32,068 bases of DNA, taken from assembly GCA_028287505.1 (NCBI GenBank), contig JAQBPN010000076.1, positions 1-32,068 on the forward strand, in the 5' to 3' direction. The translations under genes were made by a program, and so were the position numbers. Of this stretch, positions 1-32,068 are shown piece by piece. The stretch is from Fibrobacterota bacterium. Lineage in GTDB: Bacteria > Fibrobacterota > Fibrobacteria > UBA11236. The notes under the pieces were generated by a model, which did not search any database, had not been told where the DNA came from, and saw only the letters and a program-made list of their open reading frames with translations. Positions within the stretch are counted from its first letter, which is position 1. Every line of letters begins with the position of its first letter.

Positions 1-56
1 TGGGCGGCGAAGGCGGTTTTGCGGTCCTGGTAGACGCGGAGGGGATCTGGGGTCAT
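1..56 (-). CDS. 5' end of an unidentified gene, cut by the window edge
   Basis: An ATG on the minus strand at 56-54 opens a frame that stays open to the window edge, giving MTPDPLRVYQDRKTAFAA. A short purine stretch (CCGGGA) lies just upstream. The next gene on this strand ends at 98, leaving about 40 bases between them, so this could be the second gene of a unit with the chitosanase-like gene. Only 18 residues are visible. That is too little to assign a family, although short charged N-termini of this kind occur in MutS-related proteins. Confidence 0.4.
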   Translation of the reverse strand, partial: MTPDPLRVYQDRKTAFAA

Positions 57-97
57 TCCCGGAATATAGGATTACGCCGGAACGATCCCGAGCCGGC

Positions 98-1000
98 TTA
101 TCTGGCGGCGGGAATTCCGATCCGCAGAAGGGAACCGTTGAGGCTGAAAATCGAGACGACCGATTGGCCTTTGGCGCGCAAACGCACCTTGCCGCGCTGC
201 AATAGATAGGGCGCAGAAGCATCGCTCTTGGATGTGATGGAGGCGATGGGGGCGAGGGAAGTGGTTCCCGCGGGAAAGTCCGCGAGCAGTTTTTTGGCGG
301 CCGCCATGCCCGCGGCCACGGCCTTCGCATGGTCCAGCCGATCGTTGCCGGTCAGCTTGGCCGCGGAGCCGGGGAAGACGATGTAGGTGTTGCCCGTGTC
401 CGATCCGCCGGTCTCGGGATTGGGATCGACGCCCAGTTGCTGGGCCATGTAGGCCGAGGATTCGCCGATTTCCTGGCTCACGCCGTCTTCGTCCAACCAG
501 GGCCCGTACATGAGTCCTATCGCGCCGGTTTTCGGGTCCTTGTAGATGCAGGCGGCCACGGCGCCCAATTCGATTCCCCGGCTGCTTGCGTTGAACCGGC
601 TTCCCAACGGGAGGACGAAGAACGGAAGCTTGCCGGCATCGGCATTGCATCCGCAACTCAACTCGGGCTGGTGGGAGGGATCCAGGGAAACGTTGCAGGG
701 GCCGGACTTGCTGCCGTCGCAGTCCACGTCCATGTCCGCTTCGAAAAAGGAGGCGCCGGTGGAGGTGGTGCCCACCTGGTACAAGGGGACGGTGGAAGGC
801 TCACCGGTGTACTTGGAATTTTCATCGCTGCATTTCATGCAGAAGCCCTTCGAGGCCGTCAGTTTCACGTTGGCGGAAACCGCCTTCTGGGCCTTGACCC
901 AGGCCAGCAGCTTGACCGGATCCACGTCGCCTTCCACTACCGGGGCCGCGAAGGCGCGGAGGGCGGCGGAAAGCGTGATCGCTAAAAACAAGTGACGCAT
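98..1000 (-). CDS. Secreted GH75-like chitosanase with C-terminal sorting-type tail
   Basis: This 300-residue protein probably cleaves chitosan or a related glucosamine polymer outside the cell. Residues 1-19 form a signal peptide (hydrophobic core, then AFAA). Residues 85-97 (FFEADMDVDCDG) and 166-181 (GPWLDEDG...IGES) match the conserved blocks of glycoside hydrolase family 75, known mainly from fungal chitosanases. D170 or D172 and E180 are in the position of the family's catalytic acid pair. Six cysteines between residues 54 and 118 suggest disulphides and an exported protein. Residues 270-300 (VRLRAKG...VSIFSLNGSLLRIG) look like the short beta-rich C-terminal tails found on exported enzymes of FCB bacteria. 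The ATG at 1000 is chosen because the signal peptide starts there and GGGGAAG lies upstream; the longer open frame has no support. The family call is from motifs, not a search. Confidence 0.72.
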   Translation of the reverse strand: MRHLFLAITLSAALRAFAAPVVEGDVDPVKLLAWVKAQKAVSANVKLTASKGFCMKCSDENSKYTGEPSTVPLYQVGTTSTGASFFEADMDVDCDGSKSGPCNVSLDPSHQPELSCGCNADAGKLPFFVLPLGSRFNASSRGIELGAVAACIYKDPKTGAIGLMYGPWLDEDGVSQEIGESSAYMAQQLGVDPNPETGGSDTGNTYIVFPGSAAKLTGNDRLDHAKAVAAGMAAAKKLLADFPAGTTSLAPIASITSKSDASAPYLLQRGKVRLRAKGQSVVSIFSLNGSLLRIGIPAAR

Positions 1001-1233
1001 GGTACTTCCCCGTGATGATATTGTACGGACCGGATCCCCTGATTGCCTTGGGCCCCGATGTCCTGCCCTTAAGATGGAGGTAACACGCAATGTACGGGGT
1101 GGGTTAAGATTGCAGATATTCAAAAAAGCGTCCAACTCCCGGAAAAAGCGTTTCGTAGGAAAGAACGCGGCATTTGAATTATTTTTGTTTCCGCCCGATT
1201 GCCCGTTGGAATGCCCGTCGAAAAGGAATTGAT

Positions 1234-2238
1234 ATGCCTGGTTTTTCGAAATCCCGGCCGGTGGCCGCAATTTTCTCCATGGCGTTGATGCTCCTCTCGC
1301 TGATGGCGTGTTCCCGCGGCAAATCGACCCCCACCGGCCCCGCCGACCTTTACGGGCTGGGTCAATCCTGGACCCTGCGGCACACCGGGGGCGATACCAC
1401 CTTACGAGACATCACATGGGTACGGAACCAGTACGCCTCAGTGGGGGATTCCGGCATCATGTTGACTTCCCTGGACGGTGAGGCTTGGACCAAACGGACC
1501 CTTCCCACCAACCTGGCGCTTTCGGCGGTGGTCTGGGACCATACCGGGAACCGGATGGTCGTATTGAACGATTCCTATGAAGAGCCCGGTTGGGTGAACG
1601 TGTCCGCGGACGGGTCCCAGTGGGAATCCTTCTCCACCCTGCTCCCCAATGTCCTGGCGGCGGCTTATGACCCCGGTGGATTGGCGGCCGTCGGCAACGA
1701 TTGGGCGCGGACCACGGATGAGGCGATGTTCTCCGCGGATGGGACCACCTGGGTTGCCAGGACCCTGGGGCCGTACACGAAATTGAATGCGTTGGTCTAT
1801 ACCGGAGCCCTCTATAAAACCGGATCCACTACCGAGACCGCAAGCCTCTACGTCGCCGTGGGAGGAAGCGTTCGGACTTCCGCGGATGGCAAAGTGTGGA
1901 CCTTGGAAAACGCCGGGACCGCCAGGATGCTGAACTCCGTGGATTACGGAGCCTATCAGGTCATGGCGGTCGGCGACTCGGGCACGGTCATCACTTCAAA
2001 GGACGGCAAGACCTGGACCGCCAGGTCTTCCGGCCAGACCGCAAACCTGTACGGCGTGGTGTACACGGGTACCACTTGGGTCGCGGTCGGGGAGAAGGGC
2101 GTGATTGTGACTTCCGCGGATGGCGTGGCCTGGACCCGGAGGGAATCGGGTACGACCCGGACCCTGAGAAGCGTGGGCGGAAACGGAACCACCTTGGCGG
2201 CGGTGGGGGACATGGGCACGGTGGTGACTTCGCCCTGA
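1234..2238 (+). CDS. Lipoprotein with Ycf48/BNR-like beta-propeller repeats
   Basis: The 334-residue product starts with a lipoprotein signal ending in the lipobox LMAC (Cys26), so it should be lipid-anchored in the envelope. The rest is built from about six repeats of 40-45 residues with a recurring pattern: a GDSG- or GEKG-type turn, then I/V-x-TS-x-DG-x-x-WT. Examples sit near residues 70-85, 235-260 and 275-300. This is the pattern of Ycf48/HCF136-type and BNR propellers, which are scaffold or binding folds with no catalytic residues here. The ATG at 1234 has an AAGGAA ribosome site 8 bases upstream. The gene is divergent from the GH75-like gene, and the 233-base gap between them must hold both promoters. 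What it binds cannot be told from the sequence. Confidence 0.75.
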   Translation: MPGFSKSRPVAAIFSMALMLLSLMACSRGKSTPTGPADLYGLGQSWTLRHTGGDTTLRDITWVRNQYASVGDSGIMLTSLDGEAWTKRTLPTNLALSAVVWDHTGNRMVVLNDSYEEPGWVNVSADGSQWESFSTLLPNVLAAAYDPGGLAAVGNDWARTTDEAMFSADGTTWVARTLGPYTKLNALVYTGALYKTGSTTETASLYVAVGGSVRTSADGKVWTLENAGTARMLNSVDYGAYQVMAVGDSGTVITSKDGKTWTARSSGQTANLYGVVYTGTTWVAVGEKGVIVTSADGVAWTRRESGTTRTLRSVGGNGTTLAAVGDMGTVVTSP

Positions 2239-2247
2239 AGTCCGTCG

Positions 2248-2263
2248 ATCCCCTCCGGGGGAT
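2248..2263 (+). terminator. Hairpin after the propeller lipoprotein gene
   Basis: ATCCCC, loop TCCG and GGGGAT form a perfect 6-bp stem ten bases after the lipoprotein stop codon. No T-run follows, so it is at best a weak or factor-assisted terminator. Confidence 0.35.
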
Positions 2264-2285
2264 TCCAGGCTCCCGGAAACCTTTG

Positions 2286-2297
2286 TACACTTTGTAA
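2286..2297 (+). promoter_or_regulatory. TACACTTTGTAA motif before the methyltransferase pair
   Basis: This 12-mer lies 13 bases before the methyltransferase start. It differs by one base from the 12-mer before the TIGR02147-type gene at 9256-9267. The spacing fits a promoter core or an operator. FCB-group promoters use a TAnnTTTG core, and this one is TA-CAC-TTTG, one base longer. The assignment is inference from two copies. Confidence 0.3.
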
Positions 2298-2310
2298 GGG
2301 TTTGCGGAGG

Positions 2311-3219
2311 ATGGGCCCTTTGAAGAAAACACTTCCAAAAGCCGCCGAAGCGGAAGCTGCGAGAGCGGAGGCCGCACGACCGGAAAAAACGCCTGCGCCG
2401 GGCGGGCTTTCCGGTTTCGCCCTCGATCAAATCCATCACATGGATTGCGTGACCGGCATGGCGCGGCTCCCCTCCCTGTCCATCGACCTGGCTATCGCGG
2501 ATCCCCCCTACAATCTGAGCAAGGGCGGCGCGTGGATCTGGGACAATGCGACCGCCCTGCCCGGCTTCGGCGGAGAGTGGCGCAAGGTCATGGCGAAGTG
2601 GGATGACATGACCCTGGCGGGTTATTTCGAGTTCACGGTGGCATGGGTCTCGCAATTGCGGCGGGTGGTCAAGCCCACCGGTTCCCTCTGGATCCATGGC
2701 ACGTATCACAATGCGGGAATCATCAACTTCGTCCTGCAATTGCTCGAAGTCGAGATCATCAATGAAATCATCTGGTACAAGCGCAACAGCTTTCCCAACC
2801 TGTCGGGACGGAGATTGACCGCCAGCCACGAAACCATCCTTTGGGCCCACACCGGCGGCGCCAGGAACCGGAAGTACCATTTCGCGTATGAGGATTCCAA
2901 GGGCATGTCCTTTCCGGAGGATTCCCTGAAGGAGCCCGGGAAGCAGATGCGGACGGTCTGGGACATTCCCAACAACAAGAAACGGGAGGAAACCGGGCTT
3001 GGAAAACACCCGACGCAAAAGCCCGTACGGCTCCTGTCCCGCATGCTGGACCTTTCCGGAAAACCCGGGGATCTGCTGCTGGCGCCGTTCGCGGGTTCCG
3101 GATCCGATTGCGTGGCCGCCAGGAAAAAAGGCATGCATTTCCTCGGATTCGAAACGGATCCCGTCTACGTGGACTTGTGCAAGAAGCGCCTGGAGGGTTC
3201 CGAACCGGAAGATGCTTAA
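2311..3219 (+). CDS. Beta-class DNA N6-adenine (or N4-cytosine) methyltransferase
   Basis: A 302-residue DNA methyltransferase that transfers a methyl group from SAM to a base in a specific DNA site. The catalytic motif IV (IADPPYN, residues 62-68) comes early. The SAM-binding motif I (APFAGSGS, near residue 250) comes late, after the conserved GKHPTQKP segment. This order defines the beta class, as in DpnA, HinfI and CcrM-type enzymes. The target-recognition region lies between the two. The first 35 residues are Ala/Glu-rich and look dispensable. Start choice: ATG 2311 has AAGGG 10 bases upstream; a TTG at 2320 with GGAGG 9 bases upstream is an alternative. The stop overlaps the start of a second methyltransferase by 8 bases, so the two are translationally coupled. 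No restriction endonuclease is adjacent. Confidence 0.88.
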   Translation: MGPLKKTLPKAAEAEAARAEAARPEKTPAPGGLSGFALDQIHHMDCVTGMARLPSLSIDLAIADPPYNLSKGGAWIWDNATALPGFGGEWRKVMAKWDDMTLAGYFEFTVAWVSQLRRVVKPTGSLWIHGTYHNAGIINFVLQLLEVEIINEIIWYKRNSFPNLSGRRLTASHETILWAHTGGARNRKYHFAYEDSKGMSFPEDSLKEPGKQMRTVWDIPNNKKREETGLGKHPTQKPVRLLSRMLDLSGKPGDLLLAPFAGSGSDCVAARKKGMHFLGFETDPVYVDLCKKRLEGSEPEDA

Positions 3220-4081
3220 CACCCCCAGGGCGGCGAAAGCCGTTCCCTCCCTGATAAAATGGACGGGCAGCAAAAGATTCCAGGCCGCCGGGATCGCCGC
3301 CCTGATTCCGCCTTACCGCCGGTATTTTGAACCGTTCCTGGGCGGTGGCGGCCTGCTTTATCTCACCGCGGCGCCCGGATCGGTGGCGGGAGATCTGTAC
3401 GGGCCTCTTATCGGATTATGGAAGTTGATCCAATCGGACCCGGCCCGGGTGGCGGAGGACTACCATCGGAAATGGAATGCTTTGAAAAAGGAATTGGGGG
3501 ATTTGCATGCCTCGAAAATCCGCTGGGGGGAAGGCATTCCCGGATTCTTCTACTCCGTTCGTTCGGCTTTCAATGAAACGAAAGGTCCGTTGGAATTGAA
3601 TTTCATCCTGCGCACCTGCGTGAACGGGATCGTCCGGTTCAACCATCAGGGCGATTTCAACAATTCATTCCACCTGTCACGGCCTGGTATGGAACCATCC
3701 CGGTTCAAGGCCATCGTCACCGCATGGAGCGCCACCATCCAGGGCGTGAAGTTCGTCTGCCGGGACTATCAGCGGACGGTGGCAAGCGCCGGCAAAGACG
3801 ATTTCGTGTATTTCGATCCTCCTTATGCGGGCAATCGCCAGCGCTACATCGAAAACCTGGACCTGCCCCGGTTCTTCGCGACGCTGGAGGATTTGAATAA
3901 GCGCAAGGTGAAATGGGCTCTGTCCTTCGACGGCCGCCGGGGAGGCGCGGATTTGACCCACGCGGTTCCCGAGCGGTTGTTCAAGAGGCATCTGTTCCTG
4001 CGGAACGGGAATTCCGCGGTCAACAAGGTCCTGAACGGACCCGTTGAAAATGTCGACGAGTCCCTGTATCTGAATTACTGA
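3212..4081 (+). CDS. Dam/D12-class (alpha) DNA adenine methyltransferase
   Basis: A 289-residue enzyme of the Dam/DpnM (D12) family. It has the N-terminal KWTGSK segment (the family's KWaGGK) at residues 16-21, the SAM-binding motif I YFEPFLGGGG at residues 38-47, and the catalytic motif IV YFDPPY near residue 200. Motif I before motif IV is the alpha-class order, opposite to its upstream partner. The ATG at 3212 lies within the last codons of that partner (8-base overlap). Pairs of one alpha and one beta methyltransferase are known from DpnII-type systems and from systems with asymmetric sites, where each enzyme protects one strand. Here the next gene downstream is a convergent lyase, so no nuclease completes a restriction system. 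Recognition site unknown. Confidence 0.88.
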   Translation: MLNTPRAAKAVPSLIKWTGSKRFQAAGIAALIPPYRRYFEPFLGGGGLLYLTAAPGSVAGDLYGPLIGLWKLIQSDPARVAEDYHRKWNALKKELGDLHASKIRWGEGIPGFFYSVRSAFNETKGPLELNFILRTCVNGIVRFNHQGDFNNSFHLSRPGMEPSRFKAIVTAWSATIQGVKFVCRDYQRTVASAGKDDFVYFDPPYAGNRQRYIENLDLPRFFATLEDLNKRKVKWALSFDGRRGGADLTHAVPERLFKRHLFLRNGNSAVNKVLNGPVENVDESLYLNY

Positions 4082-4123
4082 CCGCCGGCGTGAGGGATTC
4101 CTGCTGACTTGAGTGGCCGGCGG
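4082..4123. terminator. GC-rich inverted repeat between convergent genes
   Basis: CCGCCGGC (4082-4089) and GCCGGCGG (4116-4123) are perfect 8-bp arms around a 26-base loop. They start directly after the methyltransferase stop and end 12 bases from the stop of the convergent lyase gene. The location suits a bidirectional terminator, but there is no T-run on either strand. Confidence 0.4.
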
Positions 4124-4135
4124 CCCGCGCGGACG

Positions 4136-5095
4136 CTAAAGGGCCAGGCGGACGATCATGACCCCGGGCCGGTTGGGCCAGCGCGCATCGCTCCCGCTCT
4201 TCCATTGCCCTTCGGTCCAGGCCAGGTTCGCGACCGATCGACCGTGGAGGTCGAAGAGGCCGGCCTTGCTTCCGATCCGGCCCTCGGGCAGCGCAGGCGT
4301 TTTTCCGTTCCCGAGATAGGCCACTGCGTACCCGCGTCCTTGCCCGGAGATTTCCGCCCTATCCTCACCGATCACTACGCCCGTTGTGACGGCCTCGAAG
4401 GGAATGGTGAAGTCCGGCAAATCTTTCCGCACCACGAATCCGTTGAACTGGGAATGGGTGGTCTGGCTGGGAGCCCAATCGTTGGTGCTGCCCCCGTAGA
4501 AGGTCTGCAGGCTCACCTGGTCCACCATCGCCACCGTAGCCGCCACGTTACCACGCCACTTTATATTGCCGAGGGTGATGACCTTCTTGCCGTTGAACCA
4601 GGCTTCCGCCGAGCCGTTGCTTTGCCCGGGGGTGTTGACCACCACGTGTTCCGTGATCCGGTTCCAGCCCGTGGTCTTCAAAGTAGGCGAGCCGGAGAAG
4701 TTGATCACGTCGCCGCAATCGTTGGCGCGGTTCTGATGGTAATAGTAGAAGTGGGCGCCGCCGCCTTCGTGCCACATGAAACGCGCGCTCCAACCGTCCT
4801 GTACTATCGGCTCGCAGCCGGAAGTATGGGCGCCGCCCACCAGGCCCGGCAGTTTGCCGCCCTTGACCCAGGCCCATCCGGATTCGAAAGAGACCTCGTA
4901 GTCCAGGTAGTATTCGTTGGCCGGGGGGATTTTGACATAGTTTGCGGGAATGCCCGTGGTGCTTGAGCCGCCGATTTTTCCGGCCGGATAGGTGGCTCTG
5001 AAGCCGGGAATGGTGGCCACCACCTGTGCCCGGATCGTAGGGCCCAGGGCGATAAGCGTCAATAGGCCTATCAATCTTGTGCTTTGTTTGAACAT
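4136..5095 (-). CDS. Secreted PL14-like polysaccharide lyase
   Basis: A 319-residue exported protein, probably a lyase acting on a uronate polymer such as alginate or glucuronan. Residues 1-23 are a signal peptide ending IRA-Q. Residues 60-230 carry the jelly-roll pattern of polysaccharide lyase family 14 and its relatives: FVKGGKLPGLVGG-like (77-88), GWSARFMWHEGGGAHFYYYH (101-120), a VVVNTPGQSNGSAEAWFNGK stretch (151-170) and a late NGFVVRKDLP strand. Residues 245-319 form a separate C-terminal tail (GLFDLHGRSV...VMIVRLAL) like those used for export or surface attachment in FCB bacteria. ATG 5095 is preferred over an upstream TTG because AAGGA lies 7 bases before it. The family call rests on motif resemblance; substrate not determined. 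Confidence 0.68.
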   Translation of the reverse strand: MFKQSTRLIGLLTLIALGPTIRAQVVATIPGFRATYPAGKIGGSSTTGIPANYVKIPPANEYYLDYEVSFESGWAWVKGGKLPGLVGGAHTSGCEPIVQDGWSARFMWHEGGGAHFYYYHQNRANDCGDVINFSGSPTLKTTGWNRITEHVVVNTPGQSNGSAEAWFNGKKVITLGNIKWRGNVAATVAMVDQVSLQTFYGGSTNDWAPSQTTHSQFNGFVVRKDLPDFTIPFEAVTTGVVIGEDRAEISGQGRGYAVAYLGNGKTPALPEGRIGSKAGLFDLHGRSVANLAWTEGQWKSGSDARWPNRPGVMIVRLAL

Positions 5096-5250
5096 GGCCA
5101 ATCCTTCAGGCCCGCCACAGCGCGCAACCGTATCAAGGATGATAGTGTCCTAAGAAAGGGCGCGCTTGGGAGAAAGCTCTCCAATCCCTTGCCTATGGAT
5201 CCGCCAACCCAAAAAACCGGGTTTGGGGCTCAAGAGGGTCCAGCCGGAAC

Positions 5251-5283
5251 GCGGACGATCCGAAACAATTCGCGGACGATCCG
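5251..5283. repeat. 12-bp direct repeat, period 21
   Basis: GCGGACGATCCG occurs at 5251-5262 and again at 5272-5283, one to two helical turns apart, upstream of the PL14-like gene. The 21-base period puts both copies on one face of the helix, which would suit a regulator binding in tandem. No regulator is known. Confidence 0.45.
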
Positions 5284-5296
5284 TGGGCGGTAGAAA

Positions 5297-5334
5297 CTGC
5301 GCACTCCTTGCAAGGAATGCGCAGCAGGGTTTTT
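5297..5334 (+). terminator. Strong hairpin followed by TTTTT on the plus strand
   Basis: CTGCGCA (5297-5303) pairs with TGCGCAG (5318-5324), and the interior TCCTTGCAAGGA is itself a perfect palindrome, so the stem runs nearly end to end. Five T's follow at 5330-5334. This has the form of a plus-strand intrinsic terminator, yet no convincing plus-strand gene lies upstream. On the minus strand it would lie in the leader of the PL14-like gene, or end the VWA-protein transcript, with only TTT after the stem. Confidence 0.5.
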
Positions 5335-5379
5335 CACACTTGTGAATCCACCAGGGTGGATTGGTTCCGGAAAGCCGGA
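5335..5379. repeat. Three further tandem palindromes
   Basis: In order: CACA-CT-TGTG (5335-5344), AATCCACC-AG-GGTGGATT (5345-5362, perfect 8-bp arms) and TCCGG-AAAG-CCGGA (5366-5379). The last ends two bases from the stop codon of the VWA-protein gene. With the larger hairpin at 5297-5324, nearly every base from the stop codon to 5297 is in a potential stem. They probably terminate or protect the VWA transcript. The rest of the 285-base gap (5096-5296) has no gene I can support. Confidence 0.5.
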
Positions 5380-5380
5380 G

Positions 5381-8044
5381 TTACTTGTTCAAGGACCAGT
5401 TCGGGTCGCGCACCACTCCGGTCTTGGTGTACTCCACGTCTTCCTTGTTGTTGTCGAAGCGGAACACGGCCTTCCAGATGAATACGCCTTGGCCGGCTTT
5501 CTGTCCGTGTTCATCCTTCAGATCCCATACCAGGTAGCTCACCAGGCCGTGGTTGGCGATGCGCCTGCCGTTGTTCAGCTCTCCGTTGAATCCGAAACTC
5601 TGGCGCAGGTGGCGCACGAAGTTCGCATTGTTGTCGAAGATGCTGATGTCCACGATGTATTTGCCGGTGGAAACCACCTGCACCGTGCTGATGCCGGGAG
5701 GCAACGGGATCGGGATTTGCGATTCGTTCCCTACCGGCAGGGTTTTGATATCGGGTATGATGGGCTTGAACGTAGCGCCGGGCACGAATCCGTAGGGCGG
5801 GATCCACACCGTGGTGTAAGAGCCGCCGGCGGGGTCCTTGGTGGAATAGTCGTTATTGTCGCCCTTGCGGGGGTCATTGTTGACCACGAGAAAACCGGGC
5901 TGGCTGGCGGAGATGCCGACCACGGGCGGATAGCCGCGGAACAATTCGATTTGCTTGGGGGGAGGCGGGCCCGTCAGGGGAATCCCGTAAATGGGAGGCA
6001 CGTTGTGGTTCAAATCCGTATAGACCCCGTTGACATTGAGGTAGACGCAGTCGGTCGATTGGGGAGTGTAGGTTCCCGTGGTGCCCGTCGGGACCAGGAG
6101 CGTGAAGGTGGTGGAGGTGGCGTTCTGTCCGGGCTGCCCTTTGGGCACCACTTGCAGGGCGTGATCGTAATCCGTGCATTTGCCGTTCACGGGTTTGGAC
6201 CAGAGGAGCACGGCGTTCCAGGAGTTCTCGGTGCGAATCGGTTCCGAGGTGGTGAATACGAGCGTGTCCACGTTCAAGTCCGATCCCGGGGCCACCTTGG
6301 AGTTGTCGAAGGGCCGGATGTTGGCGGAGACGAGGATGGGGCCGATGGAATCCTTGATGAGAGGATGTTGGGAGAGGAAAACGCCGCCGGGGGGAAGGAT
6401 GCCAATCGGCGGGGCGGCAACGGGATCGGGTATGGAGGTCAAGCCCACGGGGTAGGGGTTGGCGGTGAGGTCGGCGATCACCACCGTGTTGCCGCTGGCG
6501 ATCAGGAATGAAAGTACCGGCTTGCCCTTGTTGAGGAATGCCGCTCCCACCTGGTTCCAGTAGATGGAGTCGATGGAGGATGGCAAAGCGGCCAAGGGCC
6601 GGGTGAATACGAAGAACACCTTGTCGCCCGCGCCGTCGCCGTCGGTGTCCTTGATGTAGGCGACCTTGACCGGGTTGATGGGCGGCGGCAGGTCAATGCA
6701 GGAAACGCTGAATTGCGTGCCGGGAAGGTTGACGTTGGTGCTGGCGTCCGGACCGGTAGTGTTCAATGTGAACGAGATGGCGTTGGCCTTGACCACCCCG
6801 CTGTTCACGTCCACCAGTTCGGTGCTGAGATCGATGGCGTTGTCGCCCGATTTCTTGAGGCCCACGGGCTTGTCCAGGTTCATCAGCCAGTGGCCGTCCG
6901 CCTGGCGCGAGAAATCGCTGGGCCCGGCGCGGCCAATCTGGGTGGGAGCCACGCTGTTGTTGGTCACCACCGCGCCGCTCGGGTTGTATTGGCGCAGGAT
7001 GACGTTGAGGATGCGCTCCACCACGGCCTTGAGGCTGTCCGGGCGGGAAGGCGGGATCAGGAAGAAGATACCGCCGGTCCGCTTGGAAAGGTCGCTCAGC
7101 TTGACCGTATCGGCCGAAGGCTTGCCCATGAAGATGCCGTACACCGGCGGCATGACACCGGGCATTTGCGGGTAAGTGGGAGCGATGACATCCAGATAGG
7201 CATCCGGATTGTTCGTGGGGTAGGTGGGACGCCCATCGGAAAGGAAGATTACGGCGTTGGTGGGATTGGGGGAAATGGCGGGCGTGAGCAGCCATTTCTT
7301 GGCGGTATCCAGGGAGGCTTTGTAGTTGGTGCCGTCGTTCAGGCTGGGCACCATGCCGGCCTTGACGCGGTTGATGTTGACCGGAGTGTTCAATTTCAGC
7401 GGGGCGATGGTGGGGTTGCGGACCGTGCCGGCGAAGCCCAGGAATCCGGCCGTGGAATTGGGCGCGCGCGCGGCCTGGAAGTCGATGGCCTGCTTGAACG
7501 CTATGCCGCGTTGGTTGAAAGGGTCGCCGGAAAAGGAGCTGCATGTAGTGGGGAGCTTGGCGGGATTGACGCGCGTGACCTGGCGGGTGCCGGCATCGTT
7601 GGGAATGGTGATGCTGCCGAATCCGTTCACGTCCGCATTCGTGAAACCGCAGTCCGCGGTCGATTCCAGGTACACGGTGTCCTTGAGGTCCTGGGAAATC
7701 CACACGTAGTTTATGCCCATGCTGCCGGATTGATCCATTACATACACGATGTCGGCGTTGCCGCCCGATTGCTCCGAGCTTTCGCAGAGGGAAAAGCCGG
7801 TGTTGTCGATGCGGGTCACGTTGGCGGGAATGACGATGTTCTTCTTGTCCAGACCGGCAAGGTCCAGGCATCGCTTGACCGTAACACCCGTGGTAAGCAC
7901 GGTATCGGCCCCGCGCAGGCTGCATTCCGCGCTGGGTTGGGCATGGACGCCGCCGGCGGCCAGAAAAACGGCCAGCAGGCCCGCCCAACGGCCCAGTATG
8001 GTCGGGCCCCGGAAAACGATGTGATCAAGATGATGAGTGGCCAT
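5381..8044 (-). CDS. Large secreted VWA-domain surface protein
   Basis: An 887-residue exported protein. A long signal peptide (residues 1-35, ending VHA-Q) precedes a short Cys-containing N-region. A von Willebrand factor A domain follows at about residues 97-340, with the metal-ion site residues D104, S106 and S108 (DQSGS), a Thr in a DGTNY loop and a later LSDGRP aspartate. All of these are intact, so it can bind a divalent metal and probably a ligand. About 450 residues of beta-rich sequence follow. The last 100 residues contain an ISIFDNNANFV...F pattern resembling FlgD-type Ig-like C-terminal domains. ATG 8044 has GAGGGA upstream. The gene is divergent from the Fic fusion gene. Likely an adhesin or surface-assembly protein; the ligand is not evident. 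Confidence 0.75.
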   Translation of the reverse strand: MATHHLDHIVFRGPTILGRWAGLLAVFLAAGGVHAQPSAECSLRGADTVLTTGVTVKRCLDLAGLDKKNIVIPANVTRIDNTGFSLCESSEQSGGNADIVYVMDQSGSMGINYVWISQDLKDTVYLESTADCGFTNADVNGFGSITIPNDAGTRQVTRVNPAKLPTTCSSFSGDPFNQRGIAFKQAIDFQAARAPNSTAGFLGFAGTVRNPTIAPLKLNTPVNINRVKAGMVPSLNDGTNYKASLDTAKKWLLTPAISPNPTNAVIFLSDGRPTYPTNNPDAYLDVIAPTYPQMPGVMPPVYGIFMGKPSADTVKLSDLSKRTGGIFFLIPPSRPDSLKAVVERILNVILRQYNPSGAVVTNNSVAPTQIGRAGPSDFSRQADGHWLMNLDKPVGLKKSGDNAIDLSTELVDVNSGVVKANAISFTLNTTGPDASTNVNLPGTQFSVSCIDLPPPINPVKVAYIKDTDGDGAGDKVFFVFTRPLAALPSSIDSIYWNQVGAAFLNKGKPVLSFLIASGNTVVIADLTANPYPVGLTSIPDPVAAPPIGILPPGGVFLSQHPLIKDSIGPILVSANIRPFDNSKVAPGSDLNVDTLVFTTSEPIRTENSWNAVLLWSKPVNGKCTDYDHALQVVPKGQPGQNATSTTFTLLVPTGTTGTYTPQSTDCVYLNVNGVYTDLNHNVPPIYGIPLTGPPPPKQIELFRGYPPVVGISASQPGFLVVNNDPRKGDNNDYSTKDPAGGSYTTVWIPPYGFVPGATFKPIIPDIKTLPVGNESQIPIPLPPGISTVQVVSTGKYIVDISIFDNNANFVRHLRQSFGFNGELNNGRRIANHGLVSYLVWDLKDEHGQKAGQGVFIWKAVFRFDNNKEDVEYTKTGVVRDPNWSLNK

Positions 8045-8220
8045 TAAACGTCCCTCGCTGACGATTTTAGATAAGGTATCCCCATCCTATTACTTGGACA
8101 GTCGGAATTCGGGGTTATTGCAAGAATCGGATATTGGGAGCGATCCGGGCCGGATCCGCCCAATTCCCCCGGGTTCGCAATGTTGGCCACTTTGTTCTGC
8201 AAATTCAGTCTTAACATTGG

Positions 8221-8249
8221 TTGCCTTATATTAAGGAATAGCTTAATAT
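8221..8249 (+). promoter_or_regulatory. Promoter with overlapping operator-like inverted repeat
   Basis: ATATTAAG (8228-8235) and CTTAATAT (8242-8249) are perfect 8-bp arms with a 6-base spacer. They overlap a plausible -35 TTGCCT (8221-8226), 17-base spacer and -10 TAATAT (8244-8249). A third half-site-like AATTAAGG follows at 8261, next to the ribosome site. The product of the next gene begins with an HTH domain, so self-repression is the simplest reading. Confidence 0.5.
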
Positions 8250-8278
8250 TTGAATTGACAAATTAAGGAGGAGCGGGC

Positions 8279-9223
8279 ATGAAAGAACGACGTAAACCTC
8301 ATCTGGTGCGTGAACAACTGGACCATTCCCTGGCGAAATTGAAAGCTCTGGCGGATTCCCGGCGTCCCGTCAAGGGTTGGCTGCGCGCCATCCGGACCGG
8401 ATTGGGAATGTCCGGCGTGGACCTGGCCCGGCGCTTGGGAGTCAAGCCTCCCCGGGTCGTCGAAATGGAAAAGAACGAGTTGGAAGGGGCCATCACTTTG
8501 AAGGTACTCGAGCGCGCCGCGGAGGCGATGGGGTGCTCGCTGGTTTATGCTCTCATTCCGAGAGCGGGATCCCTGGAGCAGGCTCTCCGGGATCAAGCCA
8601 AAACCCATTCCGCCGAAATCCCCGCCAGCGCGGTGAACAGTCTCGTCGATCCCGGGGATGCCGCGTCGCCTTTGACCGCGGATGAAACCGGCGGCTTGCG
8701 CCTGGCCCATATCACCACGCGTGGCGAGCTCAATCGCTGGGAACGGCAAGGGATCCAGGAAGCGGAAGCCTGGGCTTTCTCCCGGACCTGGAAGGAAATG
8801 CTCACGGAAAAATGGATCCGGAAGCTGCATGGGAAAATGTTCTCGCAAGTCTGGAAAGACGCCGGCGCTTTCCGGGACGCGGAGATGGAGCATGGCGCTC
8901 CTCCCAGGGAAATCGCCGCCCGTCTGGAGGAGCTTTGCGGCAACGTCAGCCATTGGGCCAAGGCGCGCGTCTATCCTCCCGATGAAGCCTGCGCCCGGTT
9001 CCATCATCGTCTCCTGTCCATCCGTCCCTTTGCGCGCGGCAACGGCAGGCTGGCCCGGATGATGGCGGATTTGCTTTCGGTCCAGGCATACGGCCGGGAG
9101 CGTTTCACCTGGGGTGCGGCGTCGATCGGTGCGGGACCCGAAGCGCGGAAACGCTACCAGGAAGCGTTGCGGGCGGCGGGCGGGCGGGATTACAAACCCC
9201 TGATGGCATTGTCCAGGTCCTGA
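8279..9223 (+). CDS. Fused mobile mystery protein A+B: HTH domain joined to a Fic domain lacking its catalytic His
   Basis: A 314-residue protein. Residues 28-95 form an HTH unit (GWLRAIRTGLGMSGVDLARR, then MEKNELEGAITLKVLERAAEAMGCSLVYALIP) typical of 'mobile mystery protein A' (TIGR02612). Residues 132-314 match 'mobile mystery protein B' (TIGR02613), a Fic/Doc-type protein: PLTADETGGL...ITTRGELNRWE, LHGKMFSQVWKDAGAFR and a C-terminal RYQEALRAA...YKPLMALSRS. In the families as known these are two adjacent genes; here they are one frame. The Fic core should read HPFxxGNGR but is R249-P-F-A-R-G-N-G-R257. The catalytic His codon is CGT (9023-9025), one transition from CAT, while the phosphate-binding GNGR loop is kept. 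AMPylation is therefore unlikely. ATG 8279 follows AAGGAGGAG. The upstream inverted repeat suggests autoregulation. Confidence 0.85.
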   Translation: MKERRKPHLVREQLDHSLAKLKALADSRRPVKGWLRAIRTGLGMSGVDLARRLGVKPPRVVEMEKNELEGAITLKVLERAAEAMGCSLVYALIPRAGSLEQALRDQAKTHSAEIPASAVNSLVDPGDAASPLTADETGGLRLAHITTRGELNRWERQGIQEAEAWAFSRTWKEMLTEKWIRKLHGKMFSQVWKDAGAFRDAEMEHGAPPREIAARLEELCGNVSHWAKARVYPPDEACARFHHRLLSIRPFARGNGRLARMMADLLSVQAYGRERFTWGAASIGAGPEARKRYQEALRAAGGRDYKPLMALSRS

Positions 9224-9255
9224 TCCGACTTTTGGAAAACACCTCGGAATCCGCT

Positions 9256-9267
9256 TACATTTTGTAA
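9256..9267 (+). promoter_or_regulatory. TACATTTTGTAA motif before the TIGR02147-type gene
   Basis: This is a near-copy of the motif at 2286-2297 (TACAYTTTGTAA). With the preceding T it forms the palindrome TTACA-TTT-TGTAA. It lies 66 bases before the start codon. It could be an operator or part of a promoter. The start codon at 9334 has no good ribosome site. Confidence 0.3.
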
Positions 9268-9333
9268 ACGTTATCTGTCGGCGACCGGAGGGCCCATGGG
9301 GAGCATTTCGTTATATTCCCTCCCGTACCCGCC

Positions 9334-10149
9334 ATGCAAAGCATATTCGCCTACAACGATTTCCGCCTGTTCCTGAAGGATTATTTCGAGGATCAGAAAG
9401 CCCGCAAACCCGCGTTCTCCCACCGCTTCCTCCTGAAGAAACTGGGGATCACCTCCTCCGGATTCCTGGGAAACATCCTCTCCGGAAAGCGCAATCTGCC
9501 CCATTCGCATGTAAGCAGGCTGGCCGGGGCGTTGGGCCTGGGGCTCAAAGCCGCGCGCTATTTCGAAACCCTGGTCGCCTTCAACCAAGCCAAGTCGCTT
9601 TCCGAAAAGACGCGCCTGTTCCAGGAATTGGTTTCCCAAAAACCCGCCGACCTGAAAGTGCTGGACGATTTGCAGTTGCGGCTGTTCTCCACCTGGTACT
9701 ACGTGGCCATCCGGGAGTTGATCTTCTTCTTTCCCCTCCGCGACGAATACGAGAGTCTGGCCAGGAAATTGGTGCCGGCCATCAAGCCCCAGGAAGCGCG
9801 CGCCGCGGTGGAGGACCTCCTGGAGATAGGGTTGCTGGAACGGGACAAGCGGGGTTTTCTGCGGCAGAAGCAAAGCGTGTTGTCCACGGGCGACGAAGTC
9901 CGTTCGGTGCAGGCGGCCAGCTACCAGCGCGCCACCATGGATCTGGCCAAAGAGGCCATCGATCGGGTGAGGCATACGGACCGCGACATCTCCACCCTGA
10001 CCTTGACCCTGTCGGATGAAAGTTTCAGGACGGCGGTGGAAGAGATCCGGCAAATGCGCAAGCGCCTGCTGAAGCTGGCCGTGGACGAGGCCGGGCCGGA
10101 TCGGGTTTTCCAATGCAACCTTCAATTGTTTCCCTTGAGCAGAAAATGA
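9334..10149 (+). CDS. TIGR02147-family protein (Fibrobacter paralogous family)
   Basis: A 271-residue cytoplasmic protein that begins with the family's typical opening, IFAYNDFRLFLKDYFEDQK. FSHRFLLKKLGITSSGFLGNILSGKRNLP (residues 29-57) follows and reads as an HTH-like DNA-binding segment. The middle and C-terminal parts (STWYYVAIRELIF..., later S.LTLTLSDESF...EIRQMRKRLL) also follow the family. This family is expanded in Fibrobacter succinogenes, and its members are thought to be regulators, though their targets are not established. The next gene, 19 bases downstream, is a lipoprotein, so the pair is probably co-transcribed. ATG 9334 is used because the family's conserved N-terminus starts there; the upstream ATG at 9296 is out of frame. 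The ribosome site is poor, so translation may be weak or controlled. Confidence 0.85.
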   Translation: MQSIFAYNDFRLFLKDYFEDQKARKPAFSHRFLLKKLGITSSGFLGNILSGKRNLPHSHVSRLAGALGLGLKAARYFETLVAFNQAKSLSEKTRLFQELVSQKPADLKVLDDLQLRLFSTWYYVAIRELIFFFPLRDEYESLARKLVPAIKPQEARAAVEDLLEIGLLERDKRGFLRQKQSVLSTGDEVRSVQAASYQRATMDLAKEAIDRVRHTDRDISTLTLTLSDESFRTAVEEIRQMRKRLLKLAVDEAGPDRVFQCNLQLFPLSRK

Positions 10150-10168
10150 CGCGTAGCGGAGGTTCCAG

Positions 10169-12067
10169 ATGATGATTTCGAATTTGAGCGGCCGTCTGAT
10201 CCAAGCCGGTTTCCTGGCCATGATCGTGGCGGTATCGTCCTGCCTGCCCACTCAGCAGGAACCCCGCACCGCCGGCAGCGGCACCGAGCTTGGCAACGTG
10301 ATAGGACTCATCTACAGTCCGGACAACCGGCCCGCGGGAGAATTGGACGTCACCCTGTATCCCGGCGACGGAGACACCTCCCGCATCCGCCGGACCCGCA
10401 CGGACGCGAATGGTTCATTCGGCTTCGCATCCGTGATCGGTGCGTATCGGTTGATCTCCCTGGACGGCAGGGGCAATGGGCTCACGGTGGATTCCATCAA
10501 CCCCAAAGGGGACGAGAAGATCGATCTGTCCCGCCGGAACCTGGCGCCGCTGGGAGGCCTTTCCGCTTATGTTTCCATGAAGAACCCGCAGGAATTCAAA
10601 GTGGAGTTGAGCCTCCGGGGCACGCCATTCCGGAAGAATGCCGAGCCGAACGCGGGCTTCGACTGGGAAGGCATTCCCGCCGGCCGCTATTGGCTCTCCG
10701 TCTATTATCCGGGATCGAAGCCCCGGGAGATTCCGGTCACCATAGAAGCGGGCAGGACGACGGTGCTGCCGGACAGCATCGTCATGGATTTCGAATACTC
10801 ATCCGGGATCAGCAGCCGCGATACCATCTTGCTTTCCTCTTCCCAACTGCCGTATACCTTCGGCGACAAGGTATTCGCCAAGGACGAGGACGTAGTGGGC
10901 ATTTATTGGGTCCTGAACGGTAAAACCATTACGCCCACGGATGACAAGTCCCGCGGGGCCGAATGCAGGGTGACCCGCGATGAACTGAAGGCTGGGGAGG
11001 CCAACCTGCTGGAGCTCCGCATCATCCTCAAGGACACGGCGGTGGCCAGGCTGTGGTATATCGTGCTCGACGACAAAAAGGTCGCTCCCTGGCCCTATCA
11101 GGCGGTGCGGGCGGTACTCCTTTCCACCGAAGGGAACCCGCGGCCGGAGACGGAATACCCCATCCTGGGCCGTTTCAAGGTCATCGATCGCGCCATCCTC
11201 GCCCGGGAGGAGATGGCCTATTGGGGCTGGCAACCCGCCGCCGGCGCGGACACGGTCCTGCCCGCGGAAATAGACATCCCCGTCCCCCGGAGGTTACCCA
11301 ACTACGAGGGCTGCGGGTATTCTCCAAACAAGCTGACGCCCATCGCGGAATTCCCCGGAGACACGGTCACGTTCTTCCTGGAACCCGATACCGTCACGGG
11401 AGGACGTGTCTTCCGCATACGGTCGAATGAGCGCCTGGAGGATCTCAAGACCATGGCCTTCTATTCCCGCGTGGCCGCTTGGCCCCTGGCCGATATGTAC
11501 TCTTTCCAGGAGAAGTCGGAGTATTTCGACCTCACCATCGGTCCCGATGGTCCCAGCTTTCTGCATCTCGGACAAGGCCGGCTCTCCGGAGCCGGCTACG
11601 ACTGTCTCAAAATCTACCGGCGTTACTCGATTGACCCGGCCGGCACGGTCCGGGAAGCGTTGGCGGTCCCGGAGGGTTTCCACTCGGGGTCCTTGTTGCT
11701 CCATTACCGCAACGGCCTTCCGGACGGATTGTTGCCCGATGCATTGCCGGCCCGTGGCCGATACGTCTTCATCTCCGATTCCGGGAAGGGCCTTGCGGTT
11801 GCGGACAGCGTGAAGCTTGCGTTCCAACTGAGCGGAGAAGAACTGGCGGAGTTGCGCGCCTTGCTGACGGCCCTGCCCTCCCCCATACCCGCCGCATGGG
11901 AGAAGGATGTGCGGTACGCGCAGGCGGACTCCGCGGCGGCCATACGCTTTCTCTTCAGCGGCGACCGCGGGACGGTTCTGTTCCAAGGCTCCGACGCAGC
12001 GGATGCGGACAAGGCGGCCCTTTTCGGAAAAGTGGAGTCCTGGTTGCTTGGCAAGCGATTATTGTAA
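10169..12067 (+). CDS. Lipoprotein with carboxypeptidase-regulatory-like domain, partner of the TIGR02147 protein
   Basis: A 632-residue lipoprotein. The signal peptide ends in the lipobox VSSC (Cys25). A short linker leads to a beta-sandwich segment at about residues 42-200 (GNVIGLIYSPDNRPAGELDVTLYPGD... RTRTDANGSFGFASV... GAYRLI), the pattern of carboxypeptidase-regulatory-like domains, which are structural. A second such unit may occupy 130-195 (AGFDWEGIPAGRYWLSVY...). The remaining 430 residues are not recognised. They contain no clear catalytic motif and few cysteines. GGAGG 6 bases before ATG 10169 supports the start. It directly follows the TIGR02147-type gene and is followed by a hairpin, so the two form a likely two-gene unit. 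The function may be envelope sensing or binding, by inference only. Confidence 0.7.
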   Translation: MMISNLSGRLIQAGFLAMIVAVSSCLPTQQEPRTAGSGTELGNVIGLIYSPDNRPAGELDVTLYPGDGDTSRIRRTRTDANGSFGFASVIGAYRLISLDGRGNGLTVDSINPKGDEKIDLSRRNLAPLGGLSAYVSMKNPQEFKVELSLRGTPFRKNAEPNAGFDWEGIPAGRYWLSVYYPGSKPREIPVTIEAGRTTVLPDSIVMDFEYSSGISSRDTILLSSSQLPYTFGDKVFAKDEDVVGIYWVLNGKTITPTDDKSRGAECRVTRDELKAGEANLLELRIILKDTAVARLWYIVLDDKKVAPWPYQAVRAVLLSTEGNPRPETEYPILGRFKVIDRAILAREEMAYWGWQPAAGADTVLPAEIDIPVPRRLPNYEGCGYSPNKLTPIAEFPGDTVTFFLEPDTVTGGRVFRIRSNERLEDLKTMAFYSRVAAWPLADMYSFQEKSEYFDLTIGPDGPSFLHLGQGRLSGAGYDCLKIYRRYSIDPAGTVREALAVPEGFHSGSLLLHYRNGLPDGLLPDALPARGRYVFISDSGKGLAVADSVKLAFQLSGEELAELRALLTALPSPIPAAWEKDVRYAQADSAAAIRFLFSGDRGTVLFQGSDAADADKAALFGKVESWLLGKRLL

Positions 12068-12098
12068 AGTCCGACATGCCGTCACCTTGAGGCGGTGT

Positions 12099-12128
12099 CC
12101 CGGCGCACGGCCGCCCGTCCGCGCCGGG
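12099..12128 (+). terminator. GC-rich hairpin between the lipoprotein and comEA-like genes
   Basis: CCCGGCGC (12099-12106) and GCGCCGGG (12121-12128) are perfect 8-bp arms with a 14-base loop. There is no T-run. The stem ends 15 bases before the ComEA-like start codon, so it could also affect translation of that gene. Confidence 0.4.
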
Positions 12129-12143
12129 TGTACTTTCATCCGC

Positions 12144-12722
12144 ATGTTCACCCGGGCGGAAAAAGGATATCTGGCGCTGACCTTGTTCTTTCTGGGAGCG
12201 GGATCCGGAATCAAGGCCTACCGGCATGCTTCCGTAAGACTCGGCCCCTTTCCCGATCCTGCCTTCGGCGCTCCGCCCTCTTCATCGGTCAAGGCGGATT
12301 CCCTTCCCGGCCAGGGCGCGCGGCCGGATTCAACTTCAGGCGGGATGGTTTCCCCTCTCGGTCAAGGCGCTCCGGCCGATTCCGGGGTCAATGATTCGTC
12401 AAGGGCAGCCGCGGGGGACACTCTCGCGGGCGCCGCCACACCGCCGCTCCCGGCCGAGACTGGTGGAAGAGCCTCAGGTTCGGTTTCCGGACATTCCAGC
12501 GGTTCGTCCGCCGGAAAGTCCGCTTTCACGGGCAAAGTGAACCTGAACCGCGCCGAAGCGGCCGAGTTGACCCGCGTCAAAGGCATCGGTGAGAAGACCG
12601 CGCAGGCGATAATCCTGTATCGCCGGGTCCACGGTCCCTTCCGGGATTTACGCGACTTGTTGCAGGTCAAGGGGATAGGGGAGAAAAAGCTGGAAAAGGT
12701 CAGGTCCTTTTTAATATTATAA
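12144..12722 (+). CDS. ComEA-like helix-hairpin-helix DNA-binding protein
   Basis: A 192-residue protein with a membrane segment at residues 7-22 (YLALTLFFLGAGSGI), a Ser/Gly/Ala/Pro-rich linker of about 100 residues, and a C-terminal pair of helix-hairpin-helix motifs from about residue 133 (VNLNRAEAAELTRVKGIGEK and LLQVKGIGEKKLEKV). ComEA proteins bind double-stranded DNA in the periplasm during natural transformation. The HhH domain alone also occurs in other small DNA-binding proteins. The position 7 bases before pilM supports a link to type IV pili and DNA uptake. The ATG at 12144 is chosen because the membrane segment follows it. No clear ribosome site is present, so the start is uncertain. 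Confidence 0.78.
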   Translation: MFTRAEKGYLALTLFFLGAGSGIKAYRHASVRLGPFPDPAFGAPPSSSVKADSLPGQGARPDSTSGGMVSPLGQGAPADSGVNDSSRAAAGDTLAGAATPPLPAETGGRASGSVSGHSSGSSAGKSAFTGKVNLNRAEAAELTRVKGIGEKTAQAIILYRRVHGPFRDLRDLLQVKGIGEKKLEKVRSFLIL

Positions 12723-12729
12723 TTACGCT

Positions 12730-13668
12730 ATGGCCAAAAAAAACTCAAGTGTGGTGGCTCTGGAATTGAGCCGCTCCTTTCTGAAGTTGGTCGAATTCCT
12801 CCCCGCCGAGAATCAGATATCCACTGTGGCCATCAAGCCCCTGGATGCCGCCCGGTGGGATGACGACGCGTATCTGGCCGAACAGGTCAGGCATAGCGTT
12901 TCCAAGCACGTATCCGAGCCCGACGCCGACCTGGTCACCGCCATGTCCGGCGAAAACGCCGTGATCCGGCAGGTGGAAGTCCCCAATTCCGAGGACAATA
13001 TCATCGATGCCATCGAATGGGAGATGGAACAGTATCTGATCCACCCCTTGGAGGAATACCTCCTGGATTACCAGTCTCTGGGGTCCAATCTCGATGAAAC
13101 CGCCCGTACCTATCTGGTCGCGGCCTATCGCCGATCGGAAGTGGAGCGTTTCAAGCGCATCATGGAGCAGAGCGGCTGCAACCTGGCCATCCTGGACCTG
13201 GACGTGTTCGCGGCCCAGAACGTCTATGAAGCCAATTATCCCGAGAAGCTTCCCCTCAAAACCTTCCTGATCAAGGCTGATTCCAACGTCATCAAGTGCA
13301 TCCGCACCCAGAACGGCCAGTTCCTGGGCTTCGAAAGCATTACCGTGGACGCGGCGTTCATGACCTCCGGTTCGGAAGCCAAGGCCGAACTGGTCTTGGG
13401 CATCGTGAACCAGGTCCGCGCTTCCTTGGATCGCGCCCAGGACGCCTGGGGCGGAGTGGACCAGATCGTTTTGTGCGGGGACCTGGCCCTGGACAATGAG
13501 TTCCGGGAAATGCTGGAAGCCAACATGACTTCCGAGATCACCCATCTGAACGCCTTCAAGGAAATCACGTTCGCCCTGAGCCCCGAAAAGAGCGCCGTGT
13601 TCCAGCCTTCCGCTCCGCAATGCGCGGGCGCGGTAGGGTTGGCCCTGCGCCGGCGCGGAGACAGTTGA
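12730..13668 (+). CDS. pilM: Type IV pilus assembly protein PilM-like (actin-fold)
   Basis: A 312-residue cytoplasmic protein. The N-terminal VVALELSRSFLKLVEFLP matches the first strand pair of the PilM/GspL actin-like fold. Residues 75-115 (VIRQVEVPNSED...AIEWEMEQYLIHPLEEYLLDYQSLG) are the most PilM-like block. A late VDQIVLCGDLAL strand corresponds to the C-terminal nucleotide-binding part. In type IV pili PilM forms a cytoplasmic ring and binds the N-terminus of PilN, whose likely gene starts 2 bases downstream. The closing AGAVGLALRR is also typical of PilM. No pilO, pilP or pilQ follows, which is unusual. Confidence 0.82.
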   Translation: MAKKNSSVVALELSRSFLKLVEFLPAENQISTVAIKPLDAARWDDDAYLAEQVRHSVSKHVSEPDADLVTAMSGENAVIRQVEVPNSEDNIIDAIEWEMEQYLIHPLEEYLLDYQSLGSNLDETARTYLVAAYRRSEVERFKRIMEQSGCNLAILDLDVFAAQNVYEANYPEKLPLKTFLIKADSNVIKCIRTQNGQFLGFESITVDAAFMTSGSEAKAELVLGIVNQVRASLDRAQDAWGGVDQIVLCGDLALDNEFREMLEANMTSEITHLNAFKEITFALSPEKSAVFQPSAPQCAGAVGLALRRRGDS

Positions 13669-13669
13669 C

Positions 13670-14611
13670 ATGATCAGGATTAACCTGCTCAAGCCTTTGG
13701 AGCCCCAGACGCTCCCCCTGATCCTCGACGAACCGGCCGGCCGCGGAAAAAAGCCGTACCTGATCCTGGGCGGACTGGTCCTGGTGGCCGTGATCGCCAT
13801 CGCGGTCCTGCAATTCCCCACCCTGTTCGGCGGCATGCTGGCCCATAAGGAGGAAACGGCGATAGCGGTCAAGACCTCCCCGGCGCCCAAGCCGGCCGAA
13901 GTGCGCGTCCAGCCCAAGCGCGTCACCGGCCAGGCGGTGGAGGAAACGGTCCGGGATATCCAGGAAGATCGGGTCAAGGAACAGATCGCGCCCAGCTATG
14001 CGGGCATGGTCCCTTCCGAGAAAATCGAATACCAATACTACGCCTCCACCCGCGTGCTCAAGGACATCAAATCCGTCACGCCTCCGGACGTCGGTTTCGC
14101 GAATTTCATCTTCACGCCCCCGGGCGATTTCTACGTGCACGGCCTGGCCGGGGACGAACAGGAGTTGCAGCGCTTCCAGCAAGGTCTGGCCGGATTGTCG
14201 GGAGCCGCCATCCAACCCGGCATGAACGTGCCCGCCGGCACGCGCGGGAAAGGCAAGGAATTCTCCTTCTTCGCTTCCGTGAAATACCCGGTCAATTCAA
14301 TCCCGACTCCGCCCGATCACGTGGTGGACAAGACCGGTCTCCTGAAGGAGATCAAGCAACTTAAGACCGTGGCCAACGGCCTGGGCATCCATCTCAAGGA
14401 ACCCCGCCTGTTCAACACCTCCGCGGTGGGCAACGTCAAACGGATGGTCTACCAGACCTCGGCGGATTGCAGCTTCCAGCAGATGCAGGATCTTCTGACC
14501 GGACTCCACGAAGGCAAATCCAACCTGGGCTTCATCAGGTTCGCCCTGCATGCGCGCGGGGATGAAAAGGTGATCGCCGAAATGGATATCATCGCCTACG
14601 TCCAGCCCTGA
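13670..14611 (+). CDS. pilN: PilN-like inner-membrane pilus assembly protein
   Basis: A 313-residue single-pass membrane protein. It starts with MIRINLLKP, the hallmark N-terminus by which PilN contacts PilM, and has a membrane helix at about residues 28-48 (YLILGGLVLVAVIAIAVLQF). The periplasmic part of about 250 residues is longer than in a typical PilN (about 200 residues in all). Its last third (near residues 225-313) resembles the ferredoxin-like fold of PilN/PilO, so it may have absorbed some of PilO's role. That is a guess based on length and the lack of a separate pilO. Its ATG is 2 bases after the pilM stop, and its stop directly abuts the rsmD start. Confidence 0.72.
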   Translation: MIRINLLKPLEPQTLPLILDEPAGRGKKPYLILGGLVLVAVIAIAVLQFPTLFGGMLAHKEETAIAVKTSPAPKPAEVRVQPKRVTGQAVEETVRDIQEDRVKEQIAPSYAGMVPSEKIEYQYYASTRVLKDIKSVTPPDVGFANFIFTPPGDFYVHGLAGDEQELQRFQQGLAGLSGAAIQPGMNVPAGTRGKGKEFSFFASVKYPVNSIPTPPDHVVDKTGLLKEIKQLKTVANGLGIHLKEPRLFNTSAVGNVKRMVYQTSADCSFQQMQDLLTGLHEGKSNLGFIRFALHARGDEKVIAEMDIIAYVQP

Positions 14612-15160
14612 ATGGGCATCATCATCACGGGCGGCCTGTACAAGGGTCGCAAACTCGAAACCGACACCCGCGCCCAGGTCATCCGACCCACCTCCGGAAA
14701 GGTCCGTGAGGCCCTTTTCAGTTCCCTCGGGGAAACCGTGGAAGGAGCCACCTTCGTCGATTTATACGCCGGATCCGGAGCCGTGGGCCTGGAAGCCGTC
14801 AGCCGGGGGGCCCGGGAAGCCTGCCTGGTCGAAAACCACGCGCAATCCTGGATTCTGCTGAAAGCCAATTGCAAGTCCGTTCTCGGGGACGGCCCGGATG
14901 CCTCAAAAGCCGTTCCTGTCCGCGCGGACGCTTCCGCCTTTTGCCGCCGCATGAAGGAGGACGGTCGCATTTTCGATTTCGTATTTGCGGATCCGCCTTT
15001 CGATGACGATTTTTCGATGTTGAAAGACGGAGTTTTGGGCCTGCTGGCCCCGGGTGGAACCGGTATCATCCAGTTTCCTTCCCGTAATCCCCCGGTATGG
15101 CTGGAACAGGCGCATAAGTTGAAGAAGTACGGGGAATCGGGCCTGGCGTTTTTTACGTAG
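14612..15160 (+). CDS. rsmD: 16S rRNA (guanine(966)-N(2))-methyltransferase RsmD
   Basis: A 182-residue SAM-dependent enzyme that methylates N2 of G966 in 16S rRNA during small-subunit assembly. It has the typical start GIIITGGLYKGRKL, the conserved RPTSGKVREALFSSL (residues 26-40), SAM motif I DLYAGSGAVGLEA (50-62) and the catalytic ADPPF block (near residue 127). The length matches the family. The ATG directly follows the pilN stop (TGAATG). The rsmD-coaD order seen here is common across bacteria, which supports both calls. Confidence 0.93.
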   Translation: MGIIITGGLYKGRKLETDTRAQVIRPTSGKVREALFSSLGETVEGATFVDLYAGSGAVGLEAVSRGAREACLVENHAQSWILLKANCKSVLGDGPDASKAVPVRADASAFCRRMKEDGRIFDFVFADPPFDDDFSMLKDGVLGLLAPGGTGIIQFPSRNPPVWLEQAHKLKKYGESGLAFFT

Positions 15161-15212
15161 TATATTTAGCCTAGGCTGTTTGAGAACGGTATTTTAATCG
15201 GAAGGGGCAGGT

Positions 15213-15773
15213 TTGGTAAAAGCCATATACCCGGGGACGTTCGATCCGATCACGAACGGTCACCTGGACATCCTCAGCCGGGCCGCGCTCCTTTTCGAGG
15301 AGGTACACGTGGTGGTTGCGGTGAATGTGCGGAAAAGCACTTTGTTCTCGCTCCCGGAAAGGCTCGAGTTGATCCGCGGTTGCACTTCCCACCTCTCCAA
15401 CGTGCATGTCTCCTCTTTCGAGGGGCTGACGGTGGATTGCCTGCGCCGATTCGGCGCCAAAGTGGTCATCCGCGGGCTCCGGGCCGTAAGCGATTTCGAA
15501 TACGAATTCCAGATGGCCCTGATGAACAAGAAGCTCGATTCCCATTGTGAGACCGTTTACCTGATGCCCAGCGAGCAATACACCTATCTGAACTCCAGCG
15601 TCATCCGGGAAATCGCGGCCCTGGGGGGCTCGGTGTCGGAATTCGTTCCGGCCGCGGTGGAATCCAAGCTCCGCAGCAAACTGGGAACCGGCCGGGGATC
15701 CGGTCGTAAGTCGGGCCGGGGGTCGGGCACGAAACCCGGACGCAAGAAACCAGCCAGGTCGGGAAAAAAGTAG
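15213..15773 (+). CDS. coaD: Phosphopantetheine adenylyltransferase with a basic C-terminal tail
   Basis: CoaD transfers AMP from ATP to 4'-phosphopantetheine, the fourth step of coenzyme A synthesis. The protein has the ATP-binding PGTFDPITNGHLD (residues 7-19, with the T/HxGH-type motif), the RGLRAVSDFEYEFQMALMN block and the C-terminal YLNSSVIREIAALGGSVSEFVP. The start is TTG at 15213, with GGAAGGGG 6 bases upstream; the conserved N-terminus leaves no other choice. The body ends near residue 158, but the reading frame adds about 28 residues rich in Arg, Lys, Gly and Ser, absent from usual CoaD proteins of about 160 residues. The tail may bind nucleic acid or be neutral. It lies downstream of rsmD. 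Confidence 0.92.
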   Translation: MVKAIYPGTFDPITNGHLDILSRAALLFEEVHVVVAVNVRKSTLFSLPERLELIRGCTSHLSNVHVSSFEGLTVDCLRRFGAKVVIRGLRAVSDFEYEFQMALMNKKLDSHCETVYLMPSEQYTYLNSSVIREIAALGGSVSEFVPAAVESKLRSKLGTGRGSGRKSGRGSGTKPGRKKPARSGKK

Positions 15774-15819
15774 ACGCGCACGTCGCAATCATACCGCGAA
15801 TTTTCGGAAAATATTGAGC

Positions 15820-16662
15820 ATGGCATACGGATTCACACCCACCGGGACCTTACCCAGAGCGATCAAGATCCTCCTGATCAGCAATGTGGCCCTGTTCCTA
15901 ATCGATCTCGCGACCGATGGCAGGTTTGTCCGCGAGTGGCTGGCTCTGGATCCCTACCGCACTATCCACAATTGGGAAGTCTGGCGCCTGGCCACCTACC
16001 TGTTCGTCCACGATCTGAACCCGCCCTTTCTGCACATCCTCATCAATATGCTCCTGCTGTGGATGTTCGGCACGCCCTTGGTGGATACCATGGGCGAGCG
16101 CAAGTTCTGGTGGTTCTACATCTGCACCGGCGTCTTTTCCGGATTGTGCTCCCTGGTTTTCTATTCCATCACCAACAATCCCACCACGGTCATCGGCGCT
16201 TCCGGCGCCCTGTTCGGCCTGATGTTCGCCTTCGCGAAATTCTTCCCCACGCAGCAGTTCCTGATCCTGTTCCTGTTCCCGGTGCAGGCCCGCTATGCGG
16301 TCATCATTTTCGGCGCCGTCGAGTTGCTTTCCATAATGTCCAATGATCGTATCGCCCATATCACCCATCTGGGCGGGGCCGTTTTCGCGTGGATGTATTT
16401 CAAGTTCGAAGATCGCGGTGTCGAGACGTTCTCGCGCTGGAAGAACCGTAAGGCCGTCAAAATGCAAAAAGCTGTGCGCAAAACCGAGGAAGAACTCGGA
16501 CAGGTGATGGTCGACATCGATCCCATTCTGAAGAAGATTTCCCAGACGGGCATGGGCTCGCTGACCAAGGAAGAAAAGGATAAGCTGGAACACGCCAGCG
16601 AGCTGAAGCGCAAGGCCAAAGGCAAGCTCATCAGCCTGGACGAATACCGCAACCGCCAGTAG
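15820..16662 (+). CDS. Rhomboid-family intramembrane serine protease
   Basis: A 280-residue integral membrane protein of about six helices that cleaves other proteins' membrane segments. The catalytic serine is in GASGALFG (S128) and the catalytic histidine is in HLGGA (H183). The HILIN segment (H72, N76) supplies the oxyanion-site residues. All are present, so it should be active. Residues 195-280 are a charged, soluble C-terminal extension ending KLISLDEYRNRQ. ATG 15820 is preferred over the TTG at 15814. It follows coaD by 46 bases and ends convergently with a minus-strand gene. Substrates unknown. Confidence 0.85.
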   Translation: MAYGFTPTGTLPRAIKILLISNVALFLIDLATDGRFVREWLALDPYRTIHNWEVWRLATYLFVHDLNPPFLHILINMLLLWMFGTPLVDTMGERKFWWFYICTGVFSGLCSLVFYSITNNPTTVIGASGALFGLMFAFAKFFPTQQFLILFLFPVQARYAVIIFGAVELLSIMSNDRIAHITHLGGAVFAWMYFKFEDRGVETFSRWKNRKAVKMQKAVRKTEEELGQVMVDIDPILKKISQTGMGSLTKEEKDKLEHASELKRKAKGKLISLDEYRNRQ

Positions 16663-16711
16663 CCTTCATGGCCGCAAGGCCGCCCCGGATATCGAATACA
16701 GTCGGGTCCCG

Positions 16712-19120
16712 TCAGAACGGGGAGTGGATGGAGACGCGTCCGGTCCAATAGACCGACCAGCCGGCGCCTCCGCCTCCCCAACCCACGCGCAGGCTGTTGG
16801 CGGCGATGGCGTCGCTCAGGCGCGCCTGGTACCGCAGGCCCGCGCCGATGCGCTGATAGTAACGGTGGGCATTGGGCATTTCTTCGCGAAAGACGCCGGG
16901 GCCGGCCCAGAATCCCGCTCCCAGACGGCTCCAGGCTTCCAAGCGGGTATACAGGACCATGTTGTCGCGGGCGGTGGCTTCCTTGATGATGCCGTCGATC
17001 ACGGTTGTGAAATTCTGCGCGAATTCGAGGATGGCGTCTCCGTATATGACGTGGAGGTTGGACGTGTCCGCCACCACAATCGCCTGGTTCACGTGGCCCT
17101 GCATTTCGAACTCGATCTTGCCCAGGGCTTCCCCGGGAAAGGTCCATTCCCCCAGGATCCGGCCCATCAAACCGCCGGTGGCCACCTTGGAATCGGGCAT
17201 GCGCATGGTCACCCCCGCGTCAATCCAGAGCCTCCGTCCGCGGTTCTCGTTCTCCCGGCCCAACAGGTTTCCGCCGAACACCAGGTAGGGCCAGAAACGC
17301 GCGCCGCTCGCGCCTTTCACGCCGATGCGGTCCAGGGTGGGGGTGAACAGGCCCAGGCGTCCCGTGCCGAAGTCCGCGGTGATGGCCCAGGTGCTGACGC
17401 CGCCTTGGATGCGGTTTTCCAGGAACCATGCGGTGGGCCGGTCGGCGCGCTCCACCTTGTAGGCCACCCATTGGCCGGAAGAATGGCCGGCGGGATCCGA
17501 TGCCATCATGCGGGCCGCATAGGTGCCCGGCTGTTGCGGCGCCAGCAACAGGCGTTCCCCGTCCCAGGCCAATTGCGGGTCCTGGGATTCCGCGCGCACG
17601 GTAACGGGATCGCCCTCGCCGTCCACGGCCACGGGGCGGTAACTCGCGGGTTGCCCCGTACGCACGCGCCACACTCCCACTTCGCTGGCGAAACGCGGCG
17701 CCAGATCGGGCCGCACCGGCAGCTCCACCGTCTGCTCCAGCTTCTTGCCCTGCACGTCGAAGGTAAAGACCAGCGTGTGGCTTCCCGACGCCATGGGCTT
17801 TATCGTCAGGGATCCTTCCCGGAATCCGGTGGAATCGGGTCCGGTGACTTCGGTCAGGGTGATCCCTTGCTGGGCCCAGGCCATTGCGGAGGCGCCGGCT
17901 TCCCACGTATAGGTCTTGCCTTGGTTCAGGGTGTCCCAGGGCAGCGTGGGCTTGATACCCTCGCTCCAGAGCATGTCCGAGGCCGGGATCACCTTGATGG
18001 CGAAGGTGCTGTCGGTAGTGCCGCCCGCCTGATCCTCCAGGCGCAGCACCAGGTCCAGCTTCTGTCCCGCCAGGCTGTCGACCGGGTACCATTGGAATTG
18101 CCGGCTCGCGGAATCGAATTCCATTCCGGGGGGCATCTTCACGGCGGAGACGCGCACCTGGGATCCTTCATGATCGGCGTCCACGGCTTCCGCGCGGAAG
18201 TTCCACATCTGTCCCGCCACCGCCACCGGCTTGGGAGGATGCGCCAGGGAGGGCGGCATGTTGCGCCGCACCATCAGATTGAAGGCGACGGTGTCGAAGG
18301 ATCCGGAGCCGTTACGGGCCTCGGCGGTCAAATGCCATTGTCCCTCCGCCTCGGGCGATCCCTGCAAGGTATGCGTGGCCGCGTCCCAGGCCAGGCCCTT
18401 GGGCAGGTCGCCGAACAGGGAATAGCGCAGCAGGCCGGCCGGCTCCGCGGGATCGGTCGCCCATGCCTGCCATCGGAAGGGAAGGCCGGTGAAGATTTTG
18501 CCTGGAGCCTGGGTGATGAATTGCGGCTTGCCCGTGGGCGGCACGCGCCGCACGGTGGTGTATTTCAACTGGTCCAGGAACTCGTCCGGCGCCAGCAGGA
18601 TCAGGCTGTTCCCGTCGAACACGATGGTCATCTGCTGCCGTGAGGGAATGCCTCCGAACGTCTCCTCCAGGATCTTCAGCAGCTCCGCGCCCAATTGGTA
18701 GACCTTTTTCTCGCGTTGTCCGGTCACGAGCTTGGAGCGCGTCTCCCAGGTGGACACCGTGGCCTTGGCTTGCACCCGCAGGATGGGCGCCACCTTCAGC
18801 CTGCCCAGCGCGCCTTCGTCGTTCAGGGTCTGCCACACGTCCGCGTCCACCAGCACGGCCTTGTCCTGGAAGCGCATGATGTCGCCTTGCATCAGGCCCA
18901 GGTTGGGATCGTGGATCAGAAACACGGGCTGGCCCTTGGCCTTGAAGCGGCCCATCAGCTTCACTCCGGTGGCGGTGTCCTGGAGGGTGGAGAGGCCATA
19001 GTGGTTTAAGGGTTCCGCGCCGTTCTTGGCTAATGCCGCCGATGCGCAAAACAGGAAGAAAAGGATTTTTGCAAATTGAAAATTGAAAATCCCAAAATGC
19101 AAATTGGGGGAAAGGCCCAT
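16712..19120 (-). CDS. Large envelope protein with Ig-like domains and a barrel-like C-terminus
   Basis: About 802 residues, not recognised as a named family. The signal peptide is MGLSPNLHFG..., core ILFFLFCASAALA, then KNG. Residues 32-193 are an alpha/beta N-region with a QREKKVYQLGAELL segment. Three successive Ig/cadherin-like units follow at about 194-286, 287-377 and 470-557, each with the P.F..P...AV.G...F.A.A.D.. and LP.G...D....F.W.P pattern of 'putative Ig' domains. Residues 560-802 alternate hydrophobic and polar residues, with Gly and aromatics and a terminal SIHSPF, which suggests an outer-membrane barrel. Last gene of a four-gene minus operon with an ExbB-like channel. Start: ATG 19120 gives a good signal peptide, while the frame is open to an ATG at 19183 inside an AT-rich repeat; neither has a clear ribosome site. 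Confidence 0.62.
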   Translation of the reverse strand: MGLSPNLHFGIFNFQFAKILFFLFCASAALAKNGAEPLNHYGLSTLQDTATGVKLMGRFKAKGQPVFLIHDPNLGLMQGDIMRFQDKAVLVDADVWQTLNDEGALGRLKVAPILRVQAKATVSTWETRSKLVTGQREKKVYQLGAELLKILEETFGGIPSRQQMTIVFDGNSLILLAPDEFLDQLKYTTVRRVPPTGKPQFITQAPGKIFTGLPFRWQAWATDPAEPAGLLRYSLFGDLPKGLAWDAATHTLQGSPEAEGQWHLTAEARNGSGSFDTVAFNLMVRRNMPPSLAHPPKPVAVAGQMWNFRAEAVDADHEGSQVRVSAVKMPPGMEFDSASRQFQWYPVDSLAGQKLDLVLRLEDQAGGTTDSTFAIKVIPASDMLWSEGIKPTLPWDTLNQGKTYTWEAGASAMAWAQQGITLTEVTGPDSTGFREGSLTIKPMASGSHTLVFTFDVQGKKLEQTVELPVRPDLAPRFASEVGVWRVRTGQPASYRPVAVDGEGDPVTVRAESQDPQLAWDGERLLLAPQQPGTYAARMMASDPAGHSSGQWVAYKVERADRPTAWFLENRIQGGVSTWAITADFGTGRLGLFTPTLDRIGVKGASGARFWPYLVFGGNLLGRENENRGRRLWIDAGVTMRMPDSKVATGGLMGRILGEWTFPGEALGKIEFEMQGHVNQAIVVADTSNLHVIYGDAILEFAQNFTTVIDGIIKEATARDNMVLYTRLEAWSRLGAGFWAGPGVFREEMPNAHRYYQRIGAGLRYQARLSDAIAANSLRVGWGGGGAGWSVYWTGRVSIHSPF

Positions 19121-19209
19121 TTGCTTTTTGGGTGCACCGGAGACGCACCTCTCCATCTTCATCTTATGATTTTCAATTTTCATTTTTCAATTTGCAAATT
19201 TCAAAATGG
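19066..19209. repeat. AT-rich imperfect inverted repeat across the start of the envelope-protein gene
   Basis: The left arm at 19066-19090 (TTTTTGCAAATTGAAAATTGAAAAT) matches the complement of 19170-19202, which reads ATTTTCAATTTTCA, a 7-base insertion, then ATTTGCAAA. TGCAAATTG recurs at 19070 and 19098 and its complement near 19189. The stretch is far more AT-rich than its surroundings. It covers the end of the gap after the ExbD-like gene and the codons for the signal-peptide n-region of the next gene. Confidence 0.7.
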
Positions 19210-19230
19210 TTTTCTCTTCATCCGAACTCT

Positions 19231-19785
19231 TCAGTACCCTCTCCGCCCCTTCGTCCACTCGCGGAACTGCTGTTCCATGGCCTTGCTTTCGGGTCGGGTC
19301 CCATAGTCCACGCTGTCGGATGCCGGGAACCACTCGGATTCTTCCTTGCTCCAAATCAGCTTGCCGCGGCGGAAGGTGACGGAGTGGCCGCGACCCTGCA
19401 CGTTCATGGCGATGAAGCTGCCGTCGCCGAGGTCGTGGCGGAGCACGGTGAGGTTGCTGTCCGGCGCCGCGGCTTCCAGGAACACGGCCTTGTCCGATCC
19501 GGATTCACTGACCAGGGCGGCCTTGCCCTCCAATCCGAAAGCGGTTCGGTAAGGCTGCACGCGTACGGAATCCCCGGGATGGCCCATCACGAATTGGGCT
19601 TGCAGGGACCAGTATTTGTCGGCGCGGGCCGCGATGGTCTTGGCCTTGTCCAGGTTCACCAGGGGGACCATGAAGACCAGGCGCAGGAGCAACAGCACGG
19701 TCATGACGGTGAGCACATCCTCGAAGGAAATGGCTTCGCCCATCTCCACCCGCGCGGCGCCGCCGCGGCCGCGGCGGAAGCTCAT
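19231..19785 (-). CDS. Short ExbD/MotB-like single-pass membrane protein
   Basis: A 184-residue protein. After a basic N-terminus (MSFRRGRGGAAR), residues 17-42 form one membrane helix that opens with EDVLTVMTVLLLLRLVFMVPL. The Asp at the start of the helix is where ExbD/TolR/MotB place their proton-carrying residue. The helix also contains an Arg, unusual for the family. The 140 periplasmic residues are not a clear ExbD or OmpA-like domain. The ATG overlaps the stop of the MotA/ExbB-like gene (ATGA at 19785-19782), the usual coupling for a channel and its partner. The call is from context and topology more than sequence; a structural comparison would settle it. Confidence 0.55.
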   Translation of the reverse strand: MSFRRGRGGAARVEMGEAISFEDVLTVMTVLLLLRLVFMVPLVNLDKAKTIAARADKYWSLQAQFVMGHPGDSVRVQPYRTAFGLEGKAALVSESGSDKAVFLEAAAPDSNLTVLRHDLGDGSFIAMNVQGRGHSVTFRRGKLIWSKEESEWFPASDSVDYGTRPESKAMEQQFREWTKGRRGY

Positions 19786-20915
19786 AATTCGTCCTCCAGC
19801 TTGCCGTTATCGATGTGGCTCGTCTCCAGCCGGCCGGTGTCGAGATTGTGGGGAGGCAGGGGCGCCACCGCCGAGGTCTTGGACTCGATGAAGCCGCGGT
19901 ATTGCTTCTCGTATTCCACCAGTTCCGCGATGCGGCGGCCCACGGCGGTCTGAACCATGGCCAATTGATCGAGTTGCTTGGTGGTCCGGGCGATGGCTTC
20001 CAGGGCGCGGCCCAGGTTGGAGTCCATTTCCTGCTGGGCGCGAGACATCTTGGCGTCCATCAGGGCCTGGGATTCCACGACTTGGCGCTGGCGGCCTTCC
20101 ACGCCGTAGCGCTTTTTCACCCAGGGCTGCAGGCGCGTCAGGTTCCAGTCGTTGATATGGCTGTTCACCATGTCGAAACCGCCCAGGGCGCGCTCCAGGA
20201 TCTGGATGGTCACCAGTTCGATGAGGATGGATAGGGCGGTGGCTCCCAAGGTCACGGCGATGGCGAACTCGTCGCCGTCGATGGCCAGGGAAATGTCTTT
20301 GATGAAGCGCAGTTCGCCGTCGCTGTCGGAGAGGCCCATCACCGCGCGCTGCATGGGGGGAAAGGTGAGGATGAGGCCGTACAGGGTGCCCAGAAACCCC
20401 AGCTTCAAGGTGGTGCGGTTCATGGAGACGTGGAGGGAAACCGAACTGTTGTCGGCGTGGGCGCGCCGGTCCCAGGCGTTGTTCAACAGGGACTCCGATC
20501 CGGTGGTCTCCCCGCGCATGCCCAATTCGATCCAGCGCAACAGCAGGTCGCGCATGTGGCCTGGAGGGGCGTTTTCCAGCAGCTTGTTCCGCAGAACCGG
20601 CAAATCGGGTTCGTCTCCCGCTTCCGCCAGCACCATGATGGATTTTCCCGTATTGCGCACGCCCGCCAGAACCTTCCGCATCTGGAACACGGCCATGACC
20701 TGGCCAATCGTGAAAAGCGCGAAGATCAGGGCCAGGAAGGGATTGGTATACCAGTGGAGTTCATATTTGAAAAAGGCGCAGGCGGCCAGGGCGATCACGG
20801 GGATGGGCACGAAGGCGGAGTTGCGCGCCAGCTTGCGGATCCGGATCAGGGCCCGCTTGGCCTGCTGCAACGGATCTTCGGACAATCGGAAGGTGGGAGG
20901 CGTGTTCATGCTCAT
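19782..20915 (-). CDS. MotA/TolQ/ExbB-type proton channel protein
   Basis: A 377-residue inner-membrane protein. Residues 34-80 hold a pair of membrane helices. Near residue 190 comes LGFLGTLYGLILTF, matching the family's LGLLGTvxGmI.aF, and near 230-255 comes AIAVTLGATALSILIELVTI, the pore-lining second block. Together these are the signature of the MotA/TolQ/ExbB family, which uses the proton gradient to move partner proteins. A long helical, probably coiled-coil C-terminal part (about 265-350) is cytoplasmic and larger than in ExbB. The start at 20915 overlaps the upstream stop as ATGA; an ATG two codons later (20909) has better spacing from GGAG. Confidence 0.82.
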   Translation of the reverse strand: MSMNTPPTFRLSEDPLQQAKRALIRIRKLARNSAFVPIPVIALAACAFFKYELHWYTNPFLALIFALFTIGQVMAVFQMRKVLAGVRNTGKSIMVLAEAGDEPDLPVLRNKLLENAPPGHMRDLLLRWIELGMRGETTGSESLLNNAWDRRAHADNSSVSLHVSMNRTTLKLGFLGTLYGLILTFPPMQRAVMGLSDSDGELRFIKDISLAIDGDEFAIAVTLGATALSILIELVTIQILERALGGFDMVNSHINDWNLTRLQPWVKKRYGVEGRQRQVVESQALMDAKMSRAQQEMDSNLGRALEAIARTTKQLDQLAMVQTAVGRRIAELVEYEKQYRGFIESKTSAVAPLPPHNLDTGRLETSHIDNGKLEDEL

Positions 20916-22117
20916 GCTCCGGGTCTGTTCATGATGGGGTTGTCCACTCTGACGCGCACCGAAACACCCAGGTTGAAACTCCTGAGATTGCGGTAGGCCA
21001 TATCGAAGTGGAGAAAGGCGATTCTGAATCTGGAAGGATAGGCTTCGGGAAGCCCCAGTTTCAGGGCGAGGTCGGGAATGTCCAGCCATAGGCGCGTGGC
21101 CAGGATGTCCGAGGCGATGATCAGGCCTCCGCCCCAGGTGCCGAACAAGGCCGGAAGATCGTCCATGCCCGCCGTCTGCACCGGCACGCTATAGGCATCC
21201 TGATCCCAATGGATTCCGTAACGCAGGATTCCCAGGCGGGCATCCAGGGTATGCGACAGGTTGCCGTCGCGCTGCAGGGCCGGTCCCGTCCACTGATTCA
21301 CCAGCCGGCCCGCCTTGTGGCCGCGGATGGCGGATACGGAAACGGGGTCGAGCCAGTAATATTGCGGCAGCGGCTGATTCGCCAGGGAGACGGTGTACTT
21401 CAGCCCGGGAACACCCGCGGATAGGGACCACCACCAATAGGCGTCGCCCCAGAAATCGGGCGTCTTGCCGCTGGGCAGCCGGCCGCCCGTGGTATCGGCC
21501 ACGGTAACGCCCAGGCGGGACAGTCCCCCTCCGAACTGGCTCCTGTGCAACTCCGCGCCCAGAAGATACCGGTTGAACGGTTTCTGACTCCAGGCGAAGT
21601 CGATGTCCCTTTGATACTGGGGTTTTGAGGAGCGGATGGCGCTCATCGAGGTACCGAGGCCCACCGCGAATCCCGCGGGCCAGTCGGCCCATTGCAACAG
21701 GGTTTCCCGGTTCCATTTGAAGGCATGCCACAGCAGAGGCACGTCCTGTTTTTCCGGCCCCTCCATGGCCGTGGCCCAATCCGATTCCGCGTTGGACGCG
21801 GAGGCCAAGGCGTTCCAGGCCAAACGGTCCATGCTGCCCACCTCCGTGCCGTTCCGCAAAAGGAAAACGGTGGCGGAACGCTGCCTCCCCGTGGAAAGCA
21901 CCGGCCCGGATGGGATCAGGATCTGGTATTCGCCGGGGGGCGCGGCGGAATCCGGAAACACCGTTCCCCAAGTCCGCGCGATGAGGGTGGAGTCGGTCAA
22001 TTCCAGGATCAGGGTGGGGCCGCTGGATTGCGCGCGCGCGCAGGGCGGGGACGTCAGGATTATCCCCGCGCATGCCAGGACGGCTTGGAAGAGACAACGC
22101 TTCACGGATTCGGGCAT
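20912..22117 (-). CDS. Predicted outer-membrane protein, first gene of the channel operon
   Basis: A 401-residue exported protein of no family I recognise. Residues 1-29 are a signal peptide (MPESVKRCLFQAVLACAGIILTSPPCARA-Q). A short region with ILELTDSTLIARTWGTVFP follows. From about residue 130 it has repeated amphipathic strands rich in Trp, Tyr and Gly, ending in FNLGVSVRVRVDNPIM, as in outer-membrane beta-barrels. ATG 22117 is chosen over an upstream in-frame ATG at 22216 because the signal peptide starts there and GGAAAGG lies 10 bases before. The stop overlaps the start of the ExbB-like gene, so its product is probably made with the channel and may be its outer-membrane target. Confidence 0.62.
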   Translation of the reverse strand: MPESVKRCLFQAVLACAGIILTSPPCARAQSSGPTLILELTDSTLIARTWGTVFPDSAAPPGEYQILIPSGPVLSTGRQRSATVFLLRNGTEVGSMDRLAWNALASASNAESDWATAMEGPEKQDVPLLWHAFKWNRETLLQWADWPAGFAVGLGTSMSAIRSSKPQYQRDIDFAWSQKPFNRYLLGAELHRSQFGGGLSRLGVTVADTTGGRLPSGKTPDFWGDAYWWWSLSAGVPGLKYTVSLANQPLPQYYWLDPVSVSAIRGHKAGRLVNQWTGPALQRDGNLSHTLDARLGILRYGIHWDQDAYSVPVQTAGMDDLPALFGTWGGGLIIASDILATRLWLDIPDLALKLGLPEAYPSRFRIAFLHFDMAYRNLRSFNLGVSVRVRVDNPIMNRPGA

Positions 22118-22385
22118 GCCGAACGGGACCTTTCCAGACCAAATGCACCCGGTAATCAGGACGACAAAAAGCGGATTCCGGGGAGCGGGTTCTTTGGCAT
22201 ATGATAATATATTCACGGATCCATTTTCCGCTTGAAGTCGTTCCTGCGCCTAAACTTCGAGCGATTCTTATCGCCATAATTGCCGTGTCTTGCCATTCCA
22301 TTAGGTTTGATGGCTGAATTGCTACTTTTGTACCGTCAATGGAGGGTTTGCCGGATTTCCGGAACCCGTATACAAGGAGTGGTGG
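22118..22385. other. Divergent promoter region of the channel operon and the PfkB kinase
   Basis: Nothing coding is supported here. A TATTAT on the minus strand (22210-22205) could be a -10 for the channel operon, but no good -35 is spaced from it. On the plus strand TACTTTTG (22323-22330) fits the TAnnTTTG core used by FCB-group promoters, with AAGGAG at 22374-22379 serving the kinase. GCGAT-TCTT-ATCGC (22261-22274) is a small palindrome. Confidence 0.35.
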
Positions 22386-23381
22386 ATGATTAACGGTCGG
22401 AGTCCATGGGTTGCGGGAGTCGGTGCGGCATTGGTGGATTTGCTCGTGGAGGAAGAAGATCAGTTCATTACCCGCCTCGGTTCCGCCAAGGGCGGCATGA
22501 CCCTGGTTGAGCTCGACACCATCGATACCGCGCTTAAAAGCACCTTGGCACCATTAAAAATGGTGCCGGGCGGATCGGCCTGCAATACCATCGTCGGCAT
22601 CGGCAATCTGGGCGGCAAGGCGCGCATGATCGGCCGCCTGGGCAAGGACGCTCTCGGCAAGGCCTTTCTGGACGGACTGGTCAAAGCCGGCGTCGATCAC
22701 CGCATCCGCCAATCCGACATGCCCACGGGCCGCGTGCTGTCCGTGGTCACGCCGGATGCCCAGCGCACCATGTTCACTTTCCTGGGCGCATCGTCCCAAC
22801 TGGCTCCCGAGGACGTGAATTTCGAAGATCTCTCCGACGTGGGAATGGTGCATCTGGAAGGCTACCTGCTCTTCAACCGCCCCGTCGTCGAAAAGATCAT
22901 CGCCGTGGCAAAACAGGCCAAGGCCAAAATCGTTCTCGATCTGGGATCCTATCAAGTGGTGGAATTCTGCCGGGATTTCCTGGAGCAGATCCTTCCTTCC
23001 GTGGACATCGTCCTGGCCAACGAAGACGAGGCCAAGGCCTATACCGGCATGGGGGAGTCCGAATCCCTGGAAATCCTGGCGGGCAAGGTGGAGACCGCCG
23101 TGGTCAAGATCGGCAAAAAAGGCGTCCTGGTCGCCCAGGGCAAAGCCCGCCATATGGTGGAAGCCCATCTGGTCAAAGCCGTCGATACCACCGGAGCCGG
23201 GGACCTTTGGGCTTCGGGATTCCTTTTCGGCCTGACCCAGGGGCTCAGCCTGGAAAACGCGGCCCGTCTCGGCTGCAAGGTCGGCAGCGAAGTGGTGCAA
23301 GTGATGGGCGCGGTCATTCCCGATGTGGGATGGCAACGCGTGCATCAATACCGTTCGGACCTGGCCACCTCGGCACGGTGA
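22386..23381 (+). CDS. PfkB-family kinase, adenosine-kinase-like
   Basis: A 331-residue cytoplasmic kinase of the ribokinase/PfkB family, which phosphorylates a sugar or nucleoside hydroxyl with ATP. It has both family signatures: the glycine-rich PGGSACNTIVGIGNLGG (about residues 60-76) and DTTGAGDLWASGFLFGL (about 263-279), whose Asp is the catalytic base. The overall pattern, including GAALVDLL near the start and FLGASSQL in the middle, is closest to the adenosine-kinase/sugar-kinase subgroup common in this phylum. AAGGAG 6 bases upstream supports ATG 22386. The VTC-domain gene starts 47 bases downstream on the same strand, but a functional link is not apparent. The exact substrate cannot be read from sequence. 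Confidence 0.83.
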   Translation: MINGRSPWVAGVGAALVDLLVEEEDQFITRLGSAKGGMTLVELDTIDTALKSTLAPLKMVPGGSACNTIVGIGNLGGKARMIGRLGKDALGKAFLDGLVKAGVDHRIRQSDMPTGRVLSVVTPDAQRTMFTFLGASSQLAPEDVNFEDLSDVGMVHLEGYLLFNRPVVEKIIAVAKQAKAKIVLDLGSYQVVEFCRDFLEQILPSVDIVLANEDEAKAYTGMGESESLEILAGKVETAVVKIGKKGVLVAQGKARHMVEAHLVKAVDTTGAGDLWASGFLFGLTQGLSLENAARLGCKVGSEVVQVMGAVIPDVGWQRVHQYRSDLATSAR

Positions 23382-23428
23382 TCCCCGGACCCGGAACAGG
23401 CGCGGCCCCGGTACGCACCGGTACCTAG

Positions 23429-24130
23429 ATGGAGATTTTCCAGGAATCCGTAGAACAGAAATTCGTCTTTCCCCTCGGGCAGGCGAATGTGCTGCGCGAT
23501 TGGATGGAATACCGTCTTGCGCGGGATCCGCTATATTACCTTGGAACCATCCACAGCCTCTATTACGATACGACCGCGCTGCATCTCCTGGAGGAGAAGC
23601 GCAACAGCGACTATCAGAAGACCAAGGTTCGGCTCCGTTGGTACGACACGGAGAAGGATCGGGGAAACGATTCCGTGACCTGCTATCTCGAGGTGAAGCG
23701 GAAATCCGGAACGGTACGGCGCAAGGAGCGGCTGGCCGTCACCCTGCCCGCGGAAACCCTGGATGGCGGCATCTTCGGGAACCCGTTGGTGTGGGATCTC
23801 GCCACGCGCGCCTACGAACTCGGCTATTGCCCTCCCGGGACCCTCGTTCCCGTCGCGGAGATCAGCTACAAGCGGCTCCGTTACGTGGACCCGGAAACCG
23901 GCTCGCGCTTCTCGCTGGACACGGACATCAGGTGCCTCAGGGCCAACCACGATCTTTTCAACTTGAATCCTCCGGTCCATCTGGACTGCGGGGTTCTGGA
24001 ACAGAAAGGCGCGTCGCGGTTCCTGCTGGCATCGCATGCGCCCATCGCGGCTTTCCTCAATAAAGGTTCGTTTTCAAAGTATACGGAGTGCGTGGAAGCG
24101 CTCCTGCAGCCCATGCTGAAAAGGAGATAG
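23429..24130 (+). CDS. VTC-domain (polyphosphate-polymerase-like) tunnel protein
   Basis: A 233-residue protein with the triphosphate-tunnel pattern of VTC domains, in which eukaryotic Vtc4 makes polyphosphate from ATP. It has an N-terminal EQKF (ExKF), YYDT, KVRLRWYD (R-x-R), YLEVKRKSG...RRKER (E-x-K and basic strand) and a late YKRLRYVD. These charged positions line the tunnel and bind metal and phosphate, and all are present. It has no membrane segment of its own and would act with the DUF4956 membrane protein, whose ATG directly follows its stop. VTC, DUF4956 and CotH genes recur together in many bacteria, which supports the call. Whether the product is polyphosphate is not known. The ribosome site before ATG 23429 is weak. 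Confidence 0.83.
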   Translation: MEIFQESVEQKFVFPLGQANVLRDWMEYRLARDPLYYLGTIHSLYYDTTALHLLEEKRNSDYQKTKVRLRWYDTEKDRGNDSVTCYLEVKRKSGTVRRKERLAVTLPAETLDGGIFGNPLVWDLATRAYELGYCPPGTLVPVAEISYKRLRYVDPETGSRFSLDTDIRCLRANHDLFNLNPPVHLDCGVLEQKGASRFLLASHAPIAAFLNKGSFSKYTECVEALLQPMLKRR

Positions 24131-24832
24131 ATGAACGAGATTCTTGGAAAAATCGCCCGGCTCGTACAGGACCCCAGCCTGGAAGTGGACATGACGGGTT
24201 TCCTTTTCGCCCTTGTCGTATCCGCTTTCGTGGGCGTGGCCGTTTCCGCTTTGTACCAGGTTTTTTACGAGAACCGGGCCACGGGGTCCCAGATCCACAG
24301 AAGCTTCCTGTTGATCTCCCCATCCATCACCGCCCTGTTCATCGCCATCCAGTTCTCGCTCCCGTTGTCCCTGGGACTTTTGGGCGCCCTCTCCATCATC
24401 CGTTTCCGCACGCCCATCAAGGAGCCGGAGGAAGTGGGGTTCATCATGCTGCTCATCGCATGCTCCGTGGTTTGCGCCACCTTCCAGTTCATGCTGCTGC
24501 TGGTGTTGCTCCTGTTGGCCCTGGCCGTCCTGACGCTTCAACGGTACGTACCGGGCTGGTTCCACTCCAAGCGGACCGATGGAATCCTGCTGCTCACCCT
24601 GAACGGCGATGTGGCCCCTGAAAGCAAGGAGAAGCTGGTGGGGCATCTCAAGGAAAAACTGACCCGCGGCCGGCTCCAGGGCATCACCTACGCCGAAAAC
24701 CTCACCACCATCCACTTTTCGTTCAACGGAATGGATGGAGCCAAACTGGATGGGTTGCACAAGGCGCTTCACGATATCGCGCCCATCCAGCGGTTGAACA
24801 TCTACTTCAACAGCCAGGGCGCGCTGACTTGA
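24131..24832 (+). CDS. DUF4956 membrane protein
   Basis: A 233-residue inner-membrane protein with about four helices in the first 150 residues and a soluble C-terminal domain. The diagnostic block is GALSIIRFRTPIKEPEEVGFIMLLIACSV (about residues 83-111), conserved in DUF4956. The soluble end (about 155-233) alternates strands and helices like an ACT or ferredoxin fold. It starts at the base after the VTC-gene stop, with AAAAGGAGATAG upstream, and is followed 10 bases later by the CotH gene. The biochemical role of DUF4956 is not established. The repeated gene order suggests it anchors the VTC protein or moves its product across the membrane. Confidence 0.85.
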   Translation: MNEILGKIARLVQDPSLEVDMTGFLFALVVSAFVGVAVSALYQVFYENRATGSQIHRSFLLISPSITALFIAIQFSLPLSLGLLGALSIIRFRTPIKEPEEVGFIMLLIACSVVCATFQFMLLLVLLLLALAVLTLQRYVPGWFHSKRTDGILLLTLNGDVAPESKEKLVGHLKEKLTRGRLQGITYAENLTTIHFSFNGMDGAKLDGLHKALHDIAPIQRLNIYFNSQGALT

Positions 24833-24842
24833 GGCCTACGGT

Positions 24843-27500
24843 TTGAAGGCCATCTGGAAGCTCGCGCTCTCTTTGGGCGGCGTGGGCGTGGCCGCGGGCC
24901 TGTTCGGGCGGATGGAATCCGCGCGGGGCGTCCGCCGCGAGCTCTGGGGGCTTAACCAGCAGAACTTCCATGAATTCGAGCGCAAGCTCAAGGCGCGCAA
25001 GCTGCCCATGCTGGCTGAAAGCATCGCCGGCTATTCCACGGATTCGACGCCCCCGGAAGTGGGTGTCGGCCCTGAAGGTGGATTTTTTCCCGCCTCGGTT
25101 ACGGTGGCCCTTTCCGCTCCCGGGCAGGGTGATATCCGCTATACCCTGGACGGCAGCATTCCCGATCGGTACAGCGCCGTCTATGCCGGGCCCATCGCCA
25201 TCGAAAGCACTACGGTGGTGCGTGCGCGCATCCTCAAGCGCGGCCTGCTGCCCGGTCCGACCGTTTCCCGGACCTACTTCCTGGAAGCGAGACCCCGCAC
25301 GCCGGTCGTGTCCCTGATCATGGACCCCATCACTCTCTGGAACAAGTATTCGGGAATCTACGAGAACCCCAAGGGGGCGGGGGAGGAATGGGAACGGCAG
25401 GTCGACTTCGAGGTCCTCAGGACCCCCGGAGCGGCCACCTGGAGATCCGCGGGCCGTATCCGGATACATGGAGGTTACTCCCGGAACCATCCCAAGAAAT
25501 CCTTCCGCATCCGGTATCCCGCTTTGGAAATGGGCGCGGCGGACAGCGGCGTATTGGTCCCCCGGGGCGTCGGGGCCGAGCGGACGGTAGTCTTGAGGAT
25601 GGGCGGCAGCAATAGCCGGTTCCGCCTTCGGGACGAGCTTTTCGCGGCCTTGTACCGGCGGTCGGGAGGCATATCCTCCGGATTCGAACCCGTCACGGTT
25701 TATCTCAACGGCGCCTACTGGGGCCTCTACGATGCGCGCGAATACGTGGACGAAGAGTTCCTGCAAGCCCGCTTCGGACCGGGCCGATACGAACTCCTGG
25801 CCTTCGACTCCAAGCACCGGAACCAGTGGGCCACCCCTGTTCTGGGGAAGAAAAAAGCATGGAAGGAAACGGTCCGCTTTTTCGAGAAGAGCGACTTCTC
25901 CCAGGCGGAGGCTTATGCGAAGGCCGGCGAAATCCTCGACCTCGCGAACACGATCGATTATTGGGCCCATAACATCTATGCCGCCAATATCGATTGGCCC
26001 TACAACAACATGACCGTTTTCCGGAAGGTGGACGGGGACGGCCGATGGCGCTGGATTTCCTGGGACGCGGACGCCACTTTCAACTATGGCGGCAACAAGC
26101 TGGGGCACGGCACCCTGGAATGGGCCATTCGCGACCGGATCCGCAACGATCTGAAGCACAATTACGAGAAGGGCCTTTACGAGGACGAAGGAACCTTCCT
26201 GGTGTCGACTCTCTTCATGCGCAAGCTGCTCGCCAATCCGGAATTCAAGAATGCCTTCGTGACCCGGTTCACGGACCTGCTCAACACGGAGATGCGGCCG
26301 GAACGGGTGGAGGGCCTTCTCGATAGCATCATCGCCCTTTCCAAACCGGACCTGGCGAAGGATTGGAAACGGTGGGGACTTTCGGACAGCGCCTACCAGG
26401 CCGACCAAAAGCTGATCCGCGATTTCATCCGCGGACGTCCGGCCGTGGTGCGGAGCCACCTTGAAAGGGTTTTCGGTTTGGGCGCGGGCATCGGCGTGGA
26501 GGTTGCGTACGACACGGCCGCGGGCTCGGTGAAAGTGAACGCGGCCGGCATCACGGGCTCACCCTGGCAGGGAACCTACTATCGGGGGATGCGCCTCCGG
26601 TTCTCGGCCGCGCCCAAGCGCGGTTTCGCCTTCAAGGGCTGGAAAGCGGGGCCGAAGGCATACCCGGATCCTGTCCTGGAAACCTCCGTGGACGCTCCGC
26701 TTGCTTTGCAAGCCCGGTTCGAACCCGTGCGCTCCTCCCCGACGGCGTCCGCCGCGCCCGGAACCGGTGCGATCGGCAGGCCGGATGCCGGCGCAATCGC
26801 CAAGCCGGATATCGGCGCACTCGATGTGGGATCCGATTGGATGCATGTGGGGGACAGTCAGACCGGGGGCCGCGCCCATGGCGCGGTCTTGAGCCCGGGC
26901 ACGGCGTTCAAAACCATATTCACGTCCAGTTTCGGCCGAAGTCCCACCCTTTGGGCCAAGGGGATATCCGGTCAGCCCCTTTCGGCCACCTTGGCCATGT
27001 TCAACGGCCGCGCGGAGAAGACCTCGGCCACCTGGGTCCACTTCCAGGAAAGCGGGAATCAGAACGAGGCCGGACAGAGGACTCCCGCGGAATTCGGGGA
27101 AACCTTTCTCGCCATGGGTCGGGCGGTAAAGGCGGGCTCGCCCAAGGCCGTCATCTCCACGGAGACGGCCTATTCCTTCCGGAGGGAGGCGCTGCCCTAC
27201 CGCGATTGGACCGGATACAATACGGTCTTGCGCGCCATGGTCGCCCGACTCCAATCCGAAGGGATCCGCATCGTCATCGCCGAGGTGGACCGTAACATCC
27301 AGGAGCTGGTCCGGCGAGTCGGGTTTTCGACCGCAATCCTGCCGGACGGCGGACATTATTCCGGAGTCGGAAACCTCCTGGTGGCGCTCTCTTACTTCGA
27401 TGCCCTTGGCTATGATGTGGCCAAGCTGAACCTGGGCGGAATCATCGAGGTGCCTGCCGACCAAAAGAGCATCTGCCTGGAAATCATCGCGGGGCACTAG
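24843..27500 (+). CDS. CotH-type protein kinase fused to an SGNH-hydrolase-like domain
   Basis: An 885-residue exported or membrane-anchored protein. TTG 24843 with GAGG 8 bases upstream starts it; residues 5-22 are hydrophobic. Domains: a chitobiase/FN3-like sandwich (about 58-148, IRYTLDGSIPD), then a CotH kinase (about 150-530) with HGGYSRNHPKKSFRIRY, YLNGAYWGLYDAREYVDEEFL, NIDWPYNNMTVFRK and the metal-binding SWDADATF. CotH kinases phosphorylate serines of surface proteins. A bacterial-repeat domain follows (about 548-632, FSAAPKRGFAFKGW). From 660 a fourth domain has GDSQ (D671, S672) and DGGHYSGVG (D835, H838), the first and last blocks of SGNH hydrolases. A CotH-SGNH fusion is unusual; acetyl- or acyl-esterase activity is possible. 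Confidence 0.83.
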   Translation: MKAIWKLALSLGGVGVAAGLFGRMESARGVRRELWGLNQQNFHEFERKLKARKLPMLAESIAGYSTDSTPPEVGVGPEGGFFPASVTVALSAPGQGDIRYTLDGSIPDRYSAVYAGPIAIESTTVVRARILKRGLLPGPTVSRTYFLEARPRTPVVSLIMDPITLWNKYSGIYENPKGAGEEWERQVDFEVLRTPGAATWRSAGRIRIHGGYSRNHPKKSFRIRYPALEMGAADSGVLVPRGVGAERTVVLRMGGSNSRFRLRDELFAALYRRSGGISSGFEPVTVYLNGAYWGLYDAREYVDEEFLQARFGPGRYELLAFDSKHRNQWATPVLGKKKAWKETVRFFEKSDFSQAEAYAKAGEILDLANTIDYWAHNIYAANIDWPYNNMTVFRKVDGDGRWRWISWDADATFNYGGNKLGHGTLEWAIRDRIRNDLKHNYEKGLYEDEGTFLVSTLFMRKLLANPEFKNAFVTRFTDLLNTEMRPERVEGLLDSIIALSKPDLAKDWKRWGLSDSAYQADQKLIRDFIRGRPAVVRSHLERVFGLGAGIGVEVAYDTAAGSVKVNAAGITGSPWQGTYYRGMRLRFSAAPKRGFAFKGWKAGPKAYPDPVLETSVDAPLALQARFEPVRSSPTASAAPGTGAIGRPDAGAIAKPDIGALDVGSDWMHVGDSQTGGRAHGAVLSPGTAFKTIFTSSFGRSPTLWAKGISGQPLSATLAMFNGRAEKTSATWVHFQESGNQNEAGQRTPAEFGETFLAMGRAVKAGSPKAVISTETAYSFRREALPYRDWTGYNTVLRAMVARLQSEGIRIVIAEVDRNIQELVRRVGFSTAILPDGGHYSGVGNLLVALSYFDALGYDVAKLNLGGIIEVPADQKSICLEIIAGH

Positions 27501-27512
27501 GGCCGGGTCATG

Positions 27513-28109
27513 CTACTGGGCGCCGCCGCCCGCTTCCGTTCCTGCGGTCTTTCCGCCTCCGCCCGCCTCGTCTTCCGGCTTCTTCCGCCATCCGATCACC
27601 CGGCCCGGGTTGCCCGCCACGATGCAATAGGCCGGCACCGATTTGGACAGCACCGATCCCGCCGAGATGATGGTGCCTTTGCCGATGTGGACGCCCGGCA
27701 TGATGAATGCATTCGCGCCGATCCAGACATCGTCCCCGATGACGACCTCTTTGCTCTCATATCCCTGGGTCAGCCACGGGATATCCGGATTCTCGAACCT
27801 GTGGTTCACGGACCAGATCTTGGAGTCGGGCCCCATGCCCACGTAATCGCCCAGGGTCACCCCGCCGCCGGCCGTGATGAATACGCCTTGGCCGAAGTTG
27901 CAATGGCTGCCGATGCGGAGCTTCTCGGGATTGGCCACGCGCAGGTTCATCTGGATGATCTGGCCCGGGCCGCAGGCTCCCAGGAGGGAGGGCATGAGGC
28001 GGGCGCGAAGGGCGATGCCGGTGTTCCCGGGCAACTGGCTGAGCAGCCAGAACCACATCGTCGGCACGTCCTTGCGCACGGCCCAGTAGACGGATTTGAG
28101 GGTTTCCAT
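27513..28109 (-). CDS. Left-handed beta-helix (hexapeptide) acyltransferase
   Basis: A 198-residue enzyme of the WcaF/NodL/Maa type, which transfers acetyl or another acyl group to a sugar hydroxyl or amine. It has the hexapeptide-repeat pattern throughout (VTLGDYVGMGPDSKIW, VVIGDDVWIGANAFIMPGVHIGKGTIISAGSVL), the catalytic-type His in VNHRF (about residue 103) and the family's GNPGRVIGW ending. The last 20 residues are Gly/Ala-rich and extra. It is the final gene of the six-gene minus operon; the methyltransferase stop is only 6 bases before its ATG. The substrate is presumably the glycan or small molecule made by the operon. Confidence 0.85.
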   Translation of the reverse strand: METLKSVYWAVRKDVPTMWFWLLSQLPGNTGIALRARLMPSLLGACGPGQIIQMNLRVANPEKLRIGSHCNFGQGVFITAGGGVTLGDYVGMGPDSKIWSVNHRFENPDIPWLTQGYESKEVVIGDDVWIGANAFIMPGVHIGKGTIISAGSVLSKSVPAYCIVAGNPGRVIGWRKKPEDEAGGGGKTAGTEAGGGAQ

Positions 28110-28115
28110 GATATC

Positions 28116-28931
28116 CTAGGCCTTGCGCCGGCAAATCATCATCTCGAAGGAAGGGCCTTCCTTGATGAATGCGCCGAGAATCCTGTCGCTATAGTAACCC
28201 AGGCGCCCGGCCAAACCGGGGCTCCTGGTGATGAATGGGTCGATAAAGCGCGACCATATCCTATCCATGGACTTCTTGGTGTCCAGGGACTTGTAATCGT
28301 AAGTCTGCACCGTCAGGAAGAAGGTGGGCGTGCGGGAGATTATTTCAAAGCCCGCTTTGTCGAGGGCGACCTGGTAATCCTTGAGGGTGCGCAGTTTGAT
28401 ATAGCCGAAGTCGAGCTCCCTATGGTGCATGAAGAAATCGTGGATGGCCAGAAAGCCGCCGGGCCGGCAGGAGTCCGCCAGGTTGGACAGGGCCGTGGGG
28501 AAGTCCTTATCGTCCACCACATGGTAGAGCATGTCCACGGCGGTGACGAGATCATGACCCTTGCCCGTAAGGGCGGCAAGCCCGGGTTCCGTGAGGTCGC
28601 GCTTGTGGAACGAGTACTCGGGGAAGCGTTTGGCCAGTGCGTCCGTGGCGTTCTGGCTGATGTCGATGCCGGAGAGGCTGCCGACGCCCAGGGACTTCCA
28701 CATTTCCACGTACACACCGGTGCCTGCGGCAATCTCGAGGATCGAAGCTCCCTTGGGGTCGAAGCCGGCCTTGTACAGGCCCTGCAACAGGCGTTCCTTC
28801 TTGCGGCGGTACAGCCACTGGTTGTACACCACGGGGAGGTCGATATGGCCGGACTTGGTGAGATCGATCTCCTGGTAGCGTTCGGCCCAATACTTTTCCG
28901 CATCGTATTTCTTGGCGGTTTCAGCCGACAT
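28116..28931 (-). CDS. Class I SAM-dependent methyltransferase
   Basis: A 271-residue methyltransferase with motif I ILEIAAGTGVYVEMW (about residues 64-78), an acidic SGIDIS strand, and VTAVDMLYHVV and RPGGFLAIHDFF in motifs IV and V. It has the class I Rossmann fold and resembles O- or N-methyltransferases of glycan and natural-product clusters. Its ATG (28931) has GGAGGAG 8 bases upstream and lies within the last codons of the NAD-synthetase-like gene (11-base overlap), so it is translationally coupled to it. A second upstream in-frame ATG (28949) is less likely. The substrate is unknown. Confidence 0.82.
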   Translation of the reverse strand: MSAETAKKYDAEKYWAERYQEIDLTKSGHIDLPVVYNQWLYRRKKERLLQGLYKAGFDPKGASILEIAAGTGVYVEMWKSLGVGSLSGIDISQNATDALAKRFPEYSFHKRDLTEPGLAALTGKGHDLVTAVDMLYHVVDDKDFPTALSNLADSCRPGGFLAIHDFFMHHRELDFGYIKLRTLKDYQVALDKAGFEIISRTPTFFLTVQTYDYKSLDTKKSMDRIWSRFIDPFITRSPGLAGRLGYYSDRILGAFIKEGPSFEMMICRRKA

Positions 28932-29895
28932 CGGGAATCTCCTCCACAAGCTGGGGTTTGAGATGCTGGTAGCGCGTGGTCGAGCGCTTGGCCGCTATAT
29001 CCTTGAACGCGCGCATCACCTGGGATTCGGTCATCCCCGCGGCGGCGGCCACTTCCCCGGCGGGTGCGCCGGCATTGTATCCGCACAGGCACAGGTCCAT
29101 CTTTTCATAGGGCAAGACGAAGTAGAACTCTTCCTGGCTTTGCGCCATGCTGTAGGTGTCCGTGGTGGGAGGCCGGCGGCGGAGGGGCTCCGGCACGCCC
29201 AGGTACTCGGCCAGGTCGTACACCTGGGTCTTGTACAGGTGGGCGATGGGCTTGATGTCCGCCGCGCCGTCTCCCTGCTTCACGAAAAAGCCCTGATCGT
29301 ATTCCAGCCGATTGGGGGTGCCCGCCACCGCGAAATTGAGGCTGTCGGCGTAGTAGTACTCCATCATCTTGCGGACGCGCTGTTTGAAGTTCGTGGCCGC
29401 GACCAGGGTGAGGTAGGCGTTCAGGGGCAGGCGCTCCTTTACTTCCTCGCCTTGGGGGCTGCGGGCCACCACGGAATAGAAGTTGAAGCCGGCGTGGTCG
29501 GGGCCGGGCAATACGATTTTGAATTTCCAGTCCGGGGTGAACGCGGGGATGACCGAGGCCACGGCTTCATTACGGCGCCGGTAGCAGCCAAGGGCCTCCA
29601 GCGCGGGACTGATGTCCTCGAGCACCGTGCGGATGCCCAGATGTCCGGCAATCATGCGGCTGAAATGCAGGGTCTCGGAATCGGAGTCGTTTTCCGGCAT
29701 GAAGATTCCGAACACCCGCTCTTTGCCCAGGGCGCGGACGGCCAAGGCCGCGGTAACGCTGCTGTCGATGCCTCCGGAAATCCCCAGCACCAGGCCCTTG
29801 CGGCGCATCTCCTTGAGCTGCCTTCGCATGGCGTCCCCGATGCGATCCGCCTCTTTCGGGCGATCGAGGGCCAGGTTTTCCTTGCTGAATGCCAT
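28921..29895 (-). CDS. NAD-synthetase-like ATP-dependent amide ligase
   Basis: A 324-residue protein of the NadE/PP-ATPase family. It carries the PP-loop LGISGGIDSSV (residues 37-47) and NadE-like late blocks GTPNRLEYDQGFFVKQGDGAADIKP and LYKTQVYDLAEYLGVPE. The usual NadE segment (PSADLW.GQTDE) reads PPTTDTYSMAQSQEEFYF here, and a middle stretch of about 40 residues is extra. The amide-forming chemistry is likely kept, but the substrate may not be deamido-NAD. As a neighbour of an asparagine-synthase-like gene, an acyl carrier protein and an acyl ligase, it probably forms an amide on the operon's product. ATG 29895 has AAAGGA upstream; the ligase gene ends 1 base before. A true housekeeping nadE is the alternative. 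Confidence 0.76.
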   Translation of the reverse strand: MAFSKENLALDRPKEADRIGDAMRRQLKEMRRKGLVLGISGGIDSSVTAALAVRALGKERVFGIFMPENDSDSETLHFSRMIAGHLGIRTVLEDISPALEALGCYRRRNEAVASVIPAFTPDWKFKIVLPGPDHAGFNFYSVVARSPQGEEVKERLPLNAYLTLVAATNFKQRVRKMMEYYYADSLNFAVAGTPNRLEYDQGFFVKQGDGAADIKPIAHLYKTQVYDLAEYLGVPEPLRRRPPTTDTYSMAQSQEEFYFVLPYEKMDLCLCGYNAGAPAGEVAAAAGMTESQVMRAFKDIAAKRSTTRYQHLKPQLVEEIPDVG

Positions 29896-29896
29896 A

Positions 29897-31462
29897 TCAG
29901 GACAATCCTTTTTTGCTGATTTTGCCCGTGTTCGTCTTCGGCAGCTCCGGGCGGAACTCAACGTGCCTGGGCACCATGAACTTCTCCAGGCGCTTCTGGC
30001 AATGCTTGATAACCTCGGCATCCGTAAGGATCTCCCCGTCCACAAGGGCAAGGAAGGCCTTGATGGCTTGGCCCAGGATGTCGTCCGGCACTCCGATGAC
30101 GGCGGCCTCCCTCACCTGCGGAAGCTCGTAGAGGACGTTCTCGACTTCCCGCGGGCCCACGCGCTCGCCGGCGGTCTTGATGAGATCGTCCATGCGGGAG
30201 ATGAAATAGAGGTGGCCGTCCTCGTCCTGCTTGAAGAGATCGCCGGTCTTGAGGATGCGCTCGTGGGCATAGCCGCCGCTCTTGAGGCACCGGGCCGTCT
30301 CTTCGGGTTTGTTCCAGTACCCGACCATGACATGCGATCCGCGCACCACCAGCTCTCCGGGAGTCCAAGGGGCGGTAACGCGGTTGCCGGATTCATCCTC
30401 TATCCATACCTCGGTGTTGGGAATGGCGATGCCGACCGAGGTCGGCTTCTTGTCGATGAGTTCCGGCGGCAGGTAGGCGACCCGCTTGCATTCGGTGAGG
30501 CCGTACATCGAATAGATCCTGGCCTTGGGCATTACCCGGCGCATGCGCTCTATATGGTGAACGGGCAGGGCCTGGGCGGTGTTGCTGAGATACCGGACCG
30601 AAGAGAAGTCGTGGCTGTCCAGGTCCTTGAGGTTGAGGAGGATGGCCAGGATGGTAGGCACGATGGGAAGTCCCGTCACCCGTTCCTTGGCGATGAGCTC
30701 CAGGTATCTGCCCGGGTAGAGGAACATCTTCTCAAGGACCACGGTGCCGCCGAACATGAACGCCATCAGCACCTGGTATAGGCCGTAGTCGAACGCCAGG
30801 GGCAGCACGGCGAGGATGATATCCTCCGGCTCGTTTCCGAGATAGGTCGTGATCGATGTCGCGGCGGTCACCATATTGAGATGGGTGAGGGTCACGCCCT
30901 TGGGATTGCCCGTGGACCCGGAGGTGTAGATGAGGCTGGCCAGGTCGAGATCGATGTTGGGGTTGGCGGGCTTGGTGCGCGGCTGGTCCGCGGTGATGGC
31001 GGCCAAGTCGTGCACGCCCTTGCCCGCCGCCGTGAGGGCCGGAAACAAGGCGGCCGCATTCTCGCCCGCCTCAGCGTCGACGAGGACCACGTGGCGGAGT
31101 CCCGGGGAGGCCGCCACCTCGGTCTCCACGGCCTTGAGATTGCGGCGGCCGGTCACCAGGATCCGCGCCTCGCAATCGTCCAGGATGTATGCCAGCTTGT
31201 CCCCTTTGACGCCGGGGTTGACCACCAGGAAGATTCCGGCCGCCTTCATGGCCGCGAACAGGGCCTGCACGGTTTCGACCGAGTTGTCGAAGTAGATGCA
31301 GACCCGCTCCTGGCGCTTCAGGCCCAGGGCGAGGAAGGCGCGGGCCAGAGCGTTGGCTCCCCCGTCCACCTCGGAATAGGTGGCGCGCCGATCGCCGCAG
31401 ACAAGGGCCGTCTTACCCGGATGCCGCGCGGCGCTTTGCTCCAGGAAGCCGTCAAGCAGCAT
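29897..31462 (-). CDS. AMP-forming acyl ligase (adenylation enzyme)
   Basis: A 521-residue ANL-superfamily enzyme that activates a carboxylic or amino acid as its AMP ester and loads it onto CoA or a carrier protein. All core motifs are visible: LIYTSGSTGNPKGVTLTH (P-loop), YGLTEC, TGDLFKQDEDGHLYFISRMDDLIKTAGERVGPREVE (hinge) and the catalytic Lys in TNTGKISKKG near the C-terminus. A free carrier protein gene (31452-31727) overlaps its start, so loading onto that carrier is more likely than onto CoA. The start is taken at ATG 31462, which overlaps the carrier gene by 11 bases and begins the family's LLDGFLEQSAARHPGKTALV; ATG 31480 is possible. Similar ligases sit in exosortase/PEP-CTERM and exopolysaccharide clusters. 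Confidence 0.87.
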   Translation of the reverse strand: MLLDGFLEQSAARHPGKTALVCGDRRATYSEVDGGANALARAFLALGLKRQERVCIYFDNSVETVQALFAAMKAAGIFLVVNPGVKGDKLAYILDDCEARILVTGRRNLKAVETEVAASPGLRHVVLVDAEAGENAAALFPALTAAGKGVHDLAAITADQPRTKPANPNIDLDLASLIYTSGSTGNPKGVTLTHLNMVTAATSITTYLGNEPEDIILAVLPLAFDYGLYQVLMAFMFGGTVVLEKMFLYPGRYLELIAKERVTGLPIVPTILAILLNLKDLDSHDFSSVRYLSNTAQALPVHHIERMRRVMPKARIYSMYGLTECKRVAYLPPELIDKKPTSVGIAIPNTEVWIEDESGNRVTAPWTPGELVVRGSHVMVGYWNKPEETARCLKSGGYAHERILKTGDLFKQDEDGHLYFISRMDDLIKTAGERVGPREVENVLYELPQVREAAVIGVPDDILGQAIKAFLALVDGEILTDAEVIKHCQKRLEKFMVPRHVEFRPELPKTNTGKISKKGLS

Positions 31463-31727
31463 TGCTTTTTCCCGCGACATATCGCGTCAGATTGTCGATG
31501 GAATCGAGGTTCTCGGGAATCAACTCCTTGTCATCGATCTTGATGTGGAATTCCTCTTCGAGAAAGGTCACGATTTCCAGGACGCCGGTGGAGTCGATGG
31601 TTCCCGTCTCCAGGAAGGATTCGCCGTCCTTCAGCATCGAGGACGCGTCCCCCATCAGGAAATTCTCGATCACGAACCGCTTTACCTTGCCCTTGATTTC
31701 CTGCGTATTCCGATTGTCCATGTTCAT
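31452..31727 (-). CDS. Acyl/peptidyl carrier protein
   Basis: A 91-residue carrier protein. It has the phosphopantetheine attachment motif as D45-S46-T47 in GTIDSTGVLEIV, followed by an acidic FLEEEFHIKIDDKELIPENLDSIDNL helix pattern, the normal four-helix form. S46 would carry the swinging arm. Its ATG overlaps the stop of the asparagine-synthase-like gene (ATGA, 31727-31724), and its end overlaps the ligase. It is too divergent for fatty-acid synthesis and sits with a dedicated ligase, so it probably carries an acyl or aminoacyl group for the pathway encoded here. Confidence 0.87.
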   Translation of the reverse strand: MNMDNRNTQEIKGKVKRFVIENFLMGDASSMLKDGESFLETGTIDSTGVLEIVTFLEEEFHIKIDDKELIPENLDSIDNLTRYVAGKSNAA

Positions 31728-32068
31728 GTCCGGGGACCGGTCTCCTTGATCTGCGATTGCGCGACGGGCGCTTGCGCCCCGTCCACGATGAAAAGTCGAT
31801 GCAACAATTGTAGCGAAGTTACGGTGGCCACGGCCATCTCGTCCCGCTCGCCGAGCGGGACGCCATTCCCCCGGCCCTTGGCCATCAGGCGGCCGAAAGC
31901 GTCCGCGTTGACGTAACCGGCGCTTTTCAGGGCCTCGGGCGTGATGCAGCCGGCCGCCAGGCTGGTCCCGTCCCGGAAGCAGGCGGCGATGGGCGCCCGA
32001 TAGGGCTGCTTGGGGCGGTTCACGATGGAAGACGGCACCAGATCCTCGAAGGAGCGCTTGAGGAGGTA
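31724..32068 (-). CDS. Asparagine-synthase-like amidotransferase, C-terminal part (cut by window edge)
   Basis: 114 residues of the C-terminus remain. YLLKRSFEDLVPSSIVNR-PKQPYRAPIA and TPEALKSAGYVNADAFGRLM...ATVTSLQLLHRLFI follow the end of the AsnB/asparagine-synthase family, in which RPKQPYRAP is a conserved block. These enzymes use ATP and glutamine to make amides; many glycan clusters use AsnB-like proteins to amidate uronic acids. The catalytic parts (N-terminal glutaminase, PP-loop) lie outside the window, so activity cannot be judged. It is the upstream gene of the operon and is coupled to the carrier gene by ATGA. Confidence 0.84.
   Translation of the reverse strand, partial: YLLKRSFEDLVPSSIVNRPKQPYRAPIAACFRDGTSLAAGCITPEALKSAGYVNADAFGRLMAKGRGNGVPLGERDEMAVATVTSLQLLHRLFIVDGAQAPVAQSQIKETGPRT

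What the first reader, a model, noticed from the sequence alone, without database searches (positions are those of the whole stretch)
8279..9223. Mobile mystery A and B fused, with a Fic domain that has lost its catalytic histidine
Two genes normally adjacent (an HTH regulator and a Fic-type protein) are one 314-residue frame. The Fic core HPFxxGNGR reads R249-P-F-A-R-G-N-G-R257: the catalytic His codon is CGT, one transition from CAT, while the GNGR anion-binding loop and the rest of the fold are intact. If the frame is not a decaying pseudogene, this is a non-AMPylating Fic domain tethered to a DNA-binding domain, perhaps a nucleotide sensor or self-contained regulator.
Basis: partly seen in the sequence, partly recalled or inferred. 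Interest (0 to 1): 0.78.

Follow-up and report, generated by a model that had tools for sequence, protein, structure and literature searches.

The report
Dead-toxin regulator fused into one protein
A two-gene DNA-binding/Fic module that usually travels on mobile elements has, in one lineage of Fibrobacterota bacteria, become a single chromosomal protein that has lost both the Fic catalytic histidine and the segment predicted to restrain the Fic part, yet is kept by selection and sits beside its own private DNA-binding site, so it most likely now works as a self-controlling gene regulator.

Summary
Window 8279-9223 (+) is one 314-residue frame, mobile mystery A (TIGR02612) fused to mobile mystery B (TIGR02613, a Fic domain), with Arg249 at the catalytic histidine. 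It is neither a sequencing error nor a dying gene: a second species has the whole fusion (63-65% identity, same Arg), a third has the same Arg on a gene cut by a contig end, all at one chromosomal locus, with dN/dS about 0.2 or less in both domains. (1) The metal-site position is also Arg (R253; Asn in the family). (2) The fusion lacks A's C-terminal (S/T/H/N)-M-x-L-E-x-Q motif, invariant in 95 unfused A proteins and resembling the inhibitory helix of class I Fic antitoxins; an independent Gemmatimonadota lineage lost Glu, Gln and FIC Asn together. (3) A palindrome, ATTAAG-N6-CTTAAT, lies 31 bp upstream, once per genome, only in the two genomes holding the gene's 5' end. Best reading: a former Fic toxin-antitoxin module turned into a one-protein, non-AMPylating autorepressor, possibly keeping the arginine-rich Fic pocket as an anion sensor. 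DNA binding, loss of catalysis and any ligand are inferred, not shown.

The parts
8279..9223 (+). fused mobile mystery A + B gene, 314 aa plus stop
   Evidence: conserved full-length in G004
8228..8249 (.). candidate operator: perfect 8-bp inverted repeat ATATTAAG-GAATAG-CTTAATAT
   Evidence: conserved in G004 upstream of the same gene; ATTAAG-N6-CTTAAT occurs once in the 6.07-Mb genome, here, and in the genus only in the two genomes that hold the gene's 5' end
8265..8273 (+). Shine-Dalgarno-like AAGGAGGAG, overlapping a further TTAAG half-site
   Evidence: sequence; half-sites conserved in G004
8303..8620 (+). mobile mystery A part (residues 9-114) with HTH_3 at residues 35-90 (8381-8548)
   Evidence: 76% aa identity over residues 8-108 and dN/dS about 0.18 to G004
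8603..8662 (+). linker (residues 109-128): A's C-terminal MxLExQ segment is absent here; 25% identity to G004
   Evidence: low pLDDT at 114-119
8663..9214 (+). mobile mystery B / Fic domain (residues 129-312)
   Evidence: fold match Z 17-18 to FICD and VbhT
9023..9058 (+). degenerate FIC motif R249-PFA-R253-GNGRLAR260 (canonical HxFx(D/E/N)GNGRxxR)
9023..9025 (+). codon 249 CGT: Arg in place of the catalytic His (CGT in G004, CGC in G005)
5381..8044 (-). divergently transcribed vWA-type gene, context only; conserved neighbour also in species without the fusion

Best explanation
The gene is a domesticated mobile mystery module. In the unfused family, A is most likely the HTH autoregulator and antitoxin of a class I-like Fic toxin, B, with A's C-terminal helix motif (S/T/H/N)-M-x-L-E-x-Q acting as the inhibitory helix in trans. 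In the ancestor of three species of one Fibrobacterota genus, a deletion joined A's HTH domain to B and removed that inhibitory segment. The FIC site changed too: H249R removes the catalytic base and N253R puts a positive charge in the metal site. The product is best explained as a one-protein, non-AMPylating autorepressor: the HTH domain binds ATTAAG-N6-CTTAAT next to its own Shine-Dalgarno, and the Fic fold is kept as a scaffold, oligomerisation domain or ligand domain. Shown by computation: fusion, conservation, purifying selection, unique conserved palindrome, shared locus, co-loss of motif and active site. Inferred: DNA binding, repression, loss of catalysis, any ligand, and the antitoxin role of A in the family.
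For: Arg at 249 in three species, with R253, GNGR and R260 conserved in all three. dN/dS about 0.18 (HTH) and 0.16 (Fic) by NG86 with no stops. Palindrome conserved at the same place and otherwise absent from six genus genomes. Same chromosomal locus in G000, G004 and G005; the orthologous locus in the more distant G002 and G003 has no fusion. MxLExQ: M 95/95, L 94/95, E 95/95, Q 95/95 in unfused A; 74 pairs keep both the Glu and the FIC N/D, 6 loci (2 fused, 4 Gemmatimonadota) have lost both, no intact pair is mixed. Three orphan A proteins without B also lack the motif. Constraint is reversed: among 702 canonical locus comparisons the HTH is on average 13 points less conserved than B (best case +4), in the fused pair it is 10.5 points more conserved. 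The fold of an unfused A-B read as one chain is closest to class I toxins (VbhT, EcFicT, Fic-1/AntF). [quoted passage not shown] here the Glu lies at the end of a predicted helix.
Against: No experiment. No test of a B toxin of this family was found, so the toxin-antitoxin reading of the family is itself inferred. Position 253 is Asn in most of the family, and the HTH-Fic toxin CccR, which AMPylates FtsZ, has the motif HPFGNGNGR, so only the Arg, not the absence of an acidic residue, argues against metal binding. Only two independent lineages (fused; Gemmatimonadota) underlie the co-loss statistic. Domain placement in the models is not firm (pTM 0.62-0.66). A single second full-length sequence is a thin basis for dN/dS, and dS is close to saturation.
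Confidence: 0.68

Rival explanations
1. The Fic domain is still an enzyme with different chemistry: Arg249 and Arg253 support another reaction or another substrate, as some degenerate Fic proteins stay toxic.
For: Purifying selection on the Fic part and conserved GNGR and R260. Campylobacter fetus Fic2 is toxic with a degenerate core motif (PMC5651007).
Against: C. fetus Fic2 toxicity still needed its His; here the His is replaced. No separate antitoxin and no MxLExQ motif remain, which an active toxin should need. The Fic part is less conserved than the HTH part, unlike in 702 canonical comparisons.
Confidence: 0.1
2. A pseudogene or fusion scar in slow decay.
For: Fic part relaxed relative to the HTH; the linker evolves fast (25% identity); G005 has even lost the motif's Pro (IRAF).
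Against: dN/dS about 0.16-0.18 in both domains, no stops in three species, conserved operator-like palindrome, retention at one locus.
Confidence: 0.06
3. A decoy or anti-addiction protein: the dead B part sequesters targets or partners of incoming active mobile mystery systems, or the HTH represses their promoters.
For: The family is common on plasmids (251 records); the fused form keeps the HTH and the Fic fold.
Against: The genome holds no other copy of the family; the segment expected to neutralise B is lost; the palindrome was not found upstream of unfused A genes.
Confidence: 0.1
4. It mainly regulates the divergent vWA surface-protein gene rather than itself.
For: Divergent arrangement is conserved in G000 and G004.
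Against: The vWA gene is kept in G002 and G003 without the fusion and without the palindrome; the palindrome lies next to the fused gene's start, about 180 bp from the vWA start.
Confidence: 0.06

Closest known systems
Mobile mystery protein A/B pair (TIGR02612/TIGR02613)
   Same: Same order and homology; both curated cut-offs passed
   Different: One frame instead of two; A truncated at model position 108 of 150 and without MxLExQ; FIC motif R..R instead of H..N; fixed chromosomal locus
CccR of Yersinia pseudotuberculosis (PMC9755527)
   Same: One protein with Fic and HTH domains that represses its own promoter through a palindrome
   Different: CccR has the HTH at the C-terminus, keeps the His, AMPylates FtsZ and is secreted; sequence kinship was not tested
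Class I FicTA (VbhTA, EcFicTA, Fic-1/AntF)
   Same: Closest solved folds to an unfused mobile mystery A-B; Glu motif at the end of an antitoxin helix
   Different: Antitoxins are small three-helix proteins, no HTH domain described; here the inhibitory segment is gone and the His replaced
BepC of Bartonella (PMC8401265)
   Same: Fic domain for which no activity was found, acting by protein binding
   Different: Translocated effector, no HTH domain
Gemmatimonadota pairs L119, L048 (also L115, L122)
   Same: Independent lineage with the FIC Asn replaced, His replaced by Arg in two, and A's Glu and Gln lost
   Different: Still two genes; two of the four keep the His

Membership tests
TIGR02612 mobile mystery A | score over curated cut-off | tested here: met
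   123.6 against 122.6 bits
TIGR02612 mobile mystery A | full-length A with C-terminal MxLExQ | tested here: not met
   model 4-108 of 150; motif absent in both full fusions
TIGR02613 mobile mystery B | score over curated cut-off | tested here: met
   190 against 124.4 bits, 1-185 of 186
Fic AMP transferase | HxFx(D/E/N)GNGRxxR with catalytic His | tested here: not met
   R249 and R253; GNGR and R260 present
Fic fold | Fic-domain fold | tested here: met
   Pfam Fic 51.8 bits; VIA-align Z 17-18, rmsd 3-5, 169-190 residues in the top rows
Class I FicTA toxin-antitoxin | separate antitoxin carrying the inhibitory helix | tested here: not met
   one gene, no second copy in the genome, motif lost
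Class I FicTA toxin-antitoxin (the unfused mobile mystery pairs) | antitoxin helix motif with Glu facing the second FIC Arg | tested here: inconclusive
   invariant Glu at a predicted helix end; contact not measured
Autoregulatory HTH repressor | HTH domain plus own conserved palindromic operator-like site | tested here: met
   HTH_3; palindrome unique and conserved
Autoregulatory HTH repressor | binds and represses its own promoter | not testable with these tools
   needs gel shift and reporter

The most novel reading that the evidence does not exclude
A pseudo-Fic transcription factor: the dead active site, now carrying four conserved arginines in its motif (249, 253, 257, 260), binds an anionic ligand such as a nucleotide alarmone and thereby switches the tethered HTH repressor, a Fic domain turned from toxin into sensor.
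Probability: 0.25. Interest if true: 0.78.

Novelty: new variant of a known kind. Interest (0 to 1): 0.56.

Why it matters
Catalytically dead Fic proteins are little known, and a vertically inherited one fused to its own DNA-binding domain is a clean case of a toxin-antitoxin module turned into a regulator. The comparison also gives a testable answer to what mobile mystery A and B are: an HTH antitoxin with an invariant MxLExQ inhibitory motif and a Fic toxin. Only six papers of the held library mention the family or its model accessions, none in title or abstract.

Tried and rejected
Single-protein scans of viral contigs and genome contigs gave no relative; the phage collection had none. An apparent second fusion in two alphaproteobacterial genomes (open frame 397-411) was an A-TAA-B arrangement that happens to share a frame. 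A 447-aa frame in G1042 and a 277-aa frame in G1004 were also not fusions: an upstream extension of A, and an orphan A without the motif. The fused clade's palindrome was not found upstream of unfused A genes. A promoter consensus scan gave nothing. The first joint alignment misplaced the A rows and was replaced. Common ancestry of the fused clade and the Gemmatimonadota lineage was considered and not supported by the tree (quick method).

Full report
WHAT IS THERE. The frame at 8279-9223 (+) is real and encodes 314 residues. It passes the curated cut-offs of both mobile mystery A (123.6 against 122.6 bits, residues 9-114) and mobile mystery B (190 against 124.4 bits, residues 129-312), with HTH_3 and Fic domains in Pfam. 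The FIC motif reads R249-PFA-R253-GNGRLAR260. The genome holds no second copy.

IS IT AN ERROR OR A DYING GENE? No. Of six genomes of the genus, G004 has the whole fusion as one frame (63-65% identity by method) with RPFDRGNGR, and G005 has the C-terminal third, cut by a contig end, with RAFDRGNGR. Codon 249 is CGT, CGT and CGC. Between window and G004, NG86 gives dN and dS of 0.181 and 0.995 for the HTH part, 0.297 and 1.854 for the Fic part, and 0.741 and 1.614 for the linker; dS is near saturation, so the ratios are rough. The fusion sits at one chromosomal locus in all three species, beside the same row of genes (90% and 87% identity for the neighbour at 12730); in the more distant G003 and G002 (82% and 78%) the same locus lacks it. 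One gain followed by vertical inheritance is the simplest reading. The unfused family, by contrast, is common on plasmids (251 records).

HOW RARE. A scan of the genome collection (84,980 species) for H(R/K)LxxI-R-(P/A)FxxGNGR gave 12 loci. Five are mobile mystery B: the G004 and G005 copies, and three unfused pairs, from a Notoacmeibacter, a Nanopelagicales and a Gemmatimonadaceae assembly. No other fusion appeared among 385 genomes of the class of the Notoacmeibacter genome, 369 of the class of a Pusillimonas genome, or 298 of the phylum of the Gemmatimonadaceae genome, nor in the listed plasmid rows, where A and B are separate genes wherever both are annotated. The pattern is strict and would miss variants. 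In loci not picked for Arg, nearly all intact B proteins have His; only L119 has Arg.

WHAT THE FUSION LOST. Unfused A proteins carry a C-terminal motif, (S/T/H/N)-M-x-L-E-x-Q, with M, E and Q in 95 of 95 and L in 94. It resembles the (S/T)xxxE(G/N) motif of class I Fic antitoxins, whose Glu pairs with the second FIC arginine and blocks productive ATP binding (PMC8401265). The published antitoxins are small three-helix proteins, so this is a resemblance in sequence and position, not a shown homology. In 74 pairs the Glu and the FIC Asn/Asp are both kept; in the 2 fusions and 4 Gemmatimonadota pairs both are lost; none is mixed among intact pairs (Fisher p 3e-9). The tree puts these six in two separate lineages, so there are two independent events and the p-value overstates the evidence. 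Two R-type pairs that keep the Asn also keep the Glu. Eight further pairs from viral contigs and a plasmid keep both. Three orphan A proteins without an intact B lack the motif, two of them close relatives; twelve other A genes without an intact B found next to them keep it.

CONSTRAINT HAS MOVED. In 702 comparisons of canonical loci at 50-80% B identity, the HTH part is on average 13 points less conserved than B and never more than 4 points more. In the fused pair it is 10.5 points more conserved. Four of six comparisons inside the Gemmatimonadota lineage lean the same way. The comparisons are not independent of each other.

THE OPERATOR. Upstream lies ATATTAAG-GAATAG-CTTAATAT (8228-8249), with further TTAAG half-sites, one overlapping the Shine-Dalgarno. 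G004 keeps ATTAAG-GATAAG-CTTAATAT at the same place. ATTAAG-N6-CTTAAT occurs once in the window's genome and once in G004, each time here, and not at all in the other four genus genomes. G005's site would lie beyond its contig end.

STRUCTURE. AlphaFold2 gives a confident Fic fold for the fusion (mean pLDDT 91.9, pTM 0.66) that matches FICD and VbhT at Z 17-18. An unfused pair read through its stop as one chain (a device to model the pair, not a natural protein) gives pLDDT 93.2 and pTM 0.62; its best matches are class I toxins, and the motif Glu at residue 122 closes a long helix.

MECHANISM. Shown: fusion, conservation, selection, operator-like palindrome, shared locus, co-loss. Inferred: the protein binds the palindrome, represses itself, and no longer transfers nucleotides. 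The arginine-rich motif could hold an anion; that is a guess with a test. CccR, a Fic-HTH protein that represses its own promoter through a palindrome (PMC9755527), shows that this kind of arrangement can autoregulate, but it is an active AMP transferase.

NOVELTY. A new variant of a known kind. The most useful by-product is a testable assignment of mobile mystery A as an antitoxin with an invariant motif.

Noticed in passing
unfused mobile mystery A proteins, e.g. L049, L083, L085: Invariant C-terminal (S/T/H/N)-M-x-L-E-x-Q motif, M/E/Q in 95 of 95; looks like the inhibitory motif of Fic antitoxins, which would make mobile mystery A/B an HTH-type Fic toxin-antitoxin module.
   Followed up: yes
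L048, L115, L119, L122: Gemmatimonadota lineage of two-gene pairs in which the FIC Asn became Arg/His/Leu, A's motif Glu became Asp or Gly, its Gln was lost, and in two the catalytic His is Arg: a parallel to the fusion.
   Followed up: partly
L073, L075, L137: Orphan mobile mystery A genes without an intact B next to them that lack the MxLExQ motif; L137 lies beside a TraG/TraD-like gene (judged by eye).
   Followed up: partly
L036/L052, L037/L049: Two-gene pairs with His to Arg alone in B and an intact A motif, possibly recent inactivations or assembly errors.
   Followed up: no
window 9334-12067: A TIGR02147-like gene and a lipoprotein-like gene (named by eye) lie between the fusion and the conserved downstream genes in the window's genome; G004 has no room for them, so they look like a lineage-specific insertion.
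   Followed up: partly
window 5381-8044: Divergent secreted vWA-type gene (named by eye) with several partial paralogues in every genus genome.
   Followed up: no
L038, L044: Two Fic proteins outside the mobile mystery B group, from a Bradyrhizobium and a Pusillimonas, share HHRLLWIRPFLDGNGR, another Fic group with Arg at the catalytic position.
   Followed up: no

Follow-up and report, generated by a model that had tools for sequence, protein, structure and literature searches.

What does an ExbB-like channel energise when neither TonB nor Tol partners stand beside it? A Fibrobacterota locus raises this question, since a sequence-only reading had proposed there a new envelope motor made of such a channel, a short ExbD-like partner and dedicated outer-membrane proteins. 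The window (the whole stretch of DNA analysed, 32,068 nucleotides) comprises bases 1-32068 of contig 35 of a 6.07 Mb genome, and the set within it consists of four genes:

20912 to 22117, minus strand: gene 1, the probable outer-membrane protein ("OMP"), 401 aa; ATG at 22117, stop TGA at 20914-20912
19782 to 20915, minus strand: gene 2, the channel; ATG at 20915 (GCATGAGC), stop at 19784-19782
19231 to 19785, minus strand: gene 3, the partner, 184 aa; ATG at 19785 (TTATGAGC), end at 19231
16712 to 19183, minus strand: gene 4, the Ig protein; start codon uncertain, at 19183 or at the ATG at 19120

The ATGA overlaps described earlier between OMP and channel (20915/20912) and between channel and partner (19785/19782) are exactly as claimed in frame, strand and coordinates; the channel gene has a second ATG at 20909. 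Gene 4 lies on the same strand, 47 bases beyond the partner gene, and is a member of the set. Its start codon is made uncertain by a 23-nt inverted repeat (19068-19090 and 19176-19198, 96% complementary) that lies over the boundary between the partner and Ig genes and over the beginning of the latter. The core of this repeat, TTTCAATTTTCAATTTGCAAA, has 13 sites in the genome at two or fewer mismatches, compared with 0 for the reversed control, and the repeat may be a dispersed one. All four genes are under purifying selection, with synonymous change far exceeding amino-acid change between congeners (dN/dS of 0.06-0.21 for the channel, 0.09-0.16 for the partner, 0.17-0.28 for the OMP and 0.11-0.22 for gene 4).

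Pfam searches of the neighbouring genes placed Ig domains only on the downstream gene, and PfkB, VTC, DUF4956 and CotH on upstream divergent genes. The VTC domain, DUF4956 and CotH kinase genes, which form a divergent operon (23429-27500), are found beside the module in genome G004 too, but not generally. Elsewhere in the window (5381-8044, minus strand) lies a gene for a large secreted protein in which Pfam weakly matches a von Willebrand A domain; it is near the module in G002 and G003 as well, and we found no link between this protein and the four-gene module.

The sequence-only reading had taken the four genes for a dedicated set and had suggested a neighbourhood search, which bears this idea out. 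We searched with the channel as a protein in 61 genomes and as a profile in 167 Fibrobacterota genomes. The module is present in 17 of the 167, in nine genera and at 20 loci, and the order OMP-channel-partner-Ig protein is kept at every locus (17 genomes plus three extra copies, with one copy ending at a contig end). Profiles of the channel, the partner and the OMP recover identical sets of 17 genomes and no other genome among the 167, and full-length matches to gene 4 occur only in module-bearing genomes, plus one contig-edge fragment in G061; its remaining matches are isolated Ig domains in unrelated long proteins. The channel and partner genes overlap, or are separated by a few bases, in nearly all loci. 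No further neighbour at the 20 loci is common to most genera, pfkB adjoining the module only within the family of the window genome, and the neighbouring genes indicate no function. The distribution is patchy: G006 and G009 carry the module but their congeners G007 and G008, both near-complete, do not, while family f3, which supplies most of the searched genomes, has it in G055 only. Plasmids and viral contigs that we searched gave no match to the module.

Three genomes (G000, G004 and G005) hold a second, divergent copy of the whole module. Trees built from the four genes largely agree with one another: pairwise distance correlations lie at 0.88-0.94, and in every tree the second copies group as one clade. 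Part of this correlation would arise from shared descent alone; the identical presence pattern and the second copy of the whole set weigh more. Together these observations indicate that the four genes are inherited and copied as a unit and constitute a real co-inherited module.

The second copies (G000:C111, G004:C73 and G005:C239) run directly into a fifth gene that is absent from the main module:

5221 to 6762 of L005: fifth gene of a second copy
5161 to 6687 of L044: fifth gene of a second copy
about 1 to 1060 of L045, minus strand: fifth gene of a second copy

Its product, which matches no Pfam family, is a putative lipoprotein that carries several repeats of the form ENTxxLCxDxxDNDxDGxxDCxDxxC; it could be a cargo or a surface partner. 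Separately, the partner gene of G087 is split into two overlapping frames (L074, 10865-11382), owing either to a frameshift or to an error in sequencing.

On sequence comparison we treat the channel as a remote relative of MotA, TolQ and ExbB and not as a filed member of their family. By hydropathy, two segments lie near its N-terminus and two in its core, with a long cytoplasmic loop between the pairs, as in MotA; a long tail follows. The Pfam family MotA_ExbB (PF01618) matches all 20 channel homologues below threshold (best E 1.3e-4; the window copy scores 12.3 bits, below the cut-off of 22.9), while every other Pfam family matches at most four of the 20. Alignment by hhalign against the ExbB, TolQ and MotA proteins of the same genome gave E 1.3e-5 and a probability of 80%, upholding the earlier description of the channel as ExbB-like. 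The relation is remote, because plain HMMER separates just two of seven ExbB-type proteins from shuffled decoys. Scans of the single sequence against Pfam, NCBIfam, PADLOC and PDB returned no family; the top PDB matches were coiled-coil matches to viral hemagglutinin. We discarded a weak third channel-like match in the genome (contig 113), since it overlaps, in a different frame, a gene unrelated to it. Four residues of the channel and partner, together with a neighbouring acid, are of interest here:

20385 to 20387, minus strand: channel Thr174 (numbering from the Asn at 20906), in an FLGTL motif that aligns with the ExbB/TolQ GT motif
20238 to 20240, minus strand: channel Thr223, aligning with the Thr that never varies in the ExbB/TolQ/MotA ATxxG motif
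19717 to 19722, minus strand: partner Glu22-Asp23, where the membrane helix begins
19681 to 19683, minus strand: partner Arg35, inside the membrane helix

Thr174 and Thr223 are invariant in the 20 channel homologues and, in the hhalign alignment, fall on conserved ExbB/TolQ channel positions. The evidence for the ATxxG alignment of Thr223 includes an invariant Thr166. Further channel residues without variation among the 20 homologues are P34, H159, R164, K168, S226, E230 and W254. The long coiled C-terminus that had been described for the channel is a long tail indeed, variable in length between homologues (whole protein 333-421 aa), with weak coiled-coil profile matches as the sole indication of coiling.

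A channel with a long cytoplasmic tail next to a short partner recalls ZorA-ZorB of the Zorya system, and the module might on this ground be a sensor gated by the proton-motive force, or a channel with a signalling tail, that produces no force. A few channel homologues do reach the ZorA models of NCBIfam, at E 0.06-0.07 only. Zorya itself was rejected, as none of the four proteins has a PADLOC match at E up to 1; the module has no ZorC/D/E-type genes, no effector gene is conserved or shared among its neighbours, and two proteins exported to the envelope are always present. We therefore give the sensor reading a slim chance.

The partner, in contrast to its description as ExbD-like, resembles ExbD in position and topology but not in sequence. 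It has one N-terminal membrane helix and lies beside the channel gene, and every one of the 19 aligned homologues has an acid at residue 22 (E, once D), making this residue a candidate proton carrier on sequence grounds; residue 23 varies among D, E, S and N. Neither Pfam (14 members), HMMER nor hhalign (probability 2%) detects any ExbD/TolR similarity, and scans of the single protein against Pfam, NCBIfam, PADLOC and PDB sequences gave no family. An OmpA-like peptidoglycan-binding domain is absent, and no partner that was scanned has a Pfam match. The AF2 model (mean pLDDT 81) predicts a head in which six antiparallel strands are accompanied by two short helices and a C-terminal helix. Foldseek returned no significant match to this head; VIA-align ranked polo-box domains best, at a Z of about 6, a similarity that may reflect no more than a frequent arrangement. 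The partner is thus ExbD- or MotB-like in position and topology and not assignable to either family. The Arg claimed inside its helix is present as R35, but it is not general, as 13 of the 19 homologues have Arg and six have Phe.

The module is separate from the TonB and Tol systems of its own genome, as had been claimed: ExbB-ExbD-TonB sets and a TolQ-TolR-TolA-like set are encoded elsewhere, no gene for TonB, TolA or Pal adjoins the four genes, and none is part of the set at any of the 20 loci. Compared with ExbB-ExbD-TonB and TolQ-TolR-TolA-Pal, the module shares remote channel similarity, the core threonines, an adjacent gene for a single-helix partner and an acid at the start of that helix. 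It differs in that its channel has four hydrophobic segments, as MotA does, and a long cytoplasmic tail, and in that ExbD similarity, TonB, TolA and Pal are lacking and two dedicated exported proteins are found instead. An inner-membrane motor combined with an outer-membrane anchor, in a duplicated set that evolves as a unit, would also suit a divergent Tol-like envelope system, in which the motor pulls outer-membrane anchors for envelope cohesion or constriction and the Ig protein replaces TolA and Pal. The genome's own TolQ-TolR-TolA-like set argues against this, and the absence of the module from 150 of the 167 genomes, including near-complete congeners of carriers, is unlike a housekeeping division system. 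We regard this explanation as quite improbable.

Flagellar stators resemble the module in their four-segment channel and in their overlapping channel and partner genes, but the module's partner lacks the OmpA-like peptidoglycan-binding domain of MotA-MotB and PomA-PomB. The window genome also has a MotA-like gene separate from the module, and the module is present in two genomes that have no flagellin match, G006 (98% complete) and G009 (87%).

A comparison with GldL-GldM bears on type IX secretion (T9SS). Both systems have a channel and a single-helix partner, and in both Ig-like domains are a probable trans-periplasmic bridge. The periplasm-spanning shaft of GldM, however, belongs to the inner-membrane partner, whereas in the module a separate protein, for which an outer-membrane barrel is predicted, carries the Ig chain; the GldM family matches none of the four proteins. 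The module could in principle be a lineage-specific motor of the type IX secretion or gliding apparatus that replaces GldLM: SprA is found in the window genome and in nearly all Fibrobacterota (SprA_N in 158 of 167 genomes), and the GldM_1st profile matches 0 of 167, although its control was silent too. The distribution of the module, however, does not follow that of SprA, and most T9SS-bearing genomes (158 with SprA against 17 with the module) do without it. Hence we attach hardly any weight to such a motor. As most relatives with SprA lack the module, and two genomes without detected flagellin have it, we reject its identification both as the general T9SS motor and as a flagellar stator.

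The two exported proteins are the module's own. Gene 1 encodes a signal peptide, a small N-terminal domain with a conserved NGT motif and a strand-rich C-terminal part of about 280 residues; the window copy has no internal hydrophobic helix, and Pfam, NCBIfam and PDB gave no match. Strand alternation in the last 280 residues exceeds that of shuffled sequences in most homologues, weakly (z of 1.1-1.5 for the window copy), and because this signal is weak we call gene 1 a probable outer-membrane barrel. Gene 4 encodes a signal peptide, an N-domain (residues 62-212), four Ig-like domains (213-580; He_PIG match in Pfam at 2.6e-12) and a C-terminal domain (585-823). In the AF2 model this last domain consists of about 12 strands of 7-19 residues each, mostly at pLDDT 74-93, and ends in a terminal Phe. 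The large Ig-like/barrel protein expected after the channel and partner is thus present, with Ig domains and a predicted C-terminal barrel. The model as a whole has a pLDDT of 71 and a low pTM of 0.37, and its N-domain is poorly modelled; Foldseek and VIA-align returned only Ig and cadherin-like domains, with none for the barrel part or the N-domain. In most homologues the N-domain is the best-conserved part, and the number of Ig domains is four, or three in several.

The main rival reading takes SiiA/SiiB and SiiE as its analogy: the motor would power the Ig protein's export, or its retention, as an adhesin, and gene 1 would act as a helper; the Ig chain would then lie outside the cell. Ig domains of the He_PIG/cadherin kind are used in adhesins, about 12 C-terminal strands also suit an autotransporter-like barrel, and a proton channel has been proposed to control retention of an Ig-repeat adhesin in SiiAB/SiiE (PMC6272769), where a channel pair is likewise linked to an Ig-domain protein at the outer membrane. 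The module, however, includes no type I secretion system and neither an ABC exporter nor a secretion ATPase. SiiE has 53 repeats and a T1SS signal, whereas the module's Ig protein has just three or four Ig domains and its own C-terminal barrel, and its best-conserved part is the N-domain rather than the tip-like Ig repeats. Such control of surface display appears unlikely to us.

The reading that we favour, at a probability of roughly 0.55, is of a single trans-envelope machine made by all four gene products: driven by protons, the motor would move, through its periplasmic head, an Ig arm anchored in the outer membrane. By analogy with the MotAB, ExbBD and TolQR families (reviewed in PMC9389320), the channel and partner should form a proton-driven motor. 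A ring of threonines together with an acid is the signature of known motors (PMC12204202), and the invariance of T174 and T223 in 20 channel homologues and the acidic partner residue 22 (19 of 19) match it. We infer the stoichiometry, proton flow, contacts, Ig-chain orientation and output of this machine as follows. The channel, probably a pentamer, and the partner, probably a dimer, would make up a MotA/ExbB-type motor in the inner membrane. Protons would travel along helices lined by threonines and be taken up by the acid at partner residue 22, and the loaded partner would turn or shift inside the channel. Its periplasmic head may then pass the movement to the operon's two outer-membrane proteins; as gene 1 and gene 4 are the sole constant companions of the motor, they are its likely load. 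First contact would most likely be made by the conserved N-domain of gene 4, and a conserved N-domain with a varying number of Ig domains is as expected if the N-domain contacts the motor. The Ig chain of gene 4 would hang inward from its C-terminal barrel and bridge the periplasm. Such a bridge, anchored in the outer membrane and reaching inward, would need neither TonB nor TolA. The result would be an energised outer-membrane pair that gates, pulls or holds a surface structure.

More tentatively, the module may represent a new class of proton-driven trans-envelope motor with an inverted force transducer, in which an outer-membrane barrel protein reaches inward, with its Ig arm and N-domain, to a motor head that is not ExbD, so that no TonB, TolA or GldM shaft is required.

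Thus the sequence-only reading holds for the dedicated set, the channel, the separation from TonB and Tol and the predicted barrel of gene 4, but not for an ExbD sequence in the partner or a general Arg in its helix. A literature search of partial rather than exhaustive coverage brought up no title or abstract describing the four-gene set. Other uses of the TolQ scaffold without TonB or TolA have been reported, recently vWA-type force transducers with TolQ-like motors and AglRQS-Glt (PMC12204202); their transducers differ from those of the module, which has no vWA domain.

Known machines that deliver proton-motive energy to the outer membrane are few, and further ones are expected to be discovered (PMC12204202). 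None of the few known envelope machines fits the module, a previously undescribed gene set of some uncultured Fibrobacterota that looks like a proton-driven inner-membrane motor wired to two outer-membrane proteins. It is compact, self-contained and always co-inherited, and it stands apart from the TonB, Tol, flagellar and type IX systems that the same cells have. A partner that combines an ExbD helix with a different head would show that the motor's periplasmic module is exchangeable. The inward Ig arm, if true, would reveal a further means of spanning the periplasm, and with four genes the system is small enough for reconstitution.
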